DNA of 64,000 bases from Algoriphagus vanfongensis DSM 17529 (GTDB taxonomy: Bacteria; Bacteroidota; Bacteroidia; Cytophagales; Cyclobacteriaceae), in the NCBI RefSeq assembly GCF_000429465.1, contig NZ_AUBX01000016.1, positions 1 through 64,000 of the forward strand. Direction: 5' to 3'. How positions within the stretch are numbered: position 1 is the stretch's first letter; each line of letters opens with the position of its first letter. The translations under genes were made by a program, and so were the position numbers. Positions 1 to 64,000 of the stretch are shown in pieces. Below the pieces are notes generated by a model, which ran no database searches, was not told where the DNA came from, and was given only the letters and a program-made list of their open reading frames with translations.

Positions 1-2267
1 TCACCAACATTGCGACAGCGACAGGTACAGATCCAGACGGAGGCGAGACAGGAGGCACAGATACAGTGATCGTACCGGGCATAGATGCTCCGAGCATAGA
101 GCTGATTAAAACAGCAGACGTCTCCACTTACGATCAAGTGGGTGATGTGATCACTTATACCGTTACTGTCACCAATACCGGAAACACAACTTTGACTAAT
201 GCATTGGTAACAGATCCACTTACAGGCTTGGTAGAAACATATCCTGTCATGACTCCTGGTGAATCAATCACCTTTACGACGACTTATTCTGTTGTAGAGA
301 CTGATATGGAAGCTGGAAGCATTACAAACACAGCTTCAGTGATTGCTCAGGATCCAATGGGCAATGATGTGGAAGACAGCGATTCCGCAGTCGTGGTGAC
401 AGATGCTCAACCGGATATCGAGATTGTAAAAACTGCCGATACGGAAATAGCTATAGCCAGTGGTCAGGTGATCACCTATAGCTTAACTGTCACGAATACT
501 GGAAATGTGGATTTGGTAGATGTTCATGTGACAGATCCTTTGACAGGCTTGGATGAGACGATTACCAGCATTTCTCCTCAGGAATCAGTAGAACTGATTA
601 CTACCTATACAATCACAGAATCTGATGTAGCAGAGAAAGATTCCATCGTCAATATCGCTTATGTGTCTGCTCCAAATCCAGCGGGACCAGATCCATTGAC
701 GGATGAGGATGATGCGGTCACTTTGCTTGAATGTAATGGTGAAACAGTGGTAACGGGTCTGATCTATCACATACTTGGTCAAGAAGGTTTGGCACAAGTG
801 CCAGTGATACTCCTTCCAGGCGAAAATACCCCTGGTGATACCTTGATCAGTGTGACAAATGGCTTTGGTAGATATCAATTCTTTGGAGTCGCGGCCGGAG
901 ATTATAGAATTAAGGTAATTGATGAAGGTCTTGAGCTCAACCAAGGGTTGAGAGCCATCGATGGCGATGAAGCCAATATCACCGTAGAGCCTTGTAATTA
1001 CAATCCTGTTGACTTCAGATACGCCAGAACCGGTTCTGGTCCAGTAGCCAACAATCCTTTCTTGAGAGGTTTTGTCTGGTATGATATAAATGGGGATGGA
1101 ATAGAAAATGAGTGGTACGATGCCAATGGAGATGGTGAAGTGACACAAAACTATTTGCTCTCAAATCAAGCAATCAGCGTTTACAGTTGGGAATGGCTGG
1201 ATCTCAATGGAGATGGAAGCTATGAAGGTCCAGGGAACGAAGGAGAGTTGAACAGAGCAGGGTTTGGTAATCCTGCCGGGCAAAATATCTCGATCAAAGG
1301 GCCAGACGGCTATGAAGCAATGGCCACCGTAGGCCAGTTAGGTAACTGGAAACATGAATTGACTCAGTTGCTTCCATATGGTGAATATGAGGTGACTTTG
1401 GTGACAGATCCAGTATTTGATGCGAATGGGTTGAGGCTAGGCGCTTCTGGTCTCGTCAAAGTACTTCCAGAGGCAGCTGCCCGAATGAATGAGGCAGAAG
1501 CATTGGATAGATTGGTGTGTGAGGTGACTACTCCGATCACCCAAACTGGTTCAGTGACTCGAGAAGATCCTACAGCATTCAACTTTGATTATGGATTGAG
1601 ATGTTTCCTAGTAGATGATGAAGTCAATCTGGCTGTAGTGAAAACCTCCCATGAGGTGGAAATCTACGAAGGCGATGAATTCAGCTACGATGTGACTTTG
1701 AGCAATATCGGAGGTACTGATGCGACAGAACTGGTGCTGACTGATGAGCTGCCGCAAAATGTCACGTATCTCAGCTACGAGGTAGTGAGCAATCCTACTG
1801 ATGCGACAGTAGACGCCTCAGTGACAGGTAGCCGAATCACTTGGACGATACCTTTCTTTACCGCAGATGCCGAGCTTGCGATTCGCATCTTTGTGAAAGC
1901 TGGTGATCCGGGCATCATCACCAATGTCGTAGAAGTGTCAGCTAGTGAGACGGATACGGATGAGGATGACAATCAGGATACTGATGTCAATGAGATACTT
2001 CCGTTCCATATTCCGAATGTCATCACACCTACTAAAGTAGATGGAGATAATGATACCTTTGTGATTCAGGGTCTAGGTAAGTTTGTAAGCAATGATATCG
2101 TCATATTCAATAGATATGGGGATCATGTCTTTGAAACAGAGGACTACCAAAATGACTGGGATGCACCAGGCCAAGTAGCCGGCACATACTTCTATATCCT
2201 AAATACAGTCGACAAAGATGGAAACAAACATGAGTTCCAAGGCTGGATTCAGGTGATCAAAGATTGA
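1..2267 (+). CDS. Repeat-rich secreted protein with type IX secretion C-terminal domain (5' truncated)
   Basis: The reading frame is open from base 3 of the window, so the true N-terminus lies upstream; a GTG at 66 is only an internal valine. Seen in order: two copies of a roughly 107-residue DUF11/DUF7507-like domain (nt 93-413 and 414-730), a Cna-B/SdrD-like beta-sandwich (about 735-1010), a stretch with three DxNGDG calcium-loop motifs (DINGDG, DANGDG, DLNGDG; about 1083-1220), another DUF11-like domain (about 1625-1960), and a C-terminal module from about 2009 ([27 protein letters not shown]). That module matches the gliding-motility-associated (CHU_C, type B) sorting domain recognised by the type IX secretion system. 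Such proteins are usually cell-surface or secreted adhesin-like proteins. No catalytic domain is visible in the part present. Fold assignments are by motif resemblance. Confidence 0.9.
93..730 (+). repeat. Two tandem DUF11/DUF7507-like domain repeats
   Basis: Within the surface protein two consecutive units of about 107 codons each begin with IELIKTAD / IEIVKTAD, continue with [13 protein letters not shown] / [13 protein letters not shown], and share a TDPLTGL motif. The frame upstream of 66 ends in a similar unit tail (TDTVIVPG), so at least one more copy probably lies outside the window. The copies have diverged at the DNA level. Confidence 0.7.
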
Positions 2268-2275
2268 TGATCATT

Positions 2276-2310
2276 GCAAAGGCTTCCAAATTTGGGAGCC
2301 TTTGCTTTTT
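2276..2310 (+). terminator. Rho-independent terminator after the surface protein
   Basis: Arms GCAAAGGCT and AGCCTTTGC are perfect complements, with an inner TCC/GGG extension around AAATTT, followed directly by a run of T. It lies 8 bases after the stop codon of the type IX secreted protein. Confidence 0.85.
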
Positions 2311-2586
2311 CTAGTCACTTCCGTTTCTCCAATTCAGCTAGCCAGAGGAAGTGAAGCTGCTATTTCATGGACCTTCATGACTCCTTTCTTAAATTTCTAG
2401 TCATCTGGTCTTTCACAGGAGAATTCTCAGCGCAGCACCACTCACTATATAATCTCCATTACTATTCCAAGCATCCGTCAAGGAAGTTTTCTTTAAGTTC
2501 CCTTTACCAATTTATTATAGTTGGAAAATCAGCTTTGAAGGGCAATTCCAAATATTTTACTTTGATATGCGCTAATTATTTCAGCT
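2311..2586. other. Intergenic region before the sigma factor gene
   Basis: No convincing gene is visible here. There is a loose inverted repeat, CACTTCC (2316-2322) with GGAAGTG (2347-2353), 24 bases apart and of unknown meaning. TTACTTTG near 2557-2564 is one mismatch from the Bacteroidota -7 element TAnnTTTG and could belong to the sigma factor promoter, but no matching -33 TTTG was found. Confidence 0.3.
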
Positions 2587-3204
2587 TTGGAAAATTTGGA
2601 TTCTTTTTCTTTGCAAGAACTCGTGAAAGAAATTTCTCAAGGAAATGAAACCTCTTTTGAGGAGCTTTATCGACTTTTTTCTTCCAAGATTTACCATACA
2701 TCCAGAAAGATGAAACTGAATCATGAAGAAGCGGAAGAGGTGGTGCAGGAAGTGTTTTTGAATATTTGGAAAAACAGGGCAAAGCTCGACCCTGGCCTTT
2801 CCATCAATGCATATATGATTGCGATTATCAGATCTTTAGTGATCAAGAAAAATCAAAAGGAAGCCCGATTTTTTGCTTTCCAACAATATCAAATTCCCTT
2901 GTCCGAATCTCTCGCTTCCCAGGCTCCGGATGAAGACCTCATTTACTCCGAATTTCATGAAATCTCCATGGAGATTATTTCTCAATTGCCGGCAGGTCAA
3001 AGACAGATTTTTAAGCTGAAGCATTTGGAAAATCGCAGTGTAGAGGAAATTTCAGGGAAGCTGAATCTCTCGGCAAGGACAGTCGAAAATCAAGTTTTTA
3101 GAGCTACCAAAACCTTCAAAGACCGCTTGTCTAAACTCGAAATAGTTTCTGTAAGTATTTGGTTTTTAGTGTCAAAATCCATCTTTTTATTCGATGTTAT
3201 TTGA
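2587..3204 (+). CDS. ECF-type RNA polymerase sigma-70 factor (Bacteroidota SusC-associated family)
   Basis: 205 residues with sigma region 2 (about 20-70; EEAEEVVQEVFLNIWKN) and region 4 (about 118-180; LPAGQRQIFKLKHLENRSVEEISGKLNLSARTVE helix-turn-helix core split over two helices). A hydrophobic tail rich in W, F, L and I (WFLVSKSIFLF) is typical of the Bacteroidota sigma factors that pair with FecR anti-sigma factors. The start is taken at TTG 2587, since no ATG exists between the upstream in-frame stop (2563) and region 2. Next come fecR, susC and susD on the same strand, so it probably activates that locus when FecR releases it. Which ligand triggers this cannot be told from sequence. 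Confidence 0.9.
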   Translation: MENLDSFSLQELVKEISQGNETSFEELYRLFSSKIYHTSRKMKLNHEEAEEVVQEVFLNIWKNRAKLDPGLSINAYMIAIIRSLVIKKNQKEARFFAFQQYQIPLSESLASQAPDEDLIYSEFHEISMEIISQLPAGQRQIFKLKHLENRSVEEISGKLNLSARTVENQVFRATKTFKDRLSKLEIVSVSIWFLVSKSIFLFDVI

Positions 3205-3311
3205 TTGTTAAGAATCTGATTTTGGCTTAACAATTATTTTCCTCTTTTTTTCAAACTCTCCGTGAGTAGTTTTTTTCTCCTGAGGCTATATAAGTCTGTA
3301 AATAACCAGGA

Positions 3312-4322
3312 ATGAATTACGATCGCAAAGTCAGAGAATTTTACGAGGGCAAGTTGAGTAAAGAGGAAGCTAGCGAGTTCTTAAAATTTCTCGAAAGTAA
3401 AGAGGCCGAAAAACATGTTTCGTCAGAATTGATACGGCTGTGGATATCTCAGCTCAAAGAAGACGAATATGCATGGAATAGGGAGGATCTCTGGCAAAAA
3501 CTCGACCCAAAGAAACAAACAAAACCTATCACTACCGTCGGAAAGCAAAGATGGTTGCAGGGGTCTGCTTCTGCTTGGCTCAGGGCTGCGGTTGTGATTT
3601 TGGTAGTTGGCTTGGGTGCATTATTTGTTCTCGAGACTCAGAGAGCGCCAGACTTTCCTGCATCGGAAACGCTGCAGGAGAATTTCATAACCAAGTCAAA
3701 TCCAAAAGGACAAAAAACAAAAATCGTATTGGATGATGGATCGGCAGTTTATTTGAACTCGCAAAGTAGCATCACTTTCCCGGCAGATTTTAAAACCAAT
3801 AGGTCTATCCGACTACAAGGAGAAGCATTTTTTGAAGTAGTCAAAGATCCAAATCATCCTTTTGAAGTGGAGGCCAACGGCATCATCACGACAGCTCTGG
3901 GTACATCCTTTAATATTTCGACTTTCCAAAAGGATGAGCAAGTCGCGGTCACCCTAGTGACGGGTAAGGTCAAACTCAACCAACAGGGAAGAAATCAATT
4001 CATAGAACTCAATCCAGGAGAGGAATCCTTGCTTTCGCTTCAAGGCGATACGCTGGAGAAATATCAGGTAGCAGTGTCAGATAGGATACTCTGGACTGAG
4101 GGTGTTTTGAAATTTGAAGAGACGTCATTTGAAGATATGGTAGCGGTCTTGGAGCGCTGGTACGACGTGTCCATCATGGTATCTGGCAAGCCAAAGCCGC
4201 TACGTGCATCGGGTGTTTTTGACAGGCAGGAATCTCTTAGAAATGTCCTAAATGTCATGAGCAAAACCTTGGAATTTGAATTTGAAATAGAAGACCAATC
4301 TATCACCATTCACTTTAACTAA
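3312..4322 (+). CDS. FecR-family anti-sigma factor / signal transducer
   Basis: 336 residues. A cytoplasmic N-terminal part (1-88) is followed by one membrane span at about 90-107 (AAVVILVVGLGALFVLE). The periplasmic FecR domain (about 130-225) carries the family pattern KIVLDDGSAVYLNSQSSITFP in its first half and ALGTSFNI later. A DUF4974-type C-terminal domain (about 265-333) follows. In known systems the N-terminus holds the sigma factor and the C-terminal domain touches the STN domain of the partner TonB-dependent transporter. Here both partners flank it: the ECF sigma factor upstream and a SusC with an STN domain downstream. This supports a dedicated cell-surface signalling trio. Confidence 0.93.
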   Translation: MNYDRKVREFYEGKLSKEEASEFLKFLESKEAEKHVSSELIRLWISQLKEDEYAWNREDLWQKLDPKKQTKPITTVGKQRWLQGSASAWLRAAVVILVVGLGALFVLETQRAPDFPASETLQENFITKSNPKGQKTKIVLDDGSAVYLNSQSSITFPADFKTNRSIRLQGEAFFEVVKDPNHPFEVEANGIITTALGTSFNISTFQKDEQVAVTLVTGKVKLNQQGRNQFIELNPGEESLLSLQGDTLEKYQVAVSDRILWTEGVLKFEETSFEDMVAVLERWYDVSIMVSGKPKPLRASGVFDRQESLRNVLNVMSKTLEFEFEIEDQSITIHFN

Positions 4323-4442
4323 CGCCTATGGAATAAGGAAGGAGCAAAAAAACAGGGATGTACTACCAATACATCCCTGCGAAATCAAAACTTAATTCTG
4401 CCCCTACATCCTCTCAGAATTGCGGTCCGGGAGTCGGGGAAA

Positions 4443-7400
4443 ATGTTTCAATCATTCAATATCAAAATTATGCAAAAAATATTACCGTTAATAGTAATGT
4501 CTATCAAACTATTGGCCAGGGGAATTACAGTCTTATGTCTGACGGTGAGCCCTCTTTTCGCAAACTCTTCCAAAGCCCAGATCAAAGGGATAGATGAAGT
4601 AGTGGTAGTTCTGGACGGACAGCCGAAAACATTGCTCCAGTTTTTTAGAGCAATTGAGAAAAACTCAGAGTTCAAGTTTTTCTACACGGAAGAGGCATTG
4701 AAGTCCGCTGGTGAGATCGAGTTTCTCCACTCTGGAAATACCGTAGAGCAGCATCTATACAAAGTCGCTGAGCAAAGTAATCTTCGCTTTAAGCAGGTGA
4801 ATAATACCATCAGTGTCATTATTCAAAAAGACGCCCAGCAGCAGCTGGTGACCAAGGAAATGGATTTTCAGAAGATATCCGGGGTAGTCCGAGATGAGTT
4901 GGGCGAGCCTATGCCAGGAGTCTCTATCTTGGTCAAAGGGACGACTACAGGTACTGTTACGAATTTGGACGGGTCATATACACTGGATGTGACACCGGGA
5001 CAGGTCTTGCTTTTTTCTTTCATCGGATACGATAGACAAGAGCAGGTAGTCGGTGCAGCATCCACGATCAATGTCTCCATGTCTCCGGCTGAAAACAGTC
5101 TAGATGAAGTGGTGGTCGTGGGCTATGGACAGCAGAAAAAAGCCAACTTGACAGGTGCAGTCGATCAGGTGGAATCCGAGGCCTTCGAAAACCGACCGAT
5201 ATCCAATGTGTCTCAGGGACTCGTAGGAGTGATCCCAAACCTGAATATCAAAATGCTGGATGGAAAGCCGACTCAGTCTCCTTCTTTCAATGTAAGAGGT
5301 ACCACTTCCATTGGACAGCAAGGCAGTGCATTGGTGCTGATAGATGGTGTAGAAGGCGATCCTAGAATGCTCAATCCTAATGATATTGCCAGCGTCACAG
5401 TCTTGAAAGATGCTGCGTCAGCTTCCATTTATGGAGCAAGAGCGGCTTTTGGAGTGGTGCTGATCACAACCAAAGCAGCTACAGAAGGCAAGACTTCCAT
5501 TACGTATTCGGCTAATTTCTCTTCCAAATCTCCAACCGCTGTTCCGGATAATATTACCGAATCTTATCCTTGGGCAAAAGGATTCAGCGATGCCTGGTCC
5601 AACTGGAATGACAACGGTAACACCCCGACTTCCATCAATAAGACCATGGCTTTCTCTCCTGCATACTTGGAGGAAATCAAAAGAAGATGGGAAGACCCAT
5701 CTCTTCCAAGAGTAGAAGTAGATCCATCCACTGGAGAATACCAATACTACTACAGCACCGACTGGTATCGGGAATTGTATAAGGACAGTTTCTTTGCTCA
5801 AGATCACAATCTGACTGTGACTGGCGGAGACCAAAAGACTTCCTACTACGTCAGTGGTAGATACAATGGTCAAGATGGACTTTTCCGATACAATACAGAT
5901 ACGTATTCTATGTATAATCTTCGGGCCAAAGGGACGATCCAGCTGACTCCGTGGCTACAGGTAGAAAACAACACCGACTACTCTCGTATGTCGTATCATC
6001 AGCCGCTCAACGTTGGGGAAGGGAGTGGTATCTGGAGAAACATGGCCGATGAGGGACACCCTCTTGCTCCATTGTTGAATCCTGATGGTTCACTTTCATT
6101 CCCGGCAGCTTATACGGTTGGGGATTATTACATCGGGAGAAATGCCGTGGACAATGTGCAACGTTTCTTGAAAAACCGTTTTGCAGCTAAAGCTGAATTT
6201 TTTGACAAGCAGCTGACCTTGAATGGAAACTTTACATTCCAGACTACTGACAATAGAGCTTTCCAAAAGAGAGTGCAAGTGCCGTATAGTAGATATGAAG
6301 GGGTGACTGGCTATACTGGTACCAATACCAACGACCTGCAAGACAGAAGAAACACGACAAACTACTATGCTACAAACCTGTATGCCAATTACTTGAAGTC
6401 GTTTAATAATTCTCATAATTTGGGCTTGTTGCTTGGGTTTAACTATGAATCCTCCGTCTATGAGAATCTAACTACAAGACGAAATGGGATAGTCTTCCCA
6501 GATGCAGAAGATCTCAATCTTGCTTTGGGACAAAGTATCGTCACGAATGGCGGCTACCAAAAATGGGCAATTGCAGGTACTTTTTTCCGAGTCAACTACG
6601 ACTATCAGGGAAGATACCTACTCGAGATCAATGGTCGCTATGACGGATCTTCCAAGTTTCCAACGGATCAGCAGTGGGCATATTTTCCGTCTGCCTCAGT
6701 CGGTTGGGCAGTGTCGGAAGAGAATTTTTGGGATGTTAATCCGGGTCTCTTGACTAGTCTGAAAGTAAGGGCTTCTTACGGTTCCTTGGGAAATGGAAAC
6801 ATCAGTCCCTATTCCTTCACAGAGAATTTCTCCATTTCTCAAATGGGCAGAATCATAGACGGCCAAAGACCTCAGTCCACCAGCATGCCTGGAGTAGTGC
6901 CAGAAGGACTGACTTGGGAGACTTCTACTACCGCTGATATTGGCTTGGACTTCGCGACTCTGAGCAATAGATTGCAGTTCACTGGAGACTGGTATCGTCG
7001 CTGGACTACGGATATGTTTACAGTGGGACCGACTTTGCCGGCGATCTATGGGACTACGGTACCAAAAGGGAACTATGCAGATCTGGAAACTACCGGATGG
7101 GAAGCAACAATCACCTGGAATGATGATTTTATCATGGCAGATAAGCCTTTCAACTACAGCGTCAGATTGGCTATGTCAGATTACAAAGCTTACATCACCA
7201 AGTACAACAACCCGGATAAAAATCTATCAGACTACTACGAAGGTCAGCGAATCGGAGAAATCTGGGGCTATCAGGTAGAAGGGCTATTCCGCTCGGAGGA
7301 AGAGATCCTCAATTCCCCTTCCCAGTCCAATATCCCTAATACCAATACTCGAAAGAACTACGTGGGGGATTTGAAATTTAAAAATTTGGATGGAGATGAT

Positions 7401-8009
7401 GTGATCTACCATGGCTCCAACAGGGTTGGTGATTCTGGTGACAAATCTGTCATCGGTAATTCCGAACCGAGATATACCTACGGAATCAACCTCAATGCCG
7501 AATGGAATGGATTCTTCATTGGAGCATTCTTCCAAGGAGTACTGAAGCAAGACTGGTACCCATCTGGCGAATCAAGATTCTGGGGACAATACAACCGTCC
7601 TTACAACCAGTATCCAAGCTGGCATGAAGACAATATGTTTAGAGAGGAGTTGCAAAACTTCGACGCCTATCTCCCTAGATTGGTTGGCTATGTTGCGTTG
7701 AGCAATAGAGTTCTAAGTACTCCGAACGACCGCTATCTTCAAAATGTAGCCTACATCCGCCTGAGAAATCTGCAGGTCGGCTACACACTTCCTCAGCACT
7801 TGACCGAAAAAATCAAAGCCAACGATGTGAAGATCTATCTCTCCGCAGAAAATCTTTGGACCTGGTCCTCTTTGTACAAATGGACAAAAGATACAGATGT
7901 GACCAGTATCTATGGTTCAGATCGGGACCTCAGCGGAGGCACAAGCGGAGATGGTTACAACTACCCGATGCTCAAGGCGATTTCTGCCGGTCTTACTGTT
8001 AACTTCTAA
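4443..8009 (+). CDS. SusC/RagA-family TonB-dependent outer membrane transporter with STN domain
   Basis: 1188 residues. The N-terminal signal region ends near residue 45 (SSKAQ). An STN signalling domain (about 60-118), a carboxypeptidase-regulatory-like domain (about 145-214; GEPMPGVSILVKGT, GYDRQE), the SusC hallmark DEVVVVGYG (221-229), a plug domain (about 238-345; VLIDGVEG, VLKDAASASIYGARA) and a long beta-barrel follow, ending in NF. It would move a SusD-captured ligand across the outer membrane using TonB energy. The STN domain is the part expected to signal to FecR. ATG 4443 is used; in-frame ATGs at 4470 and 4497 are also possible because the signal peptide would still be intact. It lies 11 bases before susD. 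Confidence 0.95.
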   Translation: MFQSFNIKIMQKILPLIVMSIKLLARGITVLCLTVSPLFANSSKAQIKGIDEVVVVLDGQPKTLLQFFRAIEKNSEFKFFYTEEALKSAGEIEFLHSGNTVEQHLYKVAEQSNLRFKQVNNTISVIIQKDAQQQLVTKEMDFQKISGVVRDELGEPMPGVSILVKGTTTGTVTNLDGSYTLDVTPGQVLLFSFIGYDRQEQVVGAASTINVSMSPAENSLDEVVVVGYGQQKKANLTGAVDQVESEAFENRPISNVSQGLVGVIPNLNIKMLDGKPTQSPSFNVRGTTSIGQQGSALVLIDGVEGDPRMLNPNDIASVTVLKDAASASIYGARAAFGVVLITTKAATEGKTSITYSANFSSKSPTAVPDNITESYPWAKGFSDAWSNWNDNGNTPTSINKTMAFSPAYLEEIKRRWEDPSLPRVEVDPSTGEYQYYYSTDWYRELYKDSFFAQDHNLTVTGGDQKTSYYVSGRYNGQDGLFRYNTDTYSMYNLRAKGTIQLTPWLQVENNTDYSRMSYHQPLNVGEGSGIWRNMADEGHPLAPLLNPDGSLSFPAAYTVGDYYIGRNAVDNVQRFLKNRFAAKAEFFDKQLTLNGNFTFQTTDNRAFQKRVQVPYSRYEGVTGYTGTNTNDLQDRRNTTNYYATNLYANYLKSFNNSHNLGLLLGFNYESSVYENLTTRRNGIVFPDAEDLNLALGQSIVTNGGYQKWAIAGTFFRVNYDYQGRYLLEINGRYDGSSKFPTDQQWAYFPSASVGWAVSEENFWDVNPGLLTSLKVRASYGSLGNGNISPYSFTENFSISQMGRIIDGQRPQSTSMPGVVPEGLTWETSTTADIGLDFATLSNRLQFTGDWYRRWTTDMFTVGPTLPAIYGTTVPKGNYADLETTGWEATITWNDDFIMADKPFNYSVRLAMSDYKAYITKYNNPDKNLSDYYEGQRIGEIWGYQVEGLFRSEEEILNSPSQSNIPNTNTRKNYVGDLKFKNLDGDDVIYHGSNRVGDSGDKSVIGNSEPRYTYGINLNAEWNGFFIGAFFQGVLKQDWYPSGESRFWGQYNRPYNQYPSWHEDNMFREELQNFDAYLPRLVGYVALSNRVLSTPNDRYLQNVAYIRLRNLQVGYTLPQHLTEKIKANDVKIYLSAENLWTWSSLYKWTKDTDVTSIYGSDRDLSGGTSGDGYNYPMLKAISAGLTVNF

Positions 8010-8020
8010 TTCGACAAATC

Positions 8021-9787
8021 ATGAAGCTATTTCATTATATATTATCACTCCTGATTCTGGCCGCAGTCACCTCCTGCAATCTGGATGAGTATCCAGTGGA
8101 TACAGCCAGTAATCAAGCCATATTTGGTTCGGCCAGTGGGCTAGAACTTTACAGCAATTCATTCTATAATATCCTACCAGGTACCGACGTGGGTGTTTTC
8201 CAGGGCGATGATGCCTCCGATTTGGTGGCCAGAAATGGCGTGGATAGTTATCTGGCAGTCAATGCGCTCAGTCCGGTGACTAGTGGCGGTTGGTCTTGGT
8301 CTAGCTTGAGAAATATTAATTATTTCATCGAAAATGCTGAGACCAGCACCGTAGCCGAAAAGAATCACTACATAGGATTGGCAAGGTTCTTTAGGGCTTT
8401 ATTTTACTTTGACAAGGTCAAGCGATTCGGAGATGTGCCTTGGATAGATAAAACCATCGAGGTCACTGATAGTGTAACTTTGTATGGACCTAGAGATGAT
8501 CGTTTTATGGTCATGGAGAAAGTTTTGGAGGATTTGGACTTTGCCATCGAGAATATCACCTTGACTTCCGATGCATCTTCTACGCGAATCACCAAAAATG
8601 TAGCAAGGGCTTACAAAACCAGAATCGCGCTCTTTGAAGCTTCCTATAGAAAATATCATACGGAATATGGAATGCAGGATACTGCTAATGAGTGGTATCA
8701 GGAGGTAGTCACTACAGCCAATGATATCACTGGTTTTACGCTACACAGAGCAGGTCAGGAGGATAGGTCCTATCGAGAAATGTTTATTACCAAAACTCCC
8801 TATGCCGATGAGACGATCTTGGCAGTGGCATTGGATGCCAGCCTGCAGGTCTTCAGTTCTGCGAATAGACGATTTATCAGTCCGACCTATGGAAATAGAC
8901 CAAGCCTGACAAGAAACTTCGTCAATACCTATCTAAACCTTGACGGAACTCCATTCACCAGCAATCCTGATTATCAGACTACTCCATTTGTGGAAGAAGT
9001 GAAAAACAGAGATTTGCGTCTCAAGCAAACTGTTCGCTTGGGAGACTATCACCGGACCGAAAATGGAATCTCAGTAGTAGCTCCTCCTAATTTCAATCAG
9101 ACCTTTACAGGCTACCAGCCTATCAAATGGTGTTATGACGAGCGTTTCCCCTACGATGACGAAAGCCGAAATGACAATGCTCATATCATTATGCGATATG
9201 CAGAAGTATTGCTAAACAAAGCGGAAGCTTTGGCTGAACTGGGAACGATGTCTGCCGGTGATTGGTCAGAGACCATTGGTGCTCTTCGTGCCCGTGCCGG
9301 GATCACAGGACCTTCTTTATCTACCCTTCCTACAGAAGCGGATCCCTATTTGGCAAACTATTATCTTGGTAAATTCACCAACCCAGTCCTGCTGGAAGTC
9401 ATGCGTGAGCGTGCCGTAGAGATGGTCTTTGAGGGGCTCAGACCGGATGATTTGAGAAGATGGCACATCGGAGAGCTATTCGAAGAAGCTCCAATGACAG
9501 GGATGTATGTTCCGGCATTGGGAGAGTATGATTTGAATAGCGATGGAGTCATGGATGTGTATTTCTATCAGGGAGAAAAACCAGAATCTTCCAATCCTGC
9601 TATCGCTTATGTGGATGTCAGCCCATCAGATGCAGCTGGTAGGATCCAGCTTTCCAACGGTACTTCGGGTGAAGTGATCTGGAATCCAGGTGTGAGAGAA
9701 TGGTTGGATAAAAAATACCTCTATCCGATTCCGGAAGCTGATCTTATTCGAAATCCTGCTTTGGGACAAAACCCAGGATGGGAATAA
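8021..9787 (+). CDS. SusD/RagB-family nutrient-binding outer membrane lipoprotein
   Basis: 588 residues with a lipoprotein signal peptide, Cys19 being the lipidated residue (AAVTSC). It shows the SusD pattern: the early YxNSFYN-like helix, LARFFRALFYFDKVKRFGDVPW, YAEVLLNKAEALAELG, RERAVEMVFEGLRPDDLRRW, and a C-terminal YLYPIPEADLIRNPALGQNPGW. SusD proteins cap the SusC barrel and bind the ligand at the cell surface. The ligand cannot be inferred because no glycoside hydrolase, lyase or sulfatase is in the locus; the only downstream enzyme is a secreted EEP-fold hydrolase. Confidence 0.95.
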   Translation: MKLFHYILSLLILAAVTSCNLDEYPVDTASNQAIFGSASGLELYSNSFYNILPGTDVGVFQGDDASDLVARNGVDSYLAVNALSPVTSGGWSWSSLRNINYFIENAETSTVAEKNHYIGLARFFRALFYFDKVKRFGDVPWIDKTIEVTDSVTLYGPRDDRFMVMEKVLEDLDFAIENITLTSDASSTRITKNVARAYKTRIALFEASYRKYHTEYGMQDTANEWYQEVVTTANDITGFTLHRAGQEDRSYREMFITKTPYADETILAVALDASLQVFSSANRRFISPTYGNRPSLTRNFVNTYLNLDGTPFTSNPDYQTTPFVEEVKNRDLRLKQTVRLGDYHRTENGISVVAPPNFNQTFTGYQPIKWCYDERFPYDDESRNDNAHIIMRYAEVLLNKAEALAELGTMSAGDWSETIGALRARAGITGPSLSTLPTEADPYLANYYLGKFTNPVLLEVMRERAVEMVFEGLRPDDLRRWHIGELFEEAPMTGMYVPALGEYDLNSDGVMDVYFYQGEKPESSNPAIAYVDVSPSDAAGRIQLSNGTSGEVIWNPGVREWLDKKYLYPIPEADLIRNPALGQNPGWE

Positions 9788-9810
9788 TCAAACTAAAAAT
9801 CAACCAGCGT

Positions 9811-9847
9811 CAGAAGCCTTTCAATTGAGGGGCTTCTGATTGCTTTT
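9811..9847 (+). terminator. Terminator after susD
   Basis: Arms CAGAAGCC and GGCTTCTG with an inner TCAATTGA palindrome form a strong hairpin, followed by a short T-rich stretch (TTGCTTTTT). It sits between susD and the EEP gene, so that gene may be partly uncoupled from the susCD transcript or transcribed by read-through. Confidence 0.7.
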
Positions 9848-9859
9848 TATCTATTTCAT

Positions 9860-10705
9860 ATGAAAAAATATCTCATCGTATTCCTCTCGGCTTTCCTTTC
9901 TTGGACTGCCTATGGACAGCAGCAAAACCCTAAAATCACAGTTTCCAGTTTCAATCTTCGGATGGATACTCCCAAAGATGGAGAAAATGCCTGGCCGAAA
10001 CGTGCCGAAAATGTGAAGGCCTTGATCCAATATCATGACTTTGATATCGTCGGAACTCAGGAAGGATTTGTACACCAGTTGAATGATTTGCTTGAAATTC
10101 CAGGCTATGCCTATGTGGGGGCTGGTCGTGATGATGGAAAGTCAGCAGGTGAGCATTCGGCTATTTTGTATAAGACCGACTTATTTGAATTGATTGATTC
10201 CGGCAATTTCTGGCTGAGTGAAACGCCGGATAAGCCTGGTTTGGGTTGGGATGCTACTTGCTGTAACAGAATCGCTTCTTGGGCTCTGCTGAAGGATAAG
10301 CGATCTGCTAGAGAGTTTTATGTGTTCAATGCGCACTTTGACCATCAGGGGGTAGTAGCTCGTCGTGAATCAGGCAAACTGATGATCCAAAAAATGCAAG
10401 AAATCGCCAAAGGTAAACCTGTCATCTGTACCGGCGATTTTAATAGTACACCAGATACAGAACAGATACAGAACCTTTCAGAATTTTTAAATGATTCTTA
10501 TTCGGTGACGAAAATGCCTCCTTACGGTCCAGTGGGAACGACCAATTCCTTTCAGTTTACTGCACCCATGGAAAAGCGGATCGATTATGTTTTTGTCAGC
10601 AAGGATTTTGAAGTTGAAAGCTATGCGGTGTTGACTGATGCCAAGTCTCAGCGTTATCCATCTGATCATTTGCCAGTGGTGGCTAAAGTGAAGTTTGCAC
10701 ACTAA
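9860..10705 (+). CDS. Secreted endonuclease/exonuclease/phosphatase (EEP) family hydrolase
   Basis: 281 residues. A signal peptide is cleaved near residue 19 (TAYG|QQQ). The EEP (DNase I-like) fold is shown by SSFNLR (29-34), the metal-binding Glu68 in GTQEGF, NAHFDH (His159, Asp161), TGDFNSTPD (Asp193, Asn195), RIDYVF (Asp242) and SDHLPV (Asp269, His270). All catalytic positions are present, so the enzyme should hydrolyse a phosphodiester or phosphomonoester. The family covers nucleases, sphingomyelinases and inositol phosphatases, and sequence alone does not tell which. Its place after a SusCD pair suggests that it processes the imported nutrient or a released part of it in the periplasm or outside the cell. 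Confidence 0.88.
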   Translation: MKKYLIVFLSAFLSWTAYGQQQNPKITVSSFNLRMDTPKDGENAWPKRAENVKALIQYHDFDIVGTQEGFVHQLNDLLEIPGYAYVGAGRDDGKSAGEHSAILYKTDLFELIDSGNFWLSETPDKPGLGWDATCCNRIASWALLKDKRSAREFYVFNAHFDHQGVVARRESGKLMIQKMQEIAKGKPVICTGDFNSTPDTEQIQNLSEFLNDSYSVTKMPPYGPVGTTNSFQFTAPMEKRIDYVFVSKDFEVESYAVLTDAKSQRYPSDHLPVVAKVKFAH

Positions 10706-10728
10706 TCTTGGACACTCATAACAGTAAT

Positions 10729-10757
10729 AAAGCCTGCTTCTGATGAGGCAGGCTTTT
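10729..10757 (+). terminator. Terminator after the EEP hydrolase gene
   Basis: Perfect 9-bp arms AAAGCCTGC and GCAGGCTTT enclose an 11-base loop, ending in TTTT. It lies 24 bases past the stop codon. Confidence 0.8.
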
Positions 10758-10841
10758 GTATATCAGGAAGTTTCGAATCTAGCTAATTTCAGGGAATATG
10801 CTCAAGTTTAAATACTCACTGCTGATTCCATTTTTAGCTAT

Positions 10842-10871
10842 AAAAAAGCCCGACCAGTAATGGTCGGGCTT
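10842..10871 (-). terminator. Terminator of the Gld-like lipoprotein gene
   Basis: Perfect 11-bp arms AAGCCCGACCA and TGGTCGGGCTT with a GTAA loop. On the minus strand the hairpin is followed by six U, so it serves the minus-strand gene ending at 10897. Confidence 0.88.
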
Positions 10872-10896
10872 CCTTATAGTTTATTCTAATGCTTAT

Positions 10897-12120
10897 TTAT
10901 TTCCCCGGCTCTCCGATGGAGATCATTGCGCATCTGAAACCAATATGATTGGTAGCAGAGTCCTGATGCATAAATCTACGGGTACCAGGCGCTAGCCAAT
11001 ACGTGACATCTCTCCAGCTTCCGCCTTTGTAGACTCTCATTTCGTCAGTGATGATGGATACTTCGTAGTTTTCCATGTCATCTCCATAGCCATCTTTTCT
11101 GATAGGGTTCAAGTCGTCAGCATCCTGATAGGTCAATGGACGATACACATCATATACCCATTCGTTCATATTTCCAGCCATGTGATATAGTCCAAAATCA
11201 TTTGGAGCCATGTCGTAAACGTTGGTAGGAAGGATTTCACCGTCATTTCTCTGACCACCGGAGATCCCTCCGTAGTCACCACGACCTCTTTTGAAGTTGG
11301 CCAAGAAATCACCCTGCTTTCCTTTTCTCTTCACATTGTAGGGATTTCTGACACCTCTACCATCCCAAGGATAGATTCGGCCATATTCCTGATTTTCGTC
11401 CAAGTACTGAGTTCCGATCATAGCTTTGGCAGCATACTCCCATTCAGCTTCACTAGGAAGTCGGTAGTCAGCTAGTGCTACACCTCTTTCGATCAATTGG
11501 GACTTGGAGAAAGATGAATCCAAACCTCTATCTTCTCTGATCAGCTCCTGTACATACTCAGTTCTCCATTTAGCATAAGTATTGGCTTGAGACCAAGACA
11601 CACCTGCTACTGGATAAAAGTTGAACCCGGGGAATCTGAAATAGTAAGACTGATACATGTCATTGAAGGACAAAGCTCCTCCCCAAACGTCTTCAGATGG
11701 CTCCAGTTTCAAGAGTGAGTCTGCACTCACTTTCTTTTTCATGTCAAACAAAAACTCACGATAATCATTGTTGGTGATTTCTGTTTCGTCCATGTAGAAG
11801 TTCGCCAAGGTGACGGTTCTCTCCAAGTTGTCACGGAATGCCATCACATCTTCTTCCTGCGAACCCAATACCGCTCTACCACCTTGGATAAACTTCAAGT
11901 TAGGTCCGGGAATCTGTTCTGCATTTCGTGCTACGAAAAACTGGGTGGTATCATCTTCTTCAAAAGAAAACTCAGCACCAGTTGTGGCACTTTTCTTACC
12001 CGGTTTGTTGGCAGTCCTTCTACCATAGCCTGGAGTTTTGTTACAGGATGAGAGCACAGAGCCTCCGACGATCATCAGAGCTGCCACCCACATTCCACAA
12101 GATTTGTTACTGAAACGCAT
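10897..12120 (-). CDS. Gliding/type IX secretion-type lipoprotein of the GldJ/GldK family (FGE-sulfatase fold)
   Basis: 407 residues. The lipoprotein signal peptide has its lipidation Cys at 26 (SVLSSC). The body has the formylglycine-generating-enzyme-like fold: YMDETEITNNDYREFL, PVAGVSWSQANTYAKWR, YRLPSEAEWEYAA, YPWDG, NEWVYD, VYKGGSWRD and a closing IGFRCA. In Bacteroidota this combination is characteristic of GldJ and GldK, lipoproteins needed for gliding and type IX secretion. gldK normally stands with gldL, gldM and gldN, which are absent here; that and the solitary position favour GldJ or a paralogue, but I cannot separate them with certainty. The family fold does not imply enzymatic activity. 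The window also contains a type IX substrate at its left end. Confidence 0.75.
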   Translation of the reverse strand: MRFSNKSCGMWVAALMIVGGSVLSSCNKTPGYGRRTANKPGKKSATTGAEFSFEEDDTTQFFVARNAEQIPGPNLKFIQGGRAVLGSQEEDVMAFRDNLERTVTLANFYMDETEITNNDYREFLFDMKKKVSADSLLKLEPSEDVWGGALSFNDMYQSYYFRFPGFNFYPVAGVSWSQANTYAKWRTEYVQELIREDRGLDSSFSKSQLIERGVALADYRLPSEAEWEYAAKAMIGTQYLDENQEYGRIYPWDGRGVRNPYNVKRKGKQGDFLANFKRGRGDYGGISGGQRNDGEILPTNVYDMAPNDFGLYHMAGNMNEWVYDVYRPLTYQDADDLNPIRKDGYGDDMENYEVSIITDEMRVYKGGSWRDVTYWLAPGTRRFMHQDSATNHIGFRCAMISIGEPGK

Positions 12121-12297
12121 ATATGCTAGGAGTTTAGATCTATTTGAGATGCTAATATAAAGTCATTCATAGCTACTTCCAATCAATATCAGCTTTGATA
12201 TTTTTATCGAAAATGAGCTTTTGGGCCGAAATCTAAAGGATTCAGCAAAATTTTTGTGCAAAACTGCAATATTTATGCCAGTTAAATTTTTCAATTT

Positions 12298-15200
12298 TTA
12301 GCTTTCTAGCATGTCTTTCAGCCAGTTTTGAGCCTTCTGGATGCCCGGTACTTCAGTGACCGTAAGTATCAAACGGTTCTTGTGTTCTTTTATTTTGAAC
12401 TGTCTGGAATTCAGCTGCGCAAATGTCATCAGCTGCTGGAATATCGGAGAGGAATAATAATCGTCTCGGCTCGAAGGCAAAAGGTAGCATTTCATCTGTC
12501 CGCTTTTCAAGACGAGTTTTTCGATTCCCAGCTTTTCGGCTTTCCATCTTAGTCTGACTGTCTCCATCAAATCGACTACGGATTCAGGCAAAGGACCAAA
12601 TCTATCTTCCAGCATTTTGGCAAATTTCTGGAGCTCCTCTTCATCCTTGATCGAATCGAGTTTGGAATAGAGTCCCAACCTTTCCGAAATATTGCTCACA
12701 TATTCCTCTGGGATCAGAAGTTCCAAATCCGTCTCAATCGTACAATCCTGGACGAGAACTTTGACTTTTTCCTTCAGATCTGTTTCAAAAAGAGCCGCAA
12801 ATTCATTTTCCTTCAGCTCCTGCACGGCTTCATCCAGGATTTTGTGATACATCTCAAAACCCAAGTCGGTGATAAAACCACTTTGCTCCGCACCCAATAA
12901 ATTACCGGCTCCACGGATATCCAAATCTTTCATGGCTACTTTGAAACCATCTCCCAAATCAGAGAATTCTTCCAAAGTCTGAAGCCTCTTGCGGGACTCT
13001 GGCGTCAGGCCTGACAGGGGCGGTGTTAGCAGATAGCAAAATGCCTTTTTGTTGCTTCTTCCTACTCGGCCACGCATTTGATGCAGATCGCTGAGACCAA
13101 ACATGTGCGCCCGGTTGATGATAATGGTATTGGCATTGGGGATGTCTAGACCGGATTCAATGATATTGGTGGAGACGAGCACATCGTACTCATGATTGAT
13201 AAAGTCCACCATGACCTGCTCCAGTTTCTTTCCATCCATCTGGCCATGAGCTCCGACTACCCGTGCATCCGGCACGAGTTTCATGATCAGATTGGCGATG
13301 CTGTCGATTTCACCGACACGGTTGTGAACAAAAAACGCCTGTCCCCCTCGTCTCAATTCATAGGCAACCGCATCCCGGATGACTTCTTCTTTGAAAGTCT
13401 GAACTTCCGTCGTCACGGGCTGTCTGTTAGGCGGCGGAGTGGCGATCACCGAGAGATCTCTGGCTCCCATCAGTGAAAAATGGAGAGTTCGTGGAATTGG
13501 AGTTGCTGTCAGGGTTAGCACATCCACATTGACTCGTAGATTTTTCAATTGATCCTTGACCTTCACGCCAAATTTCTGTTCCTCATCGATGATCAGCAGG
13601 CCAAGATCTTTGAACTGGACTTCCTTGTTCACGATTTTGTGAGTCCCGACGAGGATGTCAATTTCTCCCGATTTTACCTTTTCTACGATTTCCCGGACTT
13701 GCTTTGCGGTACGAAAACGATTGATGAAATCCACTGTCACAGGAAGATCCCCTAGCCTTTCTTTGAAAGTCTGATAATGCTGCATCGCCAAAATAGTAGT
13801 CGGTACCAATACCGCCACTTGCTTTCGGTCATTCACAGCTTTGAATGCTGCTCGGATTGCTACTTCTGTTTTTCCAAAACCCACATCGCCGCAGACCAAG
13901 CGATCCATCGGGTAGGATTTTTCCATATCAGATTTCACATCTGCTGTGGCCATTGCCTGATCCGGAGTGTCTTCGTAGATGAATGAACTCTCCAGCTCTA
14001 CCTGCAAGACGGAGTCGCGCGCAAATGCAAATCCAGGGGCGCCTCTTCGTTTGGCATAAAGCTCGATGAGGTCCTTTGCGATGTCCTTGACTTGTTTTTT
14101 GGCTCGTTTTTTCTTGGTTTCCCACTCCGGCGATCCGAGTTTGGACATAGAAGGAGCCTGTCCTTCTTGGCCTGAGTATTTGGAGATTTTATGAAGGGAA
14201 TGGATATTGACATAGAGGAGATCATCGTCTCGAAAAACCAATCGAACCGCCTCCTGCATCTTGCCGGCTACGTCCACTTTTTCCAATCCAGCGAATCTCC
14301 CTACTCCATAATCTATGTGTACGATATAGTCTCCCGGATGCAAAGCTTTGAGTTCTTTGATCGTGAGCGCTTTGGATTTACTCGCTTTATTTCTGGTCTT
14401 ATAGCGATGGTAGCGCTCAAAAAGCTGATGATCCGTGTAGCAGGCGATTTTGGCTATGCGGTCCTCAAAACCTTCTCGCAGTCCCAAAAGCATGCTTTGG
14501 ATCTGCATGGTCGGATCCAGCTCTTTGAAAATCCCCAGAAGCCGGTCGATTTGCTTGTCATTTTCTGCGGTGATGATATTGGTGAAGCCTTTCTTTTCAT
14601 TTTCCGAAAAATTGGCAACCAGCAGGTCAAAATTCTTATTGAAAGACGGCTGGGGCTGAGAGCTCCATTCATGCACCGTAGAATTTTTGAGGTAAAAATG
14701 CCTTCCAAATTCTATCCGAGTAAAAGGCTCAGATTGCTGCTTGAAATCTACCCCGGACTCGAAGAGATCTTTCGGTTCCAAAACCGTCTTGGTTTGATTG
14801 GTCTTTTCCAAAATCTGCTGAAAAGCCTGCTCAGCTTTGTGAAAACACTCAGTCATCACGTCGGCTGTCAACTGAAAATCTTTGATCCAGATAAAAGCAG
14901 ATTCAGGCAAAAAACCTAAAAATGACTGCCTGACCTCCTGCAAAAGCTTGGTCTGTGTGTTAGGAATCAGTGAAATCTGAGAAACCTCTGCGATCGATAG
15001 TTGACTTTCTGCATCAAAGGTTCGGATACTTTCGATCTCTTTGCCAAAGAGCTCTATCCGATAGGGATGCTCATTTGAGAATGAAAAGACATCCAAAATC
15101 CCACCTCGAATGGCAAATTGCCCTGGTTCGTAGACAAAGTCTGAGCGCTCAAAATCATAACTGGTCAAGAGTTCGCTCACAAACTCCATGTCCACTTTCT

Positions 15201-15651
15201 CCCCGACTTTGGCCACGAAGGTGTTTTCTTGAAGGGATCGCTTGTTGATGACTTTTTCGTAAAGAGCTTCCGGATAGGTGATGATGATGCGATCGTCACC
15301 TTTTGCATCCAGCACCTGATTGAGGATCTCAGATCTCAGCAAGACATTGGCATTGTCAACCTCCTCGTATTGGTATGCTTTCTTGAAACTGGAGGGGAAG
15401 ATCATAAACTCCTCCGTCCGAAGCAGGTTTTGAAGGTCTGAATTGAGGTAGGCGGCTTCTTCTTTGTCCTGAGCGATGATCAGGTGAAAACCTCCTCTTT
15501 TTTGAAAATAACTGCTAAAAAGCACCATGTCCAGACTGCCCGAAAGTCCTTTGAGCTGATAGGATTTGCTTGTCTGCTGGCTCAAAGACTCAGATAAGGT
15601 CTGAAAAAATGGATCTGATTGGTAGATGGTAAGAAAGGCCTGACTGTCCAA
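12298..15651 (-). CDS. mfd: Transcription-repair coupling factor Mfd
   Basis: 1117 residues, the normal size for Mfd. The N-terminal part resembles UvrB domains (IRGGILDVFSF near 180-190). A CarD-like RNA polymerase interaction domain follows near 430-490 (HPGDYIVHIDYGVGRFAGLEK). Next are the RecG-like helicase motor with P-loop GDVGFGKTEVA around residue 588, DEEQ box around 689, TATPIPRTL, and SNIIESGLDIPNANT with QMRGRVGR. A TRCF C-terminal domain closes the protein. Mfd removes stalled RNA polymerase from damaged templates and recruits UvrA; uvrA lies about 32 kb away on the same strand in this window. No partner gene adjoins it. Confidence 0.97.
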   Translation of the reverse strand: MDSQAFLTIYQSDPFFQTLSESLSQQTSKSYQLKGLSGSLDMVLFSSYFQKRGGFHLIIAQDKEEAAYLNSDLQNLLRTEEFMIFPSSFKKAYQYEEVDNANVLLRSEILNQVLDAKGDDRIIITYPEALYEKVINKRSLQENTFVAKVGEKVDMEFVSELLTSYDFERSDFVYEPGQFAIRGGILDVFSFSNEHPYRIELFGKEIESIRTFDAESQLSIAEVSQISLIPNTQTKLLQEVRQSFLGFLPESAFIWIKDFQLTADVMTECFHKAEQAFQQILEKTNQTKTVLEPKDLFESGVDFKQQSEPFTRIEFGRHFYLKNSTVHEWSSQPQPSFNKNFDLLVANFSENEKKGFTNIITAENDKQIDRLLGIFKELDPTMQIQSMLLGLREGFEDRIAKIACYTDHQLFERYHRYKTRNKASKSKALTIKELKALHPGDYIVHIDYGVGRFAGLEKVDVAGKMQEAVRLVFRDDDLLYVNIHSLHKISKYSGQEGQAPSMSKLGSPEWETKKKRAKKQVKDIAKDLIELYAKRRGAPGFAFARDSVLQVELESSFIYEDTPDQAMATADVKSDMEKSYPMDRLVCGDVGFGKTEVAIRAAFKAVNDRKQVAVLVPTTILAMQHYQTFKERLGDLPVTVDFINRFRTAKQVREIVEKVKSGEIDILVGTHKIVNKEVQFKDLGLLIIDEEQKFGVKVKDQLKNLRVNVDVLTLTATPIPRTLHFSLMGARDLSVIATPPPNRQPVTTEVQTFKEEVIRDAVAYELRRGGQAFFVHNRVGEIDSIANLIMKLVPDARVVGAHGQMDGKKLEQVMVDFINHEYDVLVSTNIIESGLDIPNANTIIINRAHMFGLSDLHQMRGRVGRSNKKAFCYLLTPPLSGLTPESRKRLQTLEEFSDLGDGFKVAMKDLDIRGAGNLLGAEQSGFITDLGFEMYHKILDEAVQELKENEFAALFETDLKEKVKVLVQDCTIETDLELLIPEEYVSNISERLGLYSKLDSIKDEEELQKFAKMLEDRFGPLPESVVDLMETVRLRWKAEKLGIEKLVLKSGQMKCYLLPSSRDDYYSSPIFQQLMTFAQLNSRQFKIKEHKNRLILTVTEVPGIQKAQNWLKDMLES

Positions 15652-15813
15652 TGGAAGCTTGGTTTAGGTTTGTCGACGCAAGTTAGGATTTTTCTTTTTT
15701 TGGGATTAATCTGACGCCGAGCTTAGTCTGAAACATTTCCTCAAATCGATTGTTTTCATAGGCGTTGGATTAATCCACCACTTCACCCTTCCGGCTGATC
15801 TGCCGCTAATTCT

Positions 15814-16254
15814 ATGAATCTAAAGCTAGAGACTCGCGTAAAAATGGATTTTTTGTCTGTCAAAAGTGGTTTCGATCGCCACCTTTTTGAGCAACTCAAT
15901 CCTCCCTTTCCCAGAGTGAAATTGCTGCGATTTGATGGTTCAAGAACTGGAGACGTGGTCTCATTACACCTTGATTTTTTGTTTTTTAAGCAGAAATGGA
16001 CCAGTCTCATCAGTGAGGATAGGACTGATGAAAGTGAGTTTTTCTTCGTTGATCAGGGCAAGGAACTTCCTTTTTTTCTAAAAGAGTGGAAGCACACACA
16101 TCGCGTAATCCAGCGGGATCAGCAGAGTCTGATTGTGGATGACATCCAATTCAAAACTCCCTTTATCTGGATGGATTACCTACTATATCCTCTGATGTGG
16201 ATGCAGTTTGCGGCTAGAAAGCCCGTTTACCAAAGGCTATTCGGCAAAGCTTAG
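15814..16254 (+). CDS. SRPBCC-like (START/polyketide-cyclase fold) small protein
   Basis: 146 residues, no signal peptide. The pattern LETRVKMDFLSVKSGFDRHLF at the start and the later DxxxFKTPFIWMDYLLYPLMWMQFAARKPVY helix resemble the SRPBCC ligand-binding fold found in many Bacteroidota cell-division-inhibitor-like or cyclase-like proteins. No catalytic residues can be named. It converges with the Fur-family gene and the two stop codons overlap by 4 bases. An in-frame ATG at 15844 could be an alternative start. Function unknown. Confidence 0.7.
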   Translation: MNLKLETRVKMDFLSVKSGFDRHLFEQLNPPFPRVKLLRFDGSRTGDVVSLHLDFLFFKQKWTSLISEDRTDESEFFFVDQGKELPFFLKEWKHTHRVIQRDQQSLIVDDIQFKTPFIWMDYLLYPLMWMQFAARKPVYQRLFGKA

Positions 16255-16721
16255 ATTATCGTCAGGTTTTCGCAGTTTTCGATTTGGCAGTCACCATAGA
16301 GCACCAAAGAATGAGAAGTTATAGAGGACTGGAAATTTTGTCCGATTAGATCCTTGATCTCGTTGATTTTTGGATCCGAAAACTCCCTGATTTTACGACA
16401 TTGATTGCAGACATGATGGTCGTGATGCTTGTAGGTCAGGGCCTGCTCATAAAGTGCCACCTTGTCTTTGAACTGATGCTTGACGGCCAGACCACTCTCT
16501 ACCAATAGGTCGAGAGTATTGTATATCGTCGCACGACTGATGGTGTAGCCCTTGTTTCTCATGCTAAGAAAAAGCCCCTCTACATCCATATGCTCATCCT
16601 CTGGGAGTGAGTAGAGCTCATCAATCACCGAAAAACGCTCAGGAGTCTTTCTGCTTCCCTGTTTGGAAAGGAAGTTTTCGAAAATCTTCTTTGCTTTTTC
16701 TATAAGAGCCTTGTCTGCCAT
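16251..16721 (-). CDS. Fur-family transcriptional regulator
   Basis: 156 residues. The winged-helix DNA-binding part (about 20-85) contains TPERFSVIDELYSL and ISRATIYNTLDLLVESGLAVKH. The dimerisation/metal part contains HHDHHVCNQC and a second pair of cysteines in GDCQIENC, giving two CxxC-like pairs for a structural zinc. Fur-family members sense iron, zinc or peroxide; which of these applies here cannot be decided from sequence. The C-terminal His-rich tail often seen in Fur is absent. The upstream region to 16926 has a small hairpin (GCTTTG/CAAAGC, 16839-16855) but no clear Fur box. Confidence 0.9.
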   Translation of the reverse strand: MADKALIEKAKKIFENFLSKQGSRKTPERFSVIDELYSLPEDEHMDVEGLFLSMRNKGYTISRATIYNTLDLLVESGLAVKHQFKDKVALYEQALTYKHHDHHVCNQCRKIREFSDPKINEIKDLIGQNFQSSITSHSLVLYGDCQIENCENLTII

Positions 16722-16926
16722 TTTGGATTTTGTTCAAAAAATAAAGATGCTTCATTCTGTATTTTTTGTCAAACTAGATGTGGAAATCCAAGCTAATTTG
16801 ATTTCAATCTAATTAAGTCAAACTCCAAATAAATTTCTGCTTTGCCTGTCAAAGCAAGCTTTGTGTGAAGTGAAAAGATTCTGAAAAAAACTGTATCTTA
16901 AAGAACTTCACCCGACCCTGTTGTGC

Positions 16927-18183
16927 ATGTTGAAAAGACATTGGATCAGTATCTTTTTGCTTTTTTGGCTATCTCCGTATTTGGTGGAGGGGCAGGTTCC
17001 CGGCTTTTTTATGAAGGAAGAATCCAAAAAAGTGATTCTTCCATTTTATGCTTCTAATAGTCTGATCATCATTCCGGTTTCTATCAATGACAACTATCCG
17101 ATCAATTTTTTGGTGGACACTGGAGTGCGTTCCAATATTCTTTTTAGCAAAGATCTGGGAGATGCTTTGGGACTGGAGTACACCCGCAAACTTAATCTGA
17201 TGGGGGCGGATGGATCGGAGGAAATCATGGCTTCGGTCTCCCCTGTCAATCATCTTGATCTCGGCCCGATCGAGGGCATCAATCAAAGCTTGTTGGTATT
17301 GGAAGAGGATTTCTTGGAATTGGAGTCGGTAGTCGGAGTGCCTATTTATGGGATTTTGGGGTATGAGTTTTTCAAATTTAACCCTGTCAAAATCAACTAC
17401 GATGAGGAACGAATCGAATTTTACAGACCTGATGCGTTGAAGTGGAGGCCTCCGTTTTACAAAAAACTCGAGATGACCATCGACCAAAACAAACCCTACA
17501 TCCGGGCCAAAGTCAGGCAGAAGGATGGTTCCACGCTCGACTCCAAATTGCTCATCGACACGGGAGCCAATCATGGACTTCTGCTCAATCGTGAGACGAG
17601 TGAGGAGATCAAGATGCCTCCCCGATTTATAGAGGCCGAACTTGGGCAAAGTCTGGGAGGGATCCTTTATGGCTATATCGGTCGGGTCAAATGGATGAAA
17701 ATTGGTGGATTGAAACTGGATGAAGTTCTCACATCCTATCCAGAAGAGACGGCATTTTCTTACATCATCAAGGAGTCCGGGCGTATGGGAAGCCTGGGTG
17801 CGGAGGTCTTGGGCAAAACCCGTTTGATTCTCGATTACCCCAGAGGTCGGGCGATGATCCGGAAGGGAGATGGCTTTTACACTCCTTTCGAATACGACAT
17901 GAGCGGGCTGAATCTGCGGAAAATCCCAACCGAGGATAAGCGGTTTTATGTGGCTAGTATCCGCAAGGGTTCACCAGCTGCCTTTGTGGGCATCCAGCAG
18001 TACGATGAGGTCTTGAGTATCAACAAAATTCCTATTTTGATCTGGGAGCTTTCAGATATAGCCAAACTATTCCGTTCAGAAGAAGGTACAGTCGTCGAGC
18101 TGGAGGTGAGGAGGTATTTCGATGAGGAATTGACTCAATACGAAGACTTTACTTATCGGATTCTTCTCGAAAAGCAAATTTGA
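16927..18183 (+). CDS. Exported two-domain retropepsin-like aspartyl protease with PDZ domain
   Basis: 418 residues from ATG 16927; an in-frame TTG two codons earlier is a weaker start. The signal peptide ends near EGQVPG. Two aspartyl-protease lobes follow, each with its own catalytic triplet: VDTG near residue 66 and IDTG near residue 212, each with the hydrophobic-hydrophobic-Gly pair later in the lobe (IYGILGYEF; GSLGAEVLG). A PDZ domain occupies about 335-415 (YVASIRKGSPAAFVGIQQYDEVLSINK). The protein is probably periplasmic. Bacterial retropepsin-PDZ proteins are common in Bacteroidota, but substrates are unknown. Two lobes in one chain resemble pepsin topology and could allow activity as a monomer; this is inference. 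Confidence 0.85.
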   Translation: MLKRHWISIFLLFWLSPYLVEGQVPGFFMKEESKKVILPFYASNSLIIIPVSINDNYPINFLVDTGVRSNILFSKDLGDALGLEYTRKLNLMGADGSEEIMASVSPVNHLDLGPIEGINQSLLVLEEDFLELESVVGVPIYGILGYEFFKFNPVKINYDEERIEFYRPDALKWRPPFYKKLEMTIDQNKPYIRAKVRQKDGSTLDSKLLIDTGANHGLLLNRETSEEIKMPPRFIEAELGQSLGGILYGYIGRVKWMKIGGLKLDEVLTSYPEETAFSYIIKESGRMGSLGAEVLGKTRLILDYPRGRAMIRKGDGFYTPFEYDMSGLNLRKIPTEDKRFYVASIRKGSPAAFVGIQQYDEVLSINKIPILIWELSDIAKLFRSEEGTVVELEVRRYFDEELTQYEDFTYRILLEKQI

Positions 18184-18212
18184 CCGGGCTTCTTAAAAAA
18201 TGCCTATTTTTG
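18179..18212 (+). promoter_or_regulatory. Bacteroidota-type promoter for lemA operon
   Basis: TTTG (18179-18182) is separated by 22 bases from TATTTTTG (18205-18212), which fits the Bacteroidota -33 TTTG and -7 TAnnTTTG consensus with acceptable spacing. The -33 element overlaps the stop codon region of the protease gene. lemA starts 72 bases downstream. Confidence 0.55.
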
Positions 18213-18284
18213 AATTTCAAATGTCCGGAAAACTATTTCAGTTGCCTTTCGTCCATTATCCTTTAGAAAACCAATTTTAATACA

Positions 18285-18875
18285 ATGAAAAAATTCTTAA
18301 TCCCGATTTTGATTTTAGCCGTAGTGGGTATTTTTATTTATACCAAAGCGGTCGGCACTTACAATACTTTTGTGCAGTCTGAAGAGCAAGTCAACGGGCA
18401 GTGGGCCGAGGTGGAAACCCAGTATCAGCGAAGAGCAGACTTGATCCCCAATTTGGTAAACACCGTGAAGGGATATGCCGATTTTGAGCAAGAGACTTTG
18501 ACTGGGGTGATTGAGGCAAGATCCAAAGCTACTTCGATGAGCATTGATCCTACGAATTTGACACCGGAAAATATCGAGCAGTTTCAGCAGGCACAAGATC
18601 AATTGTCAGGAGCCTTGAGCCGACTTTTGGTGACTGTAGAGAGATATCCTGATCTCAAAGCCAACCAAAACTTCCTCGATCTTCAAGCTCAATTAGAAGG
18701 TACCGAAAACAGAATCGCTGTGGCAAGACGAAATTTCAATCAGGAGGTAGTAGCCTACAATACCCAATTGCGAACTTTCCCAAATAATCTGTTTGCAGGT
18801 TGGTATGGCTTCGAAACCAAAGGTACTTTCCAAGCTTCTGAAGGAGCTGAAAATGCCCCTTCAGTCCAATTCTAA
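18285..18875 (+). CDS. LemA family membrane protein
   Basis: 196 residues. An N-terminal membrane anchor (about 4-20; FLIPILILAVVGIFIY) is followed by the LemA helical domain with YNTFVQSEEQVNGQWAEVETQYQRRADLIPNLV split across helices 1 and 2, and by the conserved IAVARRNFNQEVVAYNTQLRTFPNN. The conserved Gly-Phe near the C-terminus (WYGFETKGTFQA) is also present. LemA proteins are bacterial envelope proteins of unclear function. It leads an operon with two TPM-domain genes, the arrangement most often seen for this family. Only 4 bases separate it from the next gene. Confidence 0.95.
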   Translation: MKKFLIPILILAVVGIFIYTKAVGTYNTFVQSEEQVNGQWAEVETQYQRRADLIPNLVNTVKGYADFEQETLTGVIEARSKATSMSIDPTNLTPENIEQFQQAQDQLSGALSRLLVTVERYPDLKANQNFLDLQAQLEGTENRIAVARRNFNQEVVAYNTQLRTFPNNLFAGWYGFETKGTFQASEGAENAPSVQF

Positions 18876-18879
18876 AACT

Positions 18880-19317
18880 ATGGCTGAGAAATTATTCACT
18901 TCGGCAGAAAAAGGTCAAATCGTCGATGCGATCAAGACTGCCGAAGTCACTACTTCTGGCGAAATCCAGGTACATATCGAAAATCACTGCAAAGGCGAGG
19001 TATTGGATCGAGCTGCAGAGGTTTTTGAAACTCTAAAAATGTACCAGACCAAAGACCGAAACGGAGTCTTGTTTTATCTGGCAGTCCAAGATCACAAGTT
19101 TGCCATTTTGGGAGATGCGGGGATCAATCGGGTGGTGCCTGAGGATTTCTGGGAAAAAATCAAAAACCACATGACTTCCCTTTTCAAAGAGGGAAAATTC
19201 ACCCAAGGTCTGATTGATGGAATACATCAAGCCGGAGAGGCCCTTTCCACACATTTTCCCTATCAGGGAGAAGCAGACGAAAATGAGTTACCAGATGAAA
19301 TTTCATTCGGATCATAA
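18880..19317 (+). CDS. Cytoplasmic TPM-domain protein
   Basis: 145 residues from ATG 18880, just after the lemA stop; a longer frame would overlap lemA and is not needed. A TPM (TLP18.3/Psb32/MOLO-1) domain covers most of the protein: FTSAEKGQIVDAIKTAEVTTSGEIQVHI and a VLFYLAVQDHKFAILGDAGI core. There is no signal peptide, so it is probably cytosolic or peripheral. It overlaps the next gene by about 20-35 bases depending on that gene's start, indicating translational coupling. Function of the family in bacteria is unknown. Confidence 0.9.
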   Translation: MAEKLFTSAEKGQIVDAIKTAEVTTSGEIQVHIENHCKGEVLDRAAEVFETLKMYQTKDRNGVLFYLAVQDHKFAILGDAGINRVVPEDFWEKIKNHMTSLFKEGKFTQGLIDGIHQAGEALSTHFPYQGEADENELPDEISFGS

Positions 19318-20104
19318 GATCCTTTCCTTAATTGTATTCCTTTTTCTAGTAAGCAGTCAGCTGCTTGCGCAGGATTTTCCGCCAGCACCCAATCCACCCC
19401 GATTGGTCAATGACTTTACACAGTCTCTAAGCAGTGATGAAGTAGCTAGGCTGGAGCAAAAATTGGTAGCCTACAATGATAGCACATCTACGCAAATCGC
19501 TGTGGTGCTGATCCGCTCCATCGGTCAATATGATATCTCTGACTATGCTTTTCGCCTAGGAGATCTTTGGGGTATCGGAGGCGGAGAGAATGACAACGGA
19601 ATACTGATCCTAGCAGCGATGGAAGACCGGAAGGTATTTATCGCGACAGGCTATGGGATGGAAGGGGCAGTTCCGGATGCTCTGGCAAATCGGATCGTGG
19701 ACAATTTGATCGTGCCCAGCTTCAAAATGGAAGCCTACTATCAAGGTCTGGATCAGGCGACTGATATGATCATCAAGCTGGCTTCTGGCGAATACAAGGC
19801 AGAAGATATCGAGTCCAAAGGAAACAGCGGAGGAGCTATCTTTATTTTCCTTTTGTTTATCTTCTTGTTTGTCATCTTGCCTTTGTTGAAAAACCGAAAC
19901 GACAATGACAACCACATGGGAGGACGTGGTGGAGGTGTTGACCTTTTGACCACCATTATGCTGGCCAATTTGCTGGGAGGCGGTGGCCGAGGCAAGTTTG
20001 GCGACTTTTCCAGTGGAGGAGGATCCTTCGGAGGTGGCGGCGGAGGTTTCGGCGGCTTTGGAGGCGGTAGCTTCGGAGGCGGTGGAGCCGGAGGAAGTTG
20101 GTAA
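19295..20104 (+). CDS. YgcG-like TPM-domain membrane protein with Gly-rich tail
   Basis: 269 residues from ATG 19295 (an ATG at 19283 is equally possible). It has a signal peptide ending at LLAQ, a TPM domain with the typical LVNDFTQSLSSDEVARLEQKL opening helix followed by STQIAVVLI, IGGGENDNGILIL and a VFIATGYGMEGAVPDA loop, then a transmembrane segment (FIFLLFIFLFVILPLL), then a very Gly-rich C-terminus that ends GGSW. The tail is the usual feature of YgcG-type proteins. It closes the lemA operon and is followed by a terminator. The role is unknown; a membrane complex with LemA is inferred from conserved gene order. Confidence 0.92.
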   Translation: MKFHSDHKILSLIVFLFLVSSQLLAQDFPPAPNPPRLVNDFTQSLSSDEVARLEQKLVAYNDSTSTQIAVVLIRSIGQYDISDYAFRLGDLWGIGGGENDNGILILAAMEDRKVFIATGYGMEGAVPDALANRIVDNLIVPSFKMEAYYQGLDQATDMIIKLASGEYKAEDIESKGNSGGAIFIFLLFIFLFVILPLLKNRNDNDNHMGGRGGGVDLLTTIMLANLLGGGGRGKFGDFSSGGGSFGGGGGGFGGFGGGSFGGGGAGGSW

Positions 20105-20148
20105 AAGTTAAATTCTGAAAGCTTAAGTATAAAAGCTGAAAATAGTGA

Positions 20149-20181
20149 AAGCCTGAATTCCGTAAGATTTCAGGTTTTTTT
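20149..20181 (+). terminator. Terminator of the lemA-TPM operon
   Basis: Arms AAGCCTGAA and TTCAGGTTT (one G-U pair) with an 11-base loop, running into a T-rich tail. It lies 45 bases after the last stop codon of the operon. Confidence 0.7.
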
Positions 20182-20306
20182 ATGCTTAACTTTTGAGTCT
20201 GACTATACAATGCCCGATGGAAGTCAACTCAAAAATGAAAAAATACTTATTTAACTAAGTATAAATACTTAAAAATATCTAATTTAGAATTTCAATAAAT
20301 CTTGAT

Positions 20307-21479
20307 ATGATTTCTGTTTTCGAAGCCCTTTCCATCATCGATCAGCACAGCGAACCACTGGGTTCAGTTCTGGTGCCTTTGCGGGAAAGTGTCGGAATGG
20401 TCCTCGCAGAAGACATTGAAGCGCCGATTTCCTTGCCTCCTTTTCGTCAGTCGGCAATGGATGGCTATGCTTTTCGTCATGGATTCGGGGAAAGCCTACA
20501 TGTGATCGGAGAAAGTAAAGCAGGAGATAATGTAGATTTTCCTCTCAAAGAAACAGACGCTATCCGAATTTTCACCGGGTCCAGAGTACCTGACCAGGCG
20601 GATACGGTGATCATGCAGGAACATGTCGAGAGACAGGGAGATCAAATTAAATTAGTGAAAATACCCAATCCAGGCACGAATGTCCGACCAATCGGGGAGC
20701 AGATCAAGCAGGGAGACATGGTGCTACAGAAAGGTACCCTGATCAATGCCGCAGTGATTGGCTTTTTGGCTGGGCTTGGATTGGCAGAGGTTTTAGTCAT
20801 TCGTAAACCCAAAATTGCCATTCTAGTTACCGGGAATGAGCTTCAGGAGCCCGGAACGCTTCTGAAGCCCGGTGCTGTGTATGAAAGCAACCGAAGTATG
20901 TTACAGGCTGCTTTGGGAAGTGAAAACGTAGCGTTGGTATTTGATGCCCATGTCAGAGATGACCGAGAATCTACCTTTGAGGCGATTAGAGAAGGGCTTC
21001 AATCAGATGTGTTGCTGATATCCGGCGGGATTTCCGTTGGGGATTACGACTTTGTCAAAGAATCCTTAGAAAAAAACGGCGTAGAAGAGAAGTTTTACAA
21101 AGTCAACCAGAAACCCGGAAAGCCACTTTGGTTTGGGAAAAAAGGGGAAACATTGGTCTTTGCTCTGCCGGGAAATCCGGCTTCTTCCTTGACCTGTTTT
21201 CTGATTTATGCTTTGGCAGCCATTCGTAAAATGAACGGCACTTCTCAAATAGAGATCGGTCTCAAAAAAGGAAAACTCAAGGGAGACTACAGCAATGTCT
21301 TTGAGAAATCCCTATTCCTTCAGTGCAAAGAATCAGGTGGTGTACTCGAAATTTATCCAAAGCAAGCCTCCAGCATGTTAGTGTCATTTACTATGAGCAA
21401 TGCCTTCCTATTTGTGCCCAATGATGTGAAGGAGATACGAGATGGAGACGAGGTAATGTATATTCCTTTCAGTTTATAG
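20307..21479 (+). CDS. moeA: Molybdopterin molybdotransferase MoeA
   Basis: 390 residues. MoeA inserts molybdate into adenylylated molybdopterin. Seen are the N-terminal SMDGYAF-type motif (QSAMDGYAF), the IFTGSRVPDQADTVIMQE loop, the MoCF-binding domain with ILVTGNEL, LISGGISVGDYDFVKE and the LPGNPASSLTCF loop, and a short C-terminal domain. The length is normal. It opens a same-strand block of eight Moco genes with gaps of 2 to 95 bases or short overlaps. The 5' region (20182-20306) is A/T rich with no clear promoter match. Confidence 0.96.
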   Translation: MISVFEALSIIDQHSEPLGSVLVPLRESVGMVLAEDIEAPISLPPFRQSAMDGYAFRHGFGESLHVIGESKAGDNVDFPLKETDAIRIFTGSRVPDQADTVIMQEHVERQGDQIKLVKIPNPGTNVRPIGEQIKQGDMVLQKGTLINAAVIGFLAGLGLAEVLVIRKPKIAILVTGNELQEPGTLLKPGAVYESNRSMLQAALGSENVALVFDAHVRDDRESTFEAIREGLQSDVLLISGGISVGDYDFVKESLEKNGVEEKFYKVNQKPGKPLWFGKKGETLVFALPGNPASSLTCFLIYALAAIRKMNGTSQIEIGLKKGKLKGDYSNVFEKSLFLQCKESGGVLEIYPKQASSMLVSFTMSNAFLFVPNDVKEIRDGDEVMYIPFSL

Positions 21480-21481
21480 AA

Positions 21482-22066
21482 ATGAGACTCAAGTCCGAAA
21501 TAGCGGCCTATATCCTCTGTGGAGGGAAAAGTTCCAGAATGGGACAGGAGAAAGGATTGGTTGCATGGAAAGGAAAAAGCTTTCTGACTTGGATTTTGGA
21601 AGCGATTGCACCGGTAACCGGGGAGATCTTTTTGGTCACCCAAAATGAAAAATATCAAAGCTTTCAGCTGCCGATGGTAGCGGATAGTTATGAGAATAAG
21701 GGACCGGTTTCCGGAATTTATTCAGCCTTGCATCATTCCAAAAGCGAATGGAATCTGATTTTAAGTTGTGATATTCCAGCTATTCAAAGCAGTTTTCTAC
21801 TGGATCTGATAGCAGCTGCAAAAGAAAATGAAAGTCCCATTGTGCTTTATTCAGATGGGATTCATGATTATCCCTTGATAGCGATTTACCATAAAAGTCT
21901 GGAAACAGAATTTGAAAAAGCAGTTCTAAAAAATCGCTTGAAATTGTGCGATGTAGTGAATTCCTTTTTCCCAAAAAAACTGAGGATTGACCCCGAAAAT
22001 CAAAACTATCTCGCCAATGTCAATTCATTAAAAGAATTGGAAAAACTGACCTTACAAACCTATTAG
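21482..22066 (+). CDS. mobA: Molybdenum cofactor guanylyltransferase MobA
   Basis: 194 residues. The nucleotidyltransferase signature CGGKSSRMGQEKGLVAWKG is the GTP-binding loop, SCDIPAI holds the metal-binding Asp, and GPVSGIYSAL follows the family pattern. MobA joins GMP to Mo-molybdopterin to make the MGD form of the cofactor. Its presence implies that the organism makes a DMSO-reductase-family enzyme, such as an assimilatory nitrate reductase or formate dehydrogenase, none of which lies in the window. It starts 2 bases after moeA. Confidence 0.93.
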   Translation: MRLKSEIAAYILCGGKSSRMGQEKGLVAWKGKSFLTWILEAIAPVTGEIFLVTQNEKYQSFQLPMVADSYENKGPVSGIYSALHHSKSEWNLILSCDIPAIQSSFLLDLIAAAKENESPIVLYSDGIHDYPLIAIYHKSLETEFEKAVLKNRLKLCDVVNSFFPKKLRIDPENQNYLANVNSLKELEKLTLQTY

Positions 22067-22068
22067 CC

Positions 22069-22881
22069 ATGAAAACATTAAAAACAAAAAGCCCAAAGGT
22101 GACTTTGGTGGGGGCAGGTCCGGGAGATCCCGAATTGCTCACTCTGAAAGCTGTCAAAGCCATCCGAAGCGCAGATGTGATCTTGTATGATGCTTTGTCC
22201 AACGATACGATTTTGGACTACGCCCCACTTGCCGAGAAAATCTTTGTGGGCAAGCGAAAAGGAACGCATTATCTTTCTCAAGAGCAGATCAATGAGTTGA
22301 TAGTATCTAAAGCATTCAAATCTGGCCATGTGGTACGTTTGAAAGGAGGAGATCCTTTTGTTTTTGGAAGAGGAAAAGAAGAACAGCAGTATATCGAAAG
22401 CTTCGGAATCGAAACAGAAGTAATTCCCGGAATCTCATCTAGCATTGCCGTTCCGGCTTCCATCGGTATCCCGGTCACTTCCAGAGGAGTTTCAGAGAGT
22501 TTTTGGGTGATCACGGGGACGACTTCAGCAGGCGAACTTTCCAATGATATTGCTTTGGCGGCTCAAAGCACTGCCACGGTAGTGATTTTGATGGGATTGG
22601 GGAAGATAGCTGAGATTACCAAAATTTACCGTGATCTGGGAAGAGAAGAATTGGCGATAGCAGTGATTCAGAATGGTACTTTGGAAACGCAGCAGGAAAT
22701 CGTGGGAACTATAAGCAATATCGAGGAATTGATAAGAAAGAATGGAATTGGCGCTCCTGCCATCCTAGTGATAGGAGATGTAGTTCACTTGGCTTCCAAA
22801 AAAATCAGGGAAGGTTTGGACTTCAATTTGGAGGATGAGTTTATTTTCCAAAATCTCAATACTATTCCTTTCGTAAATTGA
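22069..22881 (+). CDS. cobA: Uroporphyrinogen-III C-methyltransferase (SUMT)
   Basis: 270 residues. SAM-dependent methylation of uroporphyrinogen III to precorrin-2, the branch point to siroheme. Motifs: VGAGPGDPELLTLKAVKAI at the N-terminus, DVILYDALS, VVRLKGGDPFVFGRG, and the EVIPGISSSIAVPASIGIPVTSRG segment, all standard for SUMT. No CysG-like dehydrogenase/chelatase domain is present. Its place between mobA and moaD is the interesting point: siroheme and Moco are used together in assimilatory nitrate/nitrite reduction, so co-regulation with such a pathway is likely. Confidence 0.95.
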   Translation: MKTLKTKSPKVTLVGAGPGDPELLTLKAVKAIRSADVILYDALSNDTILDYAPLAEKIFVGKRKGTHYLSQEQINELIVSKAFKSGHVVRLKGGDPFVFGRGKEEQQYIESFGIETEVIPGISSSIAVPASIGIPVTSRGVSESFWVITGTTSAGELSNDIALAAQSTATVVILMGLGKIAEITKIYRDLGREELAIAVIQNGTLETQQEIVGTISNIEELIRKNGIGAPAILVIGDVVHLASKKIREGLDFNLEDEFIFQNLNTIPFVN

Positions 22882-22897
22882 GTAAAAATCAGAAATC

Positions 22898-23134
22898 ATG
22901 ATTCAGGTTAAATATTTTGGAATGATTGCCGAAGCTACCTCCAAAGAGGCAGAGGAAGTAGCTTTGACCGAAAAGCCATTTTCAGAAATCTTGAGTGAAA
23001 TTTCATCCAAATACAAGCTTGGGGACCTCTCCTATCAGATAGCTGTGAATAAAAAACTGGTTAGCAATCCTGCTGACCTACAATTGAAAGAAGGTGATGA
23101 GATTGCCTTTTTGCCACCTTTTTCCGGAGGATAA
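22898..23134 (+). CDS. moaD: Molybdopterin synthase small subunit MoaD
   Basis: 78 residues, a ubiquitin-like beta-grasp sulfur carrier. It ends in LPPFSGG; the C-terminal Gly-Gly is the residue pair that is adenylylated by MoeB and then thiocarboxylated. The stop codon is followed directly by the ATG of the MoeB-like gene, so the carrier and its activating enzyme are translated together. Confidence 0.95.
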   Translation: MIQVKYFGMIAEATSKEAEEVALTEKPFSEILSEISSKYKLGDLSYQIAVNKKLVSNPADLQLKEGDEIAFLPPFSGG

Positions 23135-24166
23135 ATGGAGCGATACCTACGACAAATCACCCTTCCGCAAGTTGGGAATGCGGGGCAGGAAAAGCTCCTA
23201 ACAAGCAAAGTGCTGGTCATAGGTGCCGGTGGTTTGGGTTGTGCAGTTTTGCCTTATTTGGTGGCTGCGGGAATCGGTGAAGTCGGTATTGTCGATGGGG
23301 ATTGGATTGAGGAGAGTAATCTGCATAGACAGGTTCTATATGCTTCAGACAAGATAGGAAATAGTAAGGCCAAAGAGTCGGCAGCCATCCTTCAACAAAA
23401 CAATCCGAACATTAAAATCCAGGTTTTTGAGGAGTATTTGACTCAGAAAAATGCGTCTGAAATCATCTCAGGCTATGATTTGATCATCGACGCCACGGAC
23501 AATTTCTTTGTACGCTATACCATCAATGATACCTGTGTGGCTCTGGACAAACCATTTATCTATGGTTCGATTTATCAGTTCCAAGGACAAGTTTCTGTTT
23601 TCAATTATCAAGGAGGTCCGACCTATCGGGATATTTTCCCGGAGAATGACCAAAAAGTCCCGAACTGTGAGGAAGCGGGAGTGATGGGTACGACTGTTGG
23701 TTTGATCGGGATGATTCAAGCTAATGAGGCCATCAAAATTTTGTTAGAAATAGGCGAAGTACTTTCTGGCAAACTGCTTTTGTATGATTTGCTTCGAAAT
23801 GAGCAGCAAGTATTTGAATTTAGTAAGGTGGAAGCTCCCAAAAAGCCTGAAATTGAACCTGATTTTGAATTGCTGACTGCTGAGGAAGTGCTTCAAAGTC
23901 AGAAAATACTGCTAGATGTAAGAGAATTTGGAGAGGCGCCAGAAATCATACACGAAAACTATATTCAGATTCCTCTTTCAAAGCTAGACCAAAACTGGGA
24001 GAGCTTAGAGCCCGGACAATCCATCTTGGTTTTTTGTCAATCAGGAATGAGAGCCAGAAGAGCTGCAAAATTGCTTTTCGAAAAAGGTTTTCAGAACTTA
24101 AGCTTGATGAGTGGAGGAGCCAAGGATTTAGAATATTTACAAAATCATGAAGAAAATCTTTCTTGA
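23135..24166 (+). CDS. moeB: MoeB/ThiF-type sulfur-carrier adenylyltransferase with C-terminal rhodanese domain
   Basis: 343 residues. The E1-like domain (1-240) has VIGAGGLGCAVLPYLVAAGIG, the VDGDWIEESNLHRQ motif with catalytic Asp and Arg, ATDNFFVRYTIND, and PNCEEAGVMG with a Cys at the usual position. The rhodanese domain (about 255-340) has active-site loop FCQSGMRARRA. It would adenylylate MoaD and the rhodanese part would supply persulfide sulfur. Unusually, the two CxxC pairs that bind zinc in E. coli-type MoeB are missing: the first site reads TYRDIFPE and the second LRNEQQVFEF. It overlaps moaE by 20 bases. Confidence 0.92.
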   Translation: MERYLRQITLPQVGNAGQEKLLTSKVLVIGAGGLGCAVLPYLVAAGIGEVGIVDGDWIEESNLHRQVLYASDKIGNSKAKESAAILQQNNPNIKIQVFEEYLTQKNASEIISGYDLIIDATDNFFVRYTINDTCVALDKPFIYGSIYQFQGQVSVFNYQGGPTYRDIFPENDQKVPNCEEAGVMGTTVGLIGMIQANEAIKILLEIGEVLSGKLLLYDLLRNEQQVFEFSKVEAPKKPEIEPDFELLTAEEVLQSQKILLDVREFGEAPEIIHENYIQIPLSKLDQNWESLEPGQSILVFCQSGMRARRAAKLLFEKGFQNLSLMSGGAKDLEYLQNHEENLS

Positions 24167-24575
24167 AGGAGCGATTCCTTCTGAATTTATAGCTGATTCG
24201 ATTGCCAAACATCAATCTAAGCATAGCATTGGAGCCCATAATATTTTCTTGGGCCAGGTGCGAGCGGATGAGGTCGATGGAAAAAAAGTTAGCGCGATAG
24301 AATTCACAGCTTATGAGGAAATGGCGCTTGAAAAAGCCCATGAAATCCGTGAAGCTGCTTTCGAAAAGTTTGATTTGACCTGTCTGCATATTTACCACAG
24401 CTTGGGAAATGTAGCAGTGGGTGGTGTTTGCATTTTTGTCTTCGTTTCTGCGCCCAGAAGGAAGCAAGTTTATGAGGCTACCGAGTGGCTTGTCAATCAG
24501 GTAAAAACTGAAGTTCCCATTTTTGGAAAGGAGATTTTCGAAAATGAAGAAAGTCAGTGGAAGGTAAATAGTTAA
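24147..24575 (+). CDS. moaE: Molybdopterin synthase large subunit MoaE
   Basis: 142 residues. Motifs GAHNIFLGQVR, IEFTAYEEMALEK, IYHSLGNVAVGGVCIFVFVSAPRRKQVYEA and the C-terminal KTEVPIFGKEIF are typical; the latter contains the catalytic Lys region. With MoaD it converts cyclic pyranopterin monophosphate to molybdopterin. The start overlaps the moeB end by 20 bases, so it is translationally coupled. Confidence 0.95.
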   Translation: MKKIFLEGAIPSEFIADSIAKHQSKHSIGAHNIFLGQVRADEVDGKKVSAIEFTAYEEMALEKAHEIREAAFEKFDLTCLHIYHSLGNVAVGGVCIFVFVSAPRRKQVYEATEWLVNQVKTEVPIFGKEIFENEESQWKVNS

Positions 24576-24599
24576 CAGTGATCAGTCGCAGTGATCAGT
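24576..24599. repeat. 11-bp tandem direct repeat
   Basis: CAGTGATCAGT occurs at 24576-24586 and again at 24589-24599, two bases apart, directly after the moaE stop codon. Each copy contains the palindrome TGATCA. The following purine-rich stretch to 24670 shows no gene. This is probably local slippage or a small dispersed element. Confidence 0.6.
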
Positions 24600-24670
24600 G
24601 AGGAAATTAGAAGTATGAAGTGAGAAAGCTGAAAGAGGAGAGATTGGAGAAAAGGTGTTAAGAATTTGAA

Positions 24671-25588
24671 ATGGTAGATATTACGCATAAAATAACGACT
24701 CTTCGAGTTGCAAAGGCAAAGGCAATTGTTCAGGTCAGTAAGCCTGAAACCATCACTGCTGTGGTCGAAAATCAGGTTCCCAAAGGGAATGTTTTCGAGA
24801 TGGCAAAAGTGGCGGGGCTTTTTGCAGTGAAAAACACTCATATTACCATTCCGGATTGCCATCCACTTCCTATCGAATACACCGCTGTAGAATATGATAT
24901 CCAAGGTTTGGAGATCCATATTTTCATTACGGTTAAGACTGTTTACAAAACTGGTGTCGAGGTAGAAGCCATGCATGGAGCATCCGTGATTGCTTTGACC
25001 ATGTATGATATGCTTAAGCCGATTGATAAAGGAATTGTCATCCGTGAAGTGGGTTTGGTGGAGAAAAAAGGAGGAAAGAGCAGTTTCAAAAATCAAAACC
25101 CAAAAAGCATTCAAGCCGCTGTGGTGGTTTGCTCGGACTCTGTTTCCAAAGGAATCAAAGAAGATACAGCAGGGAAGGCGATTGTGGACAAGTTGAAATC
25201 CATGGATGTGGAGGTTTCTTCTTATGAGATTATTCCAGATGAATTGGATCTTATTCGCCAAAAGGCCTTGGGACTGATCGATTCCAATCAGCTGGTGATT
25301 TTCACTGGCGGGACGGGTCTATCTATGCGGGATGTGACTCCAGAGGCTTTGGAGCCTTTGCTGGAAAGAAGAATACCAGGAATCGAAGAAGCGATCCGAA
25401 GCTATGGTCAAAAAATCATGCCTTATGCCATGCTTTCAAGATCTGTCGCAGGCACTATCGGAGACAGCCTGATTTTGGCATTGCCAGGCTCAACGAACGG
25501 AGCCAAAGAATCCATGGATGCGGTATTCCCGAATTTGCTGCATGTATTTAGAATCTTAAAAGGAGCCCAGCATGAAGCAACAGACTGA
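24671..25588 (+). CDS. moaCB: Bifunctional MoaC-MoaB/MogA fusion protein
   Basis: 305 residues with two domains. Residues 1-137 are MoaC (cyclic pyranopterin monophosphate synthase): PKGNVFEMAKVAGLFAVK, CHPL at 63-66, GVEVEAMHGASVIALTMYDMLK with Asp113 and Lys116. A short linker (138-146) leads to residues 147-305, a MoaB/MogA-type domain that adenylylates molybdopterin: AAVVVCSDSVSKG, FTGGTGLSMRDVTPEA (GGTG at 213-216) and ALPGSTNGAKESMD. The frame runs without interruption through the junction, so the fusion is real in this sequence. It overlaps moaA by 17 bases. The gene symbol is a description of the fusion. Confidence 0.93.
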   Translation: MVDITHKITTLRVAKAKAIVQVSKPETITAVVENQVPKGNVFEMAKVAGLFAVKNTHITIPDCHPLPIEYTAVEYDIQGLEIHIFITVKTVYKTGVEVEAMHGASVIALTMYDMLKPIDKGIVIREVGLVEKKGGKSSFKNQNPKSIQAAVVVCSDSVSKGIKEDTAGKAIVDKLKSMDVEVSSYEIIPDELDLIRQKALGLIDSNQLVIFTGGTGLSMRDVTPEALEPLLERRIPGIEEAIRSYGQKIMPYAMLSRSVAGTIGDSLILALPGSTNGAKESMDAVFPNLLHVFRILKGAQHEATD

Positions 25589-26588
25589 AAATCATCAGGT
25601 GCTCAAAGATCAATTTGGGAGGAAACACGACTATCTCAGGATATCTCTGATTGAGAAATGCAATCTGCGTTGCCAGTATTGCATGCCGGAAGAGGGGATT
25701 CCCTTGACTCCTTCCAAGTTTTTGATGAGTGCGGATGAGATTGGAAGTTTGGCTCAGACCTTCGTGGATATGGGGGTAAAGAAAATCCGATTGACGGGAG
25801 GAGAACCACTATTACGAAAGGATTTTGAGGATATTTTAGCGAATCTTTCCGGCTTGGGTGTGGATTTGTCTATCACTACTAATGGGGTTTTGGCAGATCG
25901 ATTCCTTCCGATTTTTCAAAAATATGGATTGAAGAAAGTCAATTTCAGCCTAGATACTTTGAAAGAAGAGCGATTTAAGGAAATTACTAGAAGATCAGGG
26001 TATCAGAAAACCATGGATAATCTGGATCTCTTTATCCAAGCTGGATTTGATGTCAAATTGAATATCGTCTTGATGAAAGGAGTCAACCATGATGAGATCG
26101 TGGATTTTGTTGACTTTACGAAGGATCTTCCTATTTCAGCTCGCTTTATTGAGTTTATGCCATTTGACGGGAACAGGTGGGATAGATCCAAGCTGGTTTC
26201 TGAGAAAGAGATCCTGGGAGCGGTGGGTTCAGAGTATGGCTCAGAGAACTTAATTTCCCTTCCGGATGAGGATAATCTGACTGCCCGCAAATTTAAAATC
26301 AAAGGCTTTCATGGAGACTTTGGGATTATTTCTTCCGTGACCAATCCCTTCTGTGGAACCTGTAATAGAATCCGCTTGACTGCCAATGGTCGAATCAAAA
26401 ACTGTCTATTCTCCAATCAGGAAACAGATTTGTTGACTGCTTTAAGAGCAGGAGAAGATGTGGAAAAGCTGATTTTGGAATCTATTTTTAAGAAAAAGGC
26501 CGTTCGTGCCGGTATGGATAACTTGGAAAAACTTTCCGACCCCAATCTTCATTCCGATAATCGAAGTATGATTGCTATTGGGGGGTGA
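25572..26588 (+). CDS. moaA: GTP 3',8-cyclase MoaA
   Basis: 338 residues. A radical-SAM enzyme that turns GTP into 3',8-cyclo-GTP, the first Moco step together with MoaC. It has the radical SAM cluster motif CNLRCQYC, GGEPLLR, and the second iron-sulfur cluster in FCGTCNRIRLTANGRIKNCLF. The protein ends in IAIGG; the conserved C-terminal Gly-Gly is needed for catalysis in known MoaA. It is the last gene of the Moco block. Confidence 0.97.
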   Translation: MKQQTENHQVLKDQFGRKHDYLRISLIEKCNLRCQYCMPEEGIPLTPSKFLMSADEIGSLAQTFVDMGVKKIRLTGGEPLLRKDFEDILANLSGLGVDLSITTNGVLADRFLPIFQKYGLKKVNFSLDTLKEERFKEITRRSGYQKTMDNLDLFIQAGFDVKLNIVLMKGVNHDEIVDFVDFTKDLPISARFIEFMPFDGNRWDRSKLVSEKEILGAVGSEYGSENLISLPDEDNLTARKFKIKGFHGDFGIISSVTNPFCGTCNRIRLTANGRIKNCLFSNQETDLLTALRAGEDVEKLILESIFKKKAVRAGMDNLEKLSDPNLHSDNRSMIAIGG

Positions 26589-26609
26589 ATAGGGGTAGCA
26601 TTCAAGGCT

Positions 26610-26632
26610 CTTCGAGATTTGCAATCTCGAAG
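26610..26632. repeat. Perfect 10-bp stem palindrome after moaA
   Basis: CTTCGAGATT and AATCTCGAAG flank a TGC loop. It is 22 bases past the moaA stop. No U-run follows, so it is not a classical terminator, although it may stabilise the mRNA end. It resembles dispersed palindromic units of intergenic regions in this phylum (inference). Confidence 0.6.
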
Positions 26633-26673
26633 TTTGATCTTAAGATTTTTAGTTTACATTCCTAAGCCCGGAA

Positions 26674-26688
26674 TTCAAATCCTGAATA
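26674..26688. repeat. Left copy of 15-bp repeat flanking the toxin-antitoxin islet
   Basis: TTCAAATCCTGAATA is identical to 27770-27784 and in the same orientation. Here the palindromic partner arm is degraded (GGAA rather than TTCAGGATT). Confidence 0.6.
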
Positions 26689-26723
26689 GCTGAATTTTTA
26701 ATCTCTAGTAATAAACAATCAAA

Positions 26724-27068
26724 TTAAAAATCTTGAACAGCTAGTACAATCAATATCACTGAAAATATTAATACAAGTATTGAAAAGATTAAAAGTTCGG
26801 GTTTATGGAATTGGCTTTCGATGCCAATTTGTTTTGTGAATTTTCCATAAATAAGAACTCCAATAGAACACATAAATAATGTCAAACCAGTCAGTATTAA
26901 AGAATATTTCAGTAACAAAATACTGCCAATAATTATAAAACATATGGCCCCCACATATCCCTTAAATTTTGTGGTGTCTGAGGTGCTAGATTGTTGCTCC
27001 ACAACAGATATGAACAAAATGGTTCCGATAGTTACAAAAATGAATGCTGAAATTGGGTGTTCTAACAA
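26724..27068 (-). CDS. Small multi-pass membrane protein of unknown function
   Basis: 114 residues with four likely membrane helices: about 6-22, 38-55, 57-74 and 91-111. It has no recognisable family motif. The only available start is TTG at 27068, because a stop codon lies directly upstream and no ATG precedes the first helix; this lowers confidence that it is intact. The DNA is more A/T rich than the neighbouring Moco and prmC genes. It is on the same strand as, and 68 bases downstream of, the MazF-like toxin gene, so it may be carried along with the toxin-antitoxin pair. Confidence 0.5.
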   Translation of the reverse strand: MLEHPISAFIFVTIGTILFISVVEQQSSTSDTTKFKGYVGAICFIIIGSILLLKYSLILTGLTLFMCSIGVLIYGKFTKQIGIESQFHKPELLIFSILVLIFSVILIVLAVQDF

Positions 27069-27136
27069 TTAAAATTTTTTTATACCAAACGTGCTCTTAA
27101 GCTTGATTTAAAATGCATGCTAAAAGTTTGAAAATT

Positions 27137-27460
27137 TCAATCCACAAAAGTTTCCTTGATCACGGCTTTACAAGCATCGATTTGGGGGGGAGATAAGGTT
27201 TCAAAAATTTTAATGATTCTACTTTTGTCCACAGTCCTGATTTGATCCATAGCGACCATCCCTCTTTTCCCGTTGTGATTTACGGGAACTCTAGTTGGAT
27301 ATTTCCTTAGGTTAGTAGTCATGGGAGCGAGCACAATAGCATTCAGATATTTATTCATTTCATTGGGTGAAATGATTACACAAGGTCTGGTCTTTTTGAT
27401 TTCACTTCCTATCGTGGGATCAAGGTTCACAAGGACAATGGAGTATTGTTTTAATTCCAT
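27137..27460 (-). CDS. MazF/PemK-type toxin (mRNA interferase family)
   Basis: 107 residues. Family pattern: YSIVLVNLDPTIGSEIKKTRPCVIIS at the N-terminus, NAIVLAPMTTN, and GKRGMVAMDQIRTVDKSRI, which includes the conserved strand with the substrate-binding residues. Members usually cleave single-stranded RNA at short motifs and stop translation; the motif for this one is unknown. The start overlaps the antitoxin gene by 10 bases, the normal antitoxin-first layout. Confidence 0.92.
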   Translation of the reverse strand: MELKQYSIVLVNLDPTIGSEIKKTRPCVIISPNEMNKYLNAIVLAPMTTNLRKYPTRVPVNHNGKRGMVAMDQIRTVDKSRIIKIFETLSPPQIDACKAVIKETFVD

Positions 27461-27696
27461 TCTTCCAGATTTTCATCCTCAAACACATCATCTATCATCA
27501 ATTGATCATCCCCTTTTTCATTCATTTTCTTAAACTCCTTTTCCCAATTTTGCCTTGGTTTAGTGATGGGTTTGAGAATGATTTGCTCCTCTTCGAGAAT
27601 AAGTTCAATCTTGTCCTGAATGTTGTATTTCTCCAAAATGGTCTTGCTTAAACGAAGTCCCTTTGAATTTCCTATTTTAATGATAGTTGTTTCCAT
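27451..27696 (-). CDS. MazE/AbrB-type antitoxin
   Basis: 81 residues. The N-terminal swapped-hairpin DNA-binding domain reads TTIIKIGNSKGLRLSKTILEKYNI, then IELILEEEQIILKP. An acidic C-terminal tail (DDVFEDENLEEWN) is expected to bind and block the MazF-like toxin. It precedes and overlaps the toxin. The palindrome at 27718-27731, 22 bases upstream, is a probable operator for autoregulation. Confidence 0.92.
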   Translation of the reverse strand: METTIIKIGNSKGLRLSKTILEKYNIQDKIELILEEEQIILKPITKPRQNWEKEFKKMNEKGDDQLMIDDVFEDENLEEWN

Positions 27697-27717
27697 GATC
27701 TCTTAGAATGTAATTAC

Positions 27718-27731
27718 AAAGTACGTACTTT
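27718..27731. promoter_or_regulatory. Palindromic operator candidate upstream of mazE-like gene
   Basis: AAAGTACGTACTTT is a perfect 14-bp palindrome. It lies 22 bases before the antitoxin start. On the minus strand a TTTG about 20 bases further upstream and TACTTTG inside the palindrome resemble a promoter with a one-base-short -7 element, so a bound AbrB-type antitoxin would cover the promoter. Inference. Confidence 0.5.
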
Positions 27732-27761
27732 TGACTTAGATTTCAAATTCGGAGATATAAG

Positions 27762-27784
27762 TTCAGGATTTCAAATCCTGAATA
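27762..27784. repeat. Right palindromic copy of the islet-flanking repeat
   Basis: Arms TTCAGGATTT (27762-27771) and AAATCCTGAA (27773-27782) are perfect complements around a single C. Bases 27770-27784 equal the left copy at 26674-26688. It lies between the antitoxin gene and prmC. Confidence 0.65.
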
Positions 27785-27812
27785 CCTAAAGTCCCACATT
27801 TTCAATAAAAAA

Positions 27813-28667
27813 TCATCTGCTCTTTGGTTCATTTTTTTGAACCCCTTTTACCATCCGATCTTTACCATTAAGGTCTTGGATTAGCTGAGTTTGGGAGTAG
27901 CCGAGTTGCTGAAGCAGGGCCAAAACTTGATGTCCATATTCTTCATGGATCTCAAAATAGATTTTTCCATTTTCCTTTAATGCTTGGAGGCCTTTTTGGG
28001 CGATCTCTCTATAAAATATAAGCGGGTCTTCATCCGGAACAAAAAGTGCCAATCCGGGCTCGAAATCCACAACATTGTGATGCATCAGAGCTTTGCCTTT
28101 TTCTGGAATGTACGGTGGATTGCTCACCAAAATATCCAAATCGAGGACCGGAATCGAATTAGTTAAGATATCACACTCGAGCCATTTCACCCGAGCTTGA
28201 TGAATAGTTGCATTGTGCTGGGCGACTTCCAAAGCTTGGGTCGAGATGTCTATGCCATACACTTCCGCACGATCCATTTCCAGAAAAAGTGAAATTGGAA
28301 TACATCCCGTACCTGTGCCGACATCGAGAATCCTTAGCTGGCTTTGAGAGTTTTCTTTGATGATCAAGTGTACTAGCTCCTCGGTTTCATTTCTTGGGAT
28401 CAGCGTACTGGGATTGACCACAAATTCGCGACCGTAAAAAGGGCCTTTTCCCAATACATATTGGATAGGTTCACCCGTCTTAAGCTTCTCAAAATCTGAA
28501 AACAACTGTGGCGGAAGGTTCTGCTCATCCACGAGATTGATCCTTTCCATCGGTTTCAGTCCCAAATGATGTTCAAACAGCCATGAAACTATATGTTGAG
28601 CTTCTTGAAACTCATAGATTTTCAGCTCTGTAGCCCACTGCTGAAGCAAAGAATTGTAATTGATCAT
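27813..28667 (-). CDS. prmC: Peptide chain release factor N5-glutamine methyltransferase PrmC
   Basis: 284 residues. The N-terminal helical domain is followed by a Rossmann methyltransferase with SAM motif LDVGTGTGCIPIS and the catalytic NPPYIP motif that binds the target glutamine. It methylates the GGQ glutamine of release factors. It is single here, divergent from the next gene with 51 bases between the starts. Confidence 0.95.
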   Translation of the reverse strand: MINYNSLLQQWATELKIYEFQEAQHIVSWLFEHHLGLKPMERINLVDEQNLPPQLFSDFEKLKTGEPIQYVLGKGPFYGREFVVNPSTLIPRNETEELVHLIIKENSQSQLRILDVGTGTGCIPISLFLEMDRAEVYGIDISTQALEVAQHNATIHQARVKWLECDILTNSIPVLDLDILVSNPPYIPEKGKALMHHNVVDFEPGLALFVPDEDPLIFYREIAQKGLQALKENGKIYFEIHEEYGHQVLALLQQLGYSQTQLIQDLNGKDRMVKGVQKNEPKSR

Positions 28668-28718
28668 GTGTAGCGAAATGAGGGATAGGGACGTAAAAGT
28701 AAAACCAAAGCAAGCACT

Positions 28719-29540
28719 ATGAAAAAATCACTTTTACTTTTGTTCTTTTTGACCCTGCCCTTGTTGCTTTTTTCTCAGGAAAAAGGGAAGCTCTGGATAG
28801 AGTTGGATGGAACCTACTGGGAAAAATCTCTTGACAATACTGGAAACCTTACTGCTGAAAAAGAAAGATTTGGAAGCATCAGGCCCTATTTGGGGCTAGG
28901 AATCGGAAAAGGATGGAGTCTAGGGCTGATGGGAAATTATCAATCTTATGACTTGCAGCAAGAGGAATTGATCGGCTTGAGAGCCATTTATTCCGACACT
29001 CCTGATGATTCGGGGTTTTACCCTGTAGTCGACTACACGCAGGTGCAGTATCCTATTGGCATGACGAATGAGTTTTTTGGATTTGGCGCTTTTGTGCAGA
29101 AAAGCCTGGCATTGGGCAAGAAAACGTCCTTAAATTTCAACTTTTACGGACTCAGGGAAAAGTCGGAGAATGGAAACTTTGAAGTTTATCCCAATTATTC
29201 TAGTTCCTGGTACTACCCCTGTCTGAATTGCCTTTCCTATTATCCCGGACCCTATCGCTTTGGCTTTGAGGAAAGCAATTGGCGATTTGGGCTTGATTTG
29301 GCTTTTGCCTATGAGTTGAAGTCTTGGATGAAGCTAGGAGTCAGAGCTAATTTTCTTGAGTTTAGAAAACAAAGCGTCCTTTTTGACGATGAGTACATCA
29401 TGGGAGCTACTGATGCCTATCTCCCGTATCCAAACTATGAGTACATGGCTATCAGCAATTATTATGGAGATCGCTATGATTTTGGCTCGGCAGTCACGCG
29501 AGAAGGAGTCAGAATTTCCTTGCTTTTTCTACCCTTTTAG
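28719..29540 (+). CDS. Predicted outer membrane beta-barrel protein, unknown function
   Basis: 273 residues. Signal peptide MKKSLLLLFFLTLPLLLFSQ. The rest has alternating hydrophobic/polar strands, many aromatic residues and a C-terminal Phe (LLFLPF), as in small outer membrane barrels. A Cys pair (CLNC) in an extracellular-loop-like region rich in Tyr and Pro is unusual for such proteins. No specific family recognised. Confidence 0.7.
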   Translation: MKKSLLLLFFLTLPLLLFSQEKGKLWIELDGTYWEKSLDNTGNLTAEKERFGSIRPYLGLGIGKGWSLGLMGNYQSYDLQQEELIGLRAIYSDTPDDSGFYPVVDYTQVQYPIGMTNEFFGFGAFVQKSLALGKKTSLNFNFYGLREKSENGNFEVYPNYSSSWYYPCLNCLSYYPGPYRFGFEESNWRFGLDLAFAYELKSWMKLGVRANFLEFRKQSVLFDDEYIMGATDAYLPYPNYEYMAISNYYGDRYDFGSAVTREGVRISLLFLPF

Positions 29541-29572
29541 CCTTGCAAATCAAAAGACTCGGAAAGAAAAAC

Positions 29573-29580
29573 TACCTTTG
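29573..29580 (+). promoter_or_regulatory. -7 promoter element (TAnnTTTG) for the RsmB-type gene
   Basis: TACCTTTG matches the Bacteroidota -7 consensus. The nearest TTG upstream (29543-29545) is 27 bases away, longer than usual, so the -33 part is doubtful. Its position argues that the coding start is ATG 29598, not the GTG at 29580. Confidence 0.4.
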
Positions 29581-29597
29581 TGCAGAATTTCTTTCGG

Positions 29598-30788
29598 ATG
29601 AAACTACACAACAATACCATACGGGGCGTACACGCTGCCTTGGAAGCGATCTTTCAGGAAGGTCAATATGCCGACAAAGTCATCGAGCGCACGCTCAAGT
29701 CCAATCCTAAATGGGGAGCACGAGATCGCTCTTTCATCGCTGAGACCACCTATGAAATGGTGCGCTGGTGGAGGCTGATCAATCATTTGAGCCCTTCGGA
29801 AAGCTACTGGGATTTGTTTGGTACCTATTGGCTGATGCAGGGAAATGTCTTGCCCCCTTGGGAGGAATTTTCAGGAATCAATCCGGAAAGGATCAAGGCC
29901 AAATACGAAAAACTGGATAATCCGGCCCTTTTGGAATCCATCCCCGACTGGCTGCATGAGATGGGCAAGAAGGAACTGGGAGACAAGTGGGAGCAAGAGA
30001 TTCATAGCCTGAATGAGGAAGCTGAAGTTGTTTTGCGTGTCAATACATTGAAAACCACTCGGGAGCGATTACGCAATCAATTGGCTGAAGATGGAATCAA
30101 AACCTACATTGTTAAAGGTTATCCTGATGCATTGATCTTGGAAGAAAGACAAAATGTATTCAGAAACGCAGCCTTCAAAGAAGGGCTTTTTGAAGTGCAG
30201 GATGCATCCTCTCAATTGGTAGCGGCAGCTTTGGCAGTAGAGCCGGGGATGCGCGTGATCGATGCTTGTGCCGGAGCAGGAGGTAAATCTCTTCACTTGG
30301 CAGCATTGATGGAGAATAAAGGAAAGATTCTTTCCATGGATGTAGAGGAGTGGAAGCTTCAGCAGACTAAGTTGAGAGCCAGAAGAGACGGTGTCTCTAT
30401 CATCGAGCGAAAAGTCATCGAAGGTTCCAAAACGATTAAAAGATTGAAAGAATCTGCGGATAGATTACTTCTGGACGTGCCTTGTTCCGGTTTGGGAGTT
30501 TTGAGAAGGAATCCCGATACGAAGTGGAAGCTAAGTCCTGAGTCTATCGCCGACGTGCAAAAAACACAGCAGGAAATCATCCAGTCCTACTCTTCTATGG
30601 TGAAAAAAGGAGGTCAGATGGTCTATGCTACTTGTAGTATTCTTCCTTCGGAGAATCAAAATCAAGTTGAGAAATTTTTGGCTTCCGAAGTAGGTCAAGA
30701 TTTCGAGCTGATAGAAGATCAGAAAGTTCTGGCTCAAGAGAGCGGATTTGATGGGTTTTACATTGCAAGACTACAGCGGAAGCCTTGA
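29598..30788 (+). CDS. RsmB/NOP-family rRNA (cytosine-C5) methyltransferase
   Basis: 396 residues from ATG 29598. SAM-binding motif DACAGAGGKSLHLAAL, motif IV DVPCSGLGVLRRNPD with its Cys, and motif VI VYATCSILPSENQ with the catalytic Cys are all present, so it should be an active RNA m5C methyltransferase, probably on 16S rRNA. The N-terminal 130 residues resemble a NusB-like RNA-binding region. RsmB is the closest named relative, but Bacteroidota often carry several paralogues, so no symbol is given. Confidence 0.9.
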   Translation: MKLHNNTIRGVHAALEAIFQEGQYADKVIERTLKSNPKWGARDRSFIAETTYEMVRWWRLINHLSPSESYWDLFGTYWLMQGNVLPPWEEFSGINPERIKAKYEKLDNPALLESIPDWLHEMGKKELGDKWEQEIHSLNEEAEVVLRVNTLKTTRERLRNQLAEDGIKTYIVKGYPDALILEERQNVFRNAAFKEGLFEVQDASSQLVAAALAVEPGMRVIDACAGAGGKSLHLAALMENKGKILSMDVEEWKLQQTKLRARRDGVSIIERKVIEGSKTIKRLKESADRLLLDVPCSGLGVLRRNPDTKWKLSPESIADVQKTQQEIIQSYSSMVKKGGQMVYATCSILPSENQNQVEKFLASEVGQDFELIEDQKVLAQESGFDGFYIARLQRKP

Positions 30789-30805
30789 AATAAAAAATAA
30801 CGACG

Positions 30806-30837
30806 GCCGGAGAAGAAGACTCTCCGGCTTTTTTTTG
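30806..30837 (+). terminator. Terminator after the rRNA methyltransferase gene
   Basis: Arms GCCGGAGA and TCTCCGGC enclose an AGAAGAC loop and are followed by eight or more T. Confidence 0.9.
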
Positions 30838-30974
30838 GACTATTGCGTCAGTTTGTTTTGTAATCGGCTGTTTTGGTAAGCGATTTCCTGAGATTAGGAT
30901 CAAAATACGACAAATGCCTCATTTTTTAGGAGTGGGATTCCCGCCAATTTTGGGAACCTAACCATTCTAAAATT

Positions 30975-32027
30975 ATGAAAAGTCTACTGTTAATTTTCCT
31001 CCTTGTGTTTGTAGAGGTCATGCCAGGTACGGTTCTCACAGAAAAAGACATAAAGGTCACCAGCTACAACAAGAAAAATCAGCATTCCAAAGCTCCGAAG
31101 AAAGTTTTTGTAAAGAGTTTCAAAGCACTTTTTGAGGTTTATGAAGAAGCCTCTGCTTCAGTTTCCGGATCTAAAAAAGAAAGAGCCGATAGAACCACTT
31201 TCACCTCTGGTACTTCTACAAGTTTAGGAGTTCAAATTTCAGGCGTCGATGTAGATGATTTCCAAAAAATGATCAATGATGCTTATGCTGATTTTGTAAG
31301 CCAGCTGACCAGTCAGGGTTTTGAGATTATTACAGCGGGAGATGTACAAAAATTTGAGTATTTCTCTGATTGGACATTGGTAAATGGAGGAGCCTCATCC
31401 GATGCACAGGCACAGGGATTTGTAATGGTCACCCCGGAGGGCTTTGATTACTTGGTGAAAAAGGTCTCTAACAGTGGGAAAGAGAAGTTCGGATTTAACT
31501 TGACAGACCCTACTCCAAAAATGTCCAAAGCTATAGAGAATGTCTATGTTGCCGATGTCAATTTTGTGTTTCCTTTCGTCAATTTGGATGCGGACGCTTC
31601 CCAATGGACCAAAACCACTTCTGTAAAAGCTAAAATTGACTATAGAATTGATCCAATTGTAGATCCTAGTGAGAACAATAGATCCATTGGTGGTGGAGGA
31701 GCTAATTTGCTTTCTCAGGTAAGATTTGTTTCTGGATTGGATATCGGAAGTAATCCTTTGTTCCATGCTAAAGTTGAGCCAAAAAAGGCAGTTTCTTTTG
31801 AAGGCGTTTTTGCAGACAAAAAAATCAAAGAAGTGACACAAGCTCAGTCTGAAATGTTTTCCAAAACCGGCTATACGCAATTGGTAATGACATCAGGGGA
31901 TCAGAAAAAAGTAGCTTCCCACTTTGCTGAATGTGATCATGATGCCTATGTCAATGCCGCTTCAGGATCTATGAAGGATTTGATTGATACCGGGATTAAG
32001 AATTTCGTAGAGATGACAAGTAAATAA
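30975..32027 (+). CDS. Exported protein of unknown function
   Basis: 350 residues. A signal-peptide-like N-terminus (MKSLLLIFLLVFVEVMPGTVL) is followed by a soluble region with no motif I recognise. A helix DVDDFQKMINDAYADFVSQL precedes GFEIITAGDVQKF; mixed alpha/beta content follows with FVFPFVNLDADASQW and KAKIDYRIDPIV. There is one Cys late (ECDHD). It could be periplasmic or surface-exposed. It stands alone between two terminators, so neighbours do not help. CCAATTTTGG just upstream contains a one-mismatch -7 element. Confidence 0.75.
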   Translation: MKSLLLIFLLVFVEVMPGTVLTEKDIKVTSYNKKNQHSKAPKKVFVKSFKALFEVYEEASASVSGSKKERADRTTFTSGTSTSLGVQISGVDVDDFQKMINDAYADFVSQLTSQGFEIITAGDVQKFEYFSDWTLVNGGASSDAQAQGFVMVTPEGFDYLVKKVSNSGKEKFGFNLTDPTPKMSKAIENVYVADVNFVFPFVNLDADASQWTKTTSVKAKIDYRIDPIVDPSENNRSIGGGGANLLSQVRFVSGLDIGSNPLFHAKVEPKKAVSFEGVFADKKIKEVTQAQSEMFSKTGYTQLVMTSGDQKKVASHFAECDHDAYVNAASGSMKDLIDTGIKNFVEMTSK

Positions 32028-32054
32028 GTTTGTCCAAGATTCCATTTTTTCACG

Positions 32055-32085
32055 GGGCTACTCTCTAGAGGGGTAGCCCTTTTTA
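32055..32085 (+). terminator. Terminator after the unknown exported protein
   Basis: Arms GGGCTAC and GTAGCCC with an 11-base loop containing CTCTAGAG, followed by a T-rich run. Located 28 bases after the stop codon. Confidence 0.8.
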
Positions 32086-32183
32086 TTTTAGAAAAATCAC
32101 GGCGACAAATTGGATGTCTGAGCCGGAATTTCGGATTAACCAGAAGGCATTTGTTTTTTCTTTCCCCCAAAGCGCATTTCTTC

Positions 32184-32191
32184 TATCTTTG
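32184..32191 (+). promoter_or_regulatory. -7 promoter element for ileS
   Basis: TATCTTTG matches TAnnTTTG. No good -33 TTTG is found at the usual distance. Transcription from here would give a leader of roughly 65 bases before GTG 32262. Confidence 0.4.
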
Positions 32192-32261
32192 TGGCTTGTT
32201 TTGAGCGGGATGGCATTTGGCCTTTCGCATTCTTCACCTTATCTCCACAAGAAAGGAAATT

Positions 32262-35200
32262 GTGAAAACGTATCAGGAATTTAAGCAGGTGGACTATCCT
32301 CACATCGGGGAGTCTATTCTTCAGTATTGGAAAGAAAATCAGATTTTCGAAAAGTCAATTGCAAACCGTGATGGTGCAGAGACCTTTACCTTTTTCGAGG
32401 GCCCTCCTTCGGCAAATGGTACTCCGGGTATCCACCACGTGATGGCTCGTACTCTGAAGGATATTTTTTGTCGATATAAGACTCTTAAAGGTTTCCAAGT
32501 GAAGCGAAAAGGAGGCTGGGATACTCATGGTCTTCCCGTTGAGCTTCAAGTGGAAAAAGAACTGGGAATCACCAAAGAGGATATCGGTACCAAAATCACC
32601 GTAGAAGAATACAACAAGAAGTGCCGCGAAACCGTCATGCGCTTCAAAAACGAATGGGATGACCTGACCGAGAAAATCGGTTATTGGGTGGATTTGGACG
32701 ATCCTTACATCACCTTCGATAGCAAGTACATTGAAACCTTGTGGAATTTGCTGCAGAAGCTGTACGACAAGGACCTCCTTTATAAAGGCTACACGATCCA
32801 ACCGTATTCTCCAGCTGCAGGTACTGGTTTGTCTTCTCACGAACTGAACCAACCAGGCACTTACAAGGATGTGAAGGATACTTCCATCACTGCTCAGTTC
32901 AAACTGAAAGGAGAAGACAACACTTACATCTTAGCCTGGACGACAACTCCTTGGACTTTGCCATCTAACTCCGCTTTGGCGATAGGTGAAAACTTGGACT
33001 ATGTGAAAGTGAAAACTTTCAATCCATATACTCATGAGCCTGAATTCGTGATTTTGGCAAAAGCCAGAATGGCTGCCTATCTGAATCCAAAGGCGAAAGA
33101 CCACAAGGTGGAAGATTACAAGGCGGGAGATAAGCTGATCCCTTACGAGGTGATTTCCGAATTCAAAGGGAAGGATATGCTTGGCTGGGAATACGAGCAA
33201 TTGTTTCCGATTGATGCTTTAGCACTTCCTAATCCTGCTTTTACTGTCGTTTCTGGAGATTATGTGACTACAGAAGATGGTACTGGTATCGTTCACTTAG
33301 CGAAGGCTTTTGGTGCGGATGACTTTAGAACTTTGGTTCAAAACAACGTGCCAGGTGTATTTGTCAAAGATGATTTGGGTAATGATATTCCTGTTGTCGA
33401 TAAGCAAGGTAGATTCTTACCTGTAGTCGGTGAGTATTTGGCTGCAAAAATGAAAGAACATGGAATCACAGCTCATAAAGAATATGGTGCTTCTGATTTC
33501 TATGTGAAAAATTATACCGAGGATGATGAGAATGCTCCGGATTACAAAAACACGGATGTGATCATTTCTATCATCTTGAAAAATGAAAATAAAGCCTTCA
33601 AAGTAGAGAAATACGAGCACAGTTATCCACACTGCTGGAGAACTGACAAGCCGGTACTTTACTATCCTTTGGAAAGCTGGTTTATCAAAACCACTGCTTA
33701 CAAAGACAGATTGGTGGAATTGAACAAAACCATCAACTGGAAGCCAGAAGCAACCGGTACTGGTCGTTTCGGAAACTGGTTGGAAAACTTGGTGGACTGG
33801 AACTTGAGCCGTTCAAGATTCTGGGGAACCCCACTTCCTATCTGGAGAACAAGTGATGGAACTGAAGAGAAATGTATCGGTTCGATCGCTGAATTGAACG
33901 CTGAAATCGAAAAATCCATCGCTGCTGGATTTATGGAGAAATCTCCATACGAAGGCAAAGAGTTGGATTTGCATAGACCCTATGTGGATGACGTCGTTTT
34001 GATTTCCGACAAAGGAGAGAAGATGTTCCGTGAGCCAGACTTGATTGACGTTTGGTTTGATTCCGGTGCCATGCCGTACGCACAATGGCATTATCCATTC
34101 GAGAACGAAGATGTATTCAAGGCGAACTATCCTGCTGATTACATCGCTGAAGGGGTAGATCAGACACGTGGTTGGTTCTTTACTCTTCATGCTATCGCAG
34201 GGATGCTTTTTGATAGTGTAGCTTTCAAGAACGTGATCGCGAATGGCCTTGTTTTGGACAAAAACGGCAACAAAATGTCCAAGCGATTAGGCAATGCGGT
34301 GGATCCTTTCAAGACTTTGAAAGAATATGGTCCAGATGCCTTGAGATGGTACATGCTTAGCAATGCAAATCCTTGGGATAATTTGAAATTCAACCTGGAT
34401 GGCGTGACAGAGGTGCAGAGACGCTTCTTTGGCACCCTTCAGAATACTTATAACTTCTTTGCGCTTTATGCAAATCTGGATGCTTTTGTCTATGACAAGT
34501 CTAAGGCAGTTCCAGTGGCGCAAAGAGCAGAATTGGATCAGTGGATCATCTCCAAACTTCAGTCTTTGATCTCTGAGGTGGAGGAAGCCATGGATAATTA
34601 TGATGCGACTCGAGCTACTCGTGCCATCATGAACTTTACCGTGGATCAATTGTCCAATTGGTATGTGAGATTGGCCAGAAAGAGATTCTGGAGAGGTGAT
34701 ATGAACGCTGACAAGCAGGCCGCTTACGAGACTTTATATGAATGCTTGTTGACCCTGACACAATTGATGTCATCTTTTGCTCCATTCTATTCCGATTGGT
34801 TGTACAAAAACTTGACAGAGACCGGTGCTGGAGGAGAAGAGTCCGTTCACTTGACGGATTGGGTTGTTGCTGATCAAGCATTGATCAATAGCGATCTGGA
34901 AGCAAGTATGGATTTGGCACAGACGATTTCTTCTTTGGTTCACTCCTTGAGAAAGAAAGAAAAGTTGAAAGTTCGCCAGCCGCTTCAAAGAATCCTGATT
35001 CCTGTCTTGAGCAAGAAGGTTCAGGCTCAGATTGAGCATGTTGAGGACTTGATCAAGACCGAGGTGAATATCAAAGCCATCGAATATATCGATGATGCTT
35101 CTGGGATTTTGGTAAAAGATGTAAAACCTAATCTTCCTGTTTTGGGTAAAAAACTAGGACCGAAGATGAGATTTGTCGTAGCTGCTATCAAATCTTGGGG

Positions 35201-35636
35201 CCAGGATGAAATCGCCCAAATCGAAAGAGAAGGCAAATTCCCCGTGGATGTAGAGGGAGAAACGATTGAACTGCTACTAGAAGAGGTATTGATCTCTTCT
35301 CAGGACATTCCGGGTTGGTCAGTAGCTTCAGATGCAGGAGTGACTGTGGCCCTGGATGTGACTTTGACGGATGAGTTGAAGCAGGAAGGTGTGGCTCGTG
35401 ATTTGGTCAATAGAATCCAGAACCTTAGAAAAGACATGGGGCTGGAAGTGCAGGATAAGATCAGGATCCAAGTAGCGGAAGGGAATGTATTGGTGACTAA
35501 TGCGATCCAGTCTTTTGGAGACTATATTCAGTCTGAAACGCAGGCCCTGAGCTTGGAGCTTTCCGCAGATGCCGCCAGTGGGACAGTTCTGGACATGGAT
35601 GATTTTGAGATTGCAGTCGTGGTGGACAAAGCCTGA
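32262..35636 (+). CDS. ileS: Isoleucyl-tRNA synthetase, long eukaryote-like (type 2) class
   Basis: 1124 residues from GTG 32262 (VKTYQEFKQVDYPHI); a TTG 45 bases earlier is possible but lies close to the promoter element and adds a non-conserved extension. Catalytic motifs: GPPSANGTPGIHHVMART, GWDTHGLPVELQVEKELGI, editing (CP1) domain with AWTTTPWTLPSN, and KMSKR at 671-675. The class I HIGH signature is here GIHH (56-59), so the first and third residues are swapped. The length and the GWDTHGLPVE context match IleS2/eukaryote-like enzymes, a class linked to mupirocin tolerance. It is followed by lspA after 17 bases. Confidence 0.96.
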   Translation: MKTYQEFKQVDYPHIGESILQYWKENQIFEKSIANRDGAETFTFFEGPPSANGTPGIHHVMARTLKDIFCRYKTLKGFQVKRKGGWDTHGLPVELQVEKELGITKEDIGTKITVEEYNKKCRETVMRFKNEWDDLTEKIGYWVDLDDPYITFDSKYIETLWNLLQKLYDKDLLYKGYTIQPYSPAAGTGLSSHELNQPGTYKDVKDTSITAQFKLKGEDNTYILAWTTTPWTLPSNSALAIGENLDYVKVKTFNPYTHEPEFVILAKARMAAYLNPKAKDHKVEDYKAGDKLIPYEVISEFKGKDMLGWEYEQLFPIDALALPNPAFTVVSGDYVTTEDGTGIVHLAKAFGADDFRTLVQNNVPGVFVKDDLGNDIPVVDKQGRFLPVVGEYLAAKMKEHGITAHKEYGASDFYVKNYTEDDENAPDYKNTDVIISIILKNENKAFKVEKYEHSYPHCWRTDKPVLYYPLESWFIKTTAYKDRLVELNKTINWKPEATGTGRFGNWLENLVDWNLSRSRFWGTPLPIWRTSDGTEEKCIGSIAELNAEIEKSIAAGFMEKSPYEGKELDLHRPYVDDVVLISDKGEKMFREPDLIDVWFDSGAMPYAQWHYPFENEDVFKANYPADYIAEGVDQTRGWFFTLHAIAGMLFDSVAFKNVIANGLVLDKNGNKMSKRLGNAVDPFKTLKEYGPDALRWYMLSNANPWDNLKFNLDGVTEVQRRFFGTLQNTYNFFALYANLDAFVYDKSKAVPVAQRAELDQWIISKLQSLISEVEEAMDNYDATRATRAIMNFTVDQLSNWYVRLARKRFWRGDMNADKQAAYETLYECLLTLTQLMSSFAPFYSDWLYKNLTETGAGGEESVHLTDWVVADQALINSDLEASMDLAQTISSLVHSLRKKEKLKVRQPLQRILIPVLSKKVQAQIEHVEDLIKTEVNIKAIEYIDDASGILVKDVKPNLPVLGKKLGPKMRFVVAAIKSWGQDEIAQIEREGKFPVDVEGETIELLLEEVLISSQDIPGWSVASDAGVTVALDVTLTDELKQEGVARDLVNRIQNLRKDMGLEVQDKIRIQVAEGNVLVTNAIQSFGDYIQSETQALSLELSADAASGTVLDMDDFEIAVVVDKA

Positions 35637-35653
35637 TTGCAGAATAGATAACA

Positions 35654-36277
35654 ATGAATAAATACCTAAAATATTTCGGGATTGCGATATTGGTAATTGC
35701 AATTGACCAGGCAGTCAAAATGTTGGTTCACTTTCAGATGGACTTTGGGACGCCGGGTCAGATTCCGATTTTCGGTGATTGGTTTAAACTCCATTACACC
35801 ACCAATCCCGGGATGGCTTTTGGGATGGAATTGGGCTCGGAATATGGGAAATTGATTCTGACTACCTTTCGCTTGGTGGCGATGGTAGGGATCGGTTATT
35901 ATCTCTATTATATCATTCAAAAGAAAAATCATCCACTCTATGTAGTGTGTATTGCGATGATCCTGGGAGGGGCGATAGGCAATTTGATAGATTCTATATT
36001 TTATGGAGTCTGGCTGAACAATGCGCCTTATGATGCATCGACTCCATGGTTCCATGGCCAGGTCGTAGATATGTTCTATTTTGATATCTGGGAAGGTTAT
36101 TTGCCGGAATGGCTTCCATTGTGGGGCGGTCAATACACTGCACTTTGGCCGATTTTTAATATTGCGGATGCAGCCATCTTCGTTGGCGTAGCGATCATCT
36201 TGATTTTTCAGGGAAGGTTTTTTCCTGAGAAATCAGAGGAACCTGAAATCAAGGAAAAGGTAGAATTAGAGAAGTGA
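35654..36277 (+). CDS. lspA: Lipoprotein signal peptidase LspA
   Basis: 207 residues, longer than the roughly 160 of E. coli LspA; Bacteroidota forms often carry a longer loop and C-terminal tail. Four membrane spans. The catalytic aspartates lie in VVDMFYFDI and FNIADAAIFVG, and the conserved Asn in TTNPGMAFGM. It removes signal peptides from diacylglyceryl-modified prolipoproteins, such as the SusD and Gld-type lipoproteins in this window. Co-transcribed with ileS, an arrangement also seen in E. coli. The acidic/Lys tail (EEPEIKEKVELEK) is cytoplasmic. Confidence 0.95.
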   Translation: MNKYLKYFGIAILVIAIDQAVKMLVHFQMDFGTPGQIPIFGDWFKLHYTTNPGMAFGMELGSEYGKLILTTFRLVAMVGIGYYLYYIIQKKNHPLYVVCIAMILGGAIGNLIDSIFYGVWLNNAPYDASTPWFHGQVVDMFYFDIWEGYLPEWLPLWGGQYTALWPIFNIADAAIFVGVAIILIFQGRFFPEKSEEPEIKEKVELEK

Positions 36278-36283
36278 TATTTG

Positions 36284-36316
36284 ACCCTGTATTTATCCTA
36301 AAATACAGGGTTTTTT
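36284..36316 (+). terminator. Terminator of ileS-lspA
   Basis: Perfect 11-bp arms ACCCTGTATTT and AAATACAGGGT with a 6-base loop, followed by T6. It starts 7 bases after the lspA stop. Confidence 0.9.
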
Positions 36317-36467
36317 ATGTCATTTTTATAAAAAATGCGGGTTGTTCGCTGTCCCACTTGGTATTTTTCTTAATTTACGGGCTATATATTTATAAAAATC
36401 ACAATTTCGTACCGGTTTTGCTTCCTCCAATCACCCTTTGGAAGAAGCAATTTGAGCATTTGGAAAT

Positions 36468-39410
36468 ATGATTGTAGACGCGGAAAAACCCTATCAGATT
36501 GTTTATTCGATTTTTAATCATGAGTATCTAGGTTTACTATTCGAGTCCTTCGTAGTACAGTTGGATGATAAAGGAAGGCTTTCGTATGCTTTCCAGAATA
36601 TCAGTTCTGCCAATGCCAAGGAATTTGATGCAGGGCTGGATACAGGCGATTATCAATTGATCAAACTGATGGATGCGATGCAGCCAGAGGAGGTGATCAA
36701 ATCATTTATACCTAAAAAGAAAAACATCCGTCCCAAGGATTTTCTTCAAAAGATCTTTGATCCGAAGACAGAGGATAAATCAATCCAAACGCTGCTCGAG
36801 GCGAGACTTGAAATTCAGCGTTCTAAGATTTTGCCCTTGCTTGTCGGCAAGCGGCTTTTTGAAATGGGAAGTGACGGCAATCCTACTTGGAGGGAGATCA
36901 CTATCAATGCGACCAAAGCAACTGTTCTTTTCCATTTTCATAAAAACCCAGAAAACACCCACTATTGGCCTACTATAAAGTTTGAAGGGGAAAAACTGGA
37001 ATGGCAATACAAAGGTGGCTACCTGATCTGTAAGGATCCTGCGTGGTTGATTGTCAATGAGCAATTATTTCATTTCGAAGGGGAATTGGACGGTAAAAAG
37101 CTGGTGCCATTCCTGAATAAGAAATTCATAGTCATCGATAAGAAAATGGAGCCGACTTACTTTAGGAAGTTTATGGCTCCACTGCTTACTCAATATGATG
37201 TGGATGCGAGAGGATTTGAAATCAGTGTGGACCGGGGAAGACCGGAAGTGCTACTCAAAATCCATGAGCTTCCAGGAAATCAAGGCAATGATTTATTTGG
37301 CAAGGAAGGCGAACAGCTGGAAGAGGATAAGATCGTTTTCGAGCTCAGGTTTCAGTATGGAGACTCAGATTTTCCGGTAGAAAAAGGCAATGATAGCTCT
37401 GCGGGCAATTCAGTGTCGCTGGTGGAGCGTGGAGGGGAATTTGTGTTCAAAAAAACCATTCGCAGCCTGCAAAAGGAAAAGTCGTTTGGGAAATTACTCA
37501 ATGACTTGGGGCTAGCTGTCAGAGACGGCAAGGTAAGTCTTCCCAAAACGAGAGCATTTGAGTGGATCGGAGAAAATGAGGAGATCTTAGAGGAGAAGAA
37601 AATCAAGATCATCCAGCAAAAAAATACCGCAGGGAAACTGTATCATATAGGTCGTGCTCAGATCGAGATTGAGGTCAATGAAAATATTGACTGGTTTGAT
37701 GTCAAAGCACAGATCAAATTTGGAATTTACCTAGTCCCATTTGCCAAGATCAGAAGAATGATCATGAAAGGGAAGACAGAATTCGAGCTTCCCAATGGAG
37801 AAATTGCGGTGATTCCAGCTTCATGGTTTGTCAATTATTCGGAGTTGTTTTCATTTATGGAAGAGGGGAGCACACAGGACTCCATCATCATGCGGAAGCA
37901 TCATCTGGCTTTGGCAAAACAACTGGAAGAAGGCAATCTGGTGCAATTGACACTGAGCAGAAAGCTTGAAAAACTCCGGGATTTTGAATCGATTGATGAT
38001 TACGAATTGCCGGAATATTTTGACGGCACTTTGAGACCGTACCAAAAAGCAGGTTACAACTGGCTTCGATTTCTCAATGAATTCAGATTTGGGGGCTGTC
38101 TGGCCGATGACATGGGTCTCGGTAAGACGGTGCAGACATTGGCTCTTTTGGCACATGAAAAGCAGGAAAATCCAGGTTTCTGCTCACTTCTCGTCATGCC
38201 TACTTCCCTCATTTACAATTGGGAACTCGAGGCGAGGAAATTTACCCCTGAGCTAAAAATCTTGGTCTATACAGGCACCCAACGGATCAAAGATCCATGG
38301 AAGTTCAGAGACTATGACTTGGTTTTGACTTCCTATGGGATCACTCGTCTGGATGTGAATATTTTGAAGGATTTTTATTTCAATTACATCATCCTAGATG
38401 AATCTCAGGCTATCAAAAACCCCGGCTCTAATATCGCCAGTGCAGTCAATAAATTAAAAAGTAAGCAAAAGCTGATCTTGACAGGTACTCCTGTGGAGAA
38501 TGGAACGATGGATCTTTGGTCTCAGATGAACTTTGTCAATCCGGGGCTTCTGGGAGGTCAAAATTCGTTCAAATCGCAATTTCTTCAGCCGATCGAAAAA
38601 CAGAATGACAAGGATAAAGCTGCAAAGCTGCATTCGATGATCAAGCCATTTATCCTACGTCGCCTCAAGTCGCAAGTGGCTACAGATCTCCCGGAAAAAA
38701 TCACCAATGTGAAGTATTCTGCTATGACTCCAGAGCAGGAAAAGGTATACGAAGAAGTGAAGAGCTACTATCGGGAAAAGATTATTGGAGACAATCCTTT
38801 CGGTGGCAGAGGTTCCCAGCAGTTTACTTTGCTACGGGGCTTGACGCAACTCCGACAGATCGCCAATCACCCCAAGCTAGTCAAGGAAGATTATCAAGGA
38901 GAGTCTGGCAAACTCGAGGACATCACCTATATGTTGCAGTCCACGATTTCTGAGGGGCACAAGGTCTTGGTATTTAGTCAGTTTGTGCGGCATTTGGCTA
39001 TTGTCAAAGAATACCTGGACAACCAGGACATTCCTTATTCCTATTTAGATGGAGCTACCAAAGATCGTCAGGGGCAAGTGGAAAAATTCCAGGAGCAGGA
39101 CGATGTGAAAGTCTTTTTGATTTCCCTCAAAGCAGGCGGAGTAGGCCTCAATCTGACCAAGGCGGAATATGTATTCCTATTGGATCCTTGGTGGAATCCT
39201 GCTGTCGAAGCTCAGGCAATAGACCGGGCTCACCGAATCGGACAAGAGAATAAAGTCATCATTTATAAATTCATCAGCCGAGGCTCGGTGGAAGAAAAGA
39301 TCATGGCTCTTCAAAATCGCAAGTTGGCTTTGGCGGGAGAATTGATCTCGACAGAAGAGAGCTTTATGAAGAGTCTGGATCAGCAGGATATAGCTGCTTT
39401 GCTTGATTAA
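36468..39410 (+). CDS. SNF2-family DEAD/DEAH-like helicase
   Basis: 980 residues. The first 520 residues are an uncharacterised N-terminal region, beta-rich, without a visible SWIM zinc finger. The SNF2 motor follows: DDMGLGKTVQTLALL near residue 545, DESQAIKNPGS near 643, LTGTPVENG, then the C-terminal helicase lobe with VFSQFVRHLAIVKEYL, LISLKAGGVGLNLTKA and DPWWNPAVEAQAIDRAHRIGQ. Bacterial SNF2 (RapA-like or HepA-like) proteins act on DNA-protein complexes or RNA polymerase. It is a single gene with no restriction, phage-defence or nuclease partner, so a housekeeping role is more likely than defence. Confidence 0.93.
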   Translation: MIVDAEKPYQIVYSIFNHEYLGLLFESFVVQLDDKGRLSYAFQNISSANAKEFDAGLDTGDYQLIKLMDAMQPEEVIKSFIPKKKNIRPKDFLQKIFDPKTEDKSIQTLLEARLEIQRSKILPLLVGKRLFEMGSDGNPTWREITINATKATVLFHFHKNPENTHYWPTIKFEGEKLEWQYKGGYLICKDPAWLIVNEQLFHFEGELDGKKLVPFLNKKFIVIDKKMEPTYFRKFMAPLLTQYDVDARGFEISVDRGRPEVLLKIHELPGNQGNDLFGKEGEQLEEDKIVFELRFQYGDSDFPVEKGNDSSAGNSVSLVERGGEFVFKKTIRSLQKEKSFGKLLNDLGLAVRDGKVSLPKTRAFEWIGENEEILEEKKIKIIQQKNTAGKLYHIGRAQIEIEVNENIDWFDVKAQIKFGIYLVPFAKIRRMIMKGKTEFELPNGEIAVIPASWFVNYSELFSFMEEGSTQDSIIMRKHHLALAKQLEEGNLVQLTLSRKLEKLRDFESIDDYELPEYFDGTLRPYQKAGYNWLRFLNEFRFGGCLADDMGLGKTVQTLALLAHEKQENPGFCSLLVMPTSLIYNWELEARKFTPELKILVYTGTQRIKDPWKFRDYDLVLTSYGITRLDVNILKDFYFNYIILDESQAIKNPGSNIASAVNKLKSKQKLILTGTPVENGTMDLWSQMNFVNPGLLGGQNSFKSQFLQPIEKQNDKDKAAKLHSMIKPFILRRLKSQVATDLPEKITNVKYSAMTPEQEKVYEEVKSYYREKIIGDNPFGGRGSQQFTLLRGLTQLRQIANHPKLVKEDYQGESGKLEDITYMLQSTISEGHKVLVFSQFVRHLAIVKEYLDNQDIPYSYLDGATKDRQGQVEKFQEQDDVKVFLISLKAGGVGLNLTKAEYVFLLDPWWNPAVEAQAIDRAHRIGQENKVIIYKFISRGSVEEKIMALQNRKLALAGELISTEESFMKSLDQQDIAALLD

Positions 39411-39603
39411 AAGTTTGAAGATTGAAAGATTGGACAAATCACCAGTTCCGATTTTTCAATCTTAAAATTTAAAAAATTGAAAGTCAATGCTCTAGGGTTG
39501 GGTTTGCGTTTCTTAACCATAATTTTTTATTCATTCGTGATTTTCTGGAGGATATTTTTCTAACTTATATCCTAACCTATTACCACTAATATCCCTCCTG
39601 CAC

Positions 39604-40950
39604 ATGCCTAGAGCGAAAGCCGATAAAGATCGGAAAATCTTTGTGCTGGACACATCCGTGATCCTTTACGCACACAATTCCATTATGAATTTTGCCGAAC
39701 ACGATGTAGTCATTCCGATCACAGTGTTGGAAGAACTCGATCAGTTCAAAAAAGGCAATGACACCAAAAACTTCGAAGCCCGGGAATTTATCCGGCTCCT
39801 GGACAAGCTTTCCAAAGATCACATGATCCACGAGTGGACACCGCTCAATGGGAAGACCAAGGGGAATTTTCGGGTGCTGATGAACCCCGAAAATAAGCTG
39901 AATGCGAACGTGATTTTTGGGGAAGAGAAGAATGATCACAAAATCCTCAATGCGGCACTCTATCTCAAGGAGAATGAGAAGAACCGCAAGGTGATTCTGG
40001 TTTCCAAAGACATCAATTTGCGGCTGAAGGCCAAATCTCTGGATATTTTGGCAGAAGACTACGAAACCGGAAAGATCAAGAACATCACCGAGCTCGAAAA
40101 TACGGGCAAATATGTGATGGAAGATGTGGACCCGGAAGCGATCAATAAGCTCTATGAGCAAGGGTATATTGAGGCAAAAGCTGTGTTGGGTACCCGAAAG
40201 CGCAAAGCGAACGCCTACTATATTCTCAAGAGTGATAAAAACTCTGTGCTCTCCTACTACAATCCTGAAGCAAACACGATGGAGCGGGTGGATAAAAGGC
40301 TGGCCTATAATATCAAGCCAAAGAATGCGGAGCAGACCTTTGCTCTCCATGCCATCACCAACCCGAATATCAGACTGGTATCTATCCAAGGCGTAGCAGG
40401 TACTGGTAAGACGCTTTTGGCTTTGGCTGGAGCTCTGGAGCAACGAAGGGACTACAAGCAGATCTTCCTGGCACGTCCGATTGTACCGCTGTCCAATAAG
40501 GACATCGGATACCTACCCGGAGATATCAAGTCCAAGCTCAATCCTTACATGGAGCCGCTTTGGGACAATTTGAAATTTATCCAAAACCAATACAAAGAAA
40601 CAGACAAGGAATTTCAGAAGATCACCGAACTCGTCAATCAGGAAAAATTGGTGATTCAACCCTTGGCATATATCAGAGGTCGATCTCTTTCCAATATTTT
40701 CTTTATCGTGGATGAGGCTCAAAACCTCACTCCTCATGAGATCAAGACGATTATCTCGAGGGCTGGAGAAAATACCAAAATCGTATTTACCGGTGATGTG
40801 CATCAGATCGATACGCCTTATTTGGATTCTCAGTCAAATGGCCTGTCTTATTTGATCGATCGGGTCAAAGACCATCCACTTTATGCTCATATCAAGCTTG
40901 AAAAAGGAGAACGCTCAGAATTGGCCAATTTGGCAAATGAGCTTTTGTAA
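39604..40950 (+). CDS. PIN-PhoH family ATPase (PhoH2-like)
   Basis: 448 residues. The N-terminal PIN nuclease domain (about 8-150) opens with FVLDTSVILYAHN and contains further acidic residues (EELDQFKKG, SKDINLRLKA). The PhoH P-loop ATPase domain follows with VAGTGKT near residue 265 and FIVDEAQNLTPHEIKTII. PhoH2 proteins are proposed RNA helicase-nucleases. The PIN acidic residues appear to be intact. The 193-base gap upstream is A/T rich and has no gene. Confidence 0.93.
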   Translation: MPRAKADKDRKIFVLDTSVILYAHNSIMNFAEHDVVIPITVLEELDQFKKGNDTKNFEAREFIRLLDKLSKDHMIHEWTPLNGKTKGNFRVLMNPENKLNANVIFGEEKNDHKILNAALYLKENEKNRKVILVSKDINLRLKAKSLDILAEDYETGKIKNITELENTGKYVMEDVDPEAINKLYEQGYIEAKAVLGTRKRKANAYYILKSDKNSVLSYYNPEANTMERVDKRLAYNIKPKNAEQTFALHAITNPNIRLVSIQGVAGTGKTLLALAGALEQRRDYKQIFLARPIVPLSNKDIGYLPGDIKSKLNPYMEPLWDNLKFIQNQYKETDKEFQKITELVNQEKLVIQPLAYIRGRSLSNIFFIVDEAQNLTPHEIKTIISRAGENTKIVFTGDVHQIDTPYLDSQSNGLSYLIDRVKDHPLYAHIKLEKGERSELANLANELL

Positions 40951-40977
40951 AAAACGCCGATAGGATTAAGAATAATT

Positions 40978-41007
40978 GAGGGGGATCTATGATTCCCCTT
41001 CTTTTTT
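40978..41007 (+). terminator. Terminator after the PIN-PhoH gene
   Basis: Arms AGGGGGAT and ATTCCCCT (one G-U pair) with a CTATG loop, followed by CTTTTTT. Confidence 0.8.
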
Positions 41008-41102
41008 GCCTTTTCCATTGGGAATGAAAATTTTTTCAGGCTTTCTGTAACCTTCACGCAACCAAATATTGTTCGGTTTTTTGTCCGCAGTTGGTTTAGA
41101 GG

Positions 41103-41118
41103 TGTACGATGACGTACA
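41103..41118. promoter_or_regulatory. Dyad-symmetric site, operator candidate
   Basis: TGTACG and CGTACA are perfect complements separated by ATGA. It lies in the 276-base gap, 109 bases before the 75-residue gene. A regulator site is plausible but nothing else supports it. Confidence 0.35.
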
Positions 41119-41191
41119 GTGAAAAATTGGCAAAAGCCTCAAAACGAACAGAAAAGGCACTTTTTCAAAATTGGGTCACTTTTGGCATATA

Positions 41192-41226
41192 GGTAAATAC
41201 GAAAACAAACCAACTTCGTATTTGCC
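41192..41226 (+). promoter_or_regulatory. Hairpin abutting the start codon of the small gene
   Basis: GGTAAATACGAA (41192-41203) pairs with TTCGTATTTGCC (41215-41226) as a 12-bp stem with one G-U pair and an 11-base loop (AACAAACCAAC). The last base of the stem is immediately followed by ATG 41227. If transcribed, it would occlude the ribosome entry site. Confidence 0.55.
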
Positions 41227-41454
41227 ATGAACACTGCAATCTTCACACAAAAAAACATCTGTGCGGCACTGGGATTAGCCATGGCTTTCACCATTGTCCT
41301 CAAAGCTAAAGCTGAATCCAACTTGGTTCAGCAAACTGCCCGATTTGAAAATTCTAAACCAACTCCACAAATCGGAACGAATACTGATACAAATCCTGAG
41401 ACTCTTCAGGTAAACATTTACAAAATTCAGGAGCAGGATTCTTCTGCCTCCTAA
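41227..41454 (+). CDS. Small exported or membrane-anchored protein, unknown
   Basis: 75 residues. An N-terminal charged stretch (MNTAIFTQKN) is followed by a hydrophobic segment at about 11-27 with an Ala-x-Ala-like end (KAKAES), suggesting a signal peptide or anchor, then a polar Thr/Asn/Gln-rich tail. No family recognised. A start-codon-adjacent hairpin, a clear terminator downstream and a separate intergenic position support a real gene, but coding evidence from such a short protein is limited. Confidence 0.6.
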   Translation: MNTAIFTQKNICAALGLAMAFTIVLKAKAESNLVQQTARFENSKPTPQIGTNTDTNPETLQVNIYKIQEQDSSAS

Positions 41455-41496
41455 AGACAACTCGTAAGGGTTAATTTGGTTGATTGTTTGGTTAAT

Positions 41497-41527
41497 AAAA
41501 AAGGTGGATTTTGTCCACCTTTTTTTT
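41497..41527. terminator. Bidirectional terminator between the small gene and acnB
   Basis: Arms AAGGTGGA and TCCACCTT with a TTTTG loop. A-run on the left and T-run on the right make it work in both directions, fitting the convergent genes. Confidence 0.88.
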
Positions 41528-41570
41528 ATTTCAGCCTGATTGGCTTACGATTCTATGAATTTACCAAACC

Positions 41571-44372
41571 TTAGTAGGAAAGTAAATGACCCGCTTTGGT
41601 GGTCATATTTCCGATTGGAGGTGCAAACTGTGTCAGCTTGATTCCTTTCACAGCGCTCTTGTATTCTTCTACCGTAGGAGTACGGCCAAGGATGGCAGAT
41701 AGCACCACTACCGGAGTAGAAGCCAAGAGAGATTCTCCTTTTTTGCGATCAGAATCAGCTACTACTCGACCTTGGAATAGACGGGTGGAAGTAGCCATGA
41801 CAGTGTCTCCTTTTTCCGCTTTTTCCTGGTTACCCATACAAAGGTTACAGCCTGGACGCTCTAGATAAAGGATGTTTTCGTATTGAGTTCTTGCGACCGT
41901 CTTAGGAGCTGCATCGTCAAATTCAAATCCGGAATACTTTTGCAAGATTTCCCAATCACCTTCTTCCTTGAGCTCTTCGATGATATTATAGGTAGGAGCT
42001 GCTACCACAAGAGGAGCTTTGAATTCCACTTCTCCATGAATCTCCTCCAGATTTTTGAGCATTTTCGCTACGATCTTGATATCTCCCTTGTGAACCATAC
42101 AAGATCCCACAAAGCCTAGGTCAATTGCTTTATCACCACCGTAGTAGGAAAGTTCACGGATAGTGTCGTGCGTATAGCGCTTGGAAACGTCCTCATTGTT
42201 TACATCGGGATCAGCGATCATTGGAGCGTCAATGATGCTCAAGTCTACCTCAAATTCAGCGTAGTATTTAGCGTTTTCATCTGGAGCCAAAGGAGGTTTT
42301 TCGCCAGATTGAATCTCGGCAATTCTCTTATTGGCTTTGTCGATCAGGCTTTGAAGCACTTGCTTTTCATTGTCCATGCCTTTATCAATCATGATTTTGA
42401 TTCGGCTTTTGGCAATCTCCAAAGATTGGATCAAGGTATCTGGCTGAGAAATACAGATAGAGGCTTTCGCTTTCATCTCTGCAGTCCAGTCGGTAAAGGT
42501 AAATGCCTGGTCGGCCAGTAGCGTCCCAATATGTACTTCGATAACTCGCCCTTGGAATACGTTTTCACCTTTGAAATGCTTCAGCATCTGAGCCTGAGTA
42601 GCATGAACTACATCACGGAAATCCATGTGGTCTGCCATCTTTCCTTTGAAAGTAACTTTAACAGACTCAGGAATCGCCATGGAAGCTTCACCGGTAGCCA
42701 AGGCAAGAGCCACAGTGCCTGAATCGGCACCGAAAGCAACTCCTTTGGACATTCTGGTATGAGAGTCACCTCCAATGATAATCGCCCAATCATCAATTGT
42801 GATGTCATTAAGGACTTTATGGATTACATCCGTCAGTGGATGATAGACATTTTTAGGATCTCTGCCGGTAATCAGACCAAATTCATTCATGAATTTCATC
42901 AACTTCGGCGTATTGGCTTGTGCTTTGGTATCCCAAACTGCAGCTGTGTGACAGCCAGATTGGTAAGCAGCATCAACGATAGGTGAAATCACCGTGGCAG
43001 CCATGGATTCCAGTTCCTGAGAGGTCATCAGACCAGTAGTATCTTGGGAACCGACAATATTTACATTAGCTCTCACATAAGAACCTGCGTGCAATACGGC
43101 TCCGGAAGTACCCACTGCATTTTTATTGAAGATCTTTTCAACAGCGGTCAGACCTTGACCTTTGTGAGAGATCTCTTTGGAAGCAGCATAAACAGGCGGT
43201 ACCTCTACTCCTAGAGTTTCTGCAGCAAATGTTTGAAGTTTTTTACCAAAAACAACAGCGTAGGAGCCTTGAGCTCTGATAAACTCCATTTTTTGAGGAG
43301 TAAGGGCAGAAGAAATATCAATCAATTCCTTGCCTTCGCTATCGTAAAGTTTCTTGGTTTTGGTATTGATGGTCAGGACTGTTCCTGTTTTTACAGAATA
43401 AGCTTCCTTCAAAATTGGCTCGCCGTCTTGATCTACTATCAGATTTCCGTTCTCATCAAATTGCTTTACCCAATTTTTCAAATCCAAGCCAATCCCACCA
43501 GTCACTCCTACAGTCGTCAAGAAAATGGGTGAAATGCCATTGGTACCAGCTACGATAGGTGCAATGTTGATAAAAGGAACAAATGGGCTTGCTTGCTTCC
43601 CGATCCAAAGAGCCACGTTGTTGACCCCGGACATTCTAGAGGAGCCTACACCCATGGTGCCTTTCTCAGCCAAAAGCATCACTCTTTTGTCAGGGTGCGC
43701 CGCTTTCAACTCTCTCAAAGCATGTTGCTTTTCCATGTCAAACTCGAACATACACTGACCGTGCAATTCTCTGTCTGCTCTGGAGTGGGCTTCTTTACCC
43801 GGAGAAAGCAAATCCGTAGAGATATCGCCAACTCCTGCTACAAAAGTTACAATTTCAATTTCCTCCTCTACTTCTGGAAGTTGAGTGAAAAACTCAGCTT
43901 TGGCGTAGCTTTCCAAAATATCTTTAGCGATCGGGCTTCCTTTGGTATAGGCTTGCTCCAAGCGCTCCATATCTGCTTCATAGAGAAATACCTGCGTTTT
44001 TAGAGTCTTGGCAGCTTCCTGAGCGATCGCTTGATCATCTCCCAAGGCCAAATCCAAGAGCACTTCAATAGAAGGTCCACCTTTCATATGGGACAGTTGC
44101 TCGAATGCAAAAGCCGATGTGATTTCTTCTATTTTGGCAGTGCCGAGAATAATATCCTTCAAAAATTTCGCTTTGACTCCTGCAGCACTTGTGGTGCCAG
44201 GGAGGACATTGTAGATGAAGAAGTTGAGAGAATCCTTTCTGTGAATGTGATTCTCATCTTTGATTTGCTCAATGATCTCACTAAGCAGCTCTGCATTATC
44301 AATTGGAAGAGGGTGCAGGCCATGCATTTCTCTTTCACTGATTTGCTCTAAATATTCGGTATATAGACTCAT
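41571..44372 (-). CDS. acnB: Aconitate hydratase B (bifunctional 2-methylisocitrate dehydratase type)
   Basis: 933 residues, somewhat longer than E. coli AcnB. N-terminal HEAT-like helical domain (about 1-160), a swivel domain, then the catalytic domains. Iron-sulfur ligands appear in VGSCMVHKGDI and in PGCNLCMGNQEKAEKGD, with the closing VMATSTRLFQGR. It interconverts citrate and isocitrate in the TCA cycle. No other TCA gene adjoins it. A TAATTTTG on the minus strand (44425-44418) could be its -7 element. Confidence 0.97.
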   Translation of the reverse strand: MSLYTEYLEQISEREMHGLHPLPIDNAELLSEIIEQIKDENHIHRKDSLNFFIYNVLPGTTSAAGVKAKFLKDIILGTAKIEEITSAFAFEQLSHMKGGPSIEVLLDLALGDDQAIAQEAAKTLKTQVFLYEADMERLEQAYTKGSPIAKDILESYAKAEFFTQLPEVEEEIEIVTFVAGVGDISTDLLSPGKEAHSRADRELHGQCMFEFDMEKQHALRELKAAHPDKRVMLLAEKGTMGVGSSRMSGVNNVALWIGKQASPFVPFINIAPIVAGTNGISPIFLTTVGVTGGIGLDLKNWVKQFDENGNLIVDQDGEPILKEAYSVKTGTVLTINTKTKKLYDSEGKELIDISSALTPQKMEFIRAQGSYAVVFGKKLQTFAAETLGVEVPPVYAASKEISHKGQGLTAVEKIFNKNAVGTSGAVLHAGSYVRANVNIVGSQDTTGLMTSQELESMAATVISPIVDAAYQSGCHTAAVWDTKAQANTPKLMKFMNEFGLITGRDPKNVYHPLTDVIHKVLNDITIDDWAIIIGGDSHTRMSKGVAFGADSGTVALALATGEASMAIPESVKVTFKGKMADHMDFRDVVHATQAQMLKHFKGENVFQGRVIEVHIGTLLADQAFTFTDWTAEMKAKASICISQPDTLIQSLEIAKSRIKIMIDKGMDNEKQVLQSLIDKANKRIAEIQSGEKPPLAPDENAKYYAEFEVDLSIIDAPMIADPDVNNEDVSKRYTHDTIRELSYYGGDKAIDLGFVGSCMVHKGDIKIVAKMLKNLEEIHGEVEFKAPLVVAAPTYNIIEELKEEGDWEILQKYSGFEFDDAAPKTVARTQYENILYLERPGCNLCMGNQEKAEKGDTVMATSTRLFQGRVVADSDRKKGESLLASTPVVVLSAILGRTPTVEEYKSAVKGIKLTQFAPPIGNMTTKAGHLLSY

Positions 44373-44729
44373 GTTTTGAACGTATCTTTCAGTTGCGTTT
44401 TAGATAAAAATCTGAAGCAAAATTAAAAAAAACTCCCCTTAAGAAAAAATGAATGTGTAGACACAAAAAGGGGTTTGTAATTGCTTGTTTTACAGATTTT
44501 TAAAGGGTTGTACATCGGTTTTTAATTGTGTTTAGAAATTTCCGTTTGGAATTATTTCCACAAATCTCTCTGGGTCTTTCCAAACCAGTTTATCGTAAAA
44601 ATTTCTAATGGGATAACCGTCCTTTCTGTGCAATCGTTCACACACTCACATTTTTCGAGTGCGAGCAAGCATAAAAAAATCCTGCACCGATGAGATGCAG
44701 GATTGAAATCTAGTGCTGGGAAAATGAGT
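44373..44729. other. Intergenic region between acnB and the orphan LytTR regulator
   Basis: It holds the possible acnB -7 element (CAAAATTA on the plus strand at 44418-44425), A/T-rich sequence, and at its right end the terminator of the LytTR regulator. No gene or structured RNA was recognised between about 44430 and 44670. Confidence 0.4.
44673..44704 (-). terminator. Terminator of the orphan LytTR regulator
   Basis: Perfect 9-bp arms AATCCTGCA and TGCAGGATT with a 9-base loop; on the minus strand it runs into U7. Confidence 0.85.
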
Positions 44730-45485
44730 TTAACTTTCTGTAATGGTATTGAGCTTGGCCAAAAAGCTATTGTAATACTGCCTACCTACCTGTACGACAG
44801 ATCCTTGCTTGAGTGTGATCTCTTTAGTGTTGAAACTTTCGATTTGGCCGAGGGACAGGATATAGGATTTTTGAACCCTCAGGAAGAGATGAGATGGTAG
44901 AATCTCCTCTATTTCTTTCATGGATTTTCGGATACTATATTCCCGGTTTTTGGTGAAAATAGTTACCATGTTGCCATTGGCCTCCACATAATAGATATCT
45001 TCATAAGGGACTCTTTCGAAGGCATTGTCCGCTTTGATAAAGACAGAATCTGTCACCAAATAAGGACTTTCGCTGGAGACCTTCGCTGGAGCAGATTCGG
45101 TAGTTGGCTTGGATCGTTTGTTGTACAGCACGATCTCTACAATGGCATGAATATCATTGGTATTGAATGGCTTCACGATAAATCCCGCAGGAGCGATTCG
45201 CTTGGCCCGCTCAATGATAGTCGGATCTGAGTAAGAAGTGACAAATACCAGCGGCGCATCGACCATCTGCTTGACGATCTCACCCAGTTCGATTCCATCC
45301 TTGTCCCCTTTGAGTTTGATATCCATAAATATCAAATCTGGGCGGTACTTCTTGATGACTTTGATACATTGATTGGCCGAGTTGGCGATATCAATATTGA
45401 CATATCCGAGGAGTTCGAGAATCTCCTGGATGTTTTCAGCTATACTTGGATCGTCCTCGACGATCAAAATCCGCTCTTCTTTCAT
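44730..45485 (-). CDS. LytTR-type response regulator (orphan)
   Basis: 251 residues from ATG 45485 (KEERILIVEDDPSIAENI); a longer frame upstream adds an implausible extension. The receiver domain (1-120) has the acidic pair in VEDD, the phosphorylated Asp in LIFMDIKLKGDKDG, and Lys in FIVKPFN. The LytTR DNA-binding domain covers about 150-250 (VPYEDIYYVEANGNMVTIFTKNREY, FLRVQKSYILSLGQIES). It is 125 bases downstream of the other LytTR regulator on the same strand, but has no kinase of its own; the kinase upstream may serve both. Confidence 0.92.
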   Translation of the reverse strand: MKEERILIVEDDPSIAENIQEILELLGYVNIDIANSANQCIKVIKKYRPDLIFMDIKLKGDKDGIELGEIVKQMVDAPLVFVTSYSDPTIIERAKRIAPAGFIVKPFNTNDIHAIVEIVLYNKRSKPTTESAPAKVSSESPYLVTDSVFIKADNAFERVPYEDIYYVEANGNMVTIFTKNREYSIRKSMKEIEEILPSHLFLRVQKSYILSLGQIESFNTKEITLKQGSVVQVGRQYYNSFLAKLNTITES

Positions 45486-45609
45486 GAGTTTGGCAGATAG
45501 TGCTATTAGGTGGATAGGAATGGTTGACAATCGGGTCAAAAACCCAATCTTTCACTAATTACAAAATTTTCTTTTGGAAATCAAATGCTTTTTTTTGTCT
45601 ATGAAATAT

Positions 45610-46344
45610 TTAAAGGCTCATCATTTCCTTGAATCTTGCTGCTTGTCTGCGACTTACCTCGATTCTGTCGCCTCCTCTGAGTGTCACCACTAAGCCGCCA
45701 TTAAACCAAGGTTCGATCGCCTCTACCCAACCCAAGTTGATAATATGCTTGCGGCTGGCTCTGAAAAAAGATTTTTCGTCCAATCTCTCATCCAAGGCAT
45801 TCAGGGATTTGTGGATCATAGGCTTGAAGTTGTCAAAGTACACTTTGATGTAGTTGCCGTCTGATTCGAAAAGTCGGACATTGGAAAGTCGGACAAACCA
45901 GCATCTGTCTCCGTCTTTGACAAACACCTGATCATCCAAGGTCAGTTTTTTATTGTTGTTGCTTACCGGTTCATCGTCCTGTTTGCTTTGGGTATCGATT
46001 TTACCAGAAAGTTTCTGAATGGCTTCTTCCAATCTTTTTGGCTCTATCGGCTTGAGCAGATAGTCAAGAGCATTGACCTGAAAAGCCTTGAGCGCATACT
46101 CATCATAGGCCGTCGTAAAGATGACATGGGGCACATTGTCCAACTCTTCCAATAGGTCGAAACCGGTTTTTTCAGGCATTTGGATGTCCAAGAAAATCAC
46201 ATCTGGGCTCAGCTGATCTATTTTTTCTTTGGCATCTTCTACATTGACTGCTTCTCCGACTACTTCGACAGATTCCAGCTGATTGAGTAGGGTGATCAGC
46301 TCTTTTCTGGCCAATCTTTCGTCATCAATTACTATGGCTCGCAT
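45610..46344 (-). CDS. LytTR-type response regulator, partner of the adjacent kinase
   Basis: 244 residues. Receiver domain: VIDDERLARKEL, the phosphorylated Asp in VIFLDIQMPEKTGFDLLE, Lys in YLLKPIEPKRLEEAI. The LytTR domain (about 140-243) ends in GGDRIEVSRRQAARFKEM. It is 11 bases downstream of the LytS-like kinase gene, so the two form a typical two-component operon. Target genes are unknown. Confidence 0.94.
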   Translation of the reverse strand: MRAIVIDDERLARKELITLLNQLESVEVVGEAVNVEDAKEKIDQLSPDVIFLDIQMPEKTGFDLLEELDNVPHVIFTTAYDEYALKAFQVNALDYLLKPIEPKRLEEAIQKLSGKIDTQSKQDDEPVSNNNKKLTLDDQVFVKDGDRCWFVRLSNVRLFESDGNYIKVYFDNFKPMIHKSLNALDERLDEKSFFRASRKHIINLGWVEAIEPWFNGGLVVTLRGGDRIEVSRRQAARFKEMMSL

Positions 46345-46355
46345 TATATTTCGGT

Positions 46356-47414
46356 TTATGATTCGAATGTAACTTTTTGTTTCGGGATTTTTATCTCAGT
46401 GATTACGAACTGATTTCCGGAGTTGAATATACGGAAGCTGGCTCGATCTCCATAGATCAACTTGAGTCGCTGGACGGTATTGCTCAGGCCATGTCCGCCA
46501 TCCGCTTTGGCTTTGAGACTGGGGGGTGTGTCCAGATGTCCGCTATTTTTGACCTGAATATACAAATCATCTTCCAGACCTTCCCGGCACTTGATCTCGA
46601 TGATGCCTCCTTTGACCAGATTGGATATCCCATGCTTGATCGCATTTTCTACTATAGTCTGCAGCATCATGGGTGGGATTTTGTAATTGTAGGCTTCATC
46701 CTCAATGTTGTACTCGACCTGTAGTCTTTCCTCAAATCGGATGGATTCTAAAGTCAGATAATCCCTGACCGTGTTCAGTTCGTCTTCAAACTCGATTGTT
46801 TGCTTTTTGTCCATCATCAGGGAAAACCTCAAGATGTTGGATATTCTTGTAATAGCACTTTTGGCTTTATCAGGGTCTTCATCTACCAATGCCCTCACTG
46901 AGTTGAGCGCATTAAAGATAAAGTGAGGATTCAGTTGGCTTTTGAGATGATTGAGGCGGATTTGGTTGATTTTAGCTTCATATTTCAAGGTGGTGTTGTA
47001 ATTGTCCAGAAAGTGGAAAACAAAGTAAAGCAAAAACCAGACAGCATAGAAAAGGAAGGCCATCAGAAGATTGGACAAAATGACCACTACCTTGAAGTCT
47101 TCCTCGGGATTTAATATTCCCAATGCATCATTGATCAGAAACTGAGCCACAATATTGGCAAAACTAAGTGCCAGCATAGCCAATACGGACTGAAACAAAA
47201 GCTGAGAAATACTCAGTTTAAACCAATCGTATCGCTTGAAAATATACCTCAGAAAATGAGTCGAGAGGAGATAGCAAAAGGCAATGATAATGAATCCCCA
47301 CATCTGCACTGAGCTGATCTCATCGGCAGTGAGCGTGGCAAGAGAGATTTGTATAATAGCGATACTTCCCCAGCCGAGGATCTGAAGTAGCCAATATAAA
47401 CTGATGCGATTCAT
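46356..47414 (-). CDS. LytS-like sensor histidine kinase
   Basis: 352 residues. Four membrane helices in the first 140 residues (for example SIAIIQISLATL, VWFLLYFVFHF), then the His_kinase motif LKSQLNPHFIFNALNSVRALV carrying the phosphoacceptor His, and a HATPase domain with ENAIKHGI and GHGLSNTVQRLKLIYG. The extracellular part is very short, so the signal probably acts through or inside the membrane. Upstream TATCTTTG at 47429-47422 suggests a nearly leaderless transcript. Confidence 0.94.
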   Translation of the reverse strand: MNRISLYWLLQILGWGSIAIIQISLATLTADEISSVQMWGFIIIAFCYLLSTHFLRYIFKRYDWFKLSISQLLFQSVLAMLALSFANIVAQFLINDALGILNPEEDFKVVVILSNLLMAFLFYAVWFLLYFVFHFLDNYNTTLKYEAKINQIRLNHLKSQLNPHFIFNALNSVRALVDEDPDKAKSAITRISNILRFSLMMDKKQTIEFEDELNTVRDYLTLESIRFEERLQVEYNIEDEAYNYKIPPMMLQTIVENAIKHGISNLVKGGIIEIKCREGLEDDLYIQVKNSGHLDTPPSLKAKADGGHGLSNTVQRLKLIYGDRASFRIFNSGNQFVITEIKIPKQKVTFES

Positions 47415-47421
47415 AGGACCC

Positions 47422-47429
47422 CAAAGATA
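47422..47429 (-). promoter_or_regulatory. -7 promoter element of the LytS/LytR operon
   Basis: On the minus strand TATCTTTG matches TAnnTTTG and lies only 7 bases before the ATG of the kinase. No -33 element is seen at the usual distance. Confidence 0.4.
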
Positions 47430-47494
47430 GGAATGCTGGAGAAAGGAAAATTTGGATTGTGATAAAAGGAATATAGCACTGATTTTCCCCTGTA

Positions 47495-50329
47495 TCAGCT
47501 ATTTAATTCCATTTTGAGAAATCTTCCCGTGTGACTTTTTGGGTGTACCGCAACTTCCTCCGGTGTGCCGCTGATCAGAATATTTCCTCCTTTATTGCCT
47601 CCCTCAGGTCCCAGATCTACGACATAGTCCGCTACTTTGATTACATCCAGGTTGTGTTCGATGATCAGAACTGTATTTCCCTTGTCGACAAGTTTTTGCA
47701 AAACAGACATCAAGAGGGCAATATCCTGAAAATGGAGACCCGTAGTAGGTTCATCTAAGATGTAGAATGTTTTTCCTGTATCTTTTTTCGAAAGCTCTGT
47801 GGCCAATTTGACCCGCTGGGCCTCTCCTCCAGAGAGTGTCGTGGCATGCTGACCTAAGGTGATATAGCCCAATCCTACGTCATGTAGAGTTTTGATCTTT
47901 CTGAGGATTTTAGGTTGGTTTTGGAAAAACTCTACTGCTTGCTCGACTGTCATATCCAGTACATCTGAGATGGATTTTCCCTTGAATCTCACTTCCAAAG
48001 TCTCCCGGTTGTAGCGCTTTCCTTTGCAGGTTTCGCATGGGATATGCACATCTGGAAGAAAATCCATCTCAATCAGTTTCATGCCTGCACCTTCGCAGTC
48101 CTCACATCTTCCACCCTTCACATTGAAAGAGAATCTTCCCGGTTTATATCCTCTGATTTTGGCCTCTGGAAGTTCTGTGAAAAGAGTTCGGATATCAGAG
48201 AATACCCCTGTGTAAGTAGCAGGATTAGATCTTGGGGTTCTGCCGATCGGAGACTGGTCCACCTCGATTACTTTATCCAGATAGTCCAAGCCTGTAAAGC
48301 TCTTGTATGGCATCGGGTCCTTCTTAGAATGATAAAAATGCTGCCGAAGGATAGGGTACAATGTCTCGTGGATAAGTGTACTTTTTCCACTTCCCGATAC
48401 CCCGGTGATCAAAGTAAGAGTGCCTAGTGGGATCTCCAGATCCACATTTTTCAGATTATTGCCAGTGGCTCCCTGAAGGATCAAGCTATTGCCTTTGCCT
48501 TTTTTACGTTCTGTAGGAATTGGAAGGCCGATTTTCCCTTTGAGATAATCAGCGGTGACACCGCCTTGATTGAGAAATTCTTTGGGTGAGCCAGATGCCA
48601 CCACATGTCCTCCATGTCGACCAGCTCCCGGCCCCATGTCCAAGATAAAGTCGGATTCCAGCATCATGTCTTTGTCATGCTCTACGACCAAGACAGAATT
48701 GCCCAAGTCCCGAAGGCTCTGAAGTGCCTGAATTAATTTGACATTGTCCCGCTGATGCAATCCAATGCTCGGTTCGTCGAGAATGTAGAGCACACCGACC
48801 AGCTGGGTACCGATCTGCGTGGCCAATCTGATTCGCTGGGCTTCTCCTCCTGATAGAGTTCGGATCGGTCGATTGAGAGTCAGGTAGTCCAAGCCAATAT
48901 CGAGTAGAAACCCAATTCTTTTGCGGATTTCCTTAAGCACTTCCTGTGCTATGATCTGCTGTTTTTCGCTGAGTCGCTCTTCTACATTTTCAAACCATGC
49001 TCCGAGGTTTTGGATATCCATCACTGCCAGCTCACCGATATGATGCGCTGCTATCTTGAAATGCAGCGCTTCTTTTTTCAGGCGATAGCCGTGGCAGTCT
49101 GGGCAAGTCTGGGTGACTGTAAATTCTGACACCCACTCTTGAATCTTTTCAGAGCTTCCTTCTTGATATTTTTGGAGAAAATTGACAATTCCTTCGAATG
49201 TCGTATGCCATTTGGTGCCGGGATGCTTGACTGAGTCTACTGCCACTTCCACTTTGTCACCGTAAAGGAGCACGTCAATGACATTGGCAGGAAGCTTTTC
49301 GATCGGCGTACTCATGCTGCACTTGTAGTGCTTCAGGATGGCTTCTATTTTCTTAAAGATCCAAATATCCCGATACTCGCCTAGAGGAGCGATGCCTCCC
49401 CGCGTAATGCTCAATTTCGGGTCTGGGATGATGCTTTCTTTGGTAATTTCCTCAGTGATGCCCAGGCCATTGCAGGTGGGGCATGCGCCATAGGGACTAT
49501 TGAAAGAAAAGGTGTTGGGGGCAGGTTCGTCGTAGGACAAGCCTGTCTCTGGATCCATCAGGTATTTCGAAAAATGGTGGATTTCACCAGATTCTTCTCG
49601 GGTCATCATGACGCCTTTGCCATGCTGTAAGGCAGACTTGAGTGATTGAGTGATTCTAAATCGATCTTCTTCATCAGCGATGATCCGATCTATCACAATC
49701 TCAATATCATGGATTTTGTAACGGTCCACTTGCATCTTGGGGACCATCTCCATGACTACTCCGTCTACACGGACTTTTGAAAAGCCCATTTTTCGGATTT
49801 GCTCAAAAAGCTCCCGATAGTGCCCTTTTCTACCTTTGACGACCGGTGCCAATAGGTATAGTTTTTTACCTGCAAATTTCGCAAAAAGCTGTTCGATGAT
49901 CTGATCTTCGGTCTGCCGGATCATTTTTTTGCCTGTCTCATAAGAATAGGCCTCCCCAGCTCTGGCAAAGAGCAATCGCATGAAATCGTAGATTTCCGTC
50001 ACTGTACCTACTGTGGAGCGGGGATTTTTGGATGTGGTTTTTTGCTCAATAGCGATGACTGGTGAGAGTCCATTGATCTTATCCACGTCAGGTCTTTCCA
50101 TGCCTCCCAAAAAGGATCGCGCATAGGCAGAAAAGCTTTCCAAATACCTCCTCTGACCCTCCGAATAAATCGTGTCAAATGCAAGAGAGCTTTTGCCACT
50201 ACCGCTAAGGCCCGTGACTACCACAAGTTGGTTGCGGGGAATCCGAATGTCCAGGTTTTTTAAGTTGTGCTCACGAGCACCAAAAATCTCAATAAATTCT
50301 TCCTGTGTAGCAGGGGATTGACTCATCAT
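47495..50329 (-). CDS. uvrA: Excinuclease ABC subunit UvrA
   Basis: 944 residues. Two ABC ATPase modules: Walker [15 protein letters not shown] near residue 37 and [13 protein letters not shown] near 640, with signatures [14 protein letters not shown] and [14 protein letters not shown] and Walker [13 protein letters not shown] and [12 protein letters not shown]. Zinc modules [14 protein letters not shown], and CEDCEGAG with CETCKGKRY. UvrA recognises bulky DNA damage in nucleotide excision repair and is recruited by Mfd. ATG at 50326 is an equal choice of start. No SOS box recognised; the gap to 50443 has no gene. Confidence 0.98.
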
Positions 50330-50443
50330 TGACGGGAAAGATTTAAACGGCGAAGGTACTGATAAATCAGGGGATCTACCAGACTAATTCCAATAACCCA
50401 GTGAGGGCGGTCTTGGTTTCTATTGGAGGTTCAATTTTTGATT

Positions 50444-52231
50444 TTACCACTCCCGACCCACTGGGATGACTTTCCAGTTTTGGTCGAAATAAGGAGTCTG
50501 CTCATAGAACCAGCGATAGATCCTTCTCGGATTGCTGGCAAATTCAGCATCTTTGGCCTTCTCAGCTTCCAGACTAGCCTTCAAAGCTGGGTTTTGCTCC
50601 AGCATCTGGATCATCATAGGCTCCATGATGTATGTTTCCATGTATTCTGTTTGGGAGAAAATACTGTTGAAAAAGCCCCATTGGAAAAAGCTGTCCACAG
50701 ACTCAGGTTCTAGCAATATCACGATCAATTCTTTCAGCTTTTGCTGGGTAGGAATCCGTACGGAGCCTGGGAGAAATGATTGTTTGCGTGTGATAGTTTC
50801 TGTGGCGAAAGATTGGATACGCATTTGTCCCTCGTAAGGCTGAGTCCCCATTTTGTACTCGGTGACTTTGGAATAGTCCAGTTCGTGTTCCTGCATTTCA
50901 TCCAAAAATTCCATTTCCACTCCATGTTTTTGGAGCTTTTCGATAAGATCGGTCCATTCAGAGGATATCCAATATGCGGTGGGAATTTGTACAGATTGCA
51001 CGGGAACGTCCATCAAAAGACTGGGGACTTTTTGCTCAAGGGCTTTCCCCTCCCAGACGACATATTCAGCTCCAGTGAGGGTGGATTTTTCTTTGTGTGA
51101 TGCGATGGCCTTGAAGTCCATTGTGTCTGCAGGGTTTTCGCGGAAAGCAAACTTTACAGGAAGGCTATTCTCTTTTTGATTTTGATCTTCAGCTATCGCT
51201 TCTTGGATGGTGGTATAGTGCGTAGCGATGCTTTTGATCGCTTGCTCCAGAAACACATAAGTCCCCAACACTCGCTGACGAAAAGGCTTCAATGAATGGT
51301 TTTCTATCAAAATGGATGGAATGTGGCGAATGTCTCCATATGTATGAGAAAATCTCGGGCTGAAGGAGAATGCGACATTTCCTTCTGAGAAGTCATCTCC
51401 ATTTGCTGCGAAAAGCAAAGGCCCAGGAATATGTCCTGCCTCACTTAGGGCTTGATCGATTTCCGGCTGGAGATCTTCTGCCAAAAACTTGCTGATTGCA
51501 GGAGAGTAGCCTCCGGTTTTGACATAGCCGTAGGTGACATCATATTGATAATCGGCTCCATCTGTGACATGGACATCTACGTAGAGGTCGGGCTGATAGG
51601 TGGTGAGGACATCGATGACTGCATCGATCCCGGCAGTTTCTATTTTGGTGTAATCTCGATTGAGATTAAGATTACGGGCATTGGTTCGCCATCCCATTTC
51701 TCTGGGACCTCGCTGATTGACTCGCCCAAAGGCGCTTCTTCTCTCATGACCATCTACGTTGAGAATGGGGATGAAAAGAATGTTTGCCTGATCCAAAAGT
51801 GCTCCTTTGCTACCATGAGCTATGTCCCGAAAGAGCATCATGCCAGCATCTTTTCCGTCGATTTCACCGGCGTGAATTCCTCCATGAAAAAATAAGAGAG
51901 GTTTGTCTTCCGCTCCGATATTTTCTGAATCGACTTGTTGGTTTTTCGAGGCGATAAGCATCCAAATAGGTCTTCCCTGCTCGCTTTTTCCAATTGATTT
52001 AAGTGAAATATAAGGGCTGGAATCTGCTAATTTTTTGATCCATTGGTAGGTGTCTTCATAGGTTGGAGACTCTGTGAGGTCACTAAGTTCTCCGGGAGTC
52101 ACCCAAGGATGGTCTTTAGCTACTATCAGGCTTTCTGAGCTGCCCGTCCAAGGCATGAGTGGAGGCATGACATCCTGTGCCAAGGTAGTGAGGCTGCTTA
52201 GAAGAAAAGCCAGTAGAAGTGATTTTTTCAT
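50444..52231 (-). CDS. Secreted M14-family zinc carboxypeptidase
   Basis: 595 residues from ATG 52231; signal peptide MKKSLLLAFLLSSLTTLAQ. M14 motifs: HAGEIDGKDAGMML (His and Glu zinc ligands), YVDVHVTDGADY (third zinc ligand His), and LIENHSLKPFRQRV with the catalytic Glu. A C-terminal half of about 250 residues is not recognised. Probably periplasmic or secreted and acting on peptides. It is divergently related to the second M14 gene 2 kb away and separated from it by the phosphorylase-like gene. Confidence 0.92.
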   Translation of the reverse strand: MKKSLLLAFLLSSLTTLAQDVMPPLMPWTGSSESLIVAKDHPWVTPGELSDLTESPTYEDTYQWIKKLADSSPYISLKSIGKSEQGRPIWMLIASKNQQVDSENIGAEDKPLLFFHGGIHAGEIDGKDAGMMLFRDIAHGSKGALLDQANILFIPILNVDGHERRSAFGRVNQRGPREMGWRTNARNLNLNRDYTKIETAGIDAVIDVLTTYQPDLYVDVHVTDGADYQYDVTYGYVKTGGYSPAISKFLAEDLQPEIDQALSEAGHIPGPLLFAANGDDFSEGNVAFSFSPRFSHTYGDIRHIPSILIENHSLKPFRQRVLGTYVFLEQAIKSIATHYTTIQEAIAEDQNQKENSLPVKFAFRENPADTMDFKAIASHKEKSTLTGAEYVVWEGKALEQKVPSLLMDVPVQSVQIPTAYWISSEWTDLIEKLQKHGVEMEFLDEMQEHELDYSKVTEYKMGTQPYEGQMRIQSFATETITRKQSFLPGSVRIPTQQKLKELIVILLEPESVDSFFQWGFFNSIFSQTEYMETYIMEPMMIQMLEQNPALKASLEAEKAKDAEFASNPRRIYRWFYEQTPYFDQNWKVIPVGREW

Positions 52232-52247
52232 AGGGTTCAATTTGGGC

Positions 52248-52286
52248 CTAAAATAAAAGCTCTCATCGAATATTCCGATGAGAGCT
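52248..52286 (-). terminator. Terminator of the phosphorylase-like gene
   Basis: Perfect 11-bp arms AGCTCTCATCG and CGATGAGAGCT with an AATATTC loop; on the minus strand it continues into TTTTATTTT. It lies 33 bases past the stop codon of the phosphorylase-like gene. Confidence 0.85.
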
Positions 52287-52318
52287 ATGGTAAGTGACAG
52301 AGATCGTCTAAGAACGGA

Positions 52319-53977
52319 CTATTCCTTATACATCAGCTCATAGTATTCTCTGGCCATGCGGTTGCTTTCAAAAAAACCGACAACGTCTTTCATTCCCTTT
52401 TGAACGATTTGTCTCCAGCGATTTTTGTCCTCATAGTAGGTGGGCAAGATTTCATTTTCCAAAATTTCATACAGTTTGTTGAGATCATATTCATCTTGCT
52501 CTTGTACATTCATGGATGCATAGTCGGGAGATGGAACGATAAAGCTGTTTTCACCATGTTGGGCAAACTCACAGATCCAACCATCATAGGTGGAAAAGTT
52601 GACGCTGCCGTTCATCGCCGCAGTCATACCAGAAGTGCCTGATGCCTCTCGTGGTACACGGGGATTATTCAGCCAGATGTCAGATGCTTGCTTGAGTTGC
52701 TTGCTAAGAGTGAGTTCGTACCCTACACAGACAGCCATATTCGGATAGTTTTTGCTGAGATGTACCAGTTGATTAAATACCGATACTGCTCCATAGTCTA
52801 GCGGGTAGGGCTTGCCGGCCCAAATGATCTGGATCGGCCGCTCCTTGTTTTTCATCAATTGATCAAACCTTTTCAAATCCCGTGTGATGAGTTCGGCACG
52901 CTTGTAGGCAGCAAAACGTCGTGCCCAGACGATAGTGAGAATGTCTGGATCAAGTAATTGCCCTGTCTGATCAGCGACGATTTCGAAGGCTCTTTTTTTC
53001 AAGAATCTTTTCCTGTCATCGAAGGCTTCCTGATCTGCTGTCTCCTCATGTCGGTAGAGCTGCTTGTCCGCCCAGTATTGATAGTTTTGGGAATTGGTGA
53101 TGTGGGTGATTTCGGGGATGTCAGCTTGGTTTTTCCACATTTCCCTACTCACTTGACCATGGAGTCTAGAGACTCCGTTTGCCTTGCGAGCAAAACGCAG
53201 GGCTGCCAAGCTATGATTGAAATTGTCTCCATTCATGCCTGTCAGGCTTTTGACCTCCTCTATAGAATAGCCATTGAAAAAGCTCATTTTATTGAGCAAG
53301 TAATAGTCATGGTTTTCATTGCCTGCTTCTTCAGGTGTATGAGTGGTGAAAACCAGTCGCTTTTTGACTTCTTCCTTGGATCCGAATTTGCGAAGCAAAT
53401 GAAAAACGGCACTCACTCCATGGGCTTCATTGAGATGATAGATATCAGGGTTGAAATTGAGTTCATCCAAGAGTTTGGCACCTCCCAGACCGAGCACCTG
53501 ACATTGGGCGATTTTGGCGGCTGTATCTGCATCATACAGCTTGTGCGTAATCGTCTGGCTGAGGTAGTCGTTTTCTGGGACATCTGTACTGAGCAAAAAT
53601 AGGGGCGCACTGTCAAATGTCTCTGGTGCAAGATAGTATGCTTTGATCCAAACGGGGACATCGTGAACGGTAATTTGGAATTTGAGGCCGGTGTCGATAA
53701 GAAAGCTATAAATTTTCTCATACCATTCGGGCTTGAGTGTCTGATCCTGATTGCGGCCTTGATCATAGTAGCCGTATTTCCAAAGGATGCCGATTCCGAT
53801 TAGGTTTTGGCGGAGCTCATAGGCGCTCCTCAGGTGTGAGCCGGATAGGAAGCCTAATCCTCCTGAGTAGATCTTGAGAGGCTGATGGATGGCAAATTCC
53901 ATTGAGAAATAGGCCGTTTTGCTGGAATATTCAGGAGCTACCTCATAGGGCACCTGAAAATTTTTGAAATCTGTCAT
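52319..53977 (-). CDS. Short alpha-glucan phosphorylase-like protein (GT35-related) lacking the PLP lysine
   Basis: 552 residues, the size of short-form bacterial and archaeal alpha-glucan phosphorylases rather than the roughly 800 of GlgP. Conserved pieces: YFSMEFAIHQPLKIYSGGLGFLSG, HLNEAHGVSAVFHLLR, FTTHTPEEAGNE, WARRFAAYKRAELI, and REASGTSGMTAAMNGSVN. In active GT35 enzymes the last motif has Lys after SGM/SNM and that Lys carries pyridoxal phosphate; here it is Thr452, confirmed from the DNA (ACT). A classical phosphorolytic role is therefore doubtful, and another glucan transferase reaction is possible. No glgA, glgB or glgC nearby. Confidence 0.85.
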   Translation of the reverse strand: MTDFKNFQVPYEVAPEYSSKTAYFSMEFAIHQPLKIYSGGLGFLSGSHLRSAYELRQNLIGIGILWKYGYYDQGRNQDQTLKPEWYEKIYSFLIDTGLKFQITVHDVPVWIKAYYLAPETFDSAPLFLLSTDVPENDYLSQTITHKLYDADTAAKIAQCQVLGLGGAKLLDELNFNPDIYHLNEAHGVSAVFHLLRKFGSKEEVKKRLVFTTHTPEEAGNENHDYYLLNKMSFFNGYSIEEVKSLTGMNGDNFNHSLAALRFARKANGVSRLHGQVSREMWKNQADIPEITHITNSQNYQYWADKQLYRHEETADQEAFDDRKRFLKKRAFEIVADQTGQLLDPDILTIVWARRFAAYKRAELITRDLKRFDQLMKNKERPIQIIWAGKPYPLDYGAVSVFNQLVHLSKNYPNMAVCVGYELTLSKQLKQASDIWLNNPRVPREASGTSGMTAAMNGSVNFSTYDGWICEFAQHGENSFIVPSPDYASMNVQEQDEYDLNKLYEILENEILPTYYEDKNRWRQIVQKGMKDVVGFFESNRMAREYYELMYKE

Positions 53978-54109
53978 GAATTGGAGTGGTTAGAGAGTTG
54001 GTAAAAACAGAAAAGTATCTTTCTCCAATGTATCGAAAAATGCCGGTTTAAAGAACTTCAGAAAATGAAGATTTCTTTAAGTGTCCAAGACAAATCTAGA
54101 GGCTTGACA

Positions 54110-54142
54110 TAAAAAAACCGACTCCTGATTGCAGAAGTCGGT
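54110..54142 (-). terminator. Terminator of the large M14 peptidase gene
   Basis: Arms ACCGACT and AGTCGGT with a 12-base loop; on the minus strand followed by U7. It is 23 bases past the stop codon. Confidence 0.82.
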
Positions 54143-54165
54143 CTTGATCTAAAAAGGATGAGATT

Positions 54166-56697
54166 TTACTGCCCTACCATAAAGATGGCGTTGCTTAGTA
54201 CTAGCTTACCGGATTCCCAGAAACCTCTGAAAATAGGATTGTCCACAAAGTAAACGATAGTTCCCCGACCTTGTCTTTCGGCACCGATAGCAAGAGATTC
54301 TCCCATTTTTGACTTGATTTTGTAACCAATGTAGCCTGTTCTGTAGGAGTCATTGGACAAGATCTTCCCTGCATTGACGCCATTGTCCATGTAGGCGTAG
54401 TGGTTTGAGTTATTTTTTAGCGTATAGTATTTGCCTCCAGTGCCATAGCCTAAAGGATGCGTCATATCCATATCCACCTGATAGATGGATCCTGCAGTTC
54501 CCCCCGAGATAGCGAGTCTCTCGCTTTCTAGGTAAGGCTCCAATCTTTCGCTTTTGGCGATCTCGCCAGATTCCTTTTCAGCAGCTTTCTTGGCATCGTC
54601 TGTATCAAAGGTTTTCAATGCAAATCCTTCTTTGTTGGCAAATAAATTGACTGCGCCATCGATGGCGATCAGCTTACCTCCAGCCTTGACCCAGTCCATC
54701 ATTTTGTCCATGGCTGGCTTGGCCATTCCTCCTCCCCACATCGAAGGCAGGATGATCACATCATATTTGCTGAGATCATAGCGCGTCAAATTATCCATTT
54801 CCAGATTGGAAAGCGGGTAGTTCAATTCTTTTTCGAAGAAATGCCATACTTCTCCATATCCCAAAGAGGACGTTCCTTGTCCACCGATCAAGGCGACTTT
54901 TGGAGCTTCGATTTCGCGGATATTGGGCGAGCCAAAGTCTTTGCCTTCTTCCATATAGCCAGTCATGGTAGTGGCCAGCTCGATACCAAATTCATTGGCG
55001 GTGTCTGTCACTTTTTTGTCAAAATCAGCGACGTATTTGTTGTCTCCCTTTGTGATTAAGAGTGAGCCTGCAGAGAAGCTCTTGCCCTCTACGGTAAATG
55101 GGAATTCAGGGTATTTCACTCGGATTCCCTGATTGAAGAGGCTGGTCAAAAATGCTGCAGCTCGGGTACCTTGCCAATTGGCTATGTAGGCGACAGGTGT
55201 TTTTCCAGGGGTATTGGTGCTGAATTCTGGCTTTTCGTAAGCGGCGCTCGGATCCATACGGCTTTCCAAAGCGTAAGCTTCTAGGCCATAAGCATAGGGC
55301 ATAGCCCAGCTGGTGATGTCATACGTGATGCTGTCGTTCAGTTGAGGGTTTGGTTCAAAGAAAACCTGAGCCAAAACAGATTTAGGCTGGTAGGCAGAGA
55401 TCACAATATCCTCCTCAGACGTGGAGAAAGACTCAGATTTGCCTGTTTGATAAGCAAAGCCTTTCAGTCCTGATTTGCTTCCAGCTTTTCCGTATCTAAT
55501 TCCATTTTTATCCAGTAATTCCAGCAGTTTAGCCAGCTGGGCAGGGTTGCTCTCCCCTTTGATGACAAAGCTTTTGTATTGTCCTTTTGGGTTGGATGAA
55601 TTTTCTTCGTAGTAGTTGGCAAACTCCTCCAGCAACTTATCAGAGTGAGCACTGGTCATTTCTGCAGCAGACATAGCGGCAGTGTAGTGACCTTCGATCC
55701 GATAGCTCAAAGTCACAGTATCTCCGACGGCATTGAAGCCTCCGATACCGGCCTGGCCGCCGCCGCCCTGCTCAATAGTCATCCCAATCGCACCATTGTA
55801 CATGGGGTAGGTGTCTCCATAAGAAGGGTACAGCAAGTCAAATCTTTCTTTGGTGAAATAAAAACGACCCATTTCATCAAAGTATTTGGCGGTGTTTTTA
55901 CCAAAAATATCTTGGAACTCATGTTGCCATTCAGTCAATTGCTCGTGCAGAGGCTCCGCTGCTGGGGCCATGTAGAAGGGATTATTGATCCCCTGCTCGT
56001 GAAAGTCCAAGTGCAACTGCGGCATCCACTCTTGGTAGACCTTGAGTCTAGCCTGAGACTCCACCTGTACCTGCCAGGCCCAGTCTCTGTTGAGATCAAA
56101 AAGATAATGGTTGGCTCTACCTCCAGGCCAAGGCTCATTGTGCTCAACGGATTGGAGGTCCGGTTGCAGCGTCGTATTCATTTTTTGATTGTACCAGTTG
56201 GCATATCGATCTCTTCCGTCTGGGTTGATTGCCGGATCGATGATGATGATCTGATTTTTGAGCCATTCCTGAGAAGTAGCATTATTGGGGTCAGCAAGTG
56301 TGTGAAATGAAGAAATAGCTGCTTCCATTCCGACAGATTCATTGCCATGTACATTGAAAGACATCCAGTTGATAGGAATGGAAGTGCTGGGTGATCCGTC
56401 CATCAAGCCGGCTCTTTTCAAGTTGTCAGTACGGATTTGCTCCAGGTTTGCCATGTTTTCGGCACTGGAAAGGATGGCGATGATCAGTGGCCGCTTTTCA
56501 TTCGTCTCGCCATATTGGATGAGTTTTACATTGGGGTTGTTGGCTGCGACATGCTCAAAATAATCCACCATGCGGTGATGGGGAGTGAATCGATCGCCGG
56601 GTTTGTAGCCGAGAAACTGCTCAGGTGTCTGGATTTGCGCTTGCGCAAAGCTGATTCCCAAGCAGAGTAAAAGGGAAAGGAGTAAGGTTTTTTTCAT
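54166..56697 (-). CDS. Secreted M14-family peptidase with C-terminal glutamine-amidotransferase-like domain
   Basis: 843 residues from ATG 56697, which opens a clean signal peptide (MKKTLLLSLLLCLGISFAQAQ); a GTG further upstream would add 24 residues with no signal function. The M14 domain (about 40-380) shows NVHGNESVGMEAAI (His and Glu ligands), LDFHEQGINNPFY (third ligand) and MTIEQGGGG (catalytic Glu). The C-terminal third (about 610-720, PKVALIGGQGTSSLGYGEVW, YDVIILPSMWGGG) resembles a class-I glutamine amidotransferase-like fold, without an evident catalytic Cys. Exported zinc peptidase of unknown substrate. Confidence 0.92.
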   Translation of the reverse strand: MKKTLLLSLLLCLGISFAQAQIQTPEQFLGYKPGDRFTPHHRMVDYFEHVAANNPNVKLIQYGETNEKRPLIIAILSSAENMANLEQIRTDNLKRAGLMDGSPSTSIPINWMSFNVHGNESVGMEAAISSFHTLADPNNATSQEWLKNQIIIIDPAINPDGRDRYANWYNQKMNTTLQPDLQSVEHNEPWPGGRANHYLFDLNRDWAWQVQVESQARLKVYQEWMPQLHLDFHEQGINNPFYMAPAAEPLHEQLTEWQHEFQDIFGKNTAKYFDEMGRFYFTKERFDLLYPSYGDTYPMYNGAIGMTIEQGGGGQAGIGGFNAVGDTVTLSYRIEGHYTAAMSAAEMTSAHSDKLLEEFANYYEENSSNPKGQYKSFVIKGESNPAQLAKLLELLDKNGIRYGKAGSKSGLKGFAYQTGKSESFSTSEEDIVISAYQPKSVLAQVFFEPNPQLNDSITYDITSWAMPYAYGLEAYALESRMDPSAAYEKPEFSTNTPGKTPVAYIANWQGTRAAAFLTSLFNQGIRVKYPEFPFTVEGKSFSAGSLLITKGDNKYVADFDKKVTDTANEFGIELATTMTGYMEEGKDFGSPNIREIEAPKVALIGGQGTSSLGYGEVWHFFEKELNYPLSNLEMDNLTRYDLSKYDVIILPSMWGGGMAKPAMDKMMDWVKAGGKLIAIDGAVNLFANKEGFALKTFDTDDAKKAAEKESGEIAKSERLEPYLESERLAISGGTAGSIYQVDMDMTHPLGYGTGGKYYTLKNNSNHYAYMDNGVNAGKILSNDSYRTGYIGYKIKSKMGESLAIGAERQGRGTIVYFVDNPIFRGFWESGKLVLSNAIFMVGQ

Positions 56698-56814
56698 AGC
56701 TGTTGATTCGTTCGATGCCGAATTTAACTGGAAAATGGAAAGTGAGAAAACCAAAGGTGGAAAAGACACCCTCTTGGCAGTAATTCCTGAGAATAAGAGA
56801 GAAAGCAGGTGCTT

Positions 56815-57585
56815 TTAAAGCGAAGCTTTGAGGCAAAAGTCGCGGATCATCCAGAGCGTTTCAGCTTTTCGCTCATACATGCCCATGTGTCCCGTCTCTC
56901 CCAATTCAAAATAATCGGAAAAAGCATGTTTTTGTGCGCGGCTAGCCTCGATTTTGACAGAGCCATCCTGCGTACCTGCGATGAGAAGCTTTGGGCCAGC
57001 AAAATTTTTCAAAATATCCAGACGGTCTTTTCTGTCTCTCATTGCTTCGGTAAAAGCGATCAAACCATCCAAAGTAGATTCCTTGGCTTGTTCGACTGCT
57101 GTCTCCAGGGCTGTAGCCAATTCTTTTCTGCGATTTTCCGGGAAAAGCTGGGGTACGAAAGAAGTAGCGAATTTTTCAGCCCCGTTTTTTTTCAGAAAGG
57201 AAATTGCGCGATTGCGCATTTGTTTTTTGTCAGGGTCGTCGGCAAAGGCAGTACTATGAAAAAGGCCCACAGCTTTGATTTTGCTTTGCATCAGTTCTAG
57301 TAGTGCCAAGGCTACATAGCCGCCGAGGGAATGGCCGATGATGATGGGGTTTTCTATGTCATTTTCATCCATCCATTCTTCCAAGAGCACGGCTATTTCT
57401 TCCAGAGAAAAATGGTTTTGGAAAATGGGGCTTTGCCCAAAGCCAGGCAAATCAGGACAGATGACGCGAAAGTCTCTGGAAAGCTGCTCGGCAAAATCGG
57501 TCCACATGGCGCCAATTTCACAGAATCCATGGATCAAAATCAATACTTGGCCTTCGCCTTTTTCAAAAAAATGTATGGAAGACAT
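56815..57585 (-). CDS. Alpha/beta-fold hydrolase
   Basis: 256 residues, no signal peptide. Oxyanion region LIHGFCEIGAMW, nucleophile elbow GHSLGGY with Ser86, an Asp in AGTQDGSVK and His in ETGHMGMYE make a complete triad. Substrate cannot be deduced. The start is 5 bases from the dxs stop, so it is co-transcribed with dxs as the second gene, but a link to isoprenoid synthesis is only suggested by position. Confidence 0.9.
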   Translation of the reverse strand: MSSIHFFEKGEGQVLILIHGFCEIGAMWTDFAEQLSRDFRVICPDLPGFGQSPIFQNHFSLEEIAVLLEEWMDENDIENPIIIGHSLGGYVALALLELMQSKIKAVGLFHSTAFADDPDKKQMRNRAISFLKKNGAEKFATSFVPQLFPENRRKELATALETAVEQAKESTLDGLIAFTEAMRDRKDRLDILKNFAGPKLLIAGTQDGSVKIEASRAQKHAFSDYFELGETGHMGMYERKAETLWMIRDFCLKASL

Positions 57586-57590
57586 CGGGG

Positions 57591-59504
57591 TTAGCTAAGC
57601 TTTTCCACTGTCGCCATACTACGTACAGCGCTGGCTATTCCTCGAGGATCAAATCCACAAGCCTCTTGTAGTTCGATTTGCTCGCCATGTTCGATGATTT
57701 CGTCAGGAATCCCAAGTCGTTTTACCTGAGCTTGGTAGCCATGGTCCATCATCCATTCGAGCACTGCGGAGCCAAATCCTCCCATCAGGCAGCCGTCCTC
57801 TACTGTCACCACTTTGCTGAATTTCCCAAAAATCTCATGGAGTAATTCTTCATCCAGCGGTTTCACAAATCTCATGTCGAAATGAGCAGGGTTGAGTCCT
57901 TCGGAAGCGAGGGTTTCGCAGGCCTCCACGGCATAATTTCCAATATGTCCTATTGTCAGAATAGCTACCTCTTCTCCTTCTTTGATGATTCTACCTTGTC
58001 CCAGAGGAATACCTTCAAATGGTGTTCTCCACTCTGGCATGACGCCTTTTCCTCTTGGATATCTGATAGAATAAGGGCCTTCATGGGAAAGGGAGGAATA
58101 CATCATATTTCTCAATTCCTGCTCATTCATAGGAGCTGCTACCACTAAATTGGGGATGCATCTGAAATAAGCTATATCATAGGCCCCGTGATGGGTAGGT
58201 CCATCAGCTCCTGCAAATCCTGCTCGATCCAGGCAGAAGACAACTGGTAAATTTTGCAAACACACATCATGGACGACCTGATCATAGGCCCGCTGCATGA
58301 AAGTGGAATAAATATTACAGAATGGTTTGAGTCCTTGTGTGGCAAGACCTGCGGAGAATGTCACAGCATGCTGCTCAGCTATCCCCACGTCAAATGCCCT
58401 GTCTGGCATCGCCTCCATCATGATATTCAAAGAAGACCCAGAAGGCATAGCTGGAGTGATACCCATAATGCGTTCATCCTGCTCCGCCAGTTCTACAAGC
58501 GTGTGTCCGAAAACATCCTGGTATTTGGGAGCTTGCGGCTTGGAAGGTGATTTTTTGTAAATCTCACCCGTTACTTTGTCAAAGGTGCCCGGCGCATGCC
58601 AAGTGGTTTGATTTCCTTTTTCGGCAGGCTCATAACCTTTTCCTTTCACTGTCACACAATGAAGGATTTTTGGGCCTGGAATGTCCTTGAGATCGTCTAA
58701 GATTTCCACCAAGTGATTGACATCATGTCCGTCTACCGGACCAAAGTATCTCAAATTGAGAGACTCGAAGAGGTTGCTTTGATTGAGCAAGGCAGATTTG
58801 ATCGCCCCTTCCACTTTTGAGATGACCTCTTGAGCGGAGCTGCCAAATTTGCTGAATTTCCCGAGCAATTTCCAAACTTCATCTTTCACCTTATTATAGG
58901 TATGAGAAGTAGTGATATCTGTGAGATAATCTTTCAAGGCTCCGACATTGGGGTCGATAGCCATGCAGTTATCATTTAGAACAATCAGGATATTGGAATC
59001 AGAAACACCGGCATGATTCATCGCCTCAAATGCCATCCCTCCAGTCATGGATCCATCGCCGATGACAGCTACATTTTGGATGCCAGTGCCTTTGTATTTG
59101 GATGCCACGGCCATACCCAATGCTGCTGAGATGGATGTGCTACTATGTCCTACGCCAAAGGAGTCGTACTCACTTTCTTTTCTTTTAGGAAAACCTGAGA
59201 TGCCTCCGAAGATTCGGTTGGTATGAAACTGATCTCTTCTTCCAGTGAGAATTTTGTGTCCGTATGCCTGATGTCCCACATCCCAGACCAGCTGATCTTG
59301 AGGGGTATTGAGCACATAGTGCAAAGCTACGGTAAGCTCTACCACACCGAGGCTAGCGCCAAAGTGTCCTCCATAGACGGAGACATTGTCCACGATGAAG
59401 TGTCTCAATTCATCACAAATCTGGACCAACTTTTCCTTCGGAAATTTCTTTAAGTCCTCAGGACTATTGATTTGAGCTAGTAATTCTCCCGGTTCAATCA
59501 GCAT
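57591..59504 (-). CDS. dxs: 1-Deoxy-D-xylulose-5-phosphate synthase
   Basis: 637 residues. The thiamine-diphosphate-binding motif GDGSMTGGMAFEAMNHAG with a following NDN, the HCVTVKGKGYEPAE segment, IAEQHAVTFSAGLA with the catalytic Glu, and a C-terminal transketolase domain (VEDGCLMGGFGSAVLEW). It condenses pyruvate and glyceraldehyde 3-phosphate, the first step of the MEP isoprenoid route. Shares the intergenic region with the divergent scpA gene; CAAAATTA at 59653-59660 is a possible but distant minus-strand -7 element. Confidence 0.97.
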   Translation of the reverse strand: MLIEPGELLAQINSPEDLKKFPKEKLVQICDELRHFIVDNVSVYGGHFGASLGVVELTVALHYVLNTPQDQLVWDVGHQAYGHKILTGRRDQFHTNRIFGGISGFPKRKESEYDSFGVGHSSTSISAALGMAVASKYKGTGIQNVAVIGDGSMTGGMAFEAMNHAGVSDSNILIVLNDNCMAIDPNVGALKDYLTDITTSHTYNKVKDEVWKLLGKFSKFGSSAQEVISKVEGAIKSALLNQSNLFESLNLRYFGPVDGHDVNHLVEILDDLKDIPGPKILHCVTVKGKGYEPAEKGNQTTWHAPGTFDKVTGEIYKKSPSKPQAPKYQDVFGHTLVELAEQDERIMGITPAMPSGSSLNIMMEAMPDRAFDVGIAEQHAVTFSAGLATQGLKPFCNIYSTFMQRAYDQVVHDVCLQNLPVVFCLDRAGFAGADGPTHHGAYDIAYFRCIPNLVVAAPMNEQELRNMMYSSLSHEGPYSIRYPRGKGVMPEWRTPFEGIPLGQGRIIKEGEEVAILTIGHIGNYAVEACETLASEGLNPAHFDMRFVKPLDEELLHEIFGKFSKVVTVEDGCLMGGFGSAVLEWMMDHGYQAQVKRLGIPDEIIEHGEQIELQEACGFDPRGIASAVRSMATVEKLS

Positions 59505-59632
59505 CTATCTAGGCATTTTAAAGTCTGAGATGATAAACTATAGCTATACTGGTTTGTTTTATAGTTAGCATGACAACTACTTGACAATCTCCAATCTCAG
59601 ACCAGAAATCCAATTAAATTACATTAATTGAA

Positions 59633-59640
59633 TATCTTTG
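59633..59640 (+). promoter_or_regulatory. -7 promoter element for the scpA operon
   Basis: TATCTTTG matches TAnnTTTG. It is 41 bases before the TTG start of scpA. No -33 TTTG at the normal distance. Confidence 0.4.
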
Positions 59641-59681
59641 GCTACAAGGTGGCAAAATTAACCCATTAATTTAAATATCCC

Positions 59682-60431
59682 TTGAGTTTCGAAATCAAAT
59701 TACCGCTCTTCGAAGGACCTTTCGACCTGATGCTCTTCTTTATAGAGCGGGACGAACTGGATATTTATGACATTCCTATCTCCAAGATTACCAATGATTT
59801 CTTGGATTATATCCATCACTTGGAAAAGATGGAAATCGAAGTGGCGAGTGAGTTTATTCTCTTTGCTGCTACCCTGATGAAAATCAAATCCAAAATGCTG
59901 CTGCCACGGCCGGAGCTGAATGAGGATGGAGAGGAAATCGACCCCAGAGAGGAGTTGATTCGCAACCTATTGGAGTATAAGAAGTATAAATCTGTCGTAG
60001 AAGACTTGTCGTCACTGGAGTCAGAGCGTCTCATGAAAGAAAAGCGGGGAAATATCGCCGCTGAATTGAAAGCTCTGAGAAAGGTGGATGATGTGGACGC
60101 AGAAATGCAGGATTTGGATCTGTATAAGCTGCTGAAAGTCTTCCAAAAATGCATGGCCAAAATGGCTGCACGGGTGGAGGAAACCAAACATACGGTCATC
60201 CAATACCCCTATACGATCGAACAGCAAAAAGACTTTGTGTTGGAGAAAATCAGTTTTAAAAAACAAGTGCCTTTTACCGAGTTTATCACCTACAAACCCG
60301 ATAAAATATTCGTTATCTATACTTTTTTGGCAATTCTGGAATTGCTTCAGCTCTCCCAGGTCACTATAGTGATCGGAGAGGGTTTTAATAATTTTTGGGT
60401 AGAAAAGACTGAGCCTATCGCTGCAGCCTGA
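59682..60431 (+). CDS. scpA: Segregation and condensation protein ScpA
   Basis: 249 residues. Start at TTG 59682, since no ATG or GTG occurs between the upstream in-frame stop and the conserved LPLFEGPFDLMLFFI. Other family features: ELDIYDIPISKITNDFLDYI, ASEFILFAATLMKIKSKMLLP, and a C-terminal winged helix (FTEFITYKPDKIFVIYTFLAILELLQL). ScpA is the kleisin of the bacterial SMC condensin. scpB is not in the window. The next gene starts 1 base after its stop. Confidence 0.94.
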   Translation: MSFEIKLPLFEGPFDLMLFFIERDELDIYDIPISKITNDFLDYIHHLEKMEIEVASEFILFAATLMKIKSKMLLPRPELNEDGEEIDPREELIRNLLEYKKYKSVVEDLSSLESERLMKEKRGNIAAELKALRKVDDVDAEMQDLDLYKLLKVFQKCMAKMAARVEETKHTVIQYPYTIEQQKDFVLEKISFKKQVPFTEFITYKPDKIFVIYTFLAILELLQLSQVTIVIGEGFNNFWVEKTEPIAAA

Positions 60432-60432
60432 T

Positions 60433-61497
60433 ATGAAGCTTGATAACAAAAAAATCTTTGAAACCCTGAATCCCAATAAGGTCTGGGTACCGATCCTGAT
60501 TGGTTTGGGGATTGTCTTTGGGATGTTTTATCTGGATCCTTCGGTCAACAAAGATTCTCTCAAGGGAATTTTTGATGCTTCTCTTCCTTGGATTTTTGTA
60601 GCCATTTTGGTGATTTTCTTTAGAGATGTAGGCTATGTATATAGGATCAGGATCATCACTGACAAGAATCTGTCCTGGCTGAGAGCCATCTATGTGATTA
60701 TCCTGTGGGAATTTGCCTCAGCTGTCACCCCATCGGTAGTAGGTGGTACGGCTGTTGCGATTTTTATTCTGAATAAAGAAGGAATCAAACTCGGTAGAGC
60801 TATAGCCTATGTGATGGTGACAGCGATCCTGGACAATTTATTCTTTGTGATAGGAGCTCCGATTATTCTGTTTTTTGCCAAAGGAAATATCTTCCCGGAC
60901 AGTCGTCTCCTTGAGGCGCAGCTGCAGAATAGCATGGAAGCTATTTTCTGGATCAGTTATTCTCTCTATGCTGCTTATAGTCTGATCATGGCTGCGGCAT
61001 TATTTTATAGACCTCGGGTTTTCAAATGGGTATTGATCAAAATATTCTCTATCAAATGGCTCAGGAAATGGAAGCATGATGCACAAGAATATGGCAATCA
61101 GATCATAGAAGCTTCCAAGGAACTATCCGGGAAAAATTGGAGATATTGGGTTCCTATCATCGTCGCAACGATCTTTATCTGGAGTTCGAGGTACTTGATG
61201 CTGAATGCGCTGATTTCGGCCTTTATTCCATTGAATCTGCATGAGCATACGATCGTTTTTGCCCGTCAGGTGATCATGTGGATAGTCATGATGATCTCAC
61301 CTACTCCGGGTAGTTCGGGTACTGCTGAGTTTTTCTTTGGTCAGTTCTTTACCGAGTTTTTGAGTAATTATACCTTCATTACCAGCATTCTGTGGAGGCT
61401 GTTTTCCTACTATCCTTACTTGATATTGGGAGCTATTTTCCTTCCTCGTTGGATTCGCCAGGTATTTTTCAAAAAGAAAAAAGAGAAATCTGAATAG
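60433..61497 (+). CDS. Lysylphosphatidylglycerol synthetase/UPF0104-type flippase-like membrane protein
   Basis: 354 residues with about eight membrane helices. Family features: FRDVGYVYRIRIIT, WEFASAVTPSVVGGTAVAIFILNKEGI and the C-terminal MMISPTPGSSGTAEFFF. These belong to the UPF0104/AglD-MprF transmembrane family, proposed to move lipids or lipid-linked sugars across the membrane. The substrate is unknown; the neighbour is murF-alr, so a cell-envelope role is likely. It begins 1 base after scpA and ends 1 base before murF-alr, so the three are one operon. Confidence 0.88.
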   Translation: MKLDNKKIFETLNPNKVWVPILIGLGIVFGMFYLDPSVNKDSLKGIFDASLPWIFVAILVIFFRDVGYVYRIRIITDKNLSWLRAIYVIILWEFASAVTPSVVGGTAVAIFILNKEGIKLGRAIAYVMVTAILDNLFFVIGAPIILFFAKGNIFPDSRLLEAQLQNSMEAIFWISYSLYAAYSLIMAAALFYRPRVFKWVLIKIFSIKWLRKWKHDAQEYGNQIIEASKELSGKNWRYWVPIIVATIFIWSSRYLMLNALISAFIPLNLHEHTIVFARQVIMWIVMMISPTPGSSGTAEFFFGQFFTEFLSNYTFITSILWRLFSYYPYLILGAIFLPRWIRQVFFKKKKEKSE

Positions 61498-61498
61498 T

Positions 61499-63955
61499 AT
61501 GATTCAAGCTCTTACTGCGGTGCAGCTTGCACAAATCACCCAAGGTACTCTGGAGGGTGATCATCCGGGTTTGATCACTCGGATCATGATCGATTCCAGA
61601 CAGGTATTGCAGCCTGAGGCAAGCGTATTTGTAGCGCTCAAAGGTGCGAAGGCAGACGGAGCCAGCTATATTCCCGCCTTGTCAGAACAGGGAGTTGCAT
61701 GCTTTATGGTAGCTCGGGAATTTGATAGCAAAGGTCTCAAAGGTGCTTTCATCCGTGTGAATGACACCAAAATTGCCTTGCAGCAATTGGCGGCTTTTCT
61801 ACGGGGTCAATTTGAAAAGCCTATCATCGCCATCACAGGTTCTAATGGCAAGACCATCGTCAAAGAATGGCTGGGGCAAGTACTCAGTCAGCGGTTTGCC
61901 GTGGCCAAAAGCCCCAAAAGTTACAATTCGCAAGTCGGAGTCCCGCTCTCTGTTTTTGAAATACAGCGCTACCATCAACTGGCGATCTTGGAAGTGGGGA
62001 TTTCCAAAAAAGGAGAAATGAAGCCATTGGAGGCTATCGTCAAACCCAATTTGGGGATTTTTACCAATATCGGTTCGGCTCATGATGCAGGATTTGAATC
62101 TCTTCGCGAAAAAATTGAAGAAAAATCCAGGCTGTTTCAGCATTCAGAGTTACTCATTTATTGCAAGGATCATTGGGAAGTAGCCGAAGTTTTGGAACAA
62201 ACATATAGTCCAGAGCGACTCATTGGCTGGTCGGATCAGCCAGGTACAGATTTTACCCGCTCAGTCAAAATGCAGGACGGAATCTCCAAGATATATCTTA
62301 TCAAGTCTGATCTGAAGACTTATACTTTTCAGACAAGTCTATCGGATATTGCTTCACTGGAAAACCTGACCCATACGATCGTTGCCTGTCTGACACTGGG
62401 GATGGATGCTTCGCAAATTCAGGAGGGGATTTCACTACTTCGACAGGTGGACATGAGGCTGACTCTCAAGCCCGGCATCAATGAATCTCTGCTGATCGAT
62501 GATACTTATAATAATGATTTGGCAGGACTTCGGGTTGCTTTGGATTTTATGAGACAGCAGCGTCCCAAAAATCGGAAGATTGTCTTTTTGTCGGATTTCA
62601 AGCAGCAGGGTCATCCTGAGAAAATTTATCCAGATGTGGCTCAGTTGCTCAATTCCTACCAAGTAGACCTCGTAGTAGCTGTAGGCAAAGAAATCACAGC
62701 TCTGAGCGAAATGATTGAGGCAGATTTTGGGATTTTTGAAACTACTGAAGAGTTGCTGAGGAGCTTGGATGCCGAACAATACCACAATGATCTGATCCTG
62801 ATCACGGGAGCTCGTGAGTATGGCTTCGAAAAGGTGGTAAACCATCTTCAGCAGCGGATTCATGGGACTACCTTAGAAATTAACCTCAATTCTCTCACAC
62901 ATAATTTCAACTTTTATAAGCGTCTGCTCAAGCCAGAAACACAAGTGATGGTCATGGTCAAGGCTTTTGCCTATGGAGGAGGAGCTACTGAGATCGCCAA
63001 TCATCTCCAGCAGATGGGGGCAAACTATCTGGCAGTGGCCTATACAGACGAGGGTGTCGCTTTGAGAAAGCAAGGCATCCGGCTGCCTATTATGGTCCTA
63101 AATCCTATGGCAGAGTCATTTCAGCTGTGCAAAACCCATGAGCTTGAGCCTGTGGTGTTCAGCTTGGAGTTTTTCAGACTATTAGCTCAATGGACTTTGG
63201 CTGAAAAGGCTTCTATGAAAATCCATTTGGATCTGGATACCGGAATGCATCGGTTGGGTTTTGAGGAGTCGCATCTAGAGCAACTGGGGCACTTATTGCA
63301 AGCTAATCCACAAATGGAAGTAGCCTCAATCTATACCCATTTGGTAGGTGCTGATGAGGAAATTCATCGCGAGTTTTCCTTGCAGCAGCTGAGTTTATTT
63401 TCGAGAATGAGCAAAAATATCAGCTCCCAACTCAGTTACCGCCCCCTGATTCATGCGCTGAATTCAGCGGGAATAGTGGCTTTTCCAGAGTTTCAACTTG
63501 ACATGGTTCGATTGGGCATAGGACTTTATGGGGTAGAAGTGACAGGTCGGTTTCGCTCTGACCTATTGCCTATCAGTACACTCAAGACGACTATTTCCCA
63601 AATCAAGAATCTCTCGGCTGGAGAAACGATCGGCTATTCGCGAAAGGGGAAAATGAACCAGACTGGAAAGATCGCTACGTTGGCGATTGGCTATGCAGAT
63701 GGCTACGACAGGAGGTTTAGCAATGGCAAAGGCTATGTGCTGATTCATGGAAAAAAAGCTCCTGTGATCGGAAATGTCTGTATGGATATGGTCATGGTAG
63801 ACGTCAGCGCTATCGATGCTAAGGCGGGTGATGAGGCAATGATCTATGGACCGGGTATTTCCCTTCAGGAGCTTGCAGATCAGATCGGGACCATTCCGTA
63901 TGAGCTCCTTACCAATATCAGTACTCGGGTGAAGAGAGTTTATTATCTGGATTGA
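61499..63955 (+). CDS. murF-alr: Bifunctional MurF-alanine racemase fusion
   Basis: 818 residues. Residues 1-455 are UDP-N-acetylmuramoyl-tripeptide:D-alanyl-D-alanine ligase (MurF): MIDSRQV near the start, P-loop ITGSNGKTIVKEW around 112-122, NIGSAHDAGFES, and DDTYNNDLAGLRVAL. Residues 456-818 are alanine racemase: VMVKAFAYGGG with PLP-binding Lys488, LDLDTGMHRLGF, ETIGYSRKGK with the second catalytic Tyr, and AIGYADGYDRRF. One chain thus makes D-Ala and uses D-Ala-D-Ala. The fusion is known in Bacteroidota. The stop is 46 bases from the window end, and the rest holds no gene start visible. Confidence 0.97.
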   Translation: MIQALTAVQLAQITQGTLEGDHPGLITRIMIDSRQVLQPEASVFVALKGAKADGASYIPALSEQGVACFMVAREFDSKGLKGAFIRVNDTKIALQQLAAFLRGQFEKPIIAITGSNGKTIVKEWLGQVLSQRFAVAKSPKSYNSQVGVPLSVFEIQRYHQLAILEVGISKKGEMKPLEAIVKPNLGIFTNIGSAHDAGFESLREKIEEKSRLFQHSELLIYCKDHWEVAEVLEQTYSPERLIGWSDQPGTDFTRSVKMQDGISKIYLIKSDLKTYTFQTSLSDIASLENLTHTIVACLTLGMDASQIQEGISLLRQVDMRLTLKPGINESLLIDDTYNNDLAGLRVALDFMRQQRPKNRKIVFLSDFKQQGHPEKIYPDVAQLLNSYQVDLVVAVGKEITALSEMIEADFGIFETTEELLRSLDAEQYHNDLILITGAREYGFEKVVNHLQQRIHGTTLEINLNSLTHNFNFYKRLLKPETQVMVMVKAFAYGGGATEIANHLQQMGANYLAVAYTDEGVALRKQGIRLPIMVLNPMAESFQLCKTHELEPVVFSLEFFRLLAQWTLAEKASMKIHLDLDTGMHRLGFEESHLEQLGHLLQANPQMEVASIYTHLVGADEEIHREFSLQQLSLFSRMSKNISSQLSYRPLIHALNSAGIVAFPEFQLDMVRLGIGLYGVEVTGRFRSDLLPISTLKTTISQIKNLSAGETIGYSRKGKMNQTGKIATLAIGYADGYDRRFSNGKGYVLIHGKKAPVIGNVCMDMVMVDVSAIDAKAGDEAMIYGPGISLQELADQIGTIPYELLTNISTRVKRVYYLD

Positions 63956-64000
63956 CCAGACATTAGCAAATCTTATTTTTTTCTAAATTCAGGAATGAAT

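Follow-up and report, generated by a model that had tools for sequence, protein, structure and literature searches.

A natural G/AxHH-type signature motif in the type 2 isoleucyl-tRNA synthetase of an Algoriphagus-like bacterium and of sampled Bacteroidota

The textbook rule for class I aminoacyl-tRNA synthetases is an HxGH signature, and the isoleucyl-tRNA synthetase (IleRS) gene described here breaks it by carrying Gly at the first position and His at the third. Is this exchange real, can the enzyme that bears it serve the cell, and what would it mean for inhibition by mupirocin? The initial annotation of the window (the whole stretch of 64,000 nucleotides analysed) had read the gene as a functional type 2 enzyme, apparently the only copy in the window, with a possible high tolerance to mupirocin, and this interpretation is supported by the analysis below. 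With a probability of about 95%, we regard the gene as encoding the housekeeping type 2 IleRS (IleRS2) of an Algoriphagus-like bacterium (Bacteroidota), whose class I signature takes the G/AxHH form already described in print. Features of the gene are collected in Table 1.

Table 1. Coordinates of ileS and of its motifs in the window
Feature	Position	Strand	Basis
ileS, type 2 isoleucyl-tRNA synthetase, 1124 aa	32262..35636	+	GTG start assumed, stop included; TIGR00392, PF00133, PF08264, PF19302
Swapped class I signature G56-I57-H58-H59 (HxGH expected)	32427..32438	+	sequence; alignment to 8c8u and 8c8w; 80/80 named loci
GWDTHGLPVE, residues 85-94, intact	32514..32543	+	alignment
TTPWTLPSN, residues 228-236, CP1 editing domain (editing role presumed), intact	32943..32969	+	alignment
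HYPFE, residues 610-614, eukaryote-like (type 2) IleRS signature	34089..34103	+	sequence; signature named in PMC4861432
KMSKR, residues 671-675, KMSKS loop, intact	34272..34286	+	alignment

The identity of the gene and the register of its motif were established first from the window itself. The protein scores 980 bits (E=1e-294) against TIGR00392 (isoleucine--tRNA ligase, ileS), whose curated cut-off is 621.4, and Pfam finds tRNA-synt_1, Anticodon_1 and a C-terminal DUF5915 together with an overlapping tRNA-synt_1g match. Although the list of open reading frames opens the frame earlier, at TTG 32217, we prefer the GTG at 32262, which has AAAGGA directly upstream by eye; the motif is unaffected by this choice. 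The DNA at 32421-32441 reads ACT CCG GGT ATC CAC CAC GTG, that is, T-P-G-I-H-H-V. When the protein was compared with PDB sequences by phmmer, the motif aligned without gaps to NGLPHVGH of chain 8c8u and to NGLPGVHH of chain 8c8w, the latter being the top score (860.2 bits) among 69 matched PDB sequences. The PDB table gives only a molecule name for these two chains, which we take, from the description in the 2023 paper discussed below, to be its P. megaterium IleRS2 structures. The ungapped alignment rules out a misread register and, with the DNA and the residue numbering from the GTG, bears out the GIHH first noticed. In 8c8w, a P. megaterium mutant by the description in PMC10485003, the swap was introduced by design into an enzyme whose own motif is HVGH, whereas in the window enzyme it is natural. 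The claim that the rest of the enzyme is intact also stands, with GWDTHGLPVE, TTPWTLPSN and KMSKR all present in the alignment.

Directly upstream of ileS, on the + strand, lies a 350-aa ORF (30975-32027) whose start looks signal-peptide-like by eye; NCBIfam gave nothing for it at E 0.001, nor did Pfam at a threshold as loose as E 5.

The proposed type 2 (eukaryote-like) character is borne out by sequence identity, by signatures and by the tree. Local identity of the window IleRS is 36.5-41.9% to five IleRS2 from other phyla, versus 26.9% to E. coli IleRS1. By the signatures given in PMC4861432, HYPFE of type 2 is present and Tyr59, NKIL and SSL of type 1 are absent, as is the C-terminal Cys4 zinc cluster (no cysteine in the last 60 residues versus four in E. 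coli IleRS1). The Tyr59 position is occupied by Ser, which differs from the Phe or Thr that PMC4861432 names for type 2. HYPFE is exact in 20 of 23 aligned IleRS2 rows, the exceptions being Paenibacillus, Rhodococcus and Nonomuraea. In a tree of 25 rows, two of them HxGH IleRS2, the IleRS2 rows are split from the single, long-branched E. coli IleRS1 row with support of 100/99, and all 18 Bacteroidota rows form one starred clade (96/98). The 21 rows with the swap fall on one side of one branch, whose support is weak (74/86), so that the number of origins of the swap is not settled by the tree; its root is also unsure, because the E. coli IleRS1 and ValRS branches are long.

A second difference from the IleRS2 of other phyla was observed in the CP1 domain. 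At residues 182-190 and 455-464 (window 32805-32831 and 33624-33653), the window enzyme has SPxAGTG and YPHCWRTD, and so do its ten closest neighbours in the grouping of the rows, whereas all five IleRS2 from other phyla have the cysteine-bearing YCxxC and CWRC, presumably the CP1 zinc site of IleRS2. As judged from these residues, the site appears to have been lost in the window IleRS and in those ten rows. Among the remaining seven rows from the phylum, the CP1 cysteines are kept in some and not in others.

Is this the only IleRS of the organism? The assembly that holds the window comprises 4,708,832 bases in 16 contigs and is 99.96% complete, and exactly one place in it exceeds the ileS cut-off. 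The next best is an 883-aa frame at 216.5 bits, presumed to be ValRS, which has a normal HMGH motif; a second, HIGH-bearing ileS over the cut-off is thus absent from the genome. The gene is therefore the sole and presumably essential IleRS, in line with the initial annotation, which had seen one apparent copy in the window. It adjoins lspA, as in E. coli. The closest named loci (best 80 of 588 confirmed) are those of Algoriphagus marincola, at 90-91% identity, and relatives, and the loci titled Algoriphagus among the matches listed have orthologues 84-91% identical.

These observations bear on whether the gene might be an acquired, dedicated mupirocin-resistance synthetase, either similar to MupA or MupB or kept as a self-protection copy, beside another housekeeping IleRS. 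In favour of this, the window enzyme belongs to type 2 and can be aligned to the NCBIfam profiles for MupA and MupB, at 801 and 815 bits. However, both scores are below half of the 1900-bit cut-offs, and we reject an acquired gene of the MupA/MupB type on these scores; the single ileS in the genome, its place beside lspA and its close orthologues in Algoriphagus also speak against such an origin, which we consider highly improbable. MupA and MupB of staphylococci are, like the window enzyme, relatives within the IleRS family, but the window gene is the sole housekeeping ileS of its genome.

The motif swap and its link to mupirocin are already known. Brkic et al. (2023; PMC10485003) reported G/AxHH in 86 prokaryotic IleRS2 and HxGH in 77, the former falling into two IleRS2 clades and missing from all the IleRS1 that they examined. 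With Gly first and His third in its motif, the window enzyme falls in this G/AxHH subgroup (Gly or Ala, then His). It resembles the G/AxHH IleRS2 of S. griseus and D. radiodurans (PMC10485003) in being of type 2, with positions 1 and 3 exchanged and the rest of the catalytic core conserved, and it differs from them in coming from the Bacteroidota and in being known here from its sequence alone. The association between type 2 IleS, exchange of the motif and strong mupirocin resistance, which the initial annotation had given as background, is published in that paper together with a mutational test in both directions. The D. radiodurans IleRS2 (ALHH) has a mupirocin Ki of 6.6 mM, which is 823-fold lower when the motif is changed to HVGH; conversely, introducing GVHH raised the Ki from 0.20 to 35 µM in the Thermus enzyme and from 1.08 to 460 µM in that of P. 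megaterium, at a cost of up to 10-fold in kinetics (PMC10485003). The authors propose that a shifted helix tip admits the third His, which takes the catalytic role and clashes with mupirocin. A check of the main text of that paper found no word starting with Bacteroid. Among the papers examined for the term GXHH, it was found in PMC10485003 only, and PMC13188873, as far as its text was covered, adds no Bacteroidota data.

If the motif works as published, H58 would catalyse in place of the first motif His. The contrary reading is that the swap harms activity and that the gene, as a paralogue, is decaying or non-canonical. In its favour, catalysis centres on the first His, and several class I enzymes pay a price of about 10^3-fold for its mutation (PMC10485003). 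Against decay, the frame is open with its other motifs intact, the gene is the sole ileS over the cut-off, and G56, H58 and H59 are invariant across 20 aligned Bacteroidota IleRS. Furthermore, D. radiodurans IleRS2, whose ALHH is natural, shows a kcat that falls in the canonical IleRS2 range (PMC10485003). A harmful swap is accordingly very unlikely.

How widespread is the swap? All 80 named loci, which are the nearest relatives (best 80 of 588 confirmed), have GxHH at the same place, as GIHH in 78 and GVHH in two, which argues that the motif is neither chance nor misreading. One of these loci bears the title Thalassobius; that genus lies outside Bacteroidota, and the record probably comes from a misnamed bin. 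Across the phylum, an ileS match at E ≤ 1e-100 was found in 295 of 296 sampled genomes. The motif was read in 100 of the 296, namely the 30 best-scoring loci and 70 chosen for other family labels, and was GxHH in every one (87 GIHH, 11 GVHH, 1 GLHH and 1 GMHH). Together with the window, which has a family label of its own, these genomes represent 50 of the 50 family labels in the sample. HxGH, HxHH and GxGH were not found in any of the 80 named loci or 100 phylum genomes, two sets that may share some genomes. The same arrangement in both sets rules out chance and leaves a sequencing or assembly artefact, for which we saw no point in favour, a negligible probability. In 20 of the 70 label-covering loci, PPTVNG stands in place of PPTANG, and all 20 are GxHH.

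Four sampled genomes showed two ileS stretches when three candidates per genome were scored. When all candidates were scored in 42 genomes, the two stretches proved to be one frame in two of the four (G190 and G255), and nothing that was clearly a second full-length ileS emerged; in G288 they are two contig pieces nearly abutting on the profile, and in G276 two contig pieces overlapping on it, with 3% contamination. One phylum genome (G176; 100% complete, 70 contigs) has no ileS match at E ≤ 1e-60, for which our guess is an assembly gap.

Further IleRS2 regions were seen in records of a plasmid collection. The swap is present in Acetoanaerobium (GIHH), Rhodococcus (GTHH) and Nonomuraea (GVHH), as well as in four Bacteroidales records (GIHH), whereas Paenibacillus and Sutcliffiella have the canonical HIGH and HAGH, and E. 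coli IleRS1 has HIGH. Three records labelled plasmid, from Phocaeicola, Parabacteroides and Bacteroides (L125, L126 and L127), carry ileS, and the two annotated ones among them share the gene order ileS - TraR/DksA - lspA - DUF4296; these records may be pieces of chromosome that were wrongly given a plasmid label. The GTHH-type IleRS2 gene lies on a Rhodococcus opacus plasmid (L204; NZ_CP095404.2, 425721-468816), at 19953-23108 of that locus, inside an apparent nonribosomal-peptide cluster. Condensation-domain, AMP-binding and phosphopantetheine-binding genes lie upstream of it, and LLM oxidoreductase, aminotransferase, TauD/TfdA dioxygenase and AMP-binding genes downstream. This copy may serve self-protection, a hint that the product of the cluster targets IleRS.

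For the window IleRS, mupirocin hyper-resistance is a well-founded inference by analogy, because the published motif has been tested by mutation in both directions and gives Ki values up to the millimolar range. By the same analogy, H58 would clash with mupirocin and raise the Ki far above that of HxGH IleRS2, possibly into that range. The case rests on analogy because no Bacteroidota IleRS kinetics, mupirocin MIC or Ki was found in the literature examined on mupirocin and Bacteroidota: PMC6994654, on ppGpp in P. gingivalis, used mupirocin but does not report susceptibility in the text examined, and PMC10835994 gives ileS as the mupirocin target in an annotation table and nothing more. The effect depends on background, as the modest Ki of the engineered Thermus and P. 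megaterium enzymes indicates, and with published GxHH and AxHH backgrounds spanning 35 µM to 6.6 mM, its size is not predictable here.

The organism is not special in this respect, since all the relatives examined share its motif. The GxHH of the Bacteroidota seems to have been inherited from long ago and not to be a recent resistance mutation. Because every sampled relative shows the swap, resistance may have come along with an ancient change in the catalytic centre, and selection by mupirocin need not be what maintains it. Tentatively, and at somewhat less than even odds, GxHH may be another way of arranging the class I active site that was fixed before the phylum diversified and is kept by internal fit, not by continuing selection from mupirocin, with phylum-wide hyper-resistance as the by-product. 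The odds are lowered by the natural return to HxGH in the Deinococcus-Thermus clade and by the activity of the HVGH mutant of the D. radiodurans enzyme (PMC10485003), which indicate that the swap can be undone in at least some backgrounds.

The surprise of the broken class I rule was published in 2023. What the present survey adds is its extent: besides the window, the swap was seen in each of the 80 named loci and each of the 100 phylum genomes read, and the family labels covered number 50 of the 50 sampled. Provided that the motif behaves here as it does in the published enzymes, target-level insensitivity to mupirocin is to be expected across the phylum, whose many natural sequences could then be used to ask how the enzyme tolerates the swap and what maintains it.
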